From Pelobacter sp. (GTDB taxonomy: Bacteria; Desulfobacterota; Desulfuromonadia; Geobacterales; Pseudopelobacteraceae): a stretch of DNA of 64,000 nucleotides. Of the stretch, positions 1 through 64,000 are shown one piece after another. The stretch is taken from positions 1-64,000 of the forward strand of contig JAVBXN010000018.1 in assembly GCA_030824515.1 (NCBI GenBank). The letters run 5' to 3'. Position 1 is the stretch's first letter. Each line of letters starts with the position of its first letter. A model generated the notes under the pieces. That model was not told the DNA's origin. It was given only the letters and a program-made list of their open reading frames with translations, and did no database searches. The position numbers were made by a program, and so were the translations under genes.

Positions 1-69
1 ACCTGCATTACCGCGAAGGATAACGTGGTACAGGGCAGAAGGAAAATGTATGCGGGGTTTACGAGCCAT
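1..69 (-). CDS. RAYT-type (Y1/IS200-like) transposase, N-terminal fragment cut by window edge
   Basis: Reading leftward from the ATG at 67-69 gives 23 residues beginning MARKPRIHFPSALYHVILRG. This closely matches the start of REP-associated tyrosine transposases (Y1 transposase family), whose first conserved block is this YHV-RGN segment. The rest lies outside the window, so the HUH motif and catalytic tyrosine cannot be checked. The sequence just upstream (about 95-128, containing GTCAAGCCTGACCCC) is probably the flank of the element. The family call rests on 23 residues only. Confidence 0.6.
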   Translation of the reverse strand, partial: MARKPRIHFPSALYHVILRGNAG

Positions 70-127
70 GGTGGTAGATTAACATCGAATATCTGAAAGT
101 CAAGCCTGACCCCAGAGGTGTCCCCTG

Positions 128-134
128 GTTGAGC
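128..134 (-). other. integron cassette inverse core site (R'') of the TIR cassette
   Basis: The minus strand reads GCTCAAC, fitting the RYYYAAC consensus, 35 bases past the TIR gene stop. It is the exact reverse complement of the GTTGAGC at the head of the same cassette (1368-1374), as expected because both halves come from one attC site in the circular cassette. The remainder of this attC is not recognisable and seems to be replaced by the flank of the transposase element. Confidence 0.5.
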
Positions 135-168
135 ACTGTTACTCACCAACTTTCCTAGGGCGGCTATG

Positions 169-1338
169 CTATTCGAAATTAAGAACTAACTCTTGTCCGT
201 GTAGCTTCATAACTATTTTAGTGCCAGGGAAAGGTATAGAGATTTTCGTATTTACGTCGAAATTGCCTCTGTCTGTGTAGAAAATAAATTTCACATATCT
301 TTCTGGAATTCTATTTGAATCAGTATTAGGGCCTAGAAATCCGTAAAATAATGGCAGCGAATTGTTTAGTATTTTCTCAGTTAACTCCGTTTTTTCAGAG
401 TAAATAACATTTGGAGGATATTCCCTGTTAAAATGCATTTTGAAATCTAGAGATAGTAATATTTCTTCGTACGGCTTTATAGTGATTGGGAAATCTGCGT
501 AATCCTTTTGAATATTTTCAATCATATTGGGTTGATTGTCATATTTTATTGCCATTAAGCATCTACCGTATAAATATCCGCGCATGTTGATTTTATAATA
601 TTTACCGTTGACAATAACTTCCTTGTTATTGGTATCAAATTCGCCGCAGTCTATGTCTATATTGAATACTTGCAATGGAATGTTATTGTAATTTAACAAT
701 CTTGTAGGAATGCTATGCTCGATTCCCTTAATTGTAGATTTTTTGTCGATAACATCCCATAAAACAGTTGGCACAGATTGTTTGCCACTCAGGTGAAAGA
801 CTTGTGGAGCTTGCAACGTGCTGTTTTGTATAATGTTTGAACTGCTTCTGGTTAAGCTGTTAATTACCTTAGTGATTTCTATGTCATAACGTTCAGGATT
901 TCTTAAGTCAGCATAAAGTCTACCGCGTAAGTATATTGGAACTTCAACTTCATCTATTACAATTGGCAAGACTCTCACTCTGCCACCATTAATTTGTCTG
1001 TACATTGCTATTTCTAACTCTTGCCTCACCCAATTACTATTAACTGAATTAGATGATAATATGGCCACGATATATTCTACTGAATCGATTGCATTACTTA
1101 TTTTGTCTAGCAAGGAATCGCCAATATGTATTTCTGCTTCATCAATCCAGACACGATGACCATGTGCTGCGATTTCAGAAGCGATTCTTCGCGCCATTGG
1201 CTTATCAGCATGGCTATGGCTTATAAACACTGAAGAAGTTATTGTAGGATTGGAACCAAGATTTTTAGCCTGTTCTGATGCGATTTCCTTTTCAAGCTCT
1301 TCTATGTCTGAAGCCCACTCGTCAAATTCATCTGTCAT
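169..1338 (-). CDS. TIR-domain protein, putative defence NADase, carried on an integron cassette
   Basis: This 389-residue protein has a TIR domain at about residues 36-160. It opens with the FISHSHAD strand, continues with the RVWIDEAEIHIGDSL segment, and has the block NSNWVRQELEIA, where E107 sits at the position of the catalytic glutamate of TIR NADases. The roughly 230-residue C-terminal part looks beta-rich and matches nothing I recognise. The gene is AT-rich compared with the core genes to the right. It is the ORF of an integron-like cassette running from 1373 down to about 128, with AAAGGAG just upstream of the ATG. TIR proteins in cassettes and defence islands commonly act in anti-phage immunity by NAD+ depletion. 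That role is inferred here. Confidence 0.75.
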   Translation of the reverse strand: MTDEFDEWASDIEELEKEIASEQAKNLGSNPTITSSVFISHSHADKPMARRIASEIAAHGHRVWIDEAEIHIGDSLLDKISNAIDSVEYIVAILSSNSVNSNWVRQELEIAMYRQINGGRVRVLPIVIDEVEVPIYLRGRLYADLRNPERYDIEITKVINSLTRSSSNIIQNSTLQAPQVFHLSGKQSVPTVLWDVIDKKSTIKGIEHSIPTRLLNYNNIPLQVFNIDIDCGEFDTNNKEVIVNGKYYKINMRGYLYGRCLMAIKYDNQPNMIENIQKDYADFPITIKPYEEILLSLDFKMHFNREYPPNVIYSEKTELTEKILNNSLPLFYGFLGPNTDSNRIPERYVKFIFYTDRGNFDVNTKISIPFPGTKIVMKLHGQELVLNFE

Positions 1339-1367
1339 GTAGAATACTCCTTTTACGTCTTATCACT

Positions 1368-1435
1368 GCTCAACGGTTTTGCCCTTGACCTGCCGCTCGG
1401 TAGTTTGGGCGGCCTGGTCGTAGGGCTTGTTATAC
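1368..1435 (-). other. attC recombination site of an integron cassette
   Basis: On the minus strand this 68-base site starts with GTATAAC and ends with GTTGAGC (GTTRRRY core). Between them the strand folds as GCCCT-(AC)-GACC-A-(G)-GCCGC, a 12-base loop, then GCGGC-A-GGTC-A-AGGGC. That is three paired blocks of 5, 4 and 5 bp with an unpaired spacer and an extrahelical G, the layout by which the integrase recognises single-stranded attC. The 5' core (GTATAA) is complementary to TTATAC at 2365-2370, the presumed head of the cassette that owns this site. No integrase gene is in the window. Confidence 0.7.
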
Positions 1436-1442
1436 CTGTAGC

Positions 1443-2342
1443 CTAACGACCAGAAAATTGTGACTTAATAGCAGACAACGCTTTTCTCGCCACAGACTCT
1501 TTCTCTTCTTTAAGTTGCTTTTCAATTTTTTCGTCCAGAATAATCTCAATGGCAAGTTTCACCGGCTCAAAATTTTCTAGGCATTGTTGTTCTGTCAGTC
1601 CATGCACTGCGATGCTCAAAATCGAATAAATCACTCTATTCTCAACAAGAAATGAAGGTAAATAGTCTTTTAAAAGAAGAATCTTTTCATCCATTCTAGA
1701 CTTGTAAAAGGTTTCGTCGCTCCAACCTTGCTCCTGGCTTGCTTCTTTATGGGCTGATTCTATTAGATCTTCAAAAATACGCCTTAGATAAACAAATGAT
1801 CCTATACCGATACCATGAGCACTCAGCCCAATGGCTTTAGTGAATTCTGCAGATTTTTCAGGTCCAAGAATTTTCTGGTACTTTTTTATGTCGTTTTTTT
1901 GAAGATCGGCTATTGATGGCCACTGACCAATTTTCTGGAATAGTCCATTTTGATTTTTTAACACAAAATCGAAATGGTGACTTGCATCCCTTGAGCAAAC
2001 AAATCTATTGATTATAGTTTTGTCGGCTAATGCATATTCCTTCAAATTAACCGTCGAGTATGTCCGTCCATCCTCAGATATCATTACCATCTCATGTTCT
2101 AGCAATTCTTCTAGAGATTTAGGTGAAACTGACACACTATTATTAATTTTTGGTATTGCGCTGGGTAGTTCTCTTAAACCAGAAAATACGCTTTCCCGCC
2201 CGCAATCAGGGCAATAAGCGTCCAGAGGACCTTGAAAAAAGTGAATTCTCAGTAGGTCACCGTAGTTTATGTTATTGAGCTTGAATTTTTCATAGAGAGG
2301 GACTGCAACGTAAAAGGCTTGAGGTTCGGGAAGATTTGGCAT
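1443..2342 (-). CDS. conserved hypothetical protein with zinc-finger-like N-terminus and HEPN/DUF4145-like C-terminus, integron cassette ORF
   Basis: I do not recognise the function of this 299-residue protein. A CPDC pair (C44, C47) and a later C116 followed by H122/H123 could form one zinc site. The C-terminal half, with the FVYLRRIFEDLIE helix and SIAVHGLTEQQC, is all-helical and resembles HEPN/DUF4145-type domains often found with mobile or defence genes. Highly charged residues follow near the end. AGGAG lies upstream of the ATG. The gene is AT-rich and sits between a TTATAC cassette head (2365-2370) and an attC site (1368-1435), so it appears to be a mobile cassette. Confidence 0.55.
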   Translation of the reverse strand: MPNLPEPQAFYVAVPLYEKFKLNNINYGDLLRIHFFQGPLDAYCPDCGRESVFSGLRELPSAIPKINNSVSVSPKSLEELLEHEMVMISEDGRTYSTVNLKEYALADKTIINRFVCSRDASHHFDFVLKNQNGLFQKIGQWPSIADLQKNDIKKYQKILGPEKSAEFTKAIGLSAHGIGIGSFVYLRRIFEDLIESAHKEASQEQGWSDETFYKSRMDEKILLLKDYLPSFLVENRVIYSILSIAVHGLTEQQCLENFEPVKLAIEIILDEKIEKQLKEEKESVARKALSAIKSQFSGR

Positions 2343-2403
2343 TTGTAACTCCTATTTCATAACCGTATAAGACGGTACTCTGGACAATTGTTGATGTTTC
2401 ATT

Positions 2404-2679
2404 TCAAGTTCTCTTCAACCTCCATGGACCTGATTCTGAAACGCGTTCAACTTTACCTTCTGCCTCCAATTCTCTGACTATTGCTGAAACTCAATATTGT
2501 TGGTTGGATGATGTAGCTTTCGGGTAATCGCCCCAGTCAAAGCCGCACCTCTTGAAAATTTGCGCCAGTTTCATGCCCTCCATTTCCGGTTGGCACTCCC
2601 CATTTGCTTTCATAAAATCCAAGACAAGAGATTTGGCAAGCCCTCTAATATCCTGTCCTCGCGCTTGAAACTGTGTCAT
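2404..2679 (-). pseudogene. small winged-helix-like protein interrupted by an in-frame TGA
   Basis: From the ATG at 2679 (AAAGGAG six bases upstream) the frame runs 62 codons to TGA at 2491-2493, then continues open for 28 more codons to TGA at 2404-2406. The part after the internal TGA reads VSAIVRELEAEGKVERVSES and ends GPWRLKRT, a typical winged-helix recognition helix plus wing. The part before it contains MKLAQIFKRCGFDWGDYPKA. The two halves therefore look like one 91-residue DNA-binding-type protein with TGA probably replacing TGG (Trp). No stable hairpin follows the TGA, so selenocysteine is unlikely. The six palindromes at 2732-2901 lie in its promoter region. Confidence 0.6.
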
Positions 2680-2731
2680 TCGTTTCTCCTTTGTCTTGGT
2701 GTATAACTCGTTGATCACCGGTTAGAGCCGG

Positions 2732-2901
2732 GTTTATATATGTATAAACAAGGTTATAGATGTATTAACAAGTTTCTATTTCTATAAACCCAGGAAGTTT
2801 ATACTACTATAAACATTCGTCTTTTTTTGCCGATCAACAGGTTTCTATATCTATAAACTATTCTAATTTTTGCTTCCATTCGGGTTTCTACCACTATAAA
2901 C
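2732..2901. repeat. six copies of an 18-bp palindrome GTTTATA-N4-TATAAAC (operator or iteron array)
   Basis: Copies lie at 2732-2749, 2752-2769, 2772-2789, 2797-2814, 2841-2858 and 2884-2901. All fit GTTTMTA-N4-TATAAAC except the second, which is GGTTATA-N4-TATTAAC. Start-to-start distances are 20, 20, 25, 44 and 43 bp, so the first three sit on one helix face two turns apart. The array fills the gap between the thioesterase stop and the start of the broken winged-helix gene. A dyad of this size suits a dimeric helix-turn-helix regulator. Binding by the adjacent gene product is inference. Confidence 0.75.
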
Positions 2902-2924
2902 TTTTCCGACTCCGTTCCCGCAAT

Positions 2925-3329
2925 TCAAACCCGGTCTAGAATATCCTTCATCGCCTCCGGCAGCTGCGGCCGTCCCTTGGCATTCAGAGCGGTACCGGTC
3001 ACCAGTGCTTTTACCACCAGCTTGCGGTCCGGCAGCCGGTAAATATCCTGGCGGAATCCGATCCGCACCGGGGAGATCCGCTCCAGCCGCACTTCGACCA
3101 GGAAGCGGTCGCCGCTGGCAAGGGAGGTCTTGTAGTCAATCTCTATCCTTGTCACCACCAGGTTGATCCCCTGCGCAGTCAGCGCCGCGAAATCGATGCC
3201 GATCGTCTTCAGGTACTCATGCCGGGCGTGCTCCAGATAGTTCTGGTAGACCGCGTTGTTCACCACCCCCTGCAGATCGCACTCGTAATCGCGTACCGCC
3301 ATCTCCAGGCTAAAACAGTCCTTATCCAT
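2925..3329 (-). CDS. acyl-CoA thioesterase, YbgC/4HBT (hot-dog) family
   Basis: This 134-residue protein is a single hot-dog domain of the 4-hydroxybenzoyl-CoA thioesterase family. The active-site block DLQGVVNNAVYQNYLEHARHE is near residues 17-37, where the family usually has D-x-x-G-x-V-x-x-x-x-Y and the Asp is the catalytic residue. Length matches the family. It should hydrolyse acyl-CoA or acyl-ACP thioesters in the cytoplasm. The substrate cannot be read from sequence. It stands alone on the minus strand, with GGAGAGG shortly before the ATG. Confidence 0.85.
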   Translation of the reverse strand: MDKDCFSLEMAVRDYECDLQGVVNNAVYQNYLEHARHEYLKTIGIDFAALTAQGINLVVTRIEIDYKTSLASGDRFLVEVRLERISPVRIGFRQDIYRLPDRKLVVKALVTGTALNAKGRPQLPEAMKDILDRV

Positions 3330-3461
3330 TATCTGTCCCTCTCCTTCCGATCCGGATTCCAGGCGGCTTATATAGTTTTCAACGCATTTTACTCAATGAC
3401 TGCGTATTTTTACTCAATGACTGAGTAAATTGTTTTGCCGACTCCAACAGCACCACTCCAG

Positions 3462-4604
3462 CTACACCCGCTCGTACGGTTCGAACAGCCTTTTGTACTC
3501 GTCCAGCGCAAAACGGTCGGTCATGCCGGCGATGTAGTCGCAGACCACCCGCTGCAGGCCGAAACGCTCCAGGCGGGATTGGTATTTGGGGGTCAGCAGG
3601 TTGGGATAACGCAGGTAGGTCTCGAACAGGCGGGTGATGAAGATTTCGGCCTTGACCCGCATCTTGTCCACCTTGTGATGGCGGTACAGATACTGGAACA
3701 GGAAGCGCTTCAGCTCCAGGTTGCGAGCGGTGATCGGGTCGCTGAAATGGACTACGGCCCGGTTGACGCGGCGCAAATCGTCGATGGATTTTATATCATA
3801 CTGCTTCAGGTTGTTGCATACAGTTTCACACAGATCGTTGATCAGAATTCCGATCAGGGCGCTGATGGTCTGGAACACCAGGCGCTTGTCGTCGATTGCC
3901 GGGTATTTGCGGCGCACGCCGGCGCTGACTTCCCGCCACAGTTCGACCTGCTCCAGCATTGCCAGCGTGATATGCCCGGATTTGAGGCCATCGTCGATAT
4001 CGTGGTTGTTGTAGGCGATTTCATCGGCATAGTTGATGATCTGCCCTTCGATCGAGGAGACCACCCCCGGCATGAATTCGGCCATGGTTTCGGTGGGAGC
4101 ATCGAAGGGGGAGGAATGCTTGATGATCCCTTCGCGCACCTCCCAGGTCAGGTTAAGGCCGTTGAAACCGGGATAGCGTTCCTCCAGTTCGTCCACCACC
4201 CGGAAAGACTGCAGGTTGTGCTCGAAACCGCCACTCCCCTGCATCAGGCGGTTCAGCACCTCTTCACCGGTGTGCCCGAAGGGTGTGTGCCCCAGGTCGT
4301 GGGACAGGGCCAGCGCCTCGGTCAGCTCCTCATTCAGACGCAACCTGCGCGCTATGGCCCGTCCGATCTGGGCCACCTCCAGCGAGTGGGTCAGGCGGGT
4401 GCGGTAATAATCCCCCTCATGGTTGACAAACACCTGGGTTTTGTATTCCAGGCGACGGAAAGCGGCACAGTGGATGATGCGATCGCGGTCGCGTTCAAAG
4501 GCGGGGCGGTTGTCGCGGAAATCTTCGGCATGCTTGCGCCCGAGTGATGCGGCGCTGGTGCAGGCATATCCGGCCAGGTCACTGCGTTCGGTGGATTCGG
4601 TCAT
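3462..4604 (-). CDS. dgt: deoxyguanosinetriphosphate triphosphohydrolase-like protein (HD superfamily)
   Basis: The 380-residue protein carries the HD metal site: the first His in RLTHSLEVAQ and the pair in LSHDLGHTPFGHTGE, which with a later Asp bind the metal of dNTP triphosphohydrolases. The N-terminal segment HCAAFRRLEYKTQVF is also diagnostic. The enzyme cleaves dNTPs to deoxynucleoside and triphosphate. The start at 4604 is chosen because GAGGAG lies 6 bases upstream. A longer reading to 4661 would add 19 residues with no ribosome site. The length fits the shorter dGTPase-like subgroup, so strict dGTP specificity is not assured. Confidence 0.88.
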   Translation of the reverse strand: MTESTERSDLAGYACTSAASLGRKHAEDFRDNRPAFERDRDRIIHCAAFRRLEYKTQVFVNHEGDYYRTRLTHSLEVAQIGRAIARRLRLNEELTEALALSHDLGHTPFGHTGEEVLNRLMQGSGGFEHNLQSFRVVDELEERYPGFNGLNLTWEVREGIIKHSSPFDAPTETMAEFMPGVVSSIEGQIINYADEIAYNNHDIDDGLKSGHITLAMLEQVELWREVSAGVRRKYPAIDDKRLVFQTISALIGILINDLCETVCNNLKQYDIKSIDDLRRVNRAVVHFSDPITARNLELKRFLFQYLYRHHKVDKMRVKAEIFITRLFETYLRYPNLLTPKYQSRLERFGLQRVVCDYIAGMTDRFALDEYKRLFEPYERV

Positions 4605-4636
4605 AGCGGCTCCTCGAATCTGAAACAACAGCCATG

Positions 4637-4764
4637 CACCACAAAGCCACAAAGAGCACAATGATTCACAAAGTTTATTCTATAAAATGTTTAAGAGCCA
4701 AGCTTACTGGTAAACATCCAGGAAATTCTTTGTGTAACTTCGTGGCCTTCGTGGCTTTGTGGTG
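4637..4764. repeat. intergenic inverted repeat built of CACAAAG units (copy A)
   Basis: The left arm (4637-4661) contains CACCACAAAG followed by CCACAAAG. The right arm (4728-4764) returns CTTTGTG and, at its end, GGCTTTGTGGTG. The two arms can fold across about 65 bases. The element lies between dgt and gcvPB and resembles two other intergenic spots in this window (12467-12579 and 49471-49626). Confidence 0.6.
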
Positions 4765-4802
4765 AACAGCCTTGCATAAGGCTACTTAAATGATTTTCGC
4801 TA

Positions 4803-6251
4803 TTACCCGATACAGCAGACGTTCTGTTCCCTGGCCGCCTTGGTTTCGTCCAGCCTGCCGACCGGTGTCGTAACCGGCGCATCGTGCAGCAGTTGGGGAT
4901 TGGTCTCGGCGGTCATGGCGGCCTCGATCATCACGTCGATAAAGGCGTCCAGCGTGGCCTTGCTCTCGGTCTCGGTCGGCTCGATCATGATCGCTTCCTT
5001 GACGATCAGCGGGAAGTAGACCGTGGGGGGGTGGTAACCCTTGTCGATCAAGAACTTGGCCACATCGATGGCGTGCACGCCATGCTCCAGCTGCTTGCTG
5101 GCGGAGAATACGCACTCGTGCATGCAGGTCATGTCATAGGGCAGGTCGTAGTAGGCCTTGAGCCGCTCCTTGATGTAGTTGGCGTTCAGAACCGCCTGCT
5201 CCGAGACCCGGATCAGCCCGTCGCGCCCCAGCATGATGATGTAGGCATAGGCCTTGGCCATGACTGAGAAGTTGCCGAAGAAGTTGGCGGTGCGGCCGAT
5301 CGAGGCGGCTTTCTGGTCTTCCAGCAGGAATTGCCCGTCGTCGTTCATCACGATGCGCGGCTGCGGCAAAAACGGTATCAGTTCCTTCTTGACCCCCACC
5401 GGGCCGGCGCCGGGACCGCCGCCGCCGTGGGGTGTGCCGAAGGTCTTGTGCAGGTTGACATGGATCACGTCAAAGCCCACATCGCCCGGCTTGACCTTGC
5501 CCATGATCGCGTTCAGGTTGGCGCCGTCGTAGTACATCAGCGCATCGTGGCTGTGGGCGATGTCGCTGATCTCCTTGATATGCGGGTTGAACAGCCCCAG
5601 CGTGTTGGGGCAGGTCATCATCACAGCGGCCACTTCGTCGTTCATGGCCTTCTTGAACAGCTCGATGTCCATGTCGCCATAGGATGCGGTCGGCACGGTG
5701 ATGATCTCGTAACCGGCAATCGAGGCCGAAGCGGGGTTGGTGCCGTGCGAAGAATCGGGCACCACCACGTATTTCTTCTTGGCTTTGTTGCCCCTGGCGG
5801 CGTGGTAGGCGGCAATCAGCAGGATGCCGGTCATCTCGCCATGGGCGCCGGCCAGCGGCTGGGTGGTGACTTCGTCCATGCCGGTGATATCGGCCAGCAT
5901 CTGCCCCAGGTCGTAGAGCATCCCCAGGCTCCCCTGGCAAAACTCGACCCCGCCCGGCAGCAGCGCGGTCATGGGGTGAAAGGGGGCAAACAGCGCGGCC
6001 GCGTTTTCCAGCACCTTGGCGTTGTACTTCATCGTGCAGGAACCGAGCGGATAGAAGTTGGTATCCAGCGAATAGTTGCGGCGGGACAGGTTGGTAAAAT
6101 GCCTGACCAGGTCTAGCTCGGAAACTTCCGGAAGAGCGGCGGATTCGCGGCGCAGCAGGTTTTCAGGCAGTTCGGCGGCGGACGGCACATCCGAGACCGG
6201 CAGCTTGACTCCCCGTCTTCCGTTCACGGACTGTTCATAGATTAGTTGCAT
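4803..6251 (-). CDS. gcvPB: glycine dehydrogenase (decarboxylating) subunit 2
   Basis: This is the C-terminal half of the split P-protein, 482 residues. The pyridoxal phosphate lysine is K269 in [17 protein letters not shown], the hallmark of the P-protein, followed by the glycine-rich loop. With GcvPA it decarboxylates glycine and transfers the aminomethyl group to lipoyl-GcvH. The ATG overlaps the end of gcvPA by 10 bases, so the two are translationally coupled. It is the last gene of the gcvT-porin-gcvH-gcvPA-gcvPB run. The 8-bp coding overlap and length match other bacteria with a split P-protein. Confidence 0.95.
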
Positions 6252-7588
6252 ACTGCCACCTCCAGCTCTTTAACCAAAAGGTCGATCTCTTTCCTGGAAC
6301 GTTTCTCGGTTACCGTCACCACCAGGCAGTTCTCCGAACCTTGATAATACTGGCCCAGCGGCACTCCGGCGATGATATCTTTCCTGAGCAGTTCAGCGAC
6401 GACCCCGTCGGCCGGCTTGGGCAGGAATATGGTGAACTCGTTGAAGGTCGCGGCACTCTGCAGCGCCGTCACTCCCGGTATGCTCACCAGCTGCGCCTTG
6501 GCATATTCGGCCTTGTCGCGGTTCATGCGGGCCATATCGACCAGACCCTGACGGCCGATCGCCGAGAGGAAGATCAGGCCGCGCAGCGCGCACAACCCCT
6601 GGTTGCTGCAGATGTTGGAAGTGGCCTTGTGGCGCTTGATGTGCTGTTCACGGGCCTGCAGCGTCAGCACGAATCCGCGCCGCCCCTGCTTGTCGACCGT
6701 CTCGCCGATGATGCGTCCCGGCATGTTGCGGATGTGGGCCTTCTTGGCGGCAATGAAGCCGAAAGACGGTCCGCCGAAGGAGAGCGGGTTGCCCAGGCTC
6801 TGGCCGTCGCCCACGGTAATATCGACACCCATCTCGCCCGGTGTTGCCAGCAGGCCGAGCGATATCGGATAGACCGAAGCGATCAGCAGCGCATCCAGCG
6901 CGTGGACCTGCTGCGCCAGCGCGGTGAAATCGTCAACACAGCCGAAGAAGTTGGGGTTCTGCACCAGCACCGCCGCCACGCTCTCATCCAGCATGCCGGC
7001 CAGTTCTTCCCGGTTGAGCAGACCGTCCAGCGGAGCGATCTCGATCACTTCCACATCCAGGTTATAGAGGTAGGTCTTCAGCACCTGGCGCGAGAACGGG
7101 TTGACACAGCCATCAACGATGATCTTGTTGCGGCCGGTGATACGCAGCGCCATCATCGCCGCTTCGGCGCAGGCGGTGCCGCCGTCGTAAAGCGAGGCAT
7201 TGGAGACCCCCATTCCGGTCAGCCGGCAGATGGCGGTCTGATATTCGAACAGCGCCTGCAGCGTCCCCTGGGAACATTCGGGCTGGTAAGGCGTATAGGC
7301 GGTGTAGAACTCGGCCCGGCCGGACAGGTGGTCGACCGCGGCCGGGATGATATGGTCATAGAAACCGCCGCCGACAAAGGCCGACATGCCGCCGCCGTTA
7401 TCGGAGGCAATCGATTTCATTTTGTCGAAGGTTTCAAACTCGGACAGTCCGGGGGGAAGATTGAAGGTCTTGGCCCGCAGCTCGGACGGAATCGGCGAGA
7501 ACAGCTCCTCGACACTGGCCACCCCGATGGCGGAGAGCATTTCCTGAATTTCCTCAGGAGTGTGGGGACAGTAATGGCTGTCGTTCAT
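6242..7588 (-). CDS. gcvPA: glycine dehydrogenase (decarboxylating) subunit 1
   Basis: The N-terminal half of the split P-protein, 448 residues. It starts with the typical [18 protein letters not shown] segment and contains the conserved [21 protein letters not shown] block. It lacks the PLP lysine, which is on GcvPB, as expected for this subunit. The two form a heterotetramer that acts on glycine. GGAGAA lies upstream of the ATG, and gcvH ends only 9 bases before it, so gcvH, gcvPA and gcvPB are almost certainly one transcript. Confidence 0.95.
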
Positions 7589-7597
7589 TATATTCTC

Positions 7598-7972
7598 CTA
7601 CAGGGTTTTAAGGAATTCGTTGTACTGGTCCTGGGTCATCAGGTTCTTCAGTTCAGCGGAATCGGAAATTTCGAGTTCAACCATCCAGGCCTTTTCCTCG
7701 GCGCTCTCGTTGACGGTTTCCGGAGTGGTGTCCAGCTCATCATTAACAGCCAGAACCTTGCCGGAAAGCGGAGCAAAAATATCACTGGCAGCCTTGACCG
7801 ATTCGATCGCGGCCAGTACATCAAACTGTTTTACCGTCTTGCCGATTTTGGGAAGCTCGACAAAGGTGATGTCTCCCAGCTCATGGGCGGCATGTTCGCT
7901 GATGCCGACCTTTCCGGTAGTTCCCGTCACCTTGACCCATTCGTGTTCCTTGGTGAAATACATCTCTGCCAT
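7598..7972 (-). CDS. gcvH: glycine cleavage system H protein
   Basis: A 124-residue lipoyl carrier protein. The lipoylated lysine is K60 in AAIESVKAASDIFAPLSG, the family consensus, and the N-terminus MYFTKEHEWVKV is typical. The lipoyl arm shuttles the aminomethyl group from the P- to the T-protein and is reoxidised by dihydrolipoamide dehydrogenase, which is not in this window. GGAGGTATGC precedes the ATG. A terminator-like hairpin upstream (8046-8067) suggests gcvH-PA-PB may have their own promoter in 7973-8045. A second H protein is encoded at 27925-28311. Confidence 0.95.
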   Translation of the reverse strand: MAEMYFTKEHEWVKVTGTTGKVGISEHAAHELGDITFVELPKIGKTVKQFDVLAAIESVKAASDIFAPLSGKVLAVNDELDTTPETVNESAEEKAWMVELEISDSAELKNLMTQDQYNEFLKTL

Positions 7973-8045
7973 ACCGCATACCTCCGTGGGGTGTAATATT
8001 GGAAATTAACTGCGACACTTTACTGGATTTGAGCCGCAAAGTAAA

Positions 8046-8067
8046 CAGCCCGTCAGGGGACGGGCTG
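8046..8067 (-). terminator. probable intrinsic terminator after the FadL-type gene
   Basis: A 9-bp stem (CAGCCCGTC with its complement) around a 4-base loop, followed on the minus strand by TTTACTTT. The U-tract is interrupted, so termination may be partial and allow some read-through into gcvH. Confidence 0.5.
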
Positions 8068-8143
8068 AATTAGCTGATTAAACGTTGTTGGAATGGTTTG
8101 TATCCGGATACGGTCAACTGCTTGTGAACAGTGGTCGCGGTCC

Positions 8144-9397
8144 TTAGAATTTGTAGGCCAGGCTGATTCCCAAAATGTGCATATCGGCGTTGTAGACACC
8201 GTTGGCGCTGCCTAGTCCAACAGTGTTATTATTATTCCGCTCCTCCTGGAGCTGGTAGGCATAGCTGACGGCCAGCTTCATTCGGTCTAACGCCATTTCG
8301 CTGCCGACACAGAACAGGTGGGTGTTTGAGTCGGGCACCGATGGTTCGAAGGTATCGTCGGGGACCGGGTTCCAACCGTAAAGGTAGCCACCCAACAGAG
8401 TGAATGTATCATTCAGACGGTATTTGCCGCCAACATTTACAGCAAATGTGTCATGCCAGTTTTTGGGAGTGCTGTTGGATGACTGTCCGCTGACCGGCTG
8501 TGCAAATTCAACTTTCAACTCCCTGTAGGAGCGCCAATCTTCCCAGCGAAACCCGGATTCCAATGTCAATCTTTCCGTGGCCTGCCAGGCAATACCTGCC
8601 AGCAGCTGCCGGGGAAGCGTGATTTTACTTTTGGCGCTGGTGTTAGGCAGGGCTCCTGCAAGCAGCGGGGACGGAAGCTCGAAATTGATGTTGCCGTCAA
8701 TGTCCACCTCGACTTCGCTGCGGTAGGATACACCGGCAGAAATTCCATAGCCGGCATCATACGCCAGGGCAAGATTGTATCCGAAGCCGGTTCCATCTCC
8801 CTTGAACTTCTGATTGGCATCGGCAAGCCCGAAAGCAGACAGGTTGACTTTACCCTCCAGTGACGCATCCAGATAAATCACGTCCAGCCCTGCAGCGAAA
8901 GAGAGTCCCGGAATGATCTGATATGATAGCACCGGGTTAAAATTGTAGGTTTCAATCTGCGAGTTGGTGGCAATATACCGCCCCTCCCAGGTTCCCTTCC
9001 ATTCCGTACCCAGGCCGAAGGGGTTGAAAACACCCAGCCCGGCGCTAAGCTTGTCGTTGAAGGTATGGCTGAAATAAAAAGTACCGGGATAGTAGAGGGT
9101 GTCTTCGGTTGAGGATGCAGAACCGCTGCTTGCGCTTTTGAAATCCCTGGACGGAAACAGCAGGGTTGTCCCAACCTCAAGCTGGGTTCCAGGCAACCTG
9201 TTGAGCAGGGCCGGGTTAAAAAATATTGTCGACGGGCCATCGCCATGAGCGACCACCGCATCGGCCTGCCCCAGGGCGGAAGCGCCCTGGGTGAAAATGC
9301 CGAAACCGGAAGCGTGGGCGGAGGTGCTGGCACAGATGGTGGCAAACAGAACAGCTGCCGTGGCCAGGACTGATGAATGATCGATTGTGCGTTTCAT
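8144..9397 (-). CDS. outer membrane transport protein, OmpP1/FadL/TodX family
   Basis: A 417-residue outer membrane porin. It has an N-terminal signal peptide ending near AHA, then the mature start SGFGIFTQGASALGQADA and the NPALL motif of the plug domain, and it ends in an aromatic residue (...LAYKF), as beta-barrel proteins do. FadL-family porins take up long-chain fatty acids or hydrophobic compounds. The start at 9397 follows GGGGAG; the longer reading adds 12 residues without a ribosome site. It lies between gcvT and gcvH, an odd place for a lipid porin, with a hairpin after it. Confidence 0.9.
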   Translation of the reverse strand: MKRTIDHSSVLATAAVLFATICASTSAHASGFGIFTQGASALGQADAVVAHGDGPSTIFFNPALLNRLPGTQLEVGTTLLFPSRDFKSASSGSASSTEDTLYYPGTFYFSHTFNDKLSAGLGVFNPFGLGTEWKGTWEGRYIATNSQIETYNFNPVLSYQIIPGLSFAAGLDVIYLDASLEGKVNLSAFGLADANQKFKGDGTGFGYNLALAYDAGYGISAGVSYRSEVEVDIDGNINFELPSPLLAGALPNTSAKSKITLPRQLLAGIAWQATERLTLESGFRWEDWRSYRELKVEFAQPVSGQSSNSTPKNWHDTFAVNVGGKYRLNDTFTLLGGYLYGWNPVPDDTFEPSVPDSNTHLFCVGSEMALDRMKLAVSYAYQLQEERNNNNTVGLGSANGVYNADMHILGISLAYKF

Positions 9398-9463
9398 AAA
9401 ACACTCCCCGATCTTGCTCTGTTCATGCAGCAACAGATCTCAACAGAAAGGAACGATATCAGC

Positions 9464-10555
9464 TCATGACCTTAGCGAGCCATTATCATAGAACGGCAAC
9501 TCGCAAACCACGGCCTCCATGCTGACCCGTTCATGACATATCGTGAGCGGCATTCCAACCGGATATTCACCGGCAGCAGCAAAGCCGATTCCGATGCCGC
9601 AGCCGAGCATCGGCGAGAAGACCCCACTGGTTACGCTGCCGACCGGATGGCCTTCGGACAGGATCTCATAGTGGTGGCGTGGTGAGCGGCGGCTTGAGAC
9701 CCGGAAAGCGATCTTCTGTTTCGCGACGCCCTCCTGCTTCTGTTTCATGAGCGCCTCTTTACCGACAAAGTTCTTGTCGAAATTGACAAAGGCACCCAAG
9801 CCTGCCTGCAACGGCGTGGTAACTTCGTCGATATCGCTACCGTAGAGTGAATAGCCCACCTCCAGGCGCAGAACATCCCGCGCGCCCAGGCCGGCCGGCT
9901 TGACGCGCTCGTCTTTGAGCAACAGATCCCACAGCTGGCAGACCTTATCGGCGGGAATGAATATCTCGTATCCCAGCTCACCGGTGTAGCCGGTGCGACT
10001 GACAATCGCTTCCACCCCGAGAATATCCATAGTTATGAATTTGAAGTAGGGAATTGTGGCAACCTGCTCGCCAAAGGCTGATACCATCACCTCGCGTGCC
10101 AGCGGCCCCTGGATGTCCAGCTTGCCGGTCTGGTCGGTAATGTTGGAGAAAGCGCCCCCCTTCAGCCTTTGGCTGATAACGGCATAATCGTTGGTAGCAG
10201 TAGCGGCATTGACGACAACCATGACCTTGTCCTCTGCCAGGCGGAAGACGATCAGGTCATCAATGATGCCACCCTGCTCGTTCAACAGGAAACCGTAACG
10301 TGAGCGTCCGACCGGAATCGTCTTGACCGAAAAGGTAAAAACGTCCTCCAGTCCACCCGCTTCGAAATCGCCCTGGAAAATGAATTCTCCCATGTGGCAA
10401 ATGTCGAAGAGCGCGGCCTTCTGTCGGCACCAGGCATGCTCGGCGATGATCCCCTCGTACTGGATCGGCATGTCCCAGCCTCCGAAAGGCGCCATCAAGG
10501 CTTTCAAATCACGATGCCTGCTGTTGAGGGGTGTTGCCGTTGTCTGCTCTGCCAT
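9464..10555 (-). CDS. gcvT: glycine cleavage system aminomethyltransferase (T protein)
   Basis: A 363-residue T protein. It has the N-terminal FGGWDMPIQYEGI segment, the TGYTGELGYEIF block and LGARDVLRLEVGYSLYG, all conserved in GcvT. It transfers the methylene from aminomethyl-lipoyl-GcvH to tetrahydrofolate and releases ammonia. GGGAG precedes the ATG. It is the first gene of the gcv group, after a small exported protein 40 bases upstream. No glycine riboswitch is visible in the short leader. Confidence 0.95.
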   Translation of the reverse strand: MAEQTTATPLNSRHRDLKALMAPFGGWDMPIQYEGIIAEHAWCRQKAALFDICHMGEFIFQGDFEAGGLEDVFTFSVKTIPVGRSRYGFLLNEQGGIIDDLIVFRLAEDKVMVVVNAATATNDYAVISQRLKGGAFSNITDQTGKLDIQGPLAREVMVSAFGEQVATIPYFKFITMDILGVEAIVSRTGYTGELGYEIFIPADKVCQLWDLLLKDERVKPAGLGARDVLRLEVGYSLYGSDIDEVTTPLQAGLGAFVNFDKNFVGKEALMKQKQEGVAKQKIAFRVSSRRSPRHHYEILSEGHPVGSVTSGVFSPMLGCGIGIGFAAAGEYPVGMPLTICHERVSMEAVVCELPFYDNGSLRS

Positions 10556-10595
10556 GTTTTATACTCCCTGAATGTTTAGTTGTTGTACGCCATTT

Positions 10596-11054
10596 TTATC
10601 TTTTCAAGCTGCGCCTGGCTTTTTTGCCGCTGACTTCGGCGATCGAAAGCACATCGGCCAGTTGCATTTTCCAGATACCTTCCTCGTGGGTCATTTTGAA
10701 TTCGCGGGTGCTGGAATCCGACGAGTTCATTGTCCCTTCCAGTCCAAGCTTTACGTAGACAGTGGCCTCGGTGCGTTTTTCATTCAAGACCCTGAAGTTT
10801 TCCATTTTCTGCCAACAGCAGGCCGGACGGATGGTACTGTCACGCATCTTTTTGACAAAGGCCTCACGGGAGGTCTTGCCACGATGGGCCAGCCGTTCGA
10901 AGAGCTGTTCATAGCGTCCGTCACGCCAGATATCGAGGGTTTCCGACATGGATCCTTCAAGAATTGCAGCGGAATCAACGGAGAACGCGGGAAAAGCGGA
11001 TCCAGCCAGAACTAATAGCGTGCACAAAACCAGGGAAACAGTACGTATATGCAT
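10596..11054 (-). CDS. exported protein of unknown function
   Basis: A 152-residue protein with a clear signal peptide (hydrophobic VSLVLCTLLVLAGSAF, cleavage near residue 23). The mature part has a helix resembling an NTF2-like or DUF4864-type fold (YEQLFERLAHRGKTSREAFVK) and a later beta segment EATVYVKLGLEG. I cannot name a family with certainty. GGAGG precedes the ATG. It sits directly upstream of gcvT with a 40-base gap, so it may be co-transcribed with the glycine cleavage genes. Confidence 0.6.
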   Translation of the reverse strand: MHIRTVSLVLCTLLVLAGSAFPAFSVDSAAILEGSMSETLDIWRDGRYEQLFERLAHRGKTSREAFVKKMRDSTIRPACCWQKMENFRVLNEKRTEATVYVKLGLEGTMNSSDSSTREFKMTHEEGIWKMQLADVLSIAEVSGKKARRSLKR

Positions 11055-11202
11055 TGGTTCACCTCCGAATTCCGCATATCGTAGTGCAAATATATCCGGC
11101 GTGCAACTTCAAATATGCCAATATCACACACAAAATTCTGTTACTTGAAAATTGACTCAAATAGAGTAGAATGAACCAACTTCATTAACAGAGGGCATAA
11201 CC

Positions 11203-12441
11203 ATGCAATACAGTGATGATAAATTCCGGAAGATCATCGACCTCGGATTCGAGATTTCCCAGATCAGGGACATTGACCTGCTGCTGGAAAAAATCCTGAA
11301 AGAGGCCCGAATTTTCACCAACTGTGACGCCGGTTCAATCTACGTCAGGGAAGGTGACAGCCTGACATTCCGCTATGCCCAGAACGACACCCTGCAGGGA
11401 CAGCTGCCGCCCGGCAGAAAGCTGCCCTACTCGACCTTCTCGATTCCGATCGGCAACGATTCGGTGGCGGGATACGTGGCTGCCAACGGCTCCATTCTGA
11501 ACATCGCAGACGTCTACCAGATTGCCGATTTTTTCCCCTACACTTTCAACCGTTCCTATGACGAACTGACCGGATACCGGACCTGTTCCATGCTTACTAT
11601 TCCGCTGAAAAACTTCCGCGGCGATATAATCGGTGTGCTGCAGTTGATCAACGCCATGGATAGCCAGGGTGAAGTCACGTCATTCGTACACGAGGATGAA
11701 GAACTGATCCGGTATTTTTCCAACAACGCCGCCGTTGCCATCGAGCGGGCCAAAATGACCAGGGAAATCATCCTGCGGATGAACAAGATGGCCGAACTTC
11801 GCGACCCGAAAGAGACCGGACCGCATGTCAACCGTGTTGCAGCGTATTCCGTTGCCCTCTACGAAGCCTGGGCCGGCAGGAGAAAACTTTCACAGGTGGA
11901 TATGGACAAAAACCGGGATGTGCTGCGCATGTCGGCAATGATGCACGATGTCGGCAAGGTGGCCATTTCCGACTCGATCCTGAAAAAACCGGGACGGTTT
12001 ACGCCGGAAGAATTCCAGATAATGAAGCTGCATACACTGTATGGTGCGAATCTCTTCGCCGATATCTCATCCGACTTTGACGAATCGGCGGCAACAGTCG
12101 CGATCAGCCATCACGAGCGTTGGGATGGCAACGGTTATCCCGGCCACATCGACCCGCAGACCCAGAAACCTCTGCCCGGTTTTGAAAAGGAGGATGGCAG
12201 TGCCAAAGGCAAACAGGGTGAAGAGATCCCGCTCTTTGGCAGGATCGTAGCTCTGGCCGATGTGTATGATGCCCTCTCCTGCCGCCGCTGTTACAAGGAG
12301 GCCTGGAGCGAGGCTGAAGTTCTGGAGAATATCCGTTCGGAGTCCGGCAAGCAGTTCGACCCGGAACTGGTCGAGGTTTTCATGGATTGTATCGACACCT
12401 TCAGGCAGATAGAAAAACGTTATCCCGACCATACGGAATAG
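11203..12441 (+). CDS. GAF and HD-GYP domain protein (likely cyclic-di-GMP phosphodiesterase)
   Basis: 412 residues: a GAF domain at about 15-175, then an HD-GYP domain at about 200-400. The metal site is present (HDVGK), as is the diagnostic SHHERWDGNGYPGHI carrying the GYP triplet, so the phosphodiesterase is probably active. GAF binds a small ligand or senses redox state. The product would lower c-di-GMP, and some HD-GYP proteins of Geobacter relatives act on cGAMP, which is relevant because putative cGAMP riboswitches lie at 16.5-16.9 kb. GAGGG lies just before the ATG. It is a single gene, divergent from the gcvT group. Confidence 0.9.
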   Translation: MQYSDDKFRKIIDLGFEISQIRDIDLLLEKILKEARIFTNCDAGSIYVREGDSLTFRYAQNDTLQGQLPPGRKLPYSTFSIPIGNDSVAGYVAANGSILNIADVYQIADFFPYTFNRSYDELTGYRTCSMLTIPLKNFRGDIIGVLQLINAMDSQGEVTSFVHEDEELIRYFSNNAAVAIERAKMTREIILRMNKMAELRDPKETGPHVNRVAAYSVALYEAWAGRRKLSQVDMDKNRDVLRMSAMMHDVGKVAISDSILKKPGRFTPEEFQIMKLHTLYGANLFADISSDFDESAATVAISHHERWDGNGYPGHIDPQTQKPLPGFEKEDGSAKGKQGEEIPLFGRIVALADVYDALSCRRCYKEAWSEAEVLENIRSESGKQFDPELVEVFMDCIDTFRQIEKRYPDHTE

Positions 12442-12466
12442 GCGCCATATATAAACCGGAAGACCT

Positions 12467-12579
12467 CATTCGGCCACAGAGCTCACAGAGTTTTTACAGC
12501 AAATTCCACTTTCCAAAGTGAAAGTTTCAAGCTGTATCAGGAATACGTTCCAGCAATCTGTGTTCTCTGTGGCCGAATG
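12467..12579. repeat. intergenic inverted repeat built of CACAGAG units (copy B)
   Basis: The left arm at 12467-12490 begins CATTCGGCCACAGAG and continues CTCACAGAG. The right arm at 12558-12579 is its reverse complement for the first 15 bases. The internal part holds a second small dyad CACTTT/AAAGTG. It lies between the convergent HD-GYP gene and aroF and may end transcription from both sides. Confidence 0.65.
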
Positions 12580-12598
12580 TTTCAAGCTGCAACTCAAA

Positions 12599-13618
12599 TC
12601 ACAACGTCCTGTCCCCCGCCTCTGCAAACAGCTTCAGTTTGGCCATCATCACATCGAATTTGGCCGGTTTCAGCGATTGCGGCCCATCCGATGATGCGTG
12701 CTCGGGATCGGGGTGAACCTCGACAATCAGGCCGTCAGCACCCGCCGCCACCGCCGCGTAACACATCGGAGCCACATAGTGGTGATTGCCGGTTCCATGG
12801 GATGGATCAATCACGATCGGCAGATGGGTTTTCATCTTCAGAACCGGAATAGCCGAGAGATCGAGGGTGTTGCGGGTAGCGGTCTCGAAGGTGCGGATAC
12901 CTCGTTCACAGAGAATCACCGATTGATTCCCCTCGCTCATGATGTACTCGGCGCTCATCAGGAATTCCTGGATCGTCATCGCCATGCCGCGCTTGAGCAG
13001 AACCGGCTTGCCCAACTGGCCGACCTTTTTAAGCAAGGCAAAATTTTGTGAATTGCGAGCCCCGATCTGAAGGATATCCGCATAGTCGGCAACCAGCTCG
13101 GCTGTTTCCGGGTTGATGACCTCGGTTACAAATGGCAGACCGGTCAGTTCGCGCGCTTTGGCCAGCAGTTTCAGCCCGTCCTCTTCAAGTCCCTGGAAAG
13201 AGTATGGCGAAGTGCGCGGTTTGAAGGCTCCGCCCCGCAATACATGCGCACCGGATTTTTTAACCGCAATGGCCGAATCGATAATCTGTTTTTCGCTTTC
13301 GACCGAACAGGGACCGGCCATGATGACGACCTGCTTGCCGCCGATAACAACATCGTCGCTGATTCTCACCAGACTGCACTCCTTCTTGACCTCTTTCGAA
13401 GCCAGCTTGTAGGGCTGCAGGATCGGCACCACGTTCTCAACCCCATGCAGCGACTCCAGCGCCTGCAGCACCGCCTTCCCGCGTTCGTCTCCAATGGCGC
13501 CGATCACGTCCCTCGTTTCGCCATGGATCACATGCGGTTTGTAGCCCAACTCCTTGATCCTCTTCAGCACTTCATCCCGGTCCTTTTTTACTGCGCCTGT
13601 CTTCATTACAATAATCAT
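12599..13618 (-). CDS. aroF: 3-deoxy-7-phosphoheptulonate synthase (DAHP synthase)
   Basis: A 339-residue type I-beta DAHP synthase, the first step of the shikimate pathway (PEP plus erythrose 4-phosphate). It has an N-terminal ferredoxin-like regulatory domain ([17 protein letters not shown], about 1-70) and the TIM-barrel core with [25 protein letters not shown] and DPSHGTGN. The start at 13618 follows AAAGGAG; the longer frame to 13801 reads through the terminator region. Expression should be set by the aromatic leader peptide and attenuator at 13695-13842. The chorismate-pathway genes at 31-36 kb are separate. Confidence 0.93.
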
Positions 13619-13694
13619 CGTTCCTGCTCCTTTACCACAAACAATTCGGGCCGGAAGTTCCCCCCGGCCCTGGCTGTATTGATAATTCAAACAG

Positions 13695-13728
13695 CAAAAA
13701 ACCGGGGAGACTTGCGTCTGCCCCGGTT
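13695..13728 (-). terminator. attenuator terminator of aroF with competing antiterminator
   Basis: On the minus strand AACCGGGG pairs with CCCCGGTT, extended inside by AGAC/GTCT around a TTGC loop with one bulged base, and a run of six T's follows. The segment at 13715-13723 is also the exact complement of nine bases at 13770-13778, inside the codons for residues Pro22 to Arg25 of the leader peptide. The two pairings are mutually exclusive, as in classical attenuation. Confidence 0.85.
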
Positions 13729-13755
13729 CGTGGATTTGTGTGATAGCTTCCTCGC

Positions 13756-13842
13756 TTACACCTGTACCCGGGCAGACGGCCTGAAATAAAAGCCGAACCA
13801 AAAGTAAAAGTTATAAGCAGTAAAGAAGCGGTTAGAGTTCAT
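13756..13842 (-). CDS. aromatic leader peptide of the aroF attenuator
   Basis: A 28-codon reading frame, ATG at 13842 and TAA at 13756-13758. Residues 6-20 contain 11 aromatic amino acids (7 Phe, 3 Tyr, 1 Trp). The tail has six non-aromatic residues of which P22-R25 overlap the antiterminator. When charged tRNA-Phe/Tyr/Trp is scarce, a ribosome stalled on the aromatic codons would leave 13770-13778 free to pair with the terminator arm and let aroF be transcribed. There is no Shine-Dalgarno before the ATG (CCTCCC instead), so initiation may be leaderless or unusual. Confidence 0.8.
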
Positions 13843-13843
13843 G

Positions 13844-13880
13844 GGAGGATACTTAAGCACAGAGGCATCCCGGTTGTCAA
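13844..13880 (-). promoter_or_regulatory. probable sigma-70-type promoter for the aroF leader
   Basis: On the minus strand a perfect TTGACA (13875-13880) is followed after 18 bases by TTAAGT (13851-13856). A start site 6-8 bases downstream would fall only a few bases before the leader peptide ATG at 13842, giving an almost leaderless leader peptide. The -10 box is weak, so the exact position is uncertain. Confidence 0.5.
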
Positions 13881-13949
13881 GAGACAATTCTTTTCCCGGA
13901 CGCGGGAAACAGGTTAGCGCCAGTATGCTGAAGCAGCCATGTGCCCGAG

Positions 13950-16313
13950 TTACCATGGCTTGCTGCCATGACAGTAACTTGCGCAGGTACGTGTAGTCGC
14001 ATTCCATACGCTGAGACTGACATCTTTGGAACCGTTCATGTGCGTTGCCGCATTCACGGTCGTGCTGCTGTAACCCGTGCCATGGCATGTGGCGCAACCA
14101 TAGCCCTGGTTTGCGTGAAACACGTGTTGACCCAGGGCGGGCGGAATGGCGTGGCAGGTGCCGCAGGTTTGCGCCGGCGGAGCATTCGTGGCAGCGCTGG
14201 CCTGGGACGAGGCCAATCCTTCACCGGCGCTGTTTGCAGCAGTGACGATGTAGTAGTAGGTGGTGCCGGCGGCCAGACCGGTCTGGATGTAGGGACTGGC
14301 AGCATTAATGATCTTTGCGCCGCTGGTTTTTGTCACGCCGGATGTGGTTGCGTAATAGATGTTGTACGATGTTGCGCCGGAAACCGCCGACCAGGAAACG
14401 CTGACCTGGTTAGCGCCACCGGCAGCGCTGACACCTGCCGGAGCAGCAGGAATCGTCACCACCGGTGCATTGGTGGCGGCTGAGACCTGTGCCGAAGCGG
14501 CGCTCTGTCCCGAGGCATTAACCGCGGTCACAATGTAGTAATAGGTGGTGGATGCAGCCAATCCGGTTTGGATATAGGGACTGCCGGCAGTTGTAATCTT
14601 TGTTCCCGCAGTGGTAACGCCCGAAACCGTGGCCCAGTAGATATTGTACGAAGTAGCGCCGGAAACTGCAGTCCAGGAGATGGATACCTGATTTGCAGCG
14701 CCGCTGGCAGTAACGCCTGTCGGAGTTGCCGGAACCGCGGGAGGCGCTGCATTGGTGGTCGCCGTGACCTGGCTTGAAGCGACACTTTCGCCGACACTGT
14801 TGGCCGCCGTGACAATGAAGTAGTAGGTAGTGCCTGCTGAAAGTCCGGTTTTAACATAGGGACTGCTGACACCGGCGACTTTGGTTCCGCTTGTTTTGGT
14901 TACGCCGTTGCTTGTGGACCAGTAAACGTTATAAGAGGCTGCTCCGGTAACCGCGGGCCAGGTTATGGTCGCCTGGTTGGCGCCGCCAACGGCAGTGGCA
15001 CCGTTTGGCGCCGCTGGAACTGTCGGGGTCGGCACCGCTGCAAGCGTGGTCGCCGCGACCTGGACGGAAGCAGCGCCTTCACCGGCACTGTTCACCGCGG
15101 TAATGATGCAGTAGTAGGTGCTGCCGGCGGTGAGACCGTTCAGAACCGCAGGAGTGGTGGCGCTGGTAATTCTGGTTCCGTTAATCTTGGTTACTCCGCC
15201 GGTAGTAGCATAATAGACATTATACGACGTGGCGCCATTAACCGGGCCCCATGTGAGTGTCACCTGGTTGGTGCCGCCTGTTGCTGTCACACCGGTTGGT
15301 GCGGCCGGGAGTGTCGGTACCGGAGGCGTCGAAGCGGTGACTGCCGAGATCTGGGCCGATGCGGCGCTTTCGCCGCTGCTGTTAACGGCGGTTACGATGT
15401 AGTAATAGGTGGTACCGGCAGCCAGACCGGCCTGGACATATGGAGTTGAAACGGAGGAGATCTTAGTGGCGCTGGTTTTGGTCACGCCCGAAGTGGTTGC
15501 GTAGTACAAATTGTAGGAGGTCGCATTACTGACGGAAGTCCAGGAAAGTGTCACCTGTCCTGTGCCGCCAACGGCGGTCAAGCCGTTCGGAGCTGCTGGA
15601 ACGGAGGGAGCCGGTGGCAGAGAGCCTCCATCGAAGATACCGTTGGCAATGTCGCTGACCAGGCCGGTGAAAATCACGGCTCGGCTTTTCTTGTTGATGA
15701 TTGACAGTTGCCCGTTTGACACGGTGATTTTTACATTGTCGAACATGTCATCCAGGTCGAGATGATTGGCAATGTAGCGGCTCGTGATCGGATTGGTGTG
15801 ATCCGAGCTGTACTGCTTGAGGAGCGGCTCCAATTTGGCAAGCAAGATCGAGACGGTCTTCGAGAGATTGTTTCTGATTCTGTGATTTTTGTCGGAATCC
15901 GATTTTTCATAGACATCGTCCGGATCGTCATCACCTGCAGCACTGGCTACGATTACATTGGATAGCGGGTTGATATTGGCAATGCCCGGACCATCTGCAT
16001 ACGAGTTCAACTTATATACCGTCTCGTCGGCGCTTCCTGTAGCCTGAAGCACATACGGCGCCTTCATGCCGGTGACATCAATGGCAAAGGAACCATCGCT
16101 GGAGATGACAGTGGTTTTTTGTTTCGCGGGAGTGGATGAATCCTTCAGACTTACCTGCCCTGACAGCGGGGAGCCGACGACAGCCTTGCCACTGACCACC
16201 TCTGAGGAAACACCTCCCGAGCCACCTCCGCCACAACCGGCAAGCATGAGTCCGAAGGCCATAAGGGAAAGTGCAGTTATGGCTGCAAATGATTTTCTGA
16301 CGAGTTTTTTCAT
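13950..16313 (-). CDS. FN3-repeat lipoprotein with C-terminal heme-binding (CxxCH) domain
   Basis: 787 residues. The signal peptide ends in the lipobox LAGC (C27), followed by a glycine run. After a helical N-domain come five fibronectin type III domains of about 90 residues, each with PAAP-type linkers and the TYYYIVTAVNSAGE strand. The last 77 residues carry CGTCH, CATCH and CASYCH: two standard c-type heme motifs and one with three residues between the cysteines, a pattern found in Geobacter cytochrome-like surface proteins. A surface or extracellular electron-transfer role is plausible. AAAGGAG precedes ATGATG, and the second ATG at 16313 has the best spacing. Two riboswitches lie upstream. 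Confidence 0.82.
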   Translation of the reverse strand: MKKLVRKSFAAITALSLMAFGLMLAGCGGGGSGGVSSEVVSGKAVVGSPLSGQVSLKDSSTPAKQKTTVISSDGSFAIDVTGMKAPYVLQATGSADETVYKLNSYADGPGIANINPLSNVIVASAAGDDDPDDVYEKSDSDKNHRIRNNLSKTVSILLAKLEPLLKQYSSDHTNPITSRYIANHLDLDDMFDNVKITVSNGQLSIINKKSRAVIFTGLVSDIANGIFDGGSLPPAPSVPAAPNGLTAVGGTGQVTLSWTSVSNATSYNLYYATTSGVTKTSATKISSVSTPYVQAGLAAGTTYYYIVTAVNSSGESAASAQISAVTASTPPVPTLPAAPTGVTATGGTNQVTLTWGPVNGATSYNVYYATTGGVTKINGTRITSATTPAVLNGLTAGSTYYCIITAVNSAGEGAASVQVAATTLAAVPTPTVPAAPNGATAVGGANQATITWPAVTGAASYNVYWSTSNGVTKTSGTKVAGVSSPYVKTGLSAGTTYYFIVTAANSVGESVASSQVTATTNAAPPAVPATPTGVTASGAANQVSISWTAVSGATSYNIYWATVSGVTTAGTKITTAGSPYIQTGLAASTTYYYIVTAVNASGQSAASAQVSAATNAPVVTIPAAPAGVSAAGGANQVSVSWSAVSGATSYNIYYATTSGVTKTSGAKIINAASPYIQTGLAAGTTYYYIVTAANSAGEGLASSQASAATNAPPAQTCGTCHAIPPALGQHVFHANQGYGCATCHGTGYSSTTVNAATHMNGSKDVSLSVWNATTRTCASYCHGSKPW

Positions 16314-16520
16314 CATATCTCCTTTCATTACTATCCTGCTGAAATTGTGGCAATAATCCATCGCTGTGCTTTCTTTCATCTGCTCTCCCCTATCCACCGG
16401 CTGGACTGAAATCAGATCAGCAGCTGGTCGATGTAATTGCGATCAAATCCCCTTGCCCATCAGGAGATAGCGCGCGCTTTTTCACGTTTGCAGATTCCGG
16501 TGACTCCCGGAAATGGGCGC

Positions 16521-16632
16521 AAAAAAGCCGGGTCACCGAAATCTCGTGATATTTCGGCAACCCGGCTGTCTACTTGAGACCCTATAGGCTTTCCGCCCCA
16601 CCCTCACGGATGGTTTAGTATTATCGTGTACC
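16521..16632 (-). promoter_or_regulatory. GEMM-I riboswitch, proximal copy, with terminator (putative cGAMP type)
   Basis: Minus strand: CACGATAATACTAAACC, then a GTGA tetraloop on P1b, CGGAAAGCC, and GACAGCCGGG. These are the core segments of the GEMM-I (c-di-GMP-I class) aptamer. Aligned to the Vibrio cholerae Vc2 aptamer, the ligand-contact position G20 appears to be A, the change that marks cGAMP-preferring variants in Geobacter relatives. The 3' side of the aptamer also pairs with a downstream arm followed by six T's (16521-16526). Ligand binding should block that terminator, giving an ON switch. Confidence 0.85.
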
Positions 16633-16641
16633 ACTACCAAA

Positions 16642-16681
16642 TTTATACCGAGTTCCGGAACTAACTACCGCTCGGTATAAA
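16642..16681. repeat. 11-bp inverted repeat in the spacer between the two riboswitches
   Basis: TTTATACCGAG (16642-16652) is the reverse complement of CTCGGTATAAA (16671-16681), with an 18-base loop. It has no U-tract, and its role is unknown. Just upstream in the minus direction (about 16721) is a good Shine-Dalgarno, GGAGGTGA, with no start codon at proper spacing, possibly a remnant of a duplicated leader. Confidence 0.5.
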
Positions 16682-16746
16682 GCTCGCCATTACTGACGAT
16701 AAAACCGATTCGTGATGGGTCACCTCCTGCGTCGTATTTTGAACAC

Positions 16747-16862
16747 AAAAAAGCCGGGGGCCTGGTATCGTTAGTGCGATATTTCGGCGGCCCGGCTGTC
16801 TCGTTGAGACCCTTAGGTTTTCCGTCCTATCCTCGCGGATAGTTTAGTATTGTCGTGTATCT
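16747..16862 (-). promoter_or_regulatory. GEMM-I riboswitch, distal copy, with terminator (putative cGAMP type)
   Basis: The second aptamer of a tandem pair: CACGACAATACTAAACT, a GCGA tetraloop, CGGAAAACC and GACAGCCGGG. It again has A at the position aligned with Vc2 G20. The terminator stem AGCCGGG...CCCGGCT is followed by a T-run (16747-16752 on the plus strand). It lies about 110 bases upstream of the proximal copy. Transcription must pass both terminators to reach the FN3/heme lipoprotein gene. Confidence 0.85.
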
Positions 16863-16893
16863 CTGCAAATATGTTTGTTTATTATTTGCATGG

Positions 16894-16922
16894 ACAATAC
16901 ACACGCCAATAACAAAAATCAA
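16894..16922 (-). promoter_or_regulatory. probable sigma-70-type promoter upstream of the tandem riboswitches
   Basis: Minus strand: TTGATT (16917-16922), 17 bases, TATTGT (16894-16899). This is a reasonable match placed about 30 bases before the distal aptamer. Confidence 0.5.
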
Positions 16923-16949
16923 GCAAAAAAGATCCCTGATTTAAATCAG
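16923..16949 (-). terminator. possible terminator after cheV
   Basis: The palindrome CTGATTTAAATCAG (16936-16949) is followed on the minus strand by GGATC and a T-run, 30 bases past the cheV stop. The stem is short and AT-rich. Confidence 0.4.
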
Positions 16950-16978
16950 CAATCCGGTAAGGTGATAATTAACAGACA

Positions 16979-17920
16979 TTATTCCGTCAGTTCATCAGCC
17001 ACTTTAACGAGATTTGGAAGGTCCGGTTTGGTCAGGATGCAGTTGGCGCCCAGATTGATCCATTTACGCTTGTTGTCTTCCGAAGCCAGCGATGAGAAAA
17101 TCGCAACAGGCAGATCTTTCAGGCTATCCTCCTTGCGTACCAGCGAGGTCAGGTGCAGACCATCCATCTGCGGCATCTCAACATCGGTTATCAGCATGTG
17201 GATATAGTTCTTGAAGGGATTTCCCTCCAGTGCGGCTTTCTTCATGGTTTCCTGGATAATGCTCCACGCTTCGGCGCCGTTTTCCGCCTCGGTAACTATG
17301 TAGCCGGCCGCCCTGAGACTGCCGCAGAGAGTTTTGCGAATGAAGACCGAATCATCGGCAACAAGAATCGTTCTTTGAGCCCGCTCCGGATTGGCTTCGG
17401 CACGCAGCATCAGCATTTCGTCAAGCGGCTTCAGGGCACTTTCAGAGCAAAGTTCGGCAACGATTTTTTCAAAATCCAGCACCAGTATGATCCGGTCTTC
17501 CATCTTGACCAACCCGGTAACCTGTTCACTGTGAACCGATCGTGCCGGTGGTTCCACGTTTTTCCAGGATATGCGGTAAATACGCGAAACGGAATGCACC
17601 AATACCCCGACCATGAGATTATTGAATTCCAGCACAACCACCCGGTCCGCTACCAGATCGCCGGTATCCTTGTTAAGCACTTTTGCAAGATTAATGATTG
17701 TGATGACCTTGTCACGCAGTTTGATCATCCCCTCGACACCGGGCTTGGCATTGACCACCCGCGACATCGACGGCAGTCTGATGATCTCACGTACCTTGGC
17801 GACATTGACTCCGTAGAAACAGGGCACAACATTACCATGCCAATCCACCTCGTCGATCCTGAACTCTACGATTTCAAGTTCATTGGTGTCACTCTCCAGA
17901 AGGATTTTGCTCTGTTCCAT
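16979..17920 (-). CDS. chemotaxis coupling protein CheV (CheW domain plus receiver)
   Basis: 313 residues with a CheW-like domain (about 15-160, with VREIIRLPSMSRVVNAKPG and a SH3-type beta fold) and a receiver domain (about 185-310) with VADDSVFIRKTL and the phosphoacceptor Asp in HMLITDVEMPQMDG. CheV couples chemoreceptors to the CheA kinase and its receiver tunes the coupling. The ATG has AGGAG nearby. No other che genes are adjacent; a chemoreceptor is encoded at 59-61 kb. Confidence 0.9.
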   Translation of the reverse strand: MEQSKILLESDTNELEIVEFRIDEVDWHGNVVPCFYGVNVAKVREIIRLPSMSRVVNAKPGVEGMIKLRDKVITIINLAKVLNKDTGDLVADRVVVLEFNNLMVGVLVHSVSRIYRISWKNVEPPARSVHSEQVTGLVKMEDRIILVLDFEKIVAELCSESALKPLDEMLMLRAEANPERAQRTILVADDSVFIRKTLCGSLRAAGYIVTEAENGAEAWSIIQETMKKAALEGNPFKNYIHMLITDVEMPQMDGLHLTSLVRKEDSLKDLPVAIFSSLASEDNKRKWINLGANCILTKPDLPNLVKVADELTE

Positions 17921-18030
17921 GGTATCAACCTCTCCTAGGTATAAATATTGAGGCAGTATAGCATGATTTTATTAAAAACAAAGCTACTGAAACCGAAATA
18001 GTCCCGTTTACAGATTCAATATGGCCAAAC

Positions 18031-18059
18031 TTGACTCTCAAATGCGCCTGTGCTAGCTT
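18031..18059 (+). promoter_or_regulatory. weak candidate promoter for trpEG
   Basis: TTGACT, 17 bases, TAGCTT, ending 29 bases before the trpE ATG. The -10 match is poor. I see no Trp-rich leader or attenuator in this gap. Confidence 0.3.
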
Positions 18060-18088
18060 TTTGACACAATCTGCATTCTGGAGCGACC

Positions 18089-19564
18089 ATGTTTTTTCCA
18101 AATTTAGAAACGTTCTGCACGCTGGCCTGCACCGGCAACCTGATACCGGTCTACCGGGAAATCATGGCTGATCTGGACACACCGGTTTCGGCTTTCAAAA
18201 AACTCGATGACGGCCACTTTTCCTATCTGCTGGAGAGTATCGAAGGTGGCGAAAAATGGGGACGCTACAGCTTCCTGGGATCGAGTCCTTCCGTCGTGAT
18301 ACGCTCCAGGGGCAATCTGGTGGAAATCATCAATGACGGCATTACCAGCAGGTTGACTGCATCCGACCCATTGAACTGTGTACGCGACCTCCTGGCAAAA
18401 TACACTCCGGTCGAAGTGGAAGGATTGCCCCGTTTTTTCGGTGGAGCAGTAGGCTATCTTGGTTACGACATGGTGCGGCATTTCGAAAACCTGCCCAACG
18501 ACAAGCCCGCCATCCTGGATGCATTCGACTCCTACTTCATGATCACCGACACTATCGTGATCTTTGACACCATGCGCCAGAAGATCAAGGTGGTTTCAAA
18601 CGCCCACATCGGCGAAGGAGCCACGCCGACGGAAGCATATCAGCGCGCCACGGAAAAGATCGATGCCATCATCGCCCGCCTGCATGCGCCTCTTGCGGCG
18701 CCGGCCAAGACCAATCCCAGCAGGAGTGTCGGGCTCCAATCTAACATCAGCCGTGAAGAGTTTGAAACTTCGGTGGAAAAAGCCAAGGAGTACGTTCGCT
18801 CCGGCGACATTATCCAGGTGGTGCTGTCGCAACGTTTCAGCGGCGACCTCACGGCCGATCCGCTGGACATATACCGGGTGCTCAGAACCCTCAATCCTTC
18901 TCCCTACATGTTCTTTCTCCGCCTGGAGAATACCGTGATCGCCGGCGCATCACCGGAAGTAATGGTCCGCAAGGAGGGGTCACAGGTGGAACTGCGCCCG
19001 ATTGCCGGAACCAGGCCGCGTGGGACAACCCCGGAAGCTGATGCGTTACTGGCCGAAGAGCTTCTGGCCGACCCCAAGGAGCGCGCCGAGCATGTGATGC
19101 TGGTGGATCTTGGCAGAAACGATCTTGGGAGAGTCTGCACCACAGGATCGGTCAAGGTGTCGGAACTGATGTTGATCGAGCGTTATTCCCACGTCATGCA
19201 TATCGTCTCCAATGTCCGGGGTGAACTGGCCGGCGATCAGGATGCCTTCGATCTGGTTCGGGCCACCTTCCCGGCCGGCACTTTATCGGGAGCGCCAAAA
19301 ATTCGCGCCATGCAGATCATCGACGAACTGGAGCCGGTTCGCCGCGAAATCTACGGCGGCGCCGTCGGATATTTCTCTTTTTCCGGCAACATGGACCTGT
19401 GCATCACGATACGCACCCTGGTTATCAAGGATGGCAAAGTGCATCTCCAGGCCGGGGCCGGAATCGTGGCCGACTCCGATCCCGCCGCGGAGTGGCAGGA
19501 AACCGTAAACAAGGGGATGGCCGTAATGCGAGCAGTTGAAACCGCGGAGAGAGGTATTGTCTAA
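18089..19564 (+). CDS. trpE: anthranilate synthase component I
   Basis: 491 residues, the normal length. The N-terminal region has SYLLESIEGGEKWGRYSFLG, whose LLES motif belongs to tryptophan feedback control. The C-terminal catalytic domain carries GGAVGYLGYDM, PSPYMFFLRLEN, GTRPRG, GRNDLGRV and PAGTLSGAPKIRAMQ. It converts chorismate and ammonia (from TrpG glutamine hydrolysis) to anthranilate. A TGGAG ribosome site precedes the ATG. The stop overlaps the start of trpG by no bases and the genes abut, so they are translated together. The remaining trp genes are not in the window. Confidence 0.95.
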   Translation: MFFPNLETFCTLACTGNLIPVYREIMADLDTPVSAFKKLDDGHFSYLLESIEGGEKWGRYSFLGSSPSVVIRSRGNLVEIINDGITSRLTASDPLNCVRDLLAKYTPVEVEGLPRFFGGAVGYLGYDMVRHFENLPNDKPAILDAFDSYFMITDTIVIFDTMRQKIKVVSNAHIGEGATPTEAYQRATEKIDAIIARLHAPLAAPAKTNPSRSVGLQSNISREEFETSVEKAKEYVRSGDIIQVVLSQRFSGDLTADPLDIYRVLRTLNPSPYMFFLRLENTVIAGASPEVMVRKEGSQVELRPIAGTRPRGTTPEADALLAEELLADPKERAEHVMLVDLGRNDLGRVCTTGSVKVSELMLIERYSHVMHIVSNVRGELAGDQDAFDLVRATFPAGTLSGAPKIRAMQIIDELEPVRREIYGGAVGYFSFSGNMDLCITIRTLVIKDGKVHLQAGAGIVADSDPAAEWQETVNKGMAVMRAVETAERGIV

Positions 19565-20137
19565 ATGCTGCTGATGATCGATAACTATGACTCCTTTACC
19601 TTCAATATCGTCCAGTATTTCGGACAGTTGGGCGAAGAAGTGCAGATTCACCGTAACGACAGGATCACGCTGGCCGAGATAGAGGCGCTGAATCCTGAAC
19701 GCATCGTTGTGTCCCCCGGCCCATGTTCGCCCGAAGAGGCCGGAATTTCTGTCGCGGCAATCAGGCATTTCGCAGGGAAGATCCCGATCCTGGGGGTCTG
19801 CCTCGGACACCAGTCCATCGGCGCCGCCTTTGGAGGCAACGTTGTCAGGAGCTCTTCCCTGATGCACGGCAAAACATCCCCTGTCCACCATGACGGCAAG
19901 GAACTTTATGCCGGGCTCCCCAACCCCTTCCAGGCCACCCGCTACCACTCCCTGATCGTTGACCGCCCTACTCTACCGGATTGCCTGGAAGTCACATCCT
20001 GGGTAGAGAACGGTGAAATCATGGGGCTGCGCCACAAACAACTGCCGATCTGGGGGGTGCAATTCCACCCGGAGTCGATTCTGACCGATTGCGGCATGGA
20101 GCTTCTGGATAATTTTTTGAAAATCAGCCGACGTTGA
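19565..20137 (+). CDS. trpG: anthranilate synthase component II (glutamine amidotransferase)
   Basis: 190 residues, a class I glutamine amidotransferase. The nucleophile Cys is in [17 protein letters not shown], and the His-Glu pair is in VQFHPESIL. It supplies ammonia to TrpE and could also serve PabB, as PabA-type proteins often do double duty. It directly abuts trpE. The next gene (20153) is convergent, so this operon here is trpEG only. Confidence 0.94.
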
Positions 20138-20152
20138 ACGGTAAATTGGCTC

Positions 20153-21724
20153 TCAGGAAGGATTTCTGAAACAGTAGGGATCTCTTTCACAGAACGGGTC
20201 AAGACCCAGGCTGGCGGTTATCGCCGGGCAGCCACGACAGACGGCATTCAGGTGACATCCGGCACAAGCGCTGCTTCCCGAACGATATCGACCGGCGGCA
20301 TCGGAGAGGTAAATATTTTCCAGGCTATCGGTAATGATATTGCCTATCGGTGACGGGAATTTGCGGCAAGCATGCACCTCGCCATCGGAAAGAATTGATA
20401 CGAAGTTGAAAGCAGCGCCGCAGCCGTAACCGGCACACCCACCGAACAGCTCTTTTCCGCTCCGCTCCAAGACCGTGTTAAGCAGGTTGTCCTTGAGACC
20501 CAGTACGGTATGTGACTCAATTGACCTGACATACTCCTCCAAAAATATGCGATACTCAATCGGCGTCGGCAGTTCAAGAGCCGCTCCTTCTCCGAACAGT
20601 GCCAGGCGATTGAAGGCCATGCCGCCGGTGATTCCCTCAAGCTCGGCAGCCAGCGGAATAACCTGATCCATATTATGCCGGGTCAGGGTCAGCATGACCA
20701 TATTCGGCACTCCCATCTCGGTCAGCATCCTCAGGAAGTCGACCGTCCTCCGATAGTTATCCGCACCGCGAATCCCGTCATTGTGCGACTCCAACCCCTC
20801 CAGGCTGACCTGGTAGTAAACCGGCATCCGTATCGCCACGATCCGCTCCATGTCGGCACGCTCGACCGCATTTCCAAGAATGGCAATCATCAGTTCGCGC
20901 TCGGCAGCAGCCCGGTAAAGTTCGAAAAAATGCGGGTACAATAGCGGATTTCCACCTGTCAGGGAAACCTGGCCTCGCACAAAGCGGCTGCGGCAGAAAG
21001 AGCCCAGCTCATCCAGCAACGACAGGGCCCTGTCAAACGGAAACGCGGCGCGGTTGGTGCGGTCATAGCAGTGACGGCAGTTAAGATCGCACTGCTGGGT
21101 CAGGTGCCACTGCAGGGTGAAGACATCTGCCACGGATTTATTTTCATCCTGACCGGGAACGAACGCTTCACGACGAAGCGCCGATGGCGGTGAAAGCACA
21201 AGCCCCTTCCAGGCCGCTTCCCGCATGATCGCATCTATCTTGCCGGCCGGGACTGACGACTCTCGAGCAACATCATTCGGGTCAAGTTCTTCAACGTTGA
21301 TCTTGATGGCCAGCAGATCGCACGACTCGGCTGCCTGCACTCGGACACGGCCGGTCGCCGGTTCCCGCCACACGAGAATATATTCATTTCCCGGCTTTAC
21401 ACGCGCAAGGTCACGCCGCTTGGATCGGGTGAGCAGATTAACCAGATTGGTCCAGACGACCGGAATAATCTGCAGGGTGGGATTAAGCATTGGTTTATCT
21501 GTTGCTTCCGGTATCGGATCAGCAGTCTGAGCCTGAAAACCGGCAAGTTCAATATGGGCGAGCCCGGGAAGAAATGGCGAGACTCCGGGCTCACCCAAAT
21601 CGTTAAGAACAGCCGGAAAGTCGGTCGGTTCCAAGCCATCTCCCGCATTGTCGAGTATCCGCTGCCAGACTTTAACGCCAAGCAAGGCGCGACAGCACGG
21701 AAATACTTCCGATAAGTTGATCAT
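20153..21724 (-). CDS. radical SAM/SPASM maturase of a selenobiotic-type peptide
   Basis: 523 residues. Residues 1-200 look like a winged-helix peptide-recognition region; the radical SAM core starts with C212-x3-C216-x2-C219 (QQCDLNCRHCYDR), which binds the 4Fe-4S cluster. The C-terminal SPASM part (about 430-515) has many cysteines (GCAGYGCG, HACRKFP, CAGCHLNAVCRGC) for auxiliary clusters. This architecture is that of SPASM enzymes modifying ribosomal peptides. It fits the selenobiotic-peptide maturase family described in Geobacter because the two-Sec peptide lies 69 bases upstream. A 7-codon ORF (MIGAITR) after AGAAGG has a TGA that overlaps the ATG, so translation may be coupled. Confidence 0.8.
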   Translation of the reverse strand: MINLSEVFPCCRALLGVKVWQRILDNAGDGLEPTDFPAVLNDLGEPGVSPFLPGLAHIELAGFQAQTADPIPEATDKPMLNPTLQIIPVVWTNLVNLLTRSKRRDLARVKPGNEYILVWREPATGRVRVQAAESCDLLAIKINVEELDPNDVARESSVPAGKIDAIMREAAWKGLVLSPPSALRREAFVPGQDENKSVADVFTLQWHLTQQCDLNCRHCYDRTNRAAFPFDRALSLLDELGSFCRSRFVRGQVSLTGGNPLLYPHFFELYRAAAERELMIAILGNAVERADMERIVAIRMPVYYQVSLEGLESHNDGIRGADNYRRTVDFLRMLTEMGVPNMVMLTLTRHNMDQVIPLAAELEGITGGMAFNRLALFGEGAALELPTPIEYRIFLEEYVRSIESHTVLGLKDNLLNTVLERSGKELFGGCAGYGCGAAFNFVSILSDGEVHACRKFPSPIGNIITDSLENIYLSDAAGRYRSGSSACAGCHLNAVCRGCPAITASLGLDPFCERDPYCFRNPS

Positions 21725-21779
21725 CGCGTGATGGCACCGATCATAATCCTTCTCTTGGATCCGCTTTCCGGTAAGGTAC

Positions 21780-21797
21780 GTAGCGCGACCGCGCTAC
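21780..21797 (-). other. SECIS-like hairpin for the second UGA (Sec92)
   Basis: On the minus strand two perfect 8-bp arms (GTAGCGCG and CGCGCTAC) flank GT, which can also fold with a GGTC loop. The stem starts 14 bases after the TGA at 21812-21814, and the apical G/U lies about 22-24 bases away, within the usual range of bacterial SECIS elements. The stop codon TAG is inside the 5' arm. Confidence 0.6.
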
Positions 21798-22087
21798 TTG
21801 GTTGAACCGCCTCAGCCACTTTTCCCTGGTACTTCCTTGGGTTTCTGTCCCTCTTTGCCGGCAGAGTCTTTTAGACTTTTCTTCGTTTTTACGGCTTTTT
21901 TATCGGCCTTTACCGCGGATGTCACCTTCTTGAACGTCGCGGTCTTAGCCTTTGGGGCGCTCCCGGCGCCCGCCTTGCCTCCTCAACCGGATTCTGCAGC
22001 CAGGGCTGGCGCCGCAAGTGTCGTGCCTGCTACCAGTCCGGCAATCCCCATACCGGCAACAAGACTTCTAATCATGTCCTTTTCCAT
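21794..22087 (-). CDS. selenobiotic-type precursor peptide with two selenocysteine (TGA) codons
   Basis: 97 residues if two TGA codons are read as Sec (U35 at 21983-21985, U92 at 21812-21814). Both sit in SG-U-GG contexts (ESGUGGKAG and KSGUGGSTK, the last at the C-terminus). Residues 1-31 look like a signal-type leader (LVAGMGIAGLVAGTTLAAPALA); the stretch between the Sec residues is very lysine-rich. Each TGA is followed by a strong hairpin. Without recoding the product is a 34-residue stub. The radical SAM maturase follows 69 bases downstream. A usable AGGTGG site precedes the ATG. This matches the selenobiotic peptide family. Sec rather than stop is inferred from context and repetition. 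Confidence 0.78.
21955..21971 (-). other. SECIS-like hairpin for the first UGA (Sec35)
   Basis: Minus strand GGGCGC, loop CGGGA, GCGCCC: a 6-bp GC-rich stem starting 11 bases after the TGA at 21983-21985. A G lies in the apical loop, as in bacterial SECIS elements. It is inside the coding region, as needed for an internal Sec codon. Confidence 0.55.
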
Positions 22088-22258
22088 GTTGTCACCACCT
22101 TTCCGAACAGAATCAATAATAGTGCATTCATTTTACCGATATATTTTTGATTATCAATCTTATTAACAAATAATATTCTGTTTATTATTAATCGAATTTG
22201 CCAATTGAATACAAATCTCAAGCCATTCAAACAGTCCGGTTTCCCGACAATTTTTCCG

Positions 22259-22287
22259 TTGACATTTCTCGGCTAGAATTGATAAGG
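22259..22287 (+). promoter_or_regulatory. candidate promoter for the PxxKW-protein gene
   Basis: A perfect TTGACA (22259-22264), 17 bases, then ATAAGG. The -10 is poor; the position (about 38 bases before the ATG) is reasonable. Confidence 0.35.
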
Positions 22288-22325
22288 TTATTTTTCATTC
22301 AAGAACAAATTCAGGAGGAAGAAGC

Positions 22326-22625
22326 ATGCAGTGTCAGACAGTACTTCCAGGTATCGAGTGTACCTTTTGGGGAAAACAGGGTTGTATTTTTACAGGTGGT
22401 TCTTGTCAGGTTATTGAAGAAAACTGTGAAGGATGCGACCGGATCGTAACCGGCACCATCGGCCAGGTGTGCAGCGCATACCCGGCGCCAGCCAAGAAAT
22501 GGGTCGGCGGCATCTGTAATTTTGCTTCGCACGTGAAAGTAGAGATCAAGGTGGACGACACCAAGGTCAACCCGCTCAAAGCATCCAAAAAAGCTTCCGG
22601 TGGTTCGGCCAAGAAGAAAAAGTAA
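22326..22625 (+). CDS. PxxKW-type cysteine-rich protein
   Basis: 99 residues. The eight cysteines (C3, C12 and onward through CQVIEENCEGC and ICNF) are concentrated in the first 70 residues, and YPAPAKKWVGGICNF carries the PxxKW signature. The tail is lysine-rich (KKASGGSAKKKK). Members are known mainly from deltaproteobacteria, and I know of no function. AGGAGGA lies upstream of the ATG, and a strong terminator at 22650-22679 follows, so it is a monocistronic gene. Metal or cluster binding is possible but not shown. Confidence 0.75.
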   Translation: MQCQTVLPGIECTFWGKQGCIFTGGSCQVIEENCEGCDRIVTGTIGQVCSAYPAPAKKWVGGICNFASHVKVEIKVDDTKVNPLKASKKASGGSAKKKK

Positions 22626-22649
22626 TCCTTACGTACATTGCTGCTTTCA

Positions 22650-22679
22650 AAGGGGAGAATTAACATTCTCCCCTTTTTT
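22650..22679 (+). terminator. intrinsic terminator after the PxxKW gene
   Basis: AAGGGGAGAAT and its complement ATTCTCCCCTT flank TAAC, followed by TTTTTT. The NUDIX gene starts 16 bases further on, so it would depend on read-through or a promoter within the hairpin region. Confidence 0.85.
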
Positions 22680-22694
22680 ATTCCTGGAGGCCCC

Positions 22695-23147
22695 ATGTCT
22701 TATAATGCCCTCACCTGCCAAACCTGTGGTTCTGAAGTAAAACAGTACCGTAATCCGTTTCCAACGGTTGATATAATCATAGAAATGGACAACGGTATAA
22801 TTCTGATAGAGCGCAAAAATCCGCCCTATGGCTGGGCGCTTCCCGGGGGATTTGTCGATTACGGAGAGAGTTTGGAGAGTGCTGCCATTCGTGAGGCTCT
22901 TGAGGAAACATCTCTTACCGTGTCGGATTTGAGTTTATTGGGTTGCTATTCCGATCCGTCCCGCGACAGCCGGATGCACACAATCTCCACTGTATTTGTC
23001 GGAACCGGCCACGGCACGCCACAGGCTGCCGATGACGCGACTAACCTTGCCTGTTTCAGGCTGTACGAGCTGCCGGAGCAACTTTGTTTCGATCACTCCA
23101 GAATACTCGCCGACTATGTAGCCAGGAAATCACACCTGCAAAGTTGA
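22695..23147 (+). CDS. NUDIX hydrolase
   Basis: 150 residues. An N-terminal TCQTCGSEVKQYRNP segment may bind zinc, followed by the NUDIX box GGFVDYGESLESAAIREALEETSL, which has the GX5EX7REUXEEXGU pattern in recognisable form (E at positions of metal binding; the last motif position differs). Such proteins hydrolyse nucleoside diphosphate derivatives. The substrate is unknown. The start at 22695 has CTGGAGG upstream; a longer frame lies across the terminator. It overlaps the end of the convergent GGDEF/EAL gene by 18 bases. Confidence 0.88.
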   Translation: MSYNALTCQTCGSEVKQYRNPFPTVDIIIEMDNGIILIERKNPPYGWALPGGFVDYGESLESAAIREALEETSLTVSDLSLLGCYSDPSRDSRMHTISTVFVGTGHGTPQAADDATNLACFRLYELPEQLCFDHSRILADYVARKSHLQS

Positions 23148-25517
23148 TTGCCTTACATCCAGCACATTCTGTTGCAAGACTTTGATTATGTCATCGGATG
23201 GTAACGGGCGGCTGAAGAAGAATCCTTGCACCTGACCGCAATTATTCTTCTTCAGGAAATCATACTGGGCCTGGGTCTCAACGCCTTCCGCGATTACGTT
23301 CAGGTTGAGACTGTTGCCCATGGCTATAATGGCGGTGGCAATGGCTGCATCGGTGCCATTGATGCTGACTTCATTTACAAACGACTTGTCTATTTTGAGC
23401 GTATTTACGGAAAACCGTTTCAAGTGGGCCAGGGAGGAATAGCCTGTGCCGAAGTCGTCGATCGAGATGTGGATCCCAAGCGCGGATATCTGAGTCAGAA
23501 TGGAAACCGCAAAATCAGGATTCTGCATGACCACACTTTCGGTTATTTCAAACTCGAGGTGATCCGGTGACATGCCGGTTTCCTTGAGCACCAGGCCCAC
23601 CACCGTCATAAGACTCTGGTGCTGCAGCTGATAACCGGAAAGATTCACCGCAACGCGTATACTGGCAACTCCTTCACGCTGCCATCTCATATTCTGCAGA
23701 CAGGCTTCACGCAGCACCCACTCCCCCAACTGCATAATCAAACCGTTTTCTTCCGCCAACTGTATGAATTCGAGTGGAGAAAGCAGTCCCAGTTCAGGAT
23801 GTTCCCAGCGCACCAACGCCTCGACCGCAACGATCTGTCCTGTCAATACATCGATTTTTGGTTGGTAGTACAACCTGAACTCATCGTGTTCCAGACCCCG
23901 TCTCAGACTGTTTGAAATGACAAAACGCCGGGACGCATTCAGGTCCATCTGTTCGTCATAAAACTGGAAGTTATTTCGCCCCAGCGCTTTTGCATGATAC
24001 ATGGCAACATCCGCTTTTTTCATCATCGACTCGGTATCCTGGTCGTTGTCGGGATACATACAGATACCGATGCTGGTGGTGACAAACAGTTCGTGATCCC
24101 GAAGATTGAACGGCAGCACCAACGATTTCAGAATTTTGTCCGCCAACTGACCGACAGCGTGCTTATCCACGTTTAACAGGAGAATGATGAACTCGTCGCC
24201 ACCAATTCTGGCCACGGTATCCGACTCGCGCAAAGTACGCTTAAGACGCGCGGCTACAAGCCGCAACAGTTCGTCGCCTACGGAATGCCCCAATGTATCG
24301 TTGATTATCTTGAAACGATCCAGGTCCAGGAAAAGCAGTGCAAAATTTTCATGCATGCGGTTGGCAAGAGACTTTGCCTGATGCAAGCGGTCCAACAGAA
24401 GTATTCTGTTTGGAAGTCCGGTAAGTATGTCATGATGCGCCATCACATACAATTCGTTCTGGGCCTTCTTCCGTTCTGTTATGTCACGGCAGACCCCCCA
24501 TACCACAACAGAATCTCCGTCACGATGGCTGGTGGAAAGACTCATCTCAACTTCAACCGGCAATTCTCCCGCTGGTTTGAATGTAACATCAAGGTGCTCC
24601 GGTTGCCCGCCCAGGGCAATGCTCTCAATCAAACTGGCAAGCAACTCCCTGGGATCTCCTTCCACAAGATCGAACAGGGACTGTGCACGTGGATTGTCGA
24701 TCTCGATGTGAAGCAGATCCTGAAACATCTGGTTAGCGTACAATATGCGCCCGTTCGGATTACAGCTGAAGATCAGGTCGTTTGCCGAAGAGATAAAGCT
24801 GAGAAGAGCCTCCTCGCCCTCTTTCACCCTGCGGTTATCCCGGCGGATTGTATCCATCATGAACGCGGCGACAAAAGCGACGGTTGCATTCATGCCGGCA
24901 ACCCAACACCACATAAGCAGCTGAAACAGAAATTCCTTGTGCAGGGATGCGTTTATGAAAGGCATCTCCACATGGGGCAAAATATGGAAACTTTCAACCG
25001 CGAGAAGCGCGCCATAGAATGTTGCGCCCAGCGTGCCGATCAACCACACGTCACGCTTGTCATCAAACAGGAAAGCCGATTCAATGGTAACCAGAAGATA
25101 TACCGGCCAGAACCAGCTGACGACACCGCCGGTAAAATGAATCAGCGTGGTTACAAATATCAGATCAAGAGCGATCTGAATATGAATCAGATATGGAACA
25201 CGCTTGAGATGGGGGCATTTCGAACAGAGCACGGCATTGTAAATTACAACGAAAACCACGGTGAGTGCGAGAAAGCTCGTTTGTTGAATACTAAAACAGA
25301 ACCCGACCGTGCTCAATTTGTAACTAAGCGCCGCAAAAAGCGCATATAGCAGAATCAACAGCAGCATGATCCAGCGGGTACGCGCCACGATTGTTACTCT
25401 GACGCAGGTATCATCAAGACGCTGAGATCCGTAATCATGCAATGGATCACCGGCCGAACGGATAATCCCCGACAATGTATGGACCCATCTGCCGCTGTCA
25501 ATATGCTTTTGATTCAT
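23130..25517 (-). CDS. membrane PAS-GGDEF-EAL protein (cyclic-di-GMP turnover)
   Basis: 795 residues. About five or six membrane segments occupy residues 45-215 (for example WIMLLLILLYALFAALSYKL), then a PAS domain (about 235-350), a GGDEF domain with RIGGDEFIILL and an EAL domain with YQPKIDVLTGQIVAVEALVRW. Both catalytic signatures are intact, so it may make and break c-di-GMP or act as a switch between the two. The membrane part is a putative sensor of a signal that I cannot name. It is a single gene, convergent with the NUDIX gene. Confidence 0.9.
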   Translation of the reverse strand: MNQKHIDSGRWVHTLSGIIRSAGDPLHDYGSQRLDDTCVRVTIVARTRWIMLLLILLYALFAALSYKLSTVGFCFSIQQTSFLALTVVFVVIYNAVLCSKCPHLKRVPYLIHIQIALDLIFVTTLIHFTGGVVSWFWPVYLLVTIESAFLFDDKRDVWLIGTLGATFYGALLAVESFHILPHVEMPFINASLHKEFLFQLLMWCWVAGMNATVAFVAAFMMDTIRRDNRRVKEGEEALLSFISSANDLIFSCNPNGRILYANQMFQDLLHIEIDNPRAQSLFDLVEGDPRELLASLIESIALGGQPEHLDVTFKPAGELPVEVEMSLSTSHRDGDSVVVWGVCRDITERKKAQNELYVMAHHDILTGLPNRILLLDRLHQAKSLANRMHENFALLFLDLDRFKIINDTLGHSVGDELLRLVAARLKRTLRESDTVARIGGDEFIILLLNVDKHAVGQLADKILKSLVLPFNLRDHELFVTTSIGICMYPDNDQDTESMMKKADVAMYHAKALGRNNFQFYDEQMDLNASRRFVISNSLRRGLEHDEFRLYYQPKIDVLTGQIVAVEALVRWEHPELGLLSPLEFIQLAEENGLIMQLGEWVLREACLQNMRWQREGVASIRVAVNLSGYQLQHQSLMTVVGLVLKETGMSPDHLEFEITESVVMQNPDFAVSILTQISALGIHISIDDFGTGYSSLAHLKRFSVNTLKIDKSFVNEVSINGTDAAIATAIIAMGNSLNLNVIAEGVETQAQYDFLKKNNCGQVQGFFFSRPLPSDDIIKVLQQNVLDVRQSTLQV

Positions 25518-25539
25518 TAGCCAGCCAATTCACCCGAAT

Positions 25540-26361
25540 TCATGGTGATATAAAATTTAATGTCGGCACTGAATCTACCAGTCCCATCTCAAAGCACTTC
25601 TGATAGAAGAGTTTCAAGCCAGATATGTTACGTTGATCCAAATGGTAGGATATATTGTTTTGCCAGTACGAAAGCAGATGTTCAGGCTCCATCCAACTCA
25701 ACTCCTCCGTCAGCGCTACGATCCGTTCATAGTGAAGTGCGGCAAGATGCTTCGCCTGAGTCAACTGGCGGGACAATTCGAGCAAACTCTCGTTTTCGGA
25801 TACTTCGATCCGGCATAACCAGAGAGCGAAAACAAATGGCAGTCCGGTCCAGTTACGCCATACTTCACCGAGATCATAAACCTTCACATCCGGCTCATGA
25901 ATTGACGCCCTCAGAGCGGCATCACCGATGAGAAGAAGTGCCGGGGCGGCCGATAATGCATCTGTTATTTCCCAGGCACTTACCTCATACTCACAATCAC
26001 AACAATAATGCTGTTTCATAAGTATCTTCAGAAGATTGACAGATGTTGCAGATTCAGAGCTGAGCAATATCTTCCGTCCATTGAGGTCCTCGACCGGAAC
26101 ACGGGAGAACAGCAGAACGCTGGCAACCGCACCATCGCTGGAGATTGAAAGGTCCGGCAGGATACGATAACGCTCGGAGTGTATGGCATACTCTATCGAA
26201 GAGGAAGGACAGACATCAATCCTGCCGTTTGCCAGAAGGGCATTAAGCGCGGCAGGCACTCCTGAAACGAACTCATAATCGTCACAGGGAAACTGTTCCC
26301 TGAGCAGATGGAACAGTGGCGTACAGTTAGCGTATTCTATCTGGCCGATTCGCAGCATCAT
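25540..26361 (-). CDS. mqnA: chorismate dehydratase MqnA (futalosine menaquinone pathway)
   Basis: 273 residues in the periplasmic-binding-protein-like fold of MqnA. The motif SGVPAALNALLANGRIDVCPSSSIEYA is characteristic; MqnA dehydrates chorismate to 3-[(1-carboxyvinyl)oxy]benzoate at the entry of the futalosine route to menaquinone, which Geobacter uses for respiration. MqnA and MqnD are paralogs, and this one fits MqnA by length and by the SS-x-EY block. The start overlaps the stop of the TolC-like gene by four bases (ATGA), so they are co-translated. The link between the two functions is not obvious. Confidence 0.85.
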   Translation of the reverse strand: MMLRIGQIEYANCTPLFHLLREQFPCDDYEFVSGVPAALNALLANGRIDVCPSSSIEYAIHSERYRILPDLSISSDGAVASVLLFSRVPVEDLNGRKILLSSESATSVNLLKILMKQHYCCDCEYEVSAWEITDALSAAPALLLIGDAALRASIHEPDVKVYDLGEVWRNWTGLPFVFALWLCRIEVSENESLLELSRQLTQAKHLAALHYERIVALTEELSWMEPEHLLSYWQNNISYHLDQRNISGLKLFYQKCFEMGLVDSVPTLNFISP

Positions 26362-27851
26362 CGGGTCGCGGTATAAAGTTTGTCGGCGTCACCCTCAACG
26401 ACACGAATGCCCTCGCGCTCAAGCAGTTCGCCAGTAACCTGCCAATAACGGGTCAACGCATTGGCGTACCCCACCACCGCCTTGATCTGGTTGCTTTTTG
26501 AAACCGCCAGATCATTCTCCACGTCCAGCACTTCCTTGGTGGTTGCGAGTCCGACCTCGTTTTTTCGGATGAAAGCGCGCAACCTCTCCTCGGCAAAGGC
26601 TCGCCCACGGTCCGTCACTTCAATTTGCTTGAATCCGGTTGCGATCCCGCGAATCGCCGCTCTTACTTCATTGGCGGCGCTCTCTTCAAGACTGCGTATC
26701 TGTAGTGCGGTCTGTTCGGTTTTAAGCCTGCTCTTGCGATAGTCGTTTTCGGCGGCCCTGTTACCCAGGGGATAGACAAAATTCAGTCCGATACTCCATA
26801 CCGGATAATCAAAAGTGACAACCTTATCCATGTTGCCATGGTAAGTACTATCATTGCCGGTCAAGGATGCGGATGCGGTCAAGGCCAGATCAGGGCGGGT
26901 CTTTGCGCTGAAAACACGGGTCTGCAACTCGGCGATTTCCAGATTGCGTTTCTGTTCGCGAATATCCGGCCGCTCCAGAGCCATGCTGATGGCGTCACTC
27001 TCGACGGTATTGAAGAGTTCGCGTGGAGGAGGATCGACGATGCGCAACTCCGCATTTTTATCCTCGACCTGCAGCAGCAACCTTAAAAAATCGATTTGGT
27101 TTTTGACGGCCAGTTCCGCATCGATTAGCTCCTTTTCCCTGGTAACGCTACCGAATTCCGCATTGAGAATTTCCATCGCAGGCAAAATACCAGCCTTGAC
27201 CCTGGCCTTGGTATCCGAAAGAATCTTGCGAGCCAACTCCAGGGAGACCTTCTTTACATCACGTTCCTCCAGCAAACTGTGCAGTCTGAAATATTCCGTT
27301 CGAACCTGCACAACTGTTGACAGCAGTTTGGCGTTGAAGCGTTCCAGAGATGCAAATTTGGATAGCCTGGACACGTTGATGGCAATTTCGGTGGCATCGC
27401 GTCCGGCATTTTTAAGAAGCGGCTGACTGATGCTGGCTCCCAGTCCGGTTTGCCAATAGTTCGGCATGGACTGGGATGAATTGCTGCCGGTATAGCTGTT
27501 ATTGAAATTGATCGATGCGCTGGCGCCGGTCCACAACAGACGACTGAGGGAAGAATTAACCAGAAAAGACTGGGATTCTGTGGTTTTGCCGGAGGTGATC
27601 GATCCTACTGGAGAGATGGTCGCGTCGGTGTATTCGGTCAATAATGACAACTGCGGGTCATAGATCGAACGATTACGGTTAATTTCCGCCTCGAACTGGG
27701 CCGGGTTATAGAGTTCAGCCCGCACATCAAGGTTTTTTTCAACCGCCATGCGGATTGATTCTTTCAGGGTCAGCGGAAATTGTTCAGCTGAGACATGTTT
27801 CGCAACGGGAGAAATCAATATCAATGCAAACAACAGGAGCGACGGGCGCAC
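26358..27851 (-). CDS. TolC-family outer membrane efflux protein
   Basis: 497 residues. A signal peptide (LLLFALILISPVAKHVSAEQ) is followed by two long alpha-helical repeats of the outer membrane factor family (e.g. ESIRMAVEKNLDVRAELYNPAQ and the mirrored ALERPDIREQKRNLEIAELQT). TolC proteins form the trimeric exit duct of type I secretion or RND efflux pumps. No inner membrane or adaptor partner is adjacent. A GTG start with an AAGGA site is used; it is followed by mqnA with a 4-base overlap. Confidence 0.88.
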   Translation of the reverse strand: MRPSLLLFALILISPVAKHVSAEQFPLTLKESIRMAVEKNLDVRAELYNPAQFEAEINRNRSIYDPQLSLLTEYTDATISPVGSITSGKTTESQSFLVNSSLSRLLWTGASASINFNNSYTGSNSSQSMPNYWQTGLGASISQPLLKNAGRDATEIAINVSRLSKFASLERFNAKLLSTVVQVRTEYFRLHSLLEERDVKKVSLELARKILSDTKARVKAGILPAMEILNAEFGSVTREKELIDAELAVKNQIDFLRLLLQVEDKNAELRIVDPPPRELFNTVESDAISMALERPDIREQKRNLEIAELQTRVFSAKTRPDLALTASASLTGNDSTYHGNMDKVVTFDYPVWSIGLNFVYPLGNRAAENDYRKSRLKTEQTALQIRSLEESAANEVRAAIRGIATGFKQIEVTDRGRAFAEERLRAFIRKNEVGLATTKEVLDVENDLAVSKSNQIKAVVGYANALTRYWQVTGELLEREGIRVVEGDADKLYTATR

Positions 27852-27868
27852 GTTGGAGTCCTTTCAAT

Positions 27869-27900
27869 AAAACAGGGCGAGATATGACCTCATCTCGCCC
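27869..27900 (-). terminator. intrinsic terminator after gcvH2
   Basis: GGGCGAGAT and ATCTCGCCC form a 9-bp stem (27875-27883 and 27892-27900), with TGTTTTATT following on the minus strand. It closes the accB-accC-gcvH2 unit before the TolC gene. Confidence 0.8.
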
Positions 27901-27924
27901 TTATAGCACAGTTTATGTAATAAC

Positions 27925-28311
27925 TTAATCCCTGTTTTCTATATAGTCGGCATAATCGTCGGCCGACATCAGACTTTTAAGTTCATCCGGGTCATCAAGT
28001 GAAATTTCAACCAACCAACCACCGTCATAGGGATCATCGTTGACCAGATCCGGATTATCAAGTACTTCATGGTTTACGCTCTGGACGGTACCACTGAATG
28101 GGGCGTAAATTTCAGCCACGGTCTTACGCGCTTCAATCGAGCCTACCGAGTCGTCCTGCTCTACCTCGTCCCCTTCATCGGGAAGCTCCACACCATTGAC
28201 CAGACCAAGCTCTTCCTGGGCAAAGTCAGTGATGCCTATTACCGCGGTGGCACGTTCAATTCTGACCCAGACATGTTCCTTAGAGTATTTCAGTTCTTCC
28301 GGAAAGTCCAT
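27925..28311 (-). CDS. GcvH-like lipoyl carrier protein (second copy)
   Basis: 128 residues with the H-protein fold and N-terminus KYSKEHVWVRI. The lipoylation lysine is K63 in SIEARKTVAEIYAPFSGTV; the usual ESVKA is replaced by EARKT. It is located directly downstream of accC (6-base gap) and not with the other gcv genes. A carrier for another lipoate-linked enzyme or for lipoyl relay is possible; GcvH-like proteins in acyl-carrier contexts have been proposed in several bacteria. The role here is not known. Confidence 0.85.
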   Translation of the reverse strand: MDFPEELKYSKEHVWVRIERATAVIGITDFAQEELGLVNGVELPDEGDEVEQDDSVGSIEARKTVAEIYAPFSGTVQSVNHEVLDNPDLVNDDPYDGGWLVEISLDDPDELKSLMSADDYADYIENRD

Positions 28312-28316
28312 GATAG

Positions 28317-29657
28317 CTACTCCAGTACGATGCGCTCAAGGAAAGAGGTGTCGATGTTTCCTTCAATGAAATCTTTGTTGGCCATAATCCGTTTGTGAAA
28401 GAAAATAGTGGTTTTGATACCTTCGATCAAATATTCATCCAGTGCTCGCGCCATGCGTTTGATGGCCTCATCGCGGGTATCGGCGTGGACAATCAACTTA
28501 CCGATCAATGAATCGTAGTGCGGCACAACCGTGTACTGGTCGTAGACAAATGAATCAACCCGGACACCAAGGCCTCCCGGCGGGTGATAAGCGGTAATCT
28601 TGCCCGGACATGGGGTGAACTTGAAGGGATCCTCTGCATTGATGCGACATTCGATGGAATGACCCCGGATCTGGATATCCTCCTGCTTGTAGCGCAAGGG
28701 GATTCCGGCGGCCGAGCGGATCTGTTCACGAACTATATCAACCCCGGTTACCATTTCGGTTACCGGATGTTCAACTTGGACACGGGTATTCATCTCCATG
28801 AAATAGAACTGGTTATTTTTGTCAACAAGAAATTCGATGGTTCCGACACTGTTGTAACCGACAGCAGCAGCGGCCTTGACCGCCGCGTCACCCATTGCCT
28901 TGCGGATTTCAGGTGTGACAACGGTAGAAGGCGCCTCTTCGATCAGCTTCTGATGACGACGCTGAATGGAACAGTCACGCTCACCCAGGTGGATCACGTT
29001 GCCATGTTTGTCAGCCAGAATCTGGATTTCAACATGGCGAGGCTGCTCGCAATACTTCTCGATATACACTTCTGGATTGCCGAAACCGGCCTGGGCTTCG
29101 GCCCGGGCGGTTGCAAAGGCATTAGGCAACGTAGCCTGGGAATGGACTATTTTCATGCCGCGACCGCCGCCACCCGCCGTGGCCTTGATGATCACCGGAA
29201 ATCCTATCTCCTTGGCAATCTTGACCGCCTCGTCAACCGAATGCACACCTTCCTTGGTGCCGGGCAGAATGGGGACGCCCTGCTTGATAACCGCCTGGCG
29301 GGCACTGATCTTGTCGCCCATGATCCGCATGCTCTCAGCGGTTGGCCCGATAAAGGTGATGCCGCATTTTTCACACACTTCGGCGAAATTGGCATTCTCG
29401 GAGAGGAAACCATAGCCGGGATGAATCGCTTCGGCATCGGTCAGCTCAGCTGCACTGATGATGGCGTTGATGTTGAGATAACTCTTTGCGCTTGGGGCCG
29501 GTCCGATACAGACGCTTTCATCGGCCAGCTTGACATGCAGCGAATTCACGTCCGGCTGTGAATAGACGGCAACCGTCTTGATGCCCAGCTCTTTACAGGC
29601 GCGAATGACCCTGACGGCAATTTCTCCGCGATTTGCAATAAGGACTTTATGGAACAT
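28317..29657 (-). CDS. accC: acetyl-CoA carboxylase, biotin carboxylase subunit
   Basis: 446 residues, the standard length. It has the ATP-grasp fold with [18 protein letters not shown]-type start ([14 protein letters not shown]), the glycine-rich ATP loop [14 protein letters not shown] and [16 protein letters not shown], which includes the catalytic residues. It carboxylates biotin on AccB using ATP and bicarbonate, the first half-reaction of malonyl-CoA synthesis. accB lies 33 bases upstream, and gcvH2 follows 5 bases downstream, so this is one operon. The carboxyltransferase subunits are elsewhere. Confidence 0.95.
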
Positions 29658-29690
29658 GAAGGCAAACCCCTCTTAGATGTGGAAGTGAAA

Positions 29691-30164
29691 TTAAAGTTTC
29701 TGGATCACGAACAGCGGATCGCCGAATTCTACTGCCTGTGCGTTTTCCTTGCAGATCTTTACAATCTTGCACTTGCACTCGGCCTCGATTTCATTCATCA
29801 GCTTCATTGCCTCTACGATACAGAGTACCTGACCCTGCTCAACCACCTGTCCGACCTCGACATAAGGCGCGGCGTCTGGAGCTGGCGCACGGTAGAAAGT
29901 ACCGACAATGGGGGAGTTAAGAGTATCACCGGCTTCCACGGCTGCGGCTGGCGCCGGAACGGCCGGTGCAGCGGCGGCTGGGGCTGGAGCAGCTGCGTAC
30001 TGGGGAGCTGCGTAGGACTGCATGACCGGTGAGCCCATCTGGATATATTCCGGTTTATGCCCACGCTTGATAACGATCTTCTCATCGGAGTTGTCCATCT
30101 CAAACTCGGTGATGTCAGACTCGGTCACCGTCTTTATCAACAACTTCAGATCCTTGATATCCAT
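29691..30164 (-). CDS. accB: acetyl-CoA carboxylase biotin carboxyl carrier protein
   Basis: 157 residues. The biotin lysine is K121 in IVEAMKLMNEIEA. An Ala/Pro-rich linker (about 50-76, with APAPAAAAPAVPAPAAA) joins the N-terminal part to the biotinyl domain. It carries the carboxyl group from AccC to the carboxyltransferase. The ATG follows AAAGGAGAGA. It is the first gene of the accB-accC-gcvH2 group, with the peptidase gene 56 bases upstream on the same strand. Confidence 0.95.
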   Translation of the reverse strand: MDIKDLKLLIKTVTESDITEFEMDNSDEKIVIKRGHKPEYIQMGSPVMQSYAAPQYAAAPAPAAAAPAVPAPAAAVEAGDTLNSPIVGTFYRAPAPDAAPYVEVGQVVEQGQVLCIVEAMKLMNEIEAECKCKIVKICKENAQAVEFGDPLFVIQKL

Positions 30165-30220
30165 CTTCTGTCTCTCCTTTAATTAACTCAGATGTAATGC
30201 TACTTTTTGATGTCGGTATG

Positions 30221-31288
30221 CTAAAGTACCAGCAATTGTTTGTCGGCACAGGTCAAAATACGATAGCCGTCAGCTGTTACCACCAGCGTATCTTCAATCC
30301 TTACCCCTCCGAAACCCGGAATGTAAATCCCCGGCTCTATCGTGATCACCATGCCCTCTTTCAGGATGGCATCACTGCGTGGCGACAATGTCGGCATCTC
30401 GTGGATTTCAAGCCCGACGCCATGTCCCAGGCCATGTCCGAAATACTCACCGTAGCCGCGTTCACCAATATAATCACGGGCAACCGCGTCCAGTTCCCTG
30501 CAGCCAAGACCGGGCCTGACCTGCTCTATCGCAAGGTCATGGGCAGCCTTTACTATTGCATGTATCTCGCGTTCTCGTGGACCTGGTTCACCACAGGCGA
30601 TCGTTACGGTCTCGTCGGAATGATAGGCATCCTTGAGAGCACCAAAATCAATCGTCACCAGCTCACCGGACTGTATCGCCTTGTCGCTGGCCCTGCCATG
30701 CGGCATCGCCCCCCGAACGCCCGAAGCAACGATGAAATCAAACGCTCGTCCATCCGCTCCGCGTCGTCTCATCTCGAATTCCAGTTCCAGCGCAATCTCG
30801 GACTCGAGCACGCCGGGCTTTATCAGGCTAAGCACCGATTTCAGCGACTTCGAAGCGAGAATGGCTACTGAAGAGAGCAGCTCGATTTCCGAAGCATCCT
30901 TGCAGATCCGGACATTGTCCAGAACCGACCCGAGTTCAACCAGTTCAATACCGGAAAACACACCTACGAGCTTGCGAAAGGCCGTGACAGACGTGTGTGA
31001 CGCCTCGAAACCGATCCGCCTGAACCCGTTTTCCACCGCCAGCGCGTAGAGGGTTTCAAGGCGGAGTGCACATTCCCTGACATCAGCCCCCTGCACCTCG
31101 GCTCGAGCCTGAGCGGTATAACGGGAATCGCACAGAAACCATACAGCGCTCCGGGAGATCAGCAATGCGCCCTCGGTGCCGCTGAAACCGCACAGATAAC
31201 GAATATTCCTGATATCCGTGATAAGCACCGCGTCAAGCGCATATTCTTCAAAGAATGGATCCAGACTTGAGCGCCTGCTTTTTAGCAT
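30221..31288 (-). CDS. Xaa-Pro peptidase (M24 family)
   Basis: 355 residues with an N-terminal creatinase-like domain (about 1-130) and a pita-bread domain. The five metal ligands are spread over TIDFGALKDAYHSDETVT (two Asp), the His in FGHGLGHGVGLEIHE and the Glu residues of TIEPGIY and RIEDT. It hydrolyses dipeptides or peptides with proline in the second position; aminopeptidase P-type versus prolidase-type cannot be decided from length alone. It follows the aroQ terminator region (31329-31348) and precedes accB. Confidence 0.9.
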   Translation of the reverse strand: MLKSRRSSLDPFFEEYALDAVLITDIRNIRYLCGFSGTEGALLISRSAVWFLCDSRYTAQARAEVQGADVRECALRLETLYALAVENGFRRIGFEASHTSVTAFRKLVGVFSGIELVELGSVLDNVRICKDASEIELLSSVAILASKSLKSVLSLIKPGVLESEIALELEFEMRRRGADGRAFDFIVASGVRGAMPHGRASDKAIQSGELVTIDFGALKDAYHSDETVTIACGEPGPREREIHAIVKAAHDLAIEQVRPGLGCRELDAVARDYIGERGYGEYFGHGLGHGVGLEIHEMPTLSPRSDAILKEGMVITIEPGIYIPGFGGVRIEDTLVVTADGYRILTCADKQLLVL

Positions 31289-31328
31289 AAATGAAACCCT
31301 GACTACAAACTGTTTTTAGCTGAAAGGC

Positions 31329-31348
31329 AAAAAAGCCGTTCTCACGGC
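31329..31348 (-). terminator. intrinsic terminator after aroQ
   Basis: GCCGT-GAGA-ACGGC followed by TTTTTT on the minus strand, only 9 bases after the aroQ stop. It probably ends the aroC-to-aroQ transcript, so that pepP-accBC-gcvH2 needs its own promoter. Confidence 0.8.
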
Positions 31349-31356
31349 GAATTCAA

Positions 31357-31797
31357 TCAGTCAGTTTTTTTAATGTGATTAAATAATGCCCGTAATCCAA
31401 GCAGATAGCTGTCACTGCCGAATCCGCATATCTGACCTATCGCAACCGGTGCGATCATGCTTGAATGCCGAAACGATTCACGACGATGGATGTTGGAGAG
31501 GTGTACTTCCACGCAGGGCAGTCCCACCGCGGACAGAGCGTCACGAATCGCAATGCTTGTGTGGGTGTATGCAGCCGGATTGATAAGGATTCCGTCACAA
31601 CCCGAAACCGCCCCCTGAATGGCAGTTACCAGCTCCCCTTCGATGTTCGACTGGTAAAACGAGATGCTGCATCCCAGCTCATCCGCGAGTTTATGCAGCG
31701 AACTATTGATATCATCCAGGGTCCGGGTACCGTAGACCTGTGGTTCCCGTTTTCCAAGCATGTTCAGGTTAGGACCGTGCAGAACCAGTAAATTCAT
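31357..31797 (-). CDS. aroQ: 3-dehydroquinate dehydratase, type II
   Basis: 146 residues. The N-terminal [18 protein letters not shown] is the hallmark of type II dehydroquinase, with the catalytic Tyr in QVYGTRTL and the [19 protein letters not shown] segment. It converts 3-dehydroquinate to 3-dehydroshikimate, the third step of the shikimate pathway. It follows the roadblock gene with only 2 bases between, so it is part of the aroC-K-B-TPR-roadblock-aroQ transcript. AroB, which makes its substrate, is in the same unit. Confidence 0.95.
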
Positions 31798-31799
31798 GA

Positions 31800-32162
31800 C
31801 TATGACAGCTCCCTGGCCAGTTCGTATGATTTGAGTTTCAGCATGTAACGTCCCTTGCCGAAGTTTCCATCGTGCTTCATGATCAAGGCAGCAAAGAGAT
31901 CGTCATTAAGAACCCTGACAATAACCCGTGTCTGAGTAGTGGATATGGCCACCTCTTCGAGTTCACCGACCTTGATGACATCGACGGCGCGCTTGATCTC
32001 CTTGAGTACCGATGCATACTCAACCGAGAGCAGCTGCATATCAAACTCAGACTGTTCCAAGGAGACCTCATCAATTGGAATACCGTCATACGCCATTATC
32101 ACTACTGACAGGGCCCCGTCCACGGAGTCTAAAATGGCGTTCAGCGTACTTTTCAGCGGCAT
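31800..32162 (-). CDS. roadblock/LC7 domain protein
   Basis: 120 residues. The fold is roadblock/LC7: [21 protein letters not shown] followed by a long helix and a beta-strand pair ([24 protein letters not shown]). Such proteins bind small GTPases and control their activity (MglB type). No mglA-like GTPase gene is adjacent. The start at 32162 follows AGGAGG; the longer reading adds 10 residues. It overlaps the TPR gene end by 10 bases, so the two probably act together. Confidence 0.85.
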
Positions 32163-33175
32163 GATCTGATCCTCCTGATGTTTTCCAGCCACCCTTCGAG
32201 AGTGCTGAGCGCATTATCCGCGGTTCCCATTGTCGGCAGGGCAGAGCTGACAGAAGCAATTGGTGCTTCTGTAAATGCTTCTTGAGAAAAAATCTCTTCA
32301 GAAGAAGTAAAGGGTGAAGACACCGGAGTTTCCTGATACATATCCGCCGGAAGCGTTCCACAGGGTTCCGGAAGCGATACAGTAGCGTCTTCCGGTTCAT
32401 CACAAAATTCATAGGCGGAGACAGGAGACACAGCCGGAACAAGCATTAGTTCAAGCTCGGAAACACGGTCACTGACGGCACTGTTTGCTGGATTATCGTT
32501 CAGGATGGCCCGATAAATCTCAAGCGCCTTGTCGATAAAACCCTGTGAAACGTACAGCTCGGCAAGCGTACCGGTTGAAAGCGGATCATGGTGCCGTTCC
32601 GGCGGAGTTTCCGTTTCCAGCGCAGATTCAAAGGATTCCGACTCGGAAGCATCGGGCTCTTCTTCATATAGTTCAAGCTCTTCCAGAATCTCCAGGTCTT
32701 CAATAATTTCATCGTCGTCGAAGTCTTCCTGCGAGGCAGGCATTGGCGCAACCCCGGCCGGTCGTTCAAGTGATTCCAGTTCCAGGCGGCTTTCCACGTC
32801 ATCAGGAGTAAACTCCAGAACGGTGTTGAAGGCGATCCGGGCGGCACTCAGGTCTCCGGCAGCAATCAAGAGCCGGCCAAGCAGTTTTTGAGACGTCAAA
32901 TCATCCGGCATTGCCTCGGTAACAATTCTGAGGGCGGCCAGACTCTCATCGGTCAGGCCCTTGGCATGACTGGCCATCGCCAGGGCACGCTGGCCGGCCA
33001 GATAGGAGGGATGTTTTGCAATGCCCTGGCGCGCGGTATGCAGAGCATCTTCAATCAAGCCCACCTTCAGATAGACTTCTGACAGCTTCGCAAAACAGAA
33101 CGAATCGGGTGAATTGGCAAGACGTTCCTCTAATGTTTTTATGTCTGCCCAGAACGACGAATTATCCTGCTGCAT
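32153..33175 (-). CDS. TPR-repeat acidic protein
   Basis: 340 residues. The N-terminal half has TPR-type helical pairs (e.g. NSPDSFCFAKLSEVYLKVGL, then DLTSQKLLGRLLIAAGDLS). A long acidic stretch follows (DFDDDEIIEDLEILEELEL), then another TPR (TLAELYVSQGFIDKALEIYR). It looks like a scaffold for protein contacts. The ATG at 33175 has GGAGG 7 bases upstream and overlaps no stop; a GTG at 33181 is the alternative. It sits between aroB and the roadblock gene, an unusual place for a scaffold. Confidence 0.75.
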   Translation of the reverse strand: MQQDNSSFWADIKTLEERLANSPDSFCFAKLSEVYLKVGLIEDALHTARQGIAKHPSYLAGQRALAMASHAKGLTDESLAALRIVTEAMPDDLTSQKLLGRLLIAAGDLSAARIAFNTVLEFTPDDVESRLELESLERPAGVAPMPASQEDFDDDEIIEDLEILEELELYEEEPDASESESFESALETETPPERHHDPLSTGTLAELYVSQGFIDKALEIYRAILNDNPANSAVSDRVSELELMLVPAVSPVSAYEFCDEPEDATVSLPEPCGTLPADMYQETPVSSPFTSSEEIFSQEAFTEAPIASVSSALPTMGTADNALSTLEGWLENIRRIRSCR

Positions 33176-33177
33176 GG

Positions 33178-34257
33178 TCACGCCTCCAGCCCGCTCAATT
33201 TGAGCAATTCTTCGGGGGTATGCTGCGACATGGCGTACATGCCGATGCCATTGTTACATATAAATGTGATAGCTCCGCTTTTGGACTTTTTGTCCGCTGC
33301 TATCGAATTGAGAAGTTTCCCGCGGTCAAATGAAGGGACGTCGGTAGCAAGTCCGCAACTTTCAATCAACGTGGTAATCCTGAGCACATCCCCCGGACTG
33401 CAAAAACCGAGTGCCGCCGACACCCGCGCCGCCAGCGCCATGCCGATCGCCACCGCCTCACCGTGCACCATTCCGGAATAGCCGCAAAGGGTTTCAAAGG
33501 CATGTCCCAAAGTATGACCGTAATTAAGAACAGCACGCAAGCCGGACTCCTTCTCGTCCAGTTCGACCACCTGGGCCTTGAGAGCACAGGATTGGCAGAT
33601 AACCCTGATCAGCGTATCCGGATCCATGGCCAGTATCGCATCGATATTGGATTCCAGAAATTCGAAAAAAGGCAGATCTATGATCGCACCATATTTGACA
33701 ACCTCTGCTAAACCGGCCCGGAACTGGCGGAGATCGAGTGTATCAAGCGTTGCAACATCTATCAGCACCAGTCGCGGCTGGTAAAAAGCCCCGATCAGGT
33801 TCTTGCCCAGCGGATGGTCTATGCCGGTTTTTCCGCCGACACTGCTGTCCACCTGTGACAACAGCGTGGTCGGCACCTGCACGAACCGTATGCCGCGCAG
33901 CCAGGTGGCGGCGGCATATCCGGCGAGATCGCCCACCACGCCGCCGCCCAACGCGACAATGAACGAACTCCGGTCGATTCCGGCTTCCAGAAGTGCATCA
34001 TACACCCGGTTCAGCGTAGCTGAGTTCTTGTACTCTTCTCCGTCCGGAATCTCGATCAGAACAGCCTTGAATCCTGCAGTTTCCAGGGAATCCAGCACTG
34101 TCCGTCCATACAAAGCAGATACGGTCGGGTTGGTAATGACCGCAGCCACACCGGCAAGTCCGAGCGCGGCGCATCTTGCGCCAAGCGATGAAAGGCAGCC
34201 GTGCTCGATGATTATGTCATAGCTGTTCTCAGCCAGGTTAACGGTCAGCAAGCTCAC
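33178..34257 (-). CDS. aroB: 3-dehydroquinate synthase
   Basis: 359 residues. It has the NAD-binding GGGVVGDLAGYAAATWLRG stretch and the core VPTTLLSQVDSSVGGKTGI, both typical of dehydroquinate synthase. Metal-binding His residues lie around NYGHTLGHAFE. It makes 3-dehydroquinate from DAHP. It overlaps aroK by 4 bases (the ATGA-type junction at 34254-34257) and is followed by the TPR gene within 5 bases. Confidence 0.95.
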   Translation of the reverse strand: MSLLTVNLAENSYDIIIEHGCLSSLGARCAALGLAGVAAVITNPTVSALYGRTVLDSLETAGFKAVLIEIPDGEEYKNSATLNRVYDALLEAGIDRSSFIVALGGGVVGDLAGYAAATWLRGIRFVQVPTTLLSQVDSSVGGKTGIDHPLGKNLIGAFYQPRLVLIDVATLDTLDLRQFRAGLAEVVKYGAIIDLPFFEFLESNIDAILAMDPDTLIRVICQSCALKAQVVELDEKESGLRAVLNYGHTLGHAFETLCGYSGMVHGEAVAIGMALAARVSAALGFCSPGDVLRITTLIESCGLATDVPSFDRGKLLNSIAADKKSKSGAITFICNNGIGMYAMSQHTPEELLKLSGLEA

Positions 34258-34775
34258 GCTAAAAGCCCCTTCAAATGGCTTAAAATCACTGCCGCGACAT
34301 CTTCCACGGATTTCCCGTCCGTGTCAATTCTAATATCTGCGTCGGCATAAAATTGTTCACGCTCTTCCATCAGCGCTGCGGCTCGTTCCGCGGCCTTTTC
34401 ACCTGCCAGCAGAGGGCGGTCGTCGCAGCCTTGAAGACGCTGGAGAACCTGCTCCAAAGTTACCATCAAGTTGACCGTTACACCCAGTTTCCGCATCTTT
34501 TCACGATTTTGAGGAGCGATTACCGCGCCGCCACCGGTGGCGACAACGCAGCGTTCCGTTGTTGACAGAATCCTCTCCAGCTGGGCGCTCTCCAGAAGGC
34601 GGAAAACCGGCTCGCCATCGCGGGCAAAGAGCTCGTTGATCGAAACTCCTGAGGACTTGACAATCTCGGCATCCAGATCGATGAAACGGCATGAAAGCCG
34701 ATCGGCCAACAGCCTGCCGACACTGCTCTTGCCGCTCCCCATGAAACCGGTCAGTATAACGGGACGGTCAGGCAT
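34254..34775 (-). CDS. aroK: shikimate kinase
   Basis: 173 residues. It begins [20 protein letters not shown], with the Walker A loop and a shikimate-binding DLD-type site in [10 protein letters not shown]. The GGGAV segment is the substrate loop, and the LID has LLAGEK. It phosphorylates shikimate at O3. The start at 34775 is chosen because an upstream frame lies inside aroC. The start overlaps aroC by 8 bases and the stop overlaps aroB by 4 bases. Confidence 0.95.
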
Positions 34776-35928
34776 TGCGAATCTGCCCAAGGTACCCCTC
34801 CAGATTACGCCTGATCTCGACGACCGAATCCCCGCCGAACTTCTCCAGCAACGCGTCGGCGATCTCGATCGCCACCACAGCCTCGGCCACCACCAGCGCT
34901 GCCGGAACCGCGCAGGTATCGGAACGTTCCACGGTTGCCTCAAATGCTTCGTGGGTGCGCATATCCACGGACCGGAGCGGTTTGTAAAGAGTCGGAATCG
35001 GCTTCATCGCGGCCCGCAGTACGATCGGCTCGCCGTTAGACATGCCCCCCTCGATCCCGCCGGCATTGTTCGTATCGCGACAATAGCCGTTCTCATAGGA
35101 AATCTCGTCATGCACCCTGGACCCCGGACGGCGGGCGGCCTCGAAGCCGATTCCGACCTCGACCCCCTTGATGGCCTGGATGCTCATCAGCGCCATCGCC
35201 AGTCTTGCGTCCAGCTTGCGGTCCCAATGCACATAACTGCCCAGCCCGGCCGGCACCCCCTGCACCTGCACCTCGACCACGCCGCCCAGCGTATCCCCGG
35301 CAGCCTTGGCTACGTCAACCGCCAGCTTCATCTCCACCTCGGCACGCGGATCGCAGCAGAACATTTCCGATGCGGACGCACGTTGCCACAACTGGTCCAG
35401 CGACTCTTTCGGAGCCTCGGCCACCACTCCGCCCACCTCGGTGACATAGCCGCCCACACGAATACCGAACTCCGCCAGCAGAGCCCTGGCCACTCCGCCA
35501 ACGGCCACGCGAACTGCGGTTTCACGGGCGCTTGAGCGTTCAAGAACGTTACGGACATCACCATGATTATATTTCATTGCACCGGTCAGGTCGGCGTGGC
35601 CGGGGCGCGGACGTGTTACTGCGCTGGAATCGTCGCGATGCTCCGCCAGCGGCGACATCTTCTCCAGCCAGTTTTCCCAGTCCCGGTTCTTCACCACCAG
35701 TGTCAGCGGCGACCCCAGAGTTTCACCCCAGCGTACGCCGGAAAGCAGTTCGACCGTGTCCTTCTCGATCTTCATGCGACCGCCGCGGCCGTACCCCTGC
35801 TGACGCCGGGCCAGATCAAGATTAACAGCTTCAGCCGTCAGGCGGATGCCGGCCGGAAGCCCTTCGATAATTGCACTCAACTGCGGGCCATGGGACTCAC
35901 CGGCCGTCAGATAGCGGAATAAACTCAC
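34768..35928 (-). CDS. aroC: chorismate synthase
   Basis: 386 residues. The GTG start at 35928 has a strong GGGAGG site eight bases upstream; the longer reading to 35997 lacks one. The N-terminal [14 protein letters not shown] and the [20 protein letters not shown]-type middle ([20 protein letters not shown]) are diagnostic; the flavin-binding [10 protein letters not shown] block is also present. It makes chorismate from 5-enolpyruvylshikimate 3-phosphate. It is the first gene of the aro unit and divergent from prkA across a 209-bp AT-rich spacer. Confidence 0.95.
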
Positions 35929-36137
35929 GTAAAACACCTCCCAATATGGTTCAAAAGGGGATAAAATAACATTTATGAAGTGGCAACGGCAAGGCAAAAG
36001 AGCCGTTAAACCAGGGGCACGCAGATAATGAGAATATTTTTAAGAATAATTTCATATACTGCTTGCTAATATTATATTGTAAGTAATAATTGTGAATCTT
36101 GATTTTCAGTCAATCGACAATCATACGGAGGAGTATC

Positions 36138-38192
36138 ATGGCTGCTCATGAAAAGCTGATTCAGCATATTGTTTCACTAAAGGAAGGTGAAAGGGTCTTC
36201 GAGAACGCCTTTCAATCCGTGGCCAGGATGATTCTCGGATCCGGTTTTGAAAAGGTGGTCGTCAACGGCAGAACCACCTACGACTTCAAGGTATTCCGCA
36301 GCGGCAAAAAACATACCATCGGCATGTTCGACGAGATCAACAGTTTTGTCTCCTATGTCAAGGACGCCGCCGAAGGGGGCTCCAGCAAGGAGATGGCCTT
36401 CGTACTGGTCGGCGAGCCGGGCAACGGCAAGACCTTTTTTGTCGAATTCCTCTGTTCCCAATACCGGGCCTTTCTGTCCCAGTCTAAAAACCGCCGTTAC
36501 ACCTTCCGCTATAACGGCCTGGCACAACTGGGACATTACGGCAAAATCAATATCATCGATTCCCAGACCTTTGAAGATCCGCTGATCCTGGCGATGAACC
36601 TGCAAGAATCCGCCGATGACAACCGGCGCTTCCTGGCGGAACAGGGTGGCCTGGACGACACCGCGATAGACACCCTGTACGAGAACTACCGTCCGCTGGG
36701 CGCTTGCAGCGGCTATATCTGGAACGATATCCGCGAATATTGCGATGGCGACCTGAACCGCATGCTGGAATTCGTCCAGATCATCCCGGTGCCGATGTCC
36801 GAAAGCCTGGGCACCGTCACCGGCAAGTATCCGGCCAAGGACAAGATAACCTCGTCGTCGGTGGACCTTCTGGGCGAAGAATCTATCCAGCGCCTGCTGC
36901 ATATCGCCGACACCAACAACCCCTACCGCTTCGACCTGAGGCGCGGCGCGCTGGCACGGGTCGCCGGCGGCGGCATCCATTTCTCGGACGAGATCTTCAA
37001 GAACAAAAAGGATCTGGTCCAGGTATACCTGGGCGTGATCCAGAACCGGGCCATCGAGATCGACGGCTACAAGTGGCCGATCGACTCGCTGATCATCGCC
37101 ACCAGCAATAACTCCGAATTCAACCGCTTCCTGGCCGAAAAAGAGGAAGCGCCGATCGTGGACCGCTGCCGGATCTGCTATGTTTCCCACAACACCAATT
37201 ACCGGCTGCAGGAAGGTCTCACCGCCTACGCCATCGGCAGCGACGCCAAGACAACCCTGACCAAGGAGGCGCTGCACCAGGACCCGAACCTGAACTACGC
37301 CGCTTCGGTAGGTGTCGTGTTGACCCGCTTCCCCCGCTCGGAGAAGCTGACCCCGATCGAAACCATGAAACTGGCGGCCGGTGAAGTAGCCGGCGAAAAG
37401 AGCATCAAGGCGCTGGCGGAGGTGATCGACACCCTCGGGCAGGACCCGGATATCACCAAGCGTTTCGGGCAGAAGGGATTGGGGCACCGCAGCCTGGGGC
37501 GTTCTATCCAGCTGCAGGTCGAGAATTCGGAGACCAACGAAGGACGCTGCATGTTCGCCTATGACGTATTCAAGACTCTTGAACGTGTGGTACTGGACTA
37601 TGTGGTCGAAACCAACGATCGCGCCAAGTACCTGGAGGATCTGAAGATCGCCAAGGGGCTCTACCGCGAACGGATCATGACCGAGATGTTCAACGCCTAC
37701 ATGGACGAACCGCACGCGATCCGCAAGGACGTGATGAACTATGTCAACATGATCATCGGTATCGACGCCGAAAACCTGGGGCCGGACCGGATGTGGAAAT
37801 ACAAGGATCCCCAGAACGGGGAACTGCGGGCGTTGAAGATCGACGAACGCTACGTCAAGAGCGTCGAGGAGCGCATCGGCCTGAAGACCGAGGAGCAGCG
37901 GGATTCGTTCCGCACCTCGATCCGCAAGATCTATGGACAGAAGATCTCGATGGATCCCAATTACGATTTCATGGATAACCTGGAACTGGTCAAGGCGGTC
38001 ACCGACGTGCGGCTGAAATCGGACATCGCCGGCGCCGGCAGCCTGATCGGGGCGCTGGCCAACCGCACCAACGAGGAAAACCAGAAACTCTACGACCGCA
38101 TGATCACGACCATGCTCGACAAACTGGGCTACTGCCGGACCTGCGCCCAGAAGACCATCGAGTATTTCTGCACGCAAGAGGATGAAAATTAA
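36138..38192 (+). CDS. PrkA-type serine protein kinase (YeaG-like)
   Basis: 684 residues, the family length. It has an AAA+-like ATPase with Walker A GEPGNGKT (92-99), and the C-terminal PrkA kinase part. The start at 36138 has a CGGAGGAG site. PrkA/YeaG proteins act in stress response and sporulation-type regulation, but their targets are mostly unknown. A second PrkA-like gene lies three genes downstream, and the DUF444 and SpoVR genes are between them, as in the yeaG-yeaH-ycgB operons of enteric bacteria. Confidence 0.92.
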   Translation: MAAHEKLIQHIVSLKEGERVFENAFQSVARMILGSGFEKVVVNGRTTYDFKVFRSGKKHTIGMFDEINSFVSYVKDAAEGGSSKEMAFVLVGEPGNGKTFFVEFLCSQYRAFLSQSKNRRYTFRYNGLAQLGHYGKINIIDSQTFEDPLILAMNLQESADDNRRFLAEQGGLDDTAIDTLYENYRPLGACSGYIWNDIREYCDGDLNRMLEFVQIIPVPMSESLGTVTGKYPAKDKITSSSVDLLGEESIQRLLHIADTNNPYRFDLRRGALARVAGGGIHFSDEIFKNKKDLVQVYLGVIQNRAIEIDGYKWPIDSLIIATSNNSEFNRFLAEKEEAPIVDRCRICYVSHNTNYRLQEGLTAYAIGSDAKTTLTKEALHQDPNLNYAASVGVVLTRFPRSEKLTPIETMKLAAGEVAGEKSIKALAEVIDTLGQDPDITKRFGQKGLGHRSLGRSIQLQVENSETNEGRCMFAYDVFKTLERVVLDYVVETNDRAKYLEDLKIAKGLYRERIMTEMFNAYMDEPHAIRKDVMNYVNMIIGIDAENLGPDRMWKYKDPQNGELRALKIDERYVKSVEERIGLKTEEQRDSFRTSIRKIYGQKISMDPNYDFMDNLELVKAVTDVRLKSDIAGAGSLIGALANRTNEENQKLYDRMITTMLDKLGYCRTCAQKTIEYFCTQEDEN

Positions 38193-38213
38193 TAACTTGT
38201 TTTTGAAGGTTCT

Positions 38214-39593
38214 ATGAGAAACGACCAGTTTACATATCTGGAAGAGTTGAAGGCGTCCGGACTTGATCCCGAACGGGAGGCACGGATGCGAGAAGAACTG
38301 GCCAGCGCCGGGAACGGGCACGGACTGCCCGCACCCGGCCTGCCGCCTAATCACGAACTGGCCGGATTCGGACGCGGATTCTACGACAGCGGTGATCTGC
38401 TGGTGCTGCGTCAGGCGGTGGAACCGTATAGCAGCGGAGCTGCACTGGCAAAATCGCTGGACGAGCTCCTGGAGCGCGACCGGCAACGGGAACAGGACGG
38501 TTTCCCGCGCAAGATCGAGGTCGGCAAACTGGTAAAACCGGGACGGGGACGCAAGGGGAAAGTCGTGGTGATCCCGACCACGGTCGAGGAAAAATTCTAT
38601 CACGACCCGACCGTTCGCCCGCCCGGTGAAGGGGGCTCATCGGGTGGCACCGGCGATGAGCAGGAAGGCGATGTTATCGGCGAGCAGCCGGTCCGCGACA
38701 ATGGCGATCAAGCCGGCAGCGGACCCGGTGAAGGGGGCGGCGCAAGTCACGAAACCGAATCCTCGGCCTATGATCTGGGTAAAATCCTCTCGGAGAAATT
38801 CCAGCTGCCGAACCTGCGGGACAAGGGCAAGAAGCGTTCATTCACACGCTTCAGCTATGAACTGACTGACAAAAATCGCGGTTTCGGACAGGTACTGGAT
38901 AAAAAGGCAACGCTGCGCAAGATCGTCGAGACCAACATCTCGCTTGGCAATCTGCCGGATGTGTCGGATATCGACCCGACCCGCTTCCTGATCGCGCCGC
39001 GCGACAAGGTTTACCGGATACTGTCGCGCGAAAAGGATTACGAACCGCAGGCTATGCTCTTCTTCCTGCGCGATTATTCCGGCTCCATGGCAGGCAAGGT
39101 CACGGACCTGGTCGTCAGCCAGCACGTGCTGATCTACAGCTGGCTGCTCTACCAATACGGTGGCCAGGCCGAATCCCGTTTCATACTGCACGACACCGAA
39201 GCCAAGGAAGTGCCGGACTTCTACAGCTACTACAATTCGAGGGTCGCGGGCGGCACGCAGGTATCCAGCGCCTATCGTCTGGTCAACGAGATCGTGGAAC
39301 GTGAGAGTCTGGCCAAGGATTACAACATCTACGTATTCCAGGGCACCGACGGTGATGACTGGGACGAGTCCGGCTCGGCCGCCATCCCGGAACTTGAAAA
39401 AATGCTGGTCTATGCCAGCCGCGTGGGGGTGACCATAGCGGAACATGGTCAGGGCCCCAGCACCACGGTGGCCCGCTATCTTAACAGCTCGGGACTGCTT
39501 AGGAAGATGCCCGAACTGCTGCGGATGGATGTGATCCAGAAAGATGCGGATGAACAGAGACTGATCGAAGGCATCAAACACCTGATTTCCTAG
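38214..39593 (+). CDS. YeaH/YhbH-type protein (DUF444, VWA-like)
   Basis: 459 residues. The C-terminal half is von Willebrand A-like with MIDAS motif FLRDYSGSMAGK. The middle is rich in Gly and acidic residues, with a repeated GEGG-type motif (PPGEGGSSGGTGDEQEGD). It forms the standard partner of PrkA and SpoVR; in enteric bacteria YeaG and YeaH act together under nitrogen starvation. The ATG is 21 bases after the prkA stop, with GAAGG before it. The mechanism is unknown. Confidence 0.9.
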   Translation: MRNDQFTYLEELKASGLDPEREARMREELASAGNGHGLPAPGLPPNHELAGFGRGFYDSGDLLVLRQAVEPYSSGAALAKSLDELLERDRQREQDGFPRKIEVGKLVKPGRGRKGKVVVIPTTVEEKFYHDPTVRPPGEGGSSGGTGDEQEGDVIGEQPVRDNGDQAGSGPGEGGGASHETESSAYDLGKILSEKFQLPNLRDKGKKRSFTRFSYELTDKNRGFGQVLDKKATLRKIVETNISLGNLPDVSDIDPTRFLIAPRDKVYRILSREKDYEPQAMLFFLRDYSGSMAGKVTDLVVSQHVLIYSWLLYQYGGQAESRFILHDTEAKEVPDFYSYYNSRVAGGTQVSSAYRLVNEIVERESLAKDYNIYVFQGTDGDDWDESGSAAIPELEKMLVYASRVGVTIAEHGQGPSTTVARYLNSSGLLRKMPELLRMDVIQKDADEQRLIEGIKHLIS

Positions 39594-39651
39594 CGGCGGG
39601 ATCACCCCGCTCCGGGCGCCGGAACCGCGCGCCAAAGATGGGTATTTTTCC

Positions 39652-41280
39652 ATGGAACTTATCGACCAACATACCAAGCGGATCATGGAAGGCTGCAAGG
39701 AGCGCGCACGGGCAGCCGGCCTTTCCTTTACCGACGAGAGCCTGGAGTACGTGGTCACCAACCGGGATCTGCTGGAACTGTCTCCCAAGGTGATGATTCC
39801 CACGCTCTACGATTACTGGGTTCATGACGTTGAGGTATTGCGCGAACGGGGCAAGTACGAACTCTATCCCGGCAACCCCTACGAAACAGTTATCAACACC
39901 CGCCCCCCGATTTCCTTTTACAACGACAACAACCCGGACTGGCTGAACGTGATGATCTTCTACCACGTGCTGGCCCACATCGATTTTTTCCAGAACAACC
40001 TCTACTTCCGCCATACCTGGGACTATGATTTCACCGGCCAGGCCCTGTCGGATAAGCGGGTAATCGCCAGGCTCAGGGCTGAAAAGGGGCGCTGGGTCGA
40101 TTATGTGATCGAATTTGCCAGAAGTATCGACAACCTGGTGGATTTTCACGGCGAACTGGCGGACCTGTTCACCCCGCCGGAAGCGGCCTGTTCTTCCCGC
40201 CTCAACTACTATTTCGACTATTTCCTGCAGTCGGAGAAGAAGATCTCGGTCAGCGAATACATCAAAGAAGTCAATCGCTACAACGCCTGCCTGAGAACCT
40301 ACGGGGAGCTGGGTGAGAAGACCTTCTTCGTTGAAGCGGAACTTCGCTATCCGGAACTTGAAGCGCATTTCACCAGGGTCCATGATACCCGTCCGGCAAA
40401 AAAGCGGGACCTGCTGCACTTTTTGCTGGATAATTCGGAATTTCTGGCCAGAGATGAAAACATCTGGATGCGCTCGATCCTGGAGATAGTCCGCAAGACG
40501 TCCATATTCTTCCAGCCCCAGATCCGAACCAAGATCCTGAACGAGGGATGGGCCAGCTACTGGCATGAAGCGCTCTTCCTGCAGGATGACCGTATCAGGG
40601 GGCATGAGGTGGACTTTGCCAGGATTCATGCCGGAGTAACCTCGATGCCTCGGGTGGGGATGAACCCCTATGCGCTGGGTATGAGGCTTTTCGGGCACAT
40701 CGAGGAGCAGGCCGATAAGGGACGAATCTCTTTCGATTTTCAGCGCATGACCGACTCCGACAGTCGCAAGCACTTTGACAGCGGCGCCTCGGCCGGCAAG
40801 GAATTCATCTTCAAGGTGCGTGAGAACCTGTGCGACTACCTGTTCCTGAAGAACCATCTGGATCAGGATTTCATCGACAGGCACAAACTGTTCGTCGCCG
40901 GCAAGCGCCTGGACCAGCAGCGCATGGTGTGGCAGTACTACGTAAAGAGTCGCAAGGCCAAGGATTACAAGCAGATGGTGCAGGATACGCTCTATCATCC
41001 GCCGGTTATCAGCGTGGACCAGACAAAGGGGATCGAGGGCAGCCTCTACCTGACCCATAAATTCGAGGGAAAACAACTGGTCCAGGAATATATAGCCAAC
41101 ACGATGGTCGGGATAGAATACCTGTGGGGCGGTCCGGTGCACCTGGAGACCAGTGAAGCCCAGATCATCCAGACTCCGGCCACGGCAGCAAAAACGGATC
41201 AACCGCCTGAAGGCGAGATCGCCTGGCAACGGGTTTTATATTCAATGAACGGCAGAGTACTGACCAAAAAAGAACTCTAA
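39652..41280 (+). CDS. SpoVR family protein
   Basis: 542 residues, near the usual size. The region around HTWDYDFTGQALSDKRVIAR, HIDFFQNNLYF and GWASYWHEALF is conserved in SpoVR/YcgB proteins. The Bacillus homologue functions in spore cortex formation; in non-sporulating bacteria the family is linked to PrkA and DUF444 proteins. Here it follows YeaH by 58 bases and precedes a second PrkA-like gene by nine bases. Function in this organism is unknown. Confidence 0.92.
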   Translation: MELIDQHTKRIMEGCKERARAAGLSFTDESLEYVVTNRDLLELSPKVMIPTLYDYWVHDVEVLRERGKYELYPGNPYETVINTRPPISFYNDNNPDWLNVMIFYHVLAHIDFFQNNLYFRHTWDYDFTGQALSDKRVIARLRAEKGRWVDYVIEFARSIDNLVDFHGELADLFTPPEAACSSRLNYYFDYFLQSEKKISVSEYIKEVNRYNACLRTYGELGEKTFFVEAELRYPELEAHFTRVHDTRPAKKRDLLHFLLDNSEFLARDENIWMRSILEIVRKTSIFFQPQIRTKILNEGWASYWHEALFLQDDRIRGHEVDFARIHAGVTSMPRVGMNPYALGMRLFGHIEEQADKGRISFDFQRMTDSDSRKHFDSGASAGKEFIFKVRENLCDYLFLKNHLDQDFIDRHKLFVAGKRLDQQRMVWQYYVKSRKAKDYKQMVQDTLYHPPVISVDQTKGIEGSLYLTHKFEGKQLVQEYIANTMVGIEYLWGGPVHLETSEAQIIQTPATAAKTDQPPEGEIAWQRVLYSMNGRVLTKKEL

Positions 41281-41289
41281 CGGTGATAT

Positions 41290-43581
41290 ATGTCGAACGT
41301 GGATAGAGCAATAAAACACCTCAACCGCAAAATCAGCGAACGGGAACACAACCAGACCATACCTTTCGACGACTTCCTGAAGATACTGGCTCTTAAACCC
41401 GCCGCGCACATCCGCAATGTTTTTCAAAGCTTTCACGACATGATCAGAACCTACGTCGGCGAGGGACGCGACGAATATCCCGATGATCCGGAATCGATCA
41501 ACTACGTCTCCTACGACTGCCGCAATCTGTTCGTTAAGAACACCGACCGCCCCTTCTTCGCTGACCGGCTCTTTGCCAACCGCCTGATCAACCATGTGGA
41601 TGCGATGAAAGGGAGCGCCCGCCAGAACAAGATATATATCTTCGAGGGCCCCCCGGGCTCCGGCAAGAGCACCTTTCTCAACAACCTGCTGCTGAAGTTC
41701 GAAGAATACGCCAACAGTGACGCCGGCAGGCGTTATGAGATCGTCTGGCGGCTTGACCGGCGGGTGCTGGCGCAGATCAATGAGACCCAGTTGTCCTCTT
41801 TTGTAGACCGGCTCTCCAACCTGCTGGACGAATACGAACTCGGTCAGGCCGAACTGGCCGACATGAAGAGTTCCCTGCACCGCAGTGGCGACTATGTGGA
41901 GATCGCCTGTCCCTCCCATGACAATCCGCTGCTGCTGATCCCCAAACGCGACCGGCGCATGTTCTTTGACGACCTGTTTACCAATGACGAGTTCAAGTGG
42001 AAACTGTTCACCAACAAGGAGTATGAATGGGTTTTCAGTGAAAGCCCCTGCACCATCTGTAGTTCGATCTACGAGGCGCTGGTCAGGCGGCTGCCCAGTT
42101 CAATGGATATCTACAAGATGATCCATGCGCGTCCCTACCGTTTCAACCGCCGCCTGGGGGAAGGGATCACGGTTTTCAATCCGGGCGATAAACCCATGAA
42201 GCAAAACATCAAGACCAATGAGCAATTGCAGCGGAAAATCGACACTTTATTGGGAGACAGCGACGCGGTTAAATACCTCTACTCCAACTTTGCCAAGACC
42301 AACAACGGCATCTATGCGCTGATGGATGTTAAATCCCACAACGCCGAACGTCTGCTGGAACTGCACAACATCATCAGCGAGGGGATTCACAAGGTTGAGG
42401 ATGTGGAGGAAAACGTCAGGTCGCTTTTCATAGCACTGATGAACCCGGAAGATGAGAAGACCATCGAAGGATTCCAATCCTTCAGCGACCGGATCGAATA
42501 CATCAACATCCCCTACGTGATGGACCTGAACACCGAGGTGGAGATCTACCGCAACATCTTCGGCAAGCATATCGACGAAAGTTTCATTCCGCGTGTGCTG
42601 CATAACTTCGCCCGCACCATCATCTCAACCCGCATGAAAGTAACTTCCGAGGGACTACTGGAATGGATCGGCGATCCTATGAGATACGGGCAGTACTGCG
42701 ATGAAAACCTGCAGATCCTCAAGATGGAAATTTACACCGGCTATATCCCGACCTGGATTTCGGATGAAGACCGCAAACGCCTGACCGCCAAGCGCCGTCG
42801 AAGAATCATCGACGAATCGGAAGTGGAGGGTGTTACCGGATTTTCAGGGCGCGATTCGATCAAGATTTTCAACGAGTTTTATTCGGCCTATGCTCGCAAG
42901 GACGAACTGATTTCCATGTCCGCCCTGACCTCCTTTTTCACCAAATGGCGGCGCGACCTGTACGAGATGCTTCCGGCCGGCTTTTTGAACTCACTGCTGC
43001 GAAACTACAACTACACCGTACTTCAGGAGGTCAAGGAAGCGCTTTACTACTACAATGAGGAGCAGATTGCCCGGGATCTGCTCAACTACATGTTTGCAGT
43101 AAGCTTCGAATTGGGTTCGGTGGCGATATGCCGCTATACCGGCGACAAGTTGGAGATCAGCGAAGATCTGCTCCGCGGAACCGAGAGGCGGCTGATCGGC
43201 ACCGCCGTGGAGGATTCCGTGCGGCTTCAGTTCCGACGGGAGACCCAGAAGGAATACGCCGGAAGAACACTGACCCAGGAAATTCTGGCAGAAGGGCTAA
43301 ACCCCAGGGACACGGGTCTTTATAGGACGCTGCACGAGCGCTACGTCCACAACCTGAAGGAAAAAGTACTCGACCCGTTCCTGGACAACCCCAACTTCCG
43401 CCGCGCGATCAAGGATTACGACAGCGATGCCTTCAAAACCTACGACAAGCGCATCCGCGATGACGTAACGTTCCTGATCAATAACCTCTGCGGTGCAAAG
43501 TTCCACTACACCAAACAGAGCGCCAGGGAAGTCTGCGTCTACGTGATTGACAACGATCTGGCCCGGAAATTCCCGGCGTGA
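41290..43581 (+). CDS. second PrkA-like ATPase/kinase (larger, divergent)
   Basis: 763 residues. Walker A is GPPGSGKST (120-128). The sequence differs clearly from the 684-residue PrkA upstream but shares the overall AAA+ then kinase-like plan. It has cysteines in CTICSSIYEAL, which may bind metal. Four-gene clusters with two PrkA-type genes around YeaH and SpoVR occur in deltaproteobacteria. GGTGATAT is the only ribosome site before the ATG, nine bases after spoVR. It likely works with the other three proteins. Confidence 0.85.
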   Translation: MSNVDRAIKHLNRKISEREHNQTIPFDDFLKILALKPAAHIRNVFQSFHDMIRTYVGEGRDEYPDDPESINYVSYDCRNLFVKNTDRPFFADRLFANRLINHVDAMKGSARQNKIYIFEGPPGSGKSTFLNNLLLKFEEYANSDAGRRYEIVWRLDRRVLAQINETQLSSFVDRLSNLLDEYELGQAELADMKSSLHRSGDYVEIACPSHDNPLLLIPKRDRRMFFDDLFTNDEFKWKLFTNKEYEWVFSESPCTICSSIYEALVRRLPSSMDIYKMIHARPYRFNRRLGEGITVFNPGDKPMKQNIKTNEQLQRKIDTLLGDSDAVKYLYSNFAKTNNGIYALMDVKSHNAERLLELHNIISEGIHKVEDVEENVRSLFIALMNPEDEKTIEGFQSFSDRIEYINIPYVMDLNTEVEIYRNIFGKHIDESFIPRVLHNFARTIISTRMKVTSEGLLEWIGDPMRYGQYCDENLQILKMEIYTGYIPTWISDEDRKRLTAKRRRRIIDESEVEGVTGFSGRDSIKIFNEFYSAYARKDELISMSALTSFFTKWRRDLYEMLPAGFLNSLLRNYNYTVLQEVKEALYYYNEEQIARDLLNYMFAVSFELGSVAICRYTGDKLEISEDLLRGTERRLIGTAVEDSVRLQFRRETQKEYAGRTLTQEILAEGLNPRDTGLYRTLHERYVHNLKEKVLDPFLDNPNFRRAIKDYDSDAFKTYDKRIRDDVTFLINNLCGAKFHYTKQSAREVCVYVIDNDLARKFPA

Positions 43582-43724
43582 TTACATCCTTATCCAAGCC
43601 CCCTCCCCCGCAAACTCGCCCTTGCCTTCGGCCTGTTGTTGGTTTATTCTTTTGTGTTTAAACAGCTTTTGGCTACAGTAAGCCGCAGCAAGTTCGTCCA
43701 CAATCAATCAGCTAAGGGGCACTG

Positions 43725-45542
43725 ATGCCAATAGAGGAAGCAGTTCGCAACAACCAGCCCGCATCCGGAAGCGATGCGATCATTGCCGCCGTAGGCGATG
43801 GCATAACAGTTCACGACAGGGATTTCAGGATAATTTACCAGAATCAGGTGATGAAGAATATTTTCGGCGACTGTGTCGGCAAGATTTGCTACGAAGCCTA
43901 TAACCAGTCAAGCGCGATCTGCCTCGAATGTCCGGTTGCAACCTGCTTTTCCAACGGTGAAGTCCACACCGTGGAACGGATTGTGAACATCGCCGAAAAG
44001 ACCTTTGTCTTTGAAAACTGCGCTTCGCCGATCCGTGACAAGAGCGGCGCGATCGTAGCCGCGGTGGAGGTTGTTCGTAATGCGACCGCACGCAAGGAAG
44101 CTGAAGAGAAGATCACCAAACTCAAAAACCTCTACGATGCCCTGAGTCGCACTAACAAGGCTATTCTGCACAGCGGGCACAGGGATTACCTGTTCCGGGA
44201 AATCTGTCAGATCGCGGTGGAACACGGCAAACTGTCCCTGGCCATGATCGGCACGATCGAGCCGGCAACCGGCAGTGTCACTCCGGTTGCCAGTTGCGGC
44301 AGGGCCGCCAGCTATCTGGATTCGCTCACCGTTTCCTCGAAAATAGACCGCGAGGAGGGACGCGGCCCCACCGGAATAGCGATCCGCGAGGGCGTGCCGT
44401 ACGTTTGCAATGATTTCCACGGCGACCCGACGACCGCTCTATGGCGGGCCGCCGCCACGGAATACGGCATCAACTCCTCGGCGGCCTTCCCGATCATGTT
44501 CAAGGGCGAGAGCGTGGGCGTACTGAAGGTTTATGCCGACAAGAAGGGTTTCTTTGACCGGGAGATCGTCGATCTGTTCCAGGAAATGGTCGATAACGTA
44601 AGTTTCGCCATCAAGAATTATCATCGCGAGGAAAAACGCCGCCTGGCCGAAATGGCGTTGCAGGAGAGCGAGGCGCGCCTGAAACTTGTACTCGAAGGGA
44701 GCAACGACGGTTATTGGGATTGGGACATCGACACCGGAATTGTCAACACGAGCCCCCGTTTTGCCCAGATGATCGGCTGCGAGACGGGTGAAGCCGTAAC
44801 CACCATTTCCGCGCTGATGAATCTTGTACATGCCGATGACAAACCGCGTGTGCGCAGTGTAGTTTATGACCAGCTGTCCACAACCACCTCCGCCTTTGAC
44901 ACCGAATTCCGCATGGCTTGTGCTACGGGCGGATACAACTGGTTTCGCTACCGGGGAAAAGTGGTGTCCAGGGACGAACACGGCACACCGTTACGGGTGT
45001 CGGGCGTTGCCGGCAACATCACCGAGAAGAAGAGGCAGGAGGAAGAGCTTAACTACCTGAGTACCCATGACGCACTGACCGGACTCTTCAACCGCGCCTA
45101 TTTCGATGCCGAAATGGTGCGGATGGCTAACAGCCGTCAGTACCCGCTCGGCATTGTCGTCGCCGATGTTGACGGGTTAAAGAGCATCAACGACAATTTC
45201 GGTCATGCGGAGGGAGACCAGATCATCAAACGTGCGGCACTGGCGCTCAAGAGCTCCTTCCGTGGTGAAGACGTTGTAGCCCGCATCGGCGGAGACGAGT
45301 TCGCGGTCATACTGCAAAATGCTGACGAGGCCTCGGTCAAGGAGGCGATCAAACGGGTACTTGCATTCCAGGCCGAAATCAATCGGGAGCAAAACGGCCA
45401 TGCCTTGAGCATTTCCTTGGGTTCGGCCACGGCCGAAAGCAGCGAGCTACTGCACAGCGCTTTAAAGCAGGCGGATTCCCGGATGTACTACTACAAAATC
45501 CGCCGGAAACAGGGCGACTCGAATCCGGCGCAGATCAGCTGA
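43725..45542 (+). CDS. PAS-GAF-PAS-GGDEF protein (diguanylate cyclase)
   Basis: 605 residues. A PAS domain (about 15-125) with a cysteine cluster, CLECPVATCF, a GAF domain (about 145-290), a second PAS (about 305-430), and a GGDEF domain (about 440-595) with intact RIGGDEFAVIL. It should make c-di-GMP, or cGAMP if it belongs to the Hypr subclass, which cannot be decided from the motif alone. The cysteine cluster in PAS1 could bind a metal or cofactor. GGGG precedes the ATG. It is separated from the prkA group by 143 bases. Confidence 0.88.
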   Translation: MPIEEAVRNNQPASGSDAIIAAVGDGITVHDRDFRIIYQNQVMKNIFGDCVGKICYEAYNQSSAICLECPVATCFSNGEVHTVERIVNIAEKTFVFENCASPIRDKSGAIVAAVEVVRNATARKEAEEKITKLKNLYDALSRTNKAILHSGHRDYLFREICQIAVEHGKLSLAMIGTIEPATGSVTPVASCGRAASYLDSLTVSSKIDREEGRGPTGIAIREGVPYVCNDFHGDPTTALWRAAATEYGINSSAAFPIMFKGESVGVLKVYADKKGFFDREIVDLFQEMVDNVSFAIKNYHREEKRRLAEMALQESEARLKLVLEGSNDGYWDWDIDTGIVNTSPRFAQMIGCETGEAVTTISALMNLVHADDKPRVRSVVYDQLSTTTSAFDTEFRMACATGGYNWFRYRGKVVSRDEHGTPLRVSGVAGNITEKKRQEEELNYLSTHDALTGLFNRAYFDAEMVRMANSRQYPLGIVVADVDGLKSINDNFGHAEGDQIIKRAALALKSSFRGEDVVARIGGDEFAVILQNADEASVKEAIKRVLAFQAEINREQNGHALSISLGSATAESSELLHSALKQADSRMYYYKIRRKQGDSNPAQIS

Positions 45543-45616
45543 ACAATAGGAAACCTGTCACTTATGGATACTGTGCGAACCATTGATAGGGCTGCCAACA
45601 GAAAGGACAACAAACC

Positions 45617-46726
45617 GTGAGCAAAATGATTGGCATATTAACCTCCGGTGGAGACAGCCCGGGACTGAACGCGGCTATCCGGGGTGTCGGCAAGGCGCTT
45701 CTGGGGCGATACGACATGAAGGTAATCGGGTTCCGTGACGGATTTCGAGGTATGATGGAAAACCGGACACAACGGCTGGATTCAGCGGCGCTCTCGGGCA
45801 TTCTCACGCAGGGAGGCACTATTCTCGGCACGAGCCGTGACAAACCCTACGCCATGCCCGTTGCCGGAAAGTTAAAAGACATGACCGAGGTGATTGTCGA
45901 CAACTACCGCAAGCACCACCTGGACGCGTTAGTATGCCTTGGCGGTGGCGGTACGCAAAAAAACGCCTATCATCTGATGAAGCAGGGGTTGAACGTGATT
46001 ACTCTGCCTAAGACGATCGACAATGATGTTATCTTGACCGATGTCTCCTTTGGATACGACACGGCTCTCGGAATTGCCACTGAAGCGGTCGACCGGTTAC
46101 ACAGCACCGCCCATAGCCATCATCGCATCCTCGTTCTGGAGCTGATGGGGAACAAGGCCGGCTGGCTGGCATTGGGGGCCGGCATCGCCGGCGGCGCCGA
46201 TGTCATTTTAATTCCGGAAATACCTTATGATGTGAAAAAAGTTGCCGCCGCAATCATGCGCCGCAGTCACAATGGTCAGGGTTTCAGCATTGTCGCAATG
46301 GCCGAAGGAGCGATTTCCCGGGAAGTTGCCTTCAAACTGGCTGAAATCGACAAGAACAAGGGAAGCAAGAAGAAAGAACCGAAACTGCCGATCCGTGAAA
46401 GGATTGCAGACTGCCGGCCGGGCAACAGCCTGCAACTGGCGCAACAGCTGGAGGAGCTGACCGGCCTGGAATCACGCCTCACGATTCTGGGTTACCTGCA
46501 GCGCGGAGGAACTCCTTCGGCCGGGGATCGTCTGCTGGCCACACGACTCGGTACTGCCTGTGCTGACCTGATCAATAACGGTAAATTCGGAGTCATGGTG
46601 GCTGCACGGGGTGATGGCGTCAAACCGGTGCCGCTCAAGGACGTCGTCGGCAAACGCAAGACAGTGCCGTTGGATCACGACTGGATCGAGAGTGCCCGCA
46701 GTGTGCATACCTGTTTTGGCGATTGA
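45617..46726 (+). CDS. pfkA: 6-phosphofructokinase family protein
   Basis: 369 residues, longer than the 320-residue E. coli type and like the group III/long class. The N-terminus [19 protein letters not shown] and PKTIDNDV (catalytic Asp in TIDND) are conserved. The usual GGDGS nucleotide loop is GGGGT here, so the Asp at E. coli position 103 is missing. PKTIDND, with Lys before TIDND, is shared with pyrophosphate-type enzymes. ATP versus PPi use cannot be settled. No ribosome site is strong (GAAAGGAC lies 15 bases upstream). Confidence 0.82.
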
Positions 46727-46822
46727 CGACAGGGAAGCACTAGAGACTCTTCCCGTATTTCCAATTGCGACCCGCTGATTTACCTTTGTCACGATTTCAG
46801 ACGCATCGGGGGTAACGACACC

Positions 46823-47884
46823 ATGAATCTCGACCGCATTCCACACGAAGAGCTGCATGCCCTCCTCTGCCGGATGCCGAAAGCAGAACTGCATATCCAC
46901 ATCGAAGGCTCACTTGAACCGGAACTGATCTTTGAGCTGGCAAAACGTAACCGAATCAAACTCCCCTACCCGACCATGGAAGAACTGCGCGCGGCCTATG
47001 CCTTTACGGATCTGCAGAGTTTTCTGGACATCTACTATGCCGGAGCCGGCGTGCTGCAAAAAGAAGAGGATTTCTTCGATATGGCCTGGGCTTACCTGGA
47101 GCGGGCCAAGGCCGACAATGTGCTCCATGCGGAGATTTTTTTCGACCCGCAGACACATACGGCCAGGGGCATTCCGTTTGAAACGGTAATCAGTGGGCTG
47201 GACCGGGCAATCCGTCGCGGCCGGGAAGAGCTGGGAGTGAGTGCCTCGCTGATACTCTGTTTTCTGCGCCACCTGAGTGAAGAGGACGCTTTCGCGGCGC
47301 TGGAAGAGGCGCTGCCGTTCCGCGACAGGTTCATCGGGATCGGCCTTGACAGCAGCGAACGCGGGAATCCGCCGGAGAAATTCACCAGGGTATTTGCCCG
47401 CTGCCGGGAGCTGGGACTGCGGCTGGTGGCCCATGCCGGAGAAGAGGGGTCTGCCGAATACATCAGCCATGCCCTTGACCAGCTGAACGCGGAAAGAATC
47501 GATCATGGCGTGCACTGCCTGGATGATGCGGAGCTTGTCGCAAGACTGGTGCGACAACAGACGCCATTGACCGTATGCCCCCTGTCCAACGTAAAACTCC
47601 GCGTTTTTCCCAGCCTCTCAGCTCACAACATCGCCAGATTGCTGGCTGTCGGCATTGTCGCAACCATCAATTCCGATGACCCGGCCTATTTCGGCGGCTA
47701 CCTGAACAGTAATTACACCGCTACATTCGCGGCACTGCCGGAGCTCGGGGCAAAACAGGCCTATCAGTTGGCGCGCAACAGTTTTAAAGCCAGTTTTGTG
47801 GACAAGGGCATCAAGGCCGGATGGATCAGAGAGCTGGAAGATTTTTTTACGAATTACCGTCTGACGACAAAATATAAACAATAA
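46823..47884 (+). CDS. add: adenosine deaminase
   Basis: 353 residues. The zinc ligands and catalytic residues are recognisable: HIHIEG near the start, the His/Glu of HAGEEGSAEYI, HGVH, and SDDPAYFGG with the catalytic Asp pair. It converts adenosine or deoxyadenosine to inosine; a family-level call cannot exclude adenine deaminase. GGGG lies before the ATG. A nucleobase permease gene follows after 17 bases, so the pair suggests purine salvage. Confidence 0.92.
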   Translation: MNLDRIPHEELHALLCRMPKAELHIHIEGSLEPELIFELAKRNRIKLPYPTMEELRAAYAFTDLQSFLDIYYAGAGVLQKEEDFFDMAWAYLERAKADNVLHAEIFFDPQTHTARGIPFETVISGLDRAIRRGREELGVSASLILCFLRHLSEEDAFAALEEALPFRDRFIGIGLDSSERGNPPEKFTRVFARCRELGLRLVAHAGEEGSAEYISHALDQLNAERIDHGVHCLDDAELVARLVRQQTPLTVCPLSNVKLRVFPSLSAHNIARLLAVGIVATINSDDPAYFGGYLNSNYTATFAALPELGAKQAYQLARNSFKASFVDKGIKAGWIRELEDFFTNYRLTTKYKQ

Positions 47885-47901
47885 GCAAGGATACGTACCA
47901 T

Positions 47902-49470
47902 ATGAAACCTGGCTGGTTTGTTCGCGGAGATATTGACGGTTTTTTCGGGCTGTTCGTAGACAATCTGTTGCAGTTGATGCTGATCGCGGTGCTGTGCGGC
48001 AATGTCTGCGGCATGCCTCCGGAGCTTGTTTATGGAAGGATTCTGCCCGGCGCGGCCCTTTCGATCCTGTTCGGCAACCTGTTCTACGCCTGGCAGGCCA
48101 GAAGACTGGCCATCAGCAGCGGGCGGATGGATGTCACCGCGCTGCCTTACGGCATCAACACCGTCAGCCTGATCGCCTTCGTGTTCCTGATCATCGCCCC
48201 GATCTACTTCGAGACCAAGGATGCAAACCTGGCCTGGCAGGCCGGGCTGTTCGCCTGTCTGGCCAGTGCCGTCCTGGAATGTGTCGGCGCCTTTGTCGGC
48301 GACTGGCTCCGCCGGCATACCCCCCGGGCGGCGCTGCTGTCATCGCTGGCCGGCATTGCTATTACCTTCATCTCGATGGGCTTCGTGTTCCAGATCTTCG
48401 CAATGCCGGCCATCGCGGTTGTGCCGGCGCTGTTCGTGATCTTTGTCTATGGCGGCCGGGTCAAGCTCCCCCTGGGGCTTCCGGGCGGCTTCATCGCGGT
48501 GGCGCTGGGCGTGGGCATCGGCTGGCTTCTGCGCTGGGGCGGGTATCCGTATTTCCAGCCGCTTGAGGAACCGTACAGGTTCGCCCTGTACTTCCCCAAA
48601 CCGGCTTTTGGAGACATGCTGGCCTTTCTGGTCAACAACCAGGGCTGGAAGTACTTCTCGGTGATCTTTCCAATGGCGCTGTTCAACGTGATCGGCTCGC
48701 TGCAGAACCTGGAAAGCGCCGAAGCGGCCGGCGACCGCTACGACACCCGTTCGTCGCTGCTTGTCAACGGCATCGGCTCGATCGTGGCGGCCTGCCTTGG
48801 AAATCCTTTCCCGACCACGATCTATATCGGCCATCCCGGGTGGAAAGCCATGGGAGCCAGATGGGGCTACTCGATACTGAACGGAGTGGTGATCACGATC
48901 CTCTGCCTGATCGGCGGAGTCACACTGGTGCTCAAGGTTGTGCCGATGGAGGCGATGATCGGCATCCTGCTCTGGATCGGAATGATAATCACAGCCCAGG
49001 CGTTCCAGGAGGTCCCCAGGAAGCATAGTATCGCGGTGGCGCTGGGGCTGATGCCGGCGCTGGCGGCCTGGGCGCTGCTATTGATCGAGACCGCCCTGCG
49101 TAAAGCCGGCACCGGTCTGTTTGATGTTGCCCCGAAGTTTGGCGGCGACCTCTACGTGTACGGCATCATCTCCATGAGCCAGGGCTTCATGATCTCCTGC
49201 ATGCTTCTTTCCGCCATGATGGTGCATGTGGTCGAGCGCCAGTTCTTCAAGGCGGCGCTCTGGACGGCGACCGCAGCCCTGCTCTCCTTTTTCGGAGTGA
49301 TCCATGCCTATGTGCTGACTCCGGCGGGGGTGCAGAACAGGTTCGGTTTCGGCGCAGCAAAGGATTTTGCGGCTGCCTACCTGATCGCGGCGCTGCTGCT
49401 GGTTGCCCTGCACTACTATAACCAGGACAAGGATACTGAGAACAGAGTCATCTTTGAACCTAAAAACTAA
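47902..49470 (+). CDS. NCS2-like nucleobase permease
   Basis: 522 residues with about 12 hydrophobic segments. It has the LPYGINTVSLIAFVFLIIAPI loop and GSLQNLESAEAAGDRYDTR, the latter resembling the conserved loop of the xanthine/uracil (NCS2, AzgA-like) permeases. Substrate cannot be read. It probably imports a purine that adenosine deaminase next to it helps to salvage. The ATG has an AAGGA site upstream. It is the last gene of the pair, followed by a long intergenic gap. Confidence 0.8.
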   Translation: MKPGWFVRGDIDGFFGLFVDNLLQLMLIAVLCGNVCGMPPELVYGRILPGAALSILFGNLFYAWQARRLAISSGRMDVTALPYGINTVSLIAFVFLIIAPIYFETKDANLAWQAGLFACLASAVLECVGAFVGDWLRRHTPRAALLSSLAGIAITFISMGFVFQIFAMPAIAVVPALFVIFVYGGRVKLPLGLPGGFIAVALGVGIGWLLRWGGYPYFQPLEEPYRFALYFPKPAFGDMLAFLVNNQGWKYFSVIFPMALFNVIGSLQNLESAEAAGDRYDTRSSLLVNGIGSIVAACLGNPFPTTIYIGHPGWKAMGARWGYSILNGVVITILCLIGGVTLVLKVVPMEAMIGILLWIGMIITAQAFQEVPRKHSIAVALGLMPALAAWALLLIETALRKAGTGLFDVAPKFGGDLYVYGIISMSQGFMISCMLLSAMMVHVVERQFFKAALWTATAALLSFFGVIHAYVLTPAGVQNRFGFGAAKDFAAAYLIAALLLVALHYYNQDKDTENRVIFEPKN

Positions 49471-49626
49471 GATTCACTCTCGCAAAGACGCAAAGACGCA
49501 AAGAAATTCAGCGAGTTATAGACACCAAAGTTCTACCGAACGGGAAGTTGTGTTATGAGTTGTAATAGATTGTTTTTCTTGGCGAACTTCGCTTAAAAGC
49601 GCCTACTTTTGGTGCGCCTTTGCGCG
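49471..49626. repeat. intergenic inverted repeat built of CGCAAAGA units (copy C)
   Basis: Three direct CGCAAAGA units at 49481-49504, and on the right GCGCCTTTGCGCG at 49613-49626 and TTCTTGGCGAAC at 49576-49587. The arms pair only partly. The remaining gap to 49760 holds a terminator at 49705-49733 and nothing else I can support. Confidence 0.45.
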
Positions 49627-49704
49627 ATAAACAGCTTTTTTAAGGTTGAATAATAATCAGTGAGCACAAGTTCGGCAACGCTGAAGCGGAAAACTTTAGA
49701 CACG

Positions 49705-49733
49705 AAAAAGCCCGGCCATGAGCCGGGCTTTTT
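49705..49733. terminator. bidirectional intrinsic terminator between the permease gene and gltD
   Basis: AAAAAGCCCGGC and GCCGGGCTTTTT pair perfectly across a 5-base loop. It has U-tracts on both strands, so it can stop transcripts from both directions. Confidence 0.9.
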
Positions 49734-49760
49734 ATTTGGCGAGATATTGTTTAACAGAGG

Positions 49761-51242
49761 CTACGGCAGCTCGCTGCTCCCCATCAGGTAGCGATCGCAC
49801 TCGCGCGCCGCGCCGCGTCCCTCATTGAAGGCCCACACCACCAGGCTCTGGCCGCGACGGCAGTCGCCGGCCGCGAATACGCCCGGAATGCTGGTGCTGT
49901 ACTTTTCAAAGTCGGCCTTGATGTTGCTGCGCTGGTCTTTTTCCAGTCCCAGTGCATCAACCAGGGACTGCTCTGGCCCCAAGAAACCCATCGCCAGCAG
50001 AACCAGTCCTGCGGGACGCACCTGCTCGGTGCCGGGAACCGGCTGCGGCACGAACTGCCCCTTGTCGTTTTTCTGCCAGGCAACCTCGACGGTATGCACA
50101 GCCTTGACATTGCCTTCCTGATCCCCCTCGAATTTGGTCGCGGTTGTCAGGAAAGTCCTGGGATCGGCGCCGAATCTGGCAGCGGCCTCTTCCTGGCCGT
50201 AATCCATCTTGTGCACCTTGGGCCACTCCGGCCAGGGGTTGTCGTCGGCACGCTGGTCCGGAAAACGAGGCATGATCTCCAGTTGGCTGACGCTGCTGCA
50301 ACCGTGACGGAGCGAAGTGCCGACACAGTCGGTGCCGGTATCGCCGCCGCCGATGATGATCACATCCTTGCCTTTGGCGGAGATGAAATCATCACTCCCG
50401 TTCAAGAGCGCCTTGGTGTTGGAGGTCAGAAAATCCATCGCGAAATGGATCCCCTTCAGGGTACGTCCTTCGATCGGCAGGTCGCGCGGTTGGGTGGCGC
50501 CGGTTGTCATGATCACCGCGTCGAATCCGCTGCGCAGCTTCTTGACCGAAAAAGCTTTACTGCCAACCTCGGTGTTGCAGACAAATGTGATTCCCTCGGC
50601 TTCCATCAGCTTGATCCTGCGCAGCACGACCTCGCGCTTGTCCAGCTTCATGTTGGGGATGCCGTACATCAGCAGGCCGCCCGGAAGGTCGGCTCGCTCG
50701 AAAACGGTCACGCTGTGGCCGGCCTTGTTGAGTTGGGCTGCGGCGGAGAGACCGGCAGGACCGGAACCGACAATCGCTACTTTCTTGCCGGTACGGACAG
50801 CCGGCGGAGCCGGTACGATCCAGCCCTGTTCAAAACCGCGCTCGACGATGCTGACTTCGATGTTCTTGATCGTAACAGCCGGATCGATACTGGCCAGTGT
50901 GCAGGAGCCCTCGCAGGGGGCCGGGCAGACCCGCCCGGTGAACTCGGGGAAGTTGTTGGTCTTGAGCAGCCTGTCCAGCGCCTTGCTCCAGAGATTGCGA
51001 TAAATCAGATCATTCCATTCCGGAATCAGGTTGCTGATCGGACAGCCGCTGGCCATGCCGCTGATCAACACGCCGCTGTGGCAGAACGGGACGCCGCAAT
51101 CCATGCAGCGGGCTCCCTGGGTGCGCAAATCCTCATCCGGCATGTGCAGGTGGAATTCGTTCCAGTCTTTGATTCGCTCCAAAGGCGCCCGGTCGGCAGG
51201 CACTTCGCGAGTATATTCCATAAATCCAGTTGGTTTTCCCAT
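49761..51242 (-). CDS. gltD: glutamate synthase small subunit
   Basis: 493 residues. The N-terminal cysteine clusters ([22 protein letters not shown], and CPAPCEGSC) bind 4Fe-4S clusters, then come an FAD-binding [14 protein letters not shown] and a second dinucleotide site ([14 protein letters not shown]). It takes electrons from NAD(P)H to GltB, which makes glutamate from 2-oxoglutarate and glutamine. It follows gltB by 26 bases on the same strand. A strong terminator is downstream. Confidence 0.95.
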
Positions 51243-51268
51243 GATCGTTTCCCTGTAAAAAGTTTTTT

Positions 51269-55846
<4,578 letters not shown>

Positions 55847-56238
55847 AGAGTAACCTTCGTGAACTTTATTCTGAAATGGAGTGCCCGCAATAAATGCCGG
55901 CTATTATCATCAGCAGGTAGTGTGCCACATCTACAATCAGAAGCAACACCCAGACCAAGTTTGCTTTATTTTAAGCTAGATAGCCTGTCAACAAATTCAC
56001 GGTATAAGTGCATCTATGTATTTCGGCTTAAAACGCACCCCATTCAATGTACACTATTAACACATATGAGTAACACACACCCAAAGGGTTTATTCATCAC
56101 TGAATTTATGCTACTCTTTGCGCGGTTACATTCCGGACACATCCTAACCCTGATAAACAGGATAAGTGCGTTAACGAAGTTATTTTCTGCCTGAAGACAG
56201 CAGAAAACAACTTCTAACTTACTAAAGATTGGACTGAC
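55847..56238. other. intergenic region between divergent gltB and pepN
   Basis: 391 bases. On the minus strand a good TTGACA at 55986-55991 is followed by 17 bases and TAAAGC, a possible gltB promoter. In the plus direction a small hairpin (TTTTCTGC/GCAGAAAA at 56183-56207) lies in the pepN leader. No ORF or RNA element is recognisable. Confidence 0.4.
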
Positions 56239-58890
56239 ATGATCGATAAATCCCACAGCACCATATACCGCAAGGACTACACCCCCTTTGATTACTTGAT
56301 AGACAGCACCGAGCTCATTTTTGAACTCGGCGAGGAAACAACGGTTGTCACCACGCGGATGACACTGCGGACAGCCCGAGCAGGTACGCGCCCGCTGGTG
56401 CTGGACGGCCGGCGCTTCAGACTGCTGGAGATCAGCATTGACGGCAGGCAGCTGGAAGCTGGGCGTTACAGCACCACGTCGGAACAGCTGACGATCAGCG
56501 ACCTGCCGCCGGCTTTTACTCTGGAGATCAAAAGCGAGCTGCGGCCCCAGGACAATACTTTCCTGGAAGGCCTCTACCGTTCCGGCGGCATGTTCTGCAC
56601 CCAGTGCGAGGCGGAAGGTTTCCGCTCCATCACCTACTATCCGGACCGCCCCGACGTGCTGACGGTATTCACCACCACCATCATCGCGGAAAGGACGAAC
56701 TATCCGCAGCTGCTATCCAACGGCAACCTGGTCAAGCAGGGTCAACTGCCGGACGGACGCCACTTTGCCACCTGGCACGATCCGTTCAAAAAGCCGAGTT
56801 ATCTGTTTGCACTGGTGGCCGGCGACCTGGTCAGCATAGAGGACAGTTTCATTACCTGTTCGGGACGAAAGGTTGACCTGCGGATCTACGTGCACCGGCA
56901 TAACCGCGAAAAGTGCGGCCACGCAATGAGTTCTCTCAAAAAGGCGATGCGCTGGGACGAAGAAACCTATGGCAGGGAGTACGACCTGGAGTGCTACATG
57001 GTTGTTGCTGTTGATGACTTCAACATGGGGGCGATGGAGAACAAGGGCCTGAACATCTTCAATTCACGCTATGTGCTTGCCAGCCCGGCAACCGCAACCG
57101 ATGACGACTACAACGCGATCGAAGCGGTAATTGCACATGAATACTTTCACAACTGGAGCGGCAACCGGGTCACCTGCCAGGACTGGTTCCAGCTATCTTT
57201 GAAAGAGGGCTTCACCGTCTTCCGCGATCAGGAGTTCTCCTCCGACATGCAATCGCGAGGAGTCAAGCGCATCAGCGATGTGCGCAACCTGCGCACCGCG
57301 CAGTTCGCCGAGGATGCCGGTCCGATGGCCCATCCGGTACGCCCCGATTCCTACATCGAGATCAACAACTTCTACACGATGACCGTCTACGAAAAAGGCG
57401 CCGAGATCGTCCGCATGCTGCATACGCTGCTAGGTCCGGAAAAGTTTCGCCAGGGATCGGACCTGTACTTTTCCAGACATGACGGACAGGCAGTGGAGGT
57501 CGATGACTTTGTACGGGCGATGGCCGATGCCGGCAACATCGACCTGGAGCAGTTCGGGCTTTGGTACAGCCAGGCCGGAACCCCCGAAGTCATTGCCAGT
57601 GGAGCATTCGATCCATCAAAAGGCGCATTTACGCTGACGCTGCGCCAATCCTGCCCGCCGACGCCGGGCCAGCCGGACAAGCAACCGCTGCACATTCCGT
57701 TTTCGATGGGCCTACTCAGTGCTGATGGCAGGCAACTGCCACTGATGCTGGAGGGCGAATCGGGAACAGGGTCGCTGACAAAGGTTCTGCAGCTCCGCTC
57801 AGCCGAGGAGAGTTACCGGTTCACCGGGCTTCCGACAGAACCCGTTCCGGCGCTGCTGCGCGGATTTTCCGCCCCGATCAAACTGGACTACCCCTACCGA
57901 CATCTGGAACTGCTGGCACTGATGGCTCACGAACCGGACCCGTTCTGCCGCTGGGAGGCCGGTCAACGCATGGCGGCACGGATCATTCTGGATCAGGTGG
58001 CGGCACAGCAGCAGGGGCAGGAACTCTCGCTGGACCCGGCCTTCGCCGAGGCCTACGGCATGACCCTGTCCGGCCGGCACGCAGATCACGCTTTCCTGGC
58101 CGAAACGTTGCTGTTACCATCCGAAAAGTACATTGCTGAACTGATGCCGCTCATCGATCCGGGGGCGATTCACGTTGCCCGCCAGTTCGTTATCCGCAGC
58201 CTGGCCGCTCTTTTCAAAGAACGTTTTCTGGCGCTACGCGAAAACTGTGCGAGCCCCCTCCCCTATTCCCCCGGAGATGGTCGCGTCGGCCAGCGCCGTT
58301 TGTCTAACCTCTGCCTCTCCTATCTGCTCAGCAACGGAGAACAGGAGATCATCGAACTCTGCCTGCAACAGTACCATTCAGCCGACAACATGACCGACCA
58401 GATCGGCGCACTGGCGCCGCTGGCCTCCTGCGACTGCCCGGAGAGGAGTACGCTGCTGGCCGATTTCTACCTGCGCTGGCAGGACGATCGCCAGGTCATC
58501 GATAAATGGTTCTCAATCCAGGCAACCTCCACACTATCCGGCGCATTGGACGAAGTCCGGTCGCTTGTATTACACCCGGCTTTCGAGTTAACCAACCCGA
58601 ACCGCTTCCGTTCCCTGGTGGGCAGCTTCAGCCAGGGCAATCAGGCGCGCTTTCACGCACCCGACGGTTCCGGCTACCGTTTCCTGACTGATCAAATACT
58701 GCGGCTGATTCCGGTCAATCCGCAGGTTTCGGCACGGCTGCTGGCCCCGCTGACCGGCTGGCAGCGCTTCGAGGAGGGGCGGCGTTCACTTATGCACGAG
58801 CAACTGCTGCGCATCAAAAACACTCCCGAACTACCCAGGGATGTCTATGAAGTTGTGACCAAGAGCATGGGCGAAGATTTGAAACAGTAA
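56239..58890 (+). CDS. pepN: aminopeptidase N
   Basis: 883 residues, close to E. coli PepN. GAMEN is at 264-268; the zinc site is H300-E301-x-x-H304 in HEYFHNWSGNR with E323 in LKEGFTVFRD. The N-terminal beta domain and the C-terminal alpha-superhelix are present. It removes N-terminal amino acids from peptides in the cytoplasm. A long leader of unknown role precedes it. It is a single gene. Confidence 0.95.
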   Translation: MIDKSHSTIYRKDYTPFDYLIDSTELIFELGEETTVVTTRMTLRTARAGTRPLVLDGRRFRLLEISIDGRQLEAGRYSTTSEQLTISDLPPAFTLEIKSELRPQDNTFLEGLYRSGGMFCTQCEAEGFRSITYYPDRPDVLTVFTTTIIAERTNYPQLLSNGNLVKQGQLPDGRHFATWHDPFKKPSYLFALVAGDLVSIEDSFITCSGRKVDLRIYVHRHNREKCGHAMSSLKKAMRWDEETYGREYDLECYMVVAVDDFNMGAMENKGLNIFNSRYVLASPATATDDDYNAIEAVIAHEYFHNWSGNRVTCQDWFQLSLKEGFTVFRDQEFSSDMQSRGVKRISDVRNLRTAQFAEDAGPMAHPVRPDSYIEINNFYTMTVYEKGAEIVRMLHTLLGPEKFRQGSDLYFSRHDGQAVEVDDFVRAMADAGNIDLEQFGLWYSQAGTPEVIASGAFDPSKGAFTLTLRQSCPPTPGQPDKQPLHIPFSMGLLSADGRQLPLMLEGESGTGSLTKVLQLRSAEESYRFTGLPTEPVPALLRGFSAPIKLDYPYRHLELLALMAHEPDPFCRWEAGQRMAARIILDQVAAQQQGQELSLDPAFAEAYGMTLSGRHADHAFLAETLLLPSEKYIAELMPLIDPGAIHVARQFVIRSLAALFKERFLALRENCASPLPYSPGDGRVGQRRLSNLCLSYLLSNGEQEIIELCLQQYHSADNMTDQIGALAPLASCDCPERSTLLADFYLRWQDDRQVIDKWFSIQATSTLSGALDEVRSLVLHPAFELTNPNRFRSLVGSFSQGNQARFHAPDGSGYRFLTDQILRLIPVNPQVSARLLAPLTGWQRFEEGRRSLMHEQLLRIKNTPELPRDVYEVVTKSMGEDLKQ

Positions 58891-59073
58891 GTTGCACCGT
58901 TCTAATACCATATCAATTTGAATATCCAGACTTTTTTACTTTTGGTTATCACCATCAGCAATAAATTGGCATGCAAATATATCACTACGTTCTATTTCAC
59001 TTTTTTACTTGTTTCCGGTTGAAGATTCTGTAGTATTGGGCAAATCCACATATCTTTACGGGAGAATTACCGC

Positions 59074-60750
59074 GTGAGAAAACTGCGTACCGGAACCAAC
59101 CTGATCCGAATATTTCTTGTCCTGGGAATCATCCTTTCCCTGGCCGGACTTACAATAACTCTCGTAGCCACTTCACCCAACAGGGTAGCCCTGGTTTTTT
59201 TATATGCATTGAACATACTTTCGCTTGTAGCGGTTATCCGGATACTGATCACCAGAAAACTTGCCGAACGCATCAAGCATATCGCCAAGGCAATGAACAT
59301 GGCCGCCGATGGGGAGTTGAAAGAGCGGGTTGCCTTTGATGGTGAAACAGAGATGTCCCTGTTGGCAGAGAATTTCAACTCGATGATGGAGCGTCTTGCA
59401 GGAGCGATTGCCAAGGTTCATTCCTCTCTTTCGGAGCTCCGAAATATTTCCGCGACAATTGCCCAGCTATCCGAAAAAGGTGTCTCTTCAGCAGCCGTGC
59501 AATCCGAAGTTCTCAAGCGCACTTCCACTTCAATCCGGGAGATCAACCACTCCATCAACGGCATTGCCACATCCGTGTCCGTTCTATCCACGCTGTCGAC
59601 CAGCAATGCCGCTTCGATGACCAATATGACCCACAGCCTCGAATCGACCACACTTCACATGGAATCACTGGTTCTGTCAGTCGAGGATGTCAGTTCCTCA
59701 ATCATGGAAATGGCGGCCGCGATCTGTCAGATCGAGGAGAATGCCACCATTCTTACCACAGACACCTCGATCGCAGCCACACTGGTATTGGAGATGGATA
59801 AAGCTATCAAGCAGATCGGGGCACAGGCAAACGACACTTCACGCATAGCAGAAACCGTAAAATGCGATGCCGAAGAGGGTTGTAACTCCGTTGAAGCGAC
59901 GATTGCCGGTATCAATGAGATAAAAACATCTTCCGCCATCACTTTCGATGCGATAGAGAACCTGTCCAAGAGAGTGGCAAACATCGGCAAGATTCTTTCA
60001 GTGATCGATGAAGTCGCCGAGCAGACCAATCTGCTTGCCCTTAATGCGTCAATAATTGCGGCACAGGCCGGAAATCGTGGCAAAAGTTTTTCAGTAGTAG
60101 CCGGAGAGATCAAGGATCTTGCAAAACGCACAGGAAATCATACCAGGGAGATATCCGAAATAATTCTGGGGGTAAGGGAAGAAACCGAACGAGCTGTAAA
60201 AGCCATTTATCTCTCTGAAAAGAGGATTTCAGAGGGGGCGGCACTGTCAAGAAAGTCCGGCGAGGCTCTTCGAAAAATAGTCGATGGAATTCAGGTCGCC
60301 AGTGTCCAGATGATTGAGATAAACAAGACCGCTCTCAGTCAGGCTGAGGCGAGTGCGGCGGTTCAACAGGCGATGGGCCGGGTCGCGGAAATGGTGGAAC
60401 ATATTGCCAGGGCAACACAGGAGCAGAGTCACGGCAGCGAATTGATCACCGCCGCGGTTGACCGCATGCGGAACCTCACCCGTGAAGTGATGAACTCGAT
60501 CAGCAGCCACCAGAGTTCCGCCACACAGGTTATCAACGCCAGTGAAAAGATCAACGCCATGGTCACGGATATCTGCGAAGAATCGATACTCCAGTCCTCC
60601 AGCGCCGAACGTATCGGTGAATCACTCAAGGATTTCGAGGAATCGACCGACGTGCATGTCACTTCAACCATGGTTATGGACGAGATTCTGGTTAAACTTG
60701 CCCGACAGATTGAAGTGCTGCAAAATGAAATGGCGCGCTTCAAGGCATAG
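59074..60750 (+). CDS. methyl-accepting chemotaxis protein without a periplasmic sensor domain
   Basis: 558 residues, GTG start with GGGAG 9 bases upstream. Two membrane segments near the N-terminus (about 10-32 and 38-58) are separated by only a few residues, so there is no periplasmic ligand domain. A HAMP domain follows, then the signalling region with DEVAEQTNLLALNASIIAAQ and the kinase-contact AGRGFSVVA-type hairpin tip (GNRGKSFSVVAGEIKDL). The signal must come from membrane, cytoplasm or energy state. It is a single gene. Confidence 0.88.
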   Translation: MRKLRTGTNLIRIFLVLGIILSLAGLTITLVATSPNRVALVFLYALNILSLVAVIRILITRKLAERIKHIAKAMNMAADGELKERVAFDGETEMSLLAENFNSMMERLAGAIAKVHSSLSELRNISATIAQLSEKGVSSAAVQSEVLKRTSTSIREINHSINGIATSVSVLSTLSTSNAASMTNMTHSLESTTLHMESLVLSVEDVSSSIMEMAAAICQIEENATILTTDTSIAATLVLEMDKAIKQIGAQANDTSRIAETVKCDAEEGCNSVEATIAGINEIKTSSAITFDAIENLSKRVANIGKILSVIDEVAEQTNLLALNASIIAAQAGNRGKSFSVVAGEIKDLAKRTGNHTREISEIILGVREETERAVKAIYLSEKRISEGAALSRKSGEALRKIVDGIQVASVQMIEINKTALSQAEASAAVQQAMGRVAEMVEHIARATQEQSHGSELITAAVDRMRNLTREVMNSISSHQSSATQVINASEKINAMVTDICEESILQSSSAERIGESLKDFEESTDVHVTSTMVMDEILVKLARQIEVLQNEMARFKA

Positions 60751-60792
60751 ACACGATAACAGTATTTTCTTCAAACAAGGGGGAACAGCGTC

Positions 60793-61779
60793 ATGAGCCC
60801 ATCGGAGATTCTTCAGCTGTCAGGCGGATACTGGGCAGCATGTACATTGCACGCAGCTGTCAAACTGGACCTGTTCACCAGGCTGTCGGAGAAACCTGGC
60901 ACAGCCGCCGACATTTATGGACTCGTCTCATGCGACCAGCGCGGCCTGACCATGCTGCTGGATGCGCTGGCCGCCATCGGTCTGATAGTAAAAAATGGCG
61001 AGCTCTACGATGTAACCCCCTCCTCCAAAAAATACCTTTCAAAACAATCCGACGAATACCTCGGACATATCATCATGCATCACCATAACCTGATGTCCAG
61101 CTGGGAAAGACTGGACGAGTCAGTACAAAGCGGCGCACCGGTTCGCAGCAACTCATCCCGTACCGACGACGAAACCAGTCGTGAAAACTTCCTGATGGGC
61201 ATGTTCAATCTGGCTTCCCTGGCAGCTCCGCTGATAGTGCCATCGATAGACCTTGGCGGAAGGCAAAAGCTGCTCGATCTGGGCGGTGGTCCGGGCACCT
61301 ATGCAATACATTTCTGCCTGCATAACCCTGGGCTGAAAGCGGTAATATACGATCTGCCGACAACGAGGCGCTTTGCGGAAGAGACGGTACTGCGTTTCGG
61401 CCTTAACGAACGGATCAGTTTTTGCGCGGGCGACATCATCAGCGATGATATCGGCCACGGTTACGATGTCGTCTGGATATCACAGCTTCTGCACAGCGAA
61501 GGAGCGCAAGAAGCTGGAATCATCCTGGAAAAGGCGGTCCGGGCCCTGTTACCGGGAGGCCTTGTGATCGTGCAGGAATTCATACTTGACGACGACCGCA
61601 CCTCCCCACCCTTTCCGGCTCTTTTTTCCCTGAACATGCTGGTTGGCACCCGGAAAGGTCAATCGTATTCGCAAGGGGAACTGACTGAAATGATGGCGCG
61701 GGCAGGCATACGCAATATAGCAAGGCATCCACTGGCGCTTCCAAACGGAGCCGGGATCATGGCCGGTAATGTAGACTGA
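60793..61779 (+). CDS. SAM-dependent O-methyltransferase
   Basis: 328 residues. The N-terminal dimerisation helix domain (about 1-95) precedes the Rossmann domain with the SAM loop LLDLGGGPGTYAIHF and the acidic LVIVQEFILDDDRT segment. It resembles the acetylserotonin/hydroxyneurosporene O-methyltransferase family (plant-type fold). The substrate is unknown. GGGGGAA lies before the ATG. It is next to the chemoreceptor with a 42-base gap but has no clear functional link. Confidence 0.85.
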   Translation: MSPSEILQLSGGYWAACTLHAAVKLDLFTRLSEKPGTAADIYGLVSCDQRGLTMLLDALAAIGLIVKNGELYDVTPSSKKYLSKQSDEYLGHIIMHHHNLMSSWERLDESVQSGAPVRSNSSRTDDETSRENFLMGMFNLASLAAPLIVPSIDLGGRQKLLDLGGGPGTYAIHFCLHNPGLKAVIYDLPTTRRFAEETVLRFGLNERISFCAGDIISDDIGHGYDVVWISQLLHSEGAQEAGIILEKAVRALLPGGLVIVQEFILDDDRTSPPFPALFSLNMLVGTRKGQSYSQGELTEMMARAGIRNIARHPLALPNGAGIMAGNVD

Positions 61780-61859
61780 TACGACTTCGGAAGTTCTGGC
61801 ACCTTTTATGCTCCAAGTTGGTCTGTTGCATAAAATACAGCTTGCAAAAGGAGTGTCTT

Positions 61860-62447
61860 ATGAATAGAACCATCGCCGCCGTATTCCTCGCTTCTCTGGC
61901 AGTACCGGCACTAGCTCTGTCCGAAACCAACGTAAACATCAGTATCGGGGCACCCGCAATACCGGTTCCCGCCCTTCCGCACATTGTATTCCAGGCTCCT
62001 CCGCTATTCTTGGCCCCTCCTTCAATCGGATTCTACATCGGGGTGGACATGCCCTATGACATGGTCTTCATATCGGGCAGTTACTACCTCTTTCAGGGTA
62101 ACAACTGGTATCGTTCTAATCACTATAACGGTCCCTGGGCAACGGTTCGGCACGAGCACCTGCCACCGTCTCTTCGCAACTACAAGATCGACAGGATAAG
62201 ATATCACCGGGAACATGAGTACCGTGCATACCAGCAGAAACGTGAACACTACCGGGGGCGCCACTATCGTCCTGGCAGGGAAGACAAGGATGAACGCAGG
62301 GAACATAAACGGTATGAAAAGGAAGAACGCAGATACGAAAAAGATGAGCGCAAATACGAGAAGCAGGAGCGCAAGCATGAAAAAGATCGCGGAGGCGACA
62401 GGGACGAACACCAGGAGCGCGGCCGGCACCGCGGAAACAACGACTGA
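61860..62447 (+). CDS. exported protein with charged Arg/Glu/Lys-rich C-terminus, function unknown
   Basis: 195 residues with a signal peptide (IAAVFLASLAVPALALSET, cleavage near residue 20). The mature N-part is hydrophobic with a YLFQGNNWYRSNHYNGPW segment, aromatic-rich and resembling small outer membrane or secreted YXWGXW-like proteins. The last 60 residues are a low-complexity run of R, E, K, D, H repeats (e.g. RRYEKDERKYEKQERK). AAAAGGAG precedes the ATG. I do not recognise it. Confidence 0.7.
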   Translation: MNRTIAAVFLASLAVPALALSETNVNISIGAPAIPVPALPHIVFQAPPLFLAPPSIGFYIGVDMPYDMVFISGSYYLFQGNNWYRSNHYNGPWATVRHEHLPPSLRNYKIDRIRYHREHEYRAYQQKREHYRGRHYRPGREDKDERREHKRYEKEERRYEKDERKYEKQERKHEKDRGGDRDEHQERGRHRGNND

Positions 62448-62520
62448 TTAAACCTGATAAAACAGTTTAGCGAATAAATTTTGGTTCCAGGGTAAACAAA
62501 AAGCACGAAACGTTGTAACA

Positions 62521-62562
62521 AATAAAAAAGCCCGGTGCACGTAAGCACCGGGCTTTTTTATT
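62521..62562. terminator. bidirectional intrinsic terminator between the exported protein and korC
   Basis: Perfect 18-base arms (62521-62538 and 62545-62562) around a 6-base loop, with T-tracts on both strands. It separates convergent transcripts. Confidence 0.92.
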
Positions 62563-62582
62563 GCTGCATGAGCTACCGACAA

Positions 62583-63128
62583 CTAGGCGCTGGCAGCCAG
62601 AGCCTTATCAAATCCCATGCTGAAAGCTGTCCTGTTGAGTTCAATGAAAGCCTCGGGAACACTGGAAAGAACAGCCTTCTCGGCGTTTTCCCTGGAAACC
62701 TGGCCCGTCAATGCTACCATTGCGCCAAGCGCTACGATATTGGCGACGATTTCGCGGCCAACATCATTTTTGGCGGTATTGATGATCGGGAATGCTACCG
62801 TCTTGAAATTACCGGCCGGGATATTGGTTACCAGGTCGGAATCGATCAGCAGCACGCCGCCTTCCTTGAGATCGTGTGAATACTTGTTGGCTGCTTCCTG
62901 CGTCATTGCCAGCAGAGCATCGCACTGGGTGACTTTCGGATAGTCGATCGGTCCGTCGGAAATGATTACTTCCGATTTAGAAGCGCCGCCGCGGGCTTCA
63001 GGACCGTAGCTCTGCGACTGAACGGCCTGTTTCCCTTCGTAGATTGAAGCGGCCTTTGCCATAATGATTCCGGCGGTGATCAGACCCTGTCCACCAGCAC
63101 CGGAAAACCTGAGTTCATATCTTGACAT
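62583..63128 (-). CDS. korC: 2-oxoacid:acceptor oxidoreductase gamma subunit
   Basis: 181 residues. The gamma-subunit start RYELRFSGAGGQGLITAG and the QSYGPEARGGASKSEVIIS segment are diagnostic of 2-oxoglutarate/ketoacid:ferredoxin oxidoreductases. The start at 63128 follows AAAAGGAG; the longer frame has no site. It lies 28 bases after korB on the same strand. The complex oxidises 2-oxoglutarate with CoA to succinyl-CoA, reducing ferredoxin; the substrate is inferred from gene order. Confidence 0.85.
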   Translation of the reverse strand: MSRYELRFSGAGGQGLITAGIIMAKAASIYEGKQAVQSQSYGPEARGGASKSEVIISDGPIDYPKVTQCDALLAMTQEAANKYSHDLKEGGVLLIDSDLVTNIPAGNFKTVAFPIINTAKNDVGREIVANIVALGAMVALTGQVSRENAEKAVLSSVPEAFIELNRTAFSMGFDKALAASA

Positions 63129-63156
63129 GAATATATCGCTCCTTTTCCTGTAATTG

Positions 63157-63975
63157 TTACTTGGATGCCTTGGCACGCTCAATAACCTTGGCGAACTCTT
63201 CGGTGTACTCTGGTTTCTCTTCTTTATACAGAACACCGGTCAGAACCTTGCCCTTCAACTGTTCGGCTGTCATTTTTTCGGCAGCCTTGACCGGAACGGC
63301 AACTTCTTTAAGCCGGTTCATCATCTCGATAACCGACTTATACTTGTTACGACGTCCGTAGGTGGTCGGGCAATCATCCAGAATTTCAACAACCGAGAAA
63401 CCCTTATGCTGAATCGCTTCAACAATCAGCTTGTCGATCTGGTTGGCATGGAAAGCGGTGCCACGTGCAACAAAAGTAGCGCCGGCTCCGATTGCCAGTT
63501 TGGCAATATCAAAGCCCGGATCAGGATTGCCGTATGGCGTTGTTGAAGCCTTGTGGCCGGTCGGGGTGCATGGTGAGAACTGGCCGCCGGTCATGCCATA
63601 GATGTAGTTGTTCATGATGATGTAGGTCATGTCGATATTGCGGCGACAAGCGTGGATGAAATGGTTTCCGCCGATTGCGGTTCCGTCGCCGTCTCCACCA
63701 CAGAGAATCACATTCATCTCGGGCTTAGCCATCTTGACGCCGGTGGCAAAAGCAGCCGCGCGACCATGCGCGGTGTGCAGAGTGCAGCAATCGATGTAAC
63801 CGGGAAGACGTGACGCACAACCAATACCGGAAACAATGGCTGTATTTTTCATGTCCAGTTTAAGGGTATCCATTGCCCGGATAAGGCCCTTCATAACAAT
63901 GCCGTGTCCGCAACCTGGGCACCAGATGTGCGGAAGTTTGCCTGGACGGAGATACTTTTCATAATCAAAAGCCAT
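63157..63975 (-). CDS. korB: 2-oxoacid:acceptor oxidoreductase beta subunit (TPP-binding)
   Basis: 272 residues. CPGCGHG near the N-terminus and GIGCASRLPGY bind iron-sulfur or help TPP; the TPP motif is CGGDGDGTAIGGNHFIHACRRN. This matches the beta subunit of 2-oxoglutarate:ferredoxin oxidoreductases, and KorB-type gene order with the gamma subunit next fits. AAGGAGG lies before the ATG. The alpha subunit should be just outside the window to the right. Confidence 0.88.
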   Translation of the reverse strand: MAFDYEKYLRPGKLPHIWCPGCGHGIVMKGLIRAMDTLKLDMKNTAIVSGIGCASRLPGYIDCCTLHTAHGRAAAFATGVKMAKPEMNVILCGGDGDGTAIGGNHFIHACRRNIDMTYIIMNNYIYGMTGGQFSPCTPTGHKASTTPYGNPDPGFDIAKLAIGAGATFVARGTAFHANQIDKLIVEAIQHKGFSVVEILDDCPTTYGRRNKYKSVIEMMNRLKEVAVPVKAAEKMTAEQLKGKVLTGVLYKEEKPEYTEEFAKVIERAKASK

Positions 63976-63977
63976 GG

Positions 63978-64000
63978 TTATTTAACCTCCTTAATCTTCT
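63978..64000 (-). CDS. possible 3' end of korA (cut by window edge)
   Basis: On the minus strand a frame reads KIKEVK then TAA (63978-63980), covering the ribosome site of korB. Another stop, TAA at 63991-63993, in a second frame is also possible. The remaining sequence is outside the window. The alpha-subunit identity comes from expected gene order only. Confidence 0.35.

Follow-up and report, generated by a model that had tools for sequence, protein, structure and literature searches.

The window (the whole 64,000-nucleotide stretch of Pelobacter sp. DNA that we analyzed) encodes what is, judging by family profiles, a further member of the known sbtA-sbtM family of seleno-RiPPs. We consider it very likely that the two genes form a RiPP cassette in which RNA hairpins would guide the insertion of selenocysteine (Sec) at UGA-35 and UGA-92 of sbtA, SbtM would modify the peptide, and the product would be exported. 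The features are:

21794..22087, minus strand: sbtA, 97-residue precursor with stop codon TAG (TIGR04081, 31.5 bits against a cut-off of 30.5)
22087-21794, minus strand: the two ends of SbtA by translation, MEKDMIRSLVAGMGIAGLVAGTTLAAPALAAESGUGGKAGAGSAPK...VPGKSGUGGSTK
21995..22087, minus strand: leader, residues 1-31, with a basic start, a hydrophobic stretch and an AxA-type end; putative signal peptide
21983..21985, minus strand: UGA codon 35, putative Sec-1 (frame translation and alignment of nine loci)
21955..21971, minus strand: SECIS-like hairpin 1, GGGCGC-CGGGA-GCGCCC, which overlaps the A-GAGSA-P codons (fold and covariance model)
21812..21814, minus strand: UGA codon 92, putative Sec-2 (frame translation and alignment of nine loci)
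21780..21797, minus strand: SECIS-like hairpin 2, GTAGCGC-GGTC-GCGCTAC (fold and covariance model)
20153..21724, minus strand: sbtM, 523-aa radical SAM/SPASM maturase (TIGR04082, 688 bits against a cut-off of 350; Pfam Radical_SAM and SPASM)

A sequence-only reading of this DNA had described a minus-strand frame of 97 codons with two TGAs in a shared SG-TGA-GG context, and a radical SAM gene 69 bases downstream. Upon re-translation, the coordinates, the frame, the TGA positions, and the context (SG-UGA-GG at both codons) were all as claimed, and the gap between sbtA and sbtM (21793-21725) measures 69 bases. The observation of two in-frame UGAs with hairpins and a maturase is confirmed. The SbtA leader profile TIGR04081 is exceeded by one bit only, relative to its curated cut-off; an SGUG-type core motif is present in this sbtA, which adjoins sbtM. 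SbtM aligns to TIGR04082 along its full length (residues 7-519 on profile positions 1-516). The cassette's neighbors are trpE/trpG-like genes (putative, as read from the sequence), a PxxKW protein, and a NUDIX gene. A divergent PxxKW/DUF6811 Cys-rich protein (22326-22625, plus strand) adjoins sbtA. Farther away, an 815-aa frame (13950-16397, minus strand) has repeated domains, with CxxCH-like motifs towards its C-terminus.

The family has names in NCBIfam: TIGR04081 is the SbtA precursor, and TIGR04082 is the SbtM maturase of a thio(seleno)oxazole RiPP. The literature cites Lewis et al. 2021 for the chemistry of SbtA and SbtM. Given these names, those citations, and an entry in the catalogue of a 2026 review, the sequence-only reading overstated matters when it called the structure, Sec count, and modification of the peptide largely uncharacterised. 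The table of that review (PMC13188914) lists TIGR04081 as a selenobacteriocin with the motif SGUG and the number 2, so this kind of peptide was already known. In passages of PMC12668002 and PMC12538549, the SbtM product is placed among the thiooxazole RiPPs and is grouped with them by its absorbance near 305 nm. The window pair shares with the SbtA/SbtM thio(seleno)oxazole RiPPs the leader, the SGUGG motif, the maturase, the gene order, and the number 2 of the review's table, and nothing of substance sets it apart. Across the family, we found 1-5 Sec codons in the Sec forms, as well as all-Cys and mixed forms and lipobox-like leaders.

Selenocysteine at UGA-35 and UGA-92 is well supported by comparison with related loci. 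We aligned nine loci: the window, seven loci from the same genus, and one from another genus of the same family. (L097, which is from the same genus and whose contig begins inside sbtM, was left out.) In the codon alignment of 106 columns, TGA occurs in those two columns only and in nine of nine loci, with no other in-frame UGA. Thus the homologs do not end at residue 34, and the recurrence of both TGAs speaks against sequencing error. Across the nine loci, pN/pS was 0.35 before the UGAs, 0.32 between them, and 0.15 after them (the last from 5 codons only). Directly past UGA-35, pS was 0.44 over 12 codons, versus 0.78 in the remaining middle part; low pS at this place is expected if the RNA is also under selection. 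The source genome has selA (617 bits), selB (361 bits), selD (383 bits), and tRNA-Sec (75 bits), so the Sec machinery is present. Its selD (L176; G000:C33:135104-136030, plus strand) has one in-frame TGA and is probably itself a selenoprotein gene.

Each UGA is followed by a candidate SECIS hairpin. Hairpin 1 begins 11 bases past UGA-35 and hairpin 2 begins 14 bases past UGA-92, and the stop codon TAG (21796-21794) sits in the 5' arm of hairpin 2. Their values (6 bp, CGGGA, 17 nt, and -12.2 for hairpin 1; 7 bp, GGTC, 21 nt, and -12.2 for bases +7 to +48 for hairpin 2) fall within the bacterial SECIS constraints of PMC13188914, section 5. The sequence-only reading had the first stem and both distances right, but the 8-bp arms that it gave to the second hairpin require a 2-base loop; with the loop GGTC, there are 7 bp. 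Folded singly, the hairpins are not exceptional compared to shuffles (z = -0.03 for hairpin 1 and -1.40 for hairpin 2), and for a longer stretch after UGA-35, the minimum-energy fold differs from the simple hairpin. An Rfam search of 21000-22700 with E up to 1 gave one match, which was under its gathering score, and no SECIS family.

We then compared the hairpins across the family. Within the order, SbtM scored over its cut-off in 24 of 141 genomes; the figures are 35 of 277 for the class and 39 of 395 for a sample of the phylum (overlapping sets). A scan of species genomes gave 259 relatives, and we kept the best 80. The 164 loci came down to 124 distinct ones, 80 of them with a named record. 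A leader profile, which was built from some of the same loci that it then searched, found 117 precursors (115 distinct) in 105 of the 124 loci. Re-inspection of 13 of the remaining 19 loci gave three more precursors. This leaves 16 of 124 loci with no precursor found; in six of them, which were inspected once, the upstream sequence is no longer than 224 bases, and one of the six (L071) shows a partial precursor. Nearly all of the precursors (110 of 117) lie upstream of sbtM, within 1.3 kb and on the same strand.

By a crude count, 85 of the 115 distinct precursors are Sec-only, 17 are mixed, 12 are Cys-only, and 1 is neither. A Sec-containing SbtA has 1-5 Sec codons, mostly in SG[U/C]GG-like motifs. 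UGAs in such a context number 0 in 13 precursors, 1 in 8, 2 in 38, 3 in 40, 4 in 12, and 5 in 1 (n = 112, with L118, L151, and L122 dropped; some of the higher counts include doubtful codons).

By our rule, a hairpin has at least 5 bp, a G in the first two loop bases, and a start 8-20 bases on. Such a hairpin follows 240 of 271 UGA sites, whereas the figures are 9 of 88 for Cys motifs and 735 of 4460 for control codons; because related loci are not independent, these counts, like the covariation counts below, overstate the number of events. Among the 31 UGA sites without a hairpin by this rule, some are tandem UGAs and some are stops that were read through by the script. Within peptides that mix Sec and Cys (L118, L151, and L122 were dropped), hairpins follow 31 of 33 UGAs versus 2 of 31 Cys sites; several of the Cys are lipobox positions. 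One of those two Cys sites is the terminal SGCSG motif of L073, where a SECIS-like hairpin stands behind the Cys codon, as if a change from Sec to Cys was recent. In L056, L065, L114, and L172, UGAs lie three to five codons apart, and these may have a common downstream hairpin.

The stems also covary. We drew 70 hairpins (40 internal ones from a pool of 160 and 30 terminal ones from a pool of 60, with sites that have another UGA within nine codons excluded), removed 12 by eye, and used the other 58 for a covariance model; none of these are from the window's genus, and six loci of the same family are included. Among the 58 aligned hairpins, 7 of 7 pairs had changed on both sides, with a covariation score of 0.512, versus 0.212 in shuffles. 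With all 70 hairpins, the score was 0.521 versus 0.227 in shuffles, and pairing holds in 84.9% of cells; of 500 shuffles, 7 had double changes in as many as 7 pairs.

Across the 64 kb of the window, the two UGA sites are the model's two best matches (E = 6.9e-5 and 0.0017). The model also recovers 16 of 16 UGA sites in eight relatives at E up to 0.11, along with one weak other match. At E up to 1, it is silent in 12 control stretches: the selD of the source genome, seven loci of the Cys type, and four stretches (two of them overlapping) from loci in which no Sec precursor was recognised. Since there is no match at selD despite its in-frame TGA, the model is family-specific and does not serve to test for SECIS elements in general. 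Seven Trichlorobacter-type loci, of which five were in the training set, have 26 UGA sites; the model marks 21 of these and overlooks the first UGA of each tandem pair. It marks no Cys motif of the all-Cys paralogue that five of the seven have, and it marks 3 weak other places. A share of the full model's score stems from UGAGGCGG letters. A hairpin-only model ranks the window sites first and third, instead of first and second, and the site that it places ahead of hairpin 2, at 62524, resembles an intrinsic terminator, which shows that the shape of a hairpin is not specific by itself. A genome-wide scan with the hairpin model gave three matches among the 150 of 2238 candidates that were scored. 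The best is hairpin 1 of the window, and hairpin 2 is not among the matches listed. At the second (L179), there is no credible selenoprotein frame; the third is L180.

UGA is normally a stop codon and the hairpins are unremarkable when folded singly, but a decayed gene or sequencing errors are hardly credible and are contradicted by a UGA pair that is conserved in nine loci from separate assemblies, with no further in-frame stop, with purifying selection, and with matches of the covariance model at both window sites. What the sequence-only reading proposed, a two-Sec peptide with SECIS-type hairpins and a radical SAM/SPASM partner, is instead supported by conservation, by the model matches, and by the family profiles.

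Cys homologs, which that reading had suggested looking for, did not turn up among the nine close loci. There are all-Cys relatives elsewhere, including seven in genomes without detected Sec decoding. The Sec and Cys forms appear to sort largely with the presence of Sec decoding. For the seven all-Cys loci (L134, L152, L161, L164, L168, L151, and L118), selB was over the cut-off in none of the genomes (two have weaker matches), and tRNA-Sec was found in none; these absences are soft, as most assemblies are drafts and the absence of the tRNA holds only among the candidates scored. (L118 and L151 were classed as all-Cys by hand, before the selB search, as their only UGAs look like ordinary stops.) In contrast, selB was over the cut-off in 17 of 18 Sec-type genomes, and the exception (L125) has tRNA-Sec, which was found in 6 of the 7 named Sec-type genomes tested. 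Against a simple Sec/Cys rule, genome G136 has only an all-Cys SbtA, yet both selB and tRNA-Sec are present. L055, whose all-Cys precursor was found on re-inspection, is outside this comparison.

In five loci (L087, L088, L106, L108, and L110; L106 is Trichlorobacter thiogenes), a second, all-Cys SbtA lies upstream of the Sec SbtA, with one SbtM. This second SbtA has 3-4 SGCGG-type motifs plus KCPKC. And in two loci (L083 and L115, from genomes G127 and G134), a divergent SbtM (about 545 bits) has no recognised SbtA nearby, and selB and tRNA-Sec are present.

Our comparison suggests that the RNA hairpins shape the SbtA peptide's own sequence. The internal hairpin translates in frame as GA[G/V]S[T/A] or SAVST, and a segment of the GAGS/SAVST type lies at most 11 residues after 138 of 169 internal Sec, versus 2 of 86 internal Cys motifs. 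We infer that this segment is present mainly for decoding. There are 86 terminal Sec sites, of which 82 have a hairpin, and in 43 of these 82 the stop codon overlaps the hairpin; the window's sbtA is of this type. The stops at the 86 sites are TAG (46), TAA (27), TGA (11), and other (2), as raw counts with no baseline computed.

The SbtA leaders resemble export signals, and the peptide is probably exported. In all of the leaders (115 of 115), the start is basic and there is a hydrophobic stretch, although this is partly by construction, as the leader profile comes from the same loci. A lipobox-like Cys is present in about a third of the leaders (32 of 115 by a strict pattern and 37 by a loose one), which suggests anchoring; the window leader has an AxA-type end in place of this Cys. 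In the Olavius algarvensis Delta 4 endosymbiont (L163:7542-7544), the lipobox Cys position of SbtA, which is Cys in a relative (L147), is a UGA (TLSAUATGK), and it is not followed by a hairpin at the usual distance. Signal peptides are described as rare among bacterial RiPPs in a passage of PMC12452194, and lipidation of an MNIO-modified peptide is reported in PMC12636315. The titles and abstracts that we searched mentioned neither lipoboxes in SbtA nor SbtA repeats shaped by hairpins.

In SbtM, the radical SAM Cys triad (C212, C216, and C219) is nearly invariant across 39 sequences, and eight other cysteines, as expected for a SPASM domain, are invariant (C430, C435, C453, C487, C490, C496, C499, and C518). 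The predicted structure has a pLDDT of 88.8, and the nearest folds by Foldseek are the sactipeptide maturases CteB (5wgg), SuiB, and SkfB. These share the overall radical SAM/SPASM fold and the long N-terminal part, but are just 17-18% identical to SbtM in the Foldseek alignments, and they make thioether links and are not known to form rings from Sec. The N-terminal part of the SbtM model has strands (85-131) and then helices (134-173) that look like a peptide-recognition domain; Pfam gave no match to the first 173 residues.

The conserved frame, the covarying hairpins, the Sec machinery, and the family membership were observed directly, and with these we propose how the cassette works. Ribosomes would decode UGA-35 and UGA-92 as Sec, each guided by its own downstream hairpin, the first inside the coding sequence and the second across the real stop codon. 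SbtM would bind the SbtA leader through its N-terminal part, as a peptide-recognition domain, and would turn the Sec of each SGUGG motif into a selenooxazole-type ring, if the family name and the citations are a guide to its chemistry. The leader, which is like a signal peptide, would then take the product through the general export route, which we propose because no dedicated exporter or protease recurs beside the pair. When we clustered 1364 neighboring frames of at least 90 codons from around the 124 loci (named by reading their sequences), there was no consistent third gene beside sbtA-sbtM. What the clusters did include were response regulators (in no fixed position), trp genes (in the local clade), antisense frames of sbtA, and, at 11 loci, a MacB-like ATPase.

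As to function, our leading guess, which we hold at somewhat less than even confidence, is a role in metal binding at the envelope, like that of the captophorins (bufferins, oxazolin, and fontiphorin, which are made by MNIO enzymes). We favor it because of the parallels in thiooxazoles, signal peptides, and lipidation. Captophorins are described as having a thiooxazole-type ring on repeated Cys motifs behind signal-peptide leaders, some of them predicted to be lipidated, and PMC12452194 and PMC12636315 report Sec signal peptides for bufferins and oxazolins. Similarly, the SbtM product is named among RiPPs with thiooxazoles that absorb near 305 nm, and the 1-5 Sec codons of SbtA, for the most part within SG[U/C]GG-like motifs, come after a leader that resembles an export signal. 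In this reading, SbtA would be the precursor of a periplasmic or lipid-anchored peptide that binds metal, an anaerobic selenium counterpart of these MNIO-made peptides. However, the analogy is structural only: copper binding is a feature reported for captophorins, which differ from SbtA in their enzyme class, in having a partner protein, and in using Cys instead of Sec. The enzyme adjacent to sbtA is a radical SAM protein and not an MNIO, and no gene for a partner such as PME1 stood out among the neighboring frames. Also, among the frames of at least 90 codons at the 124 loci, we saw no gene for metal handling that recurs beside the cassette, and the window's neighbors are the trpE/trpG-like, PxxKW, and NUDIX genes.

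We also considered that the product might be an antimicrobial, a secreted selenium-containing bacteriocin, as implied by the name selenobacteriocin in the table of PMC13188914. A RiPP with an export-type leader would fit this. But the frames of at least 90 codons at the 124 loci include no obvious gene for immunity, for a dedicated exporter, or for a peptidase (there is the MacB-like ATPase in 11), and the lipobox-like Cys in a third of leaders suggests anchoring, so we think that a bacteriocin is unlikely.

The family-wide pattern of decoding and export is what this comparison adds, and the window is a clean extra member. This pattern can be tested: there is usually one hairpin per UGA, within a narrow range of spacing, and the stop is often within the last hairpin; the Sec and Cys forms largely follow Sec decoding; and the leader is like that of an exported protein or a lipoprotein. 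More tentatively still than the envelope role, we suggest that SbtA peptides are widespread, exported, often lipid-anchored, multi-Sec metal-binding peptides of anaerobes, oxygen-free selenium counterparts of the captophorins, with GAGS/SAVST repeats shaped mainly by the need for SECIS elements. If this is true, then decoding, and not the function of the peptide, shapes much of the SbtA repeat. sbtA would be a natural system for studying how several UGAs are read in one small mRNA, and its comparison across the family gives a concrete hypothesis for how selenium may benefit a peptide natural product.
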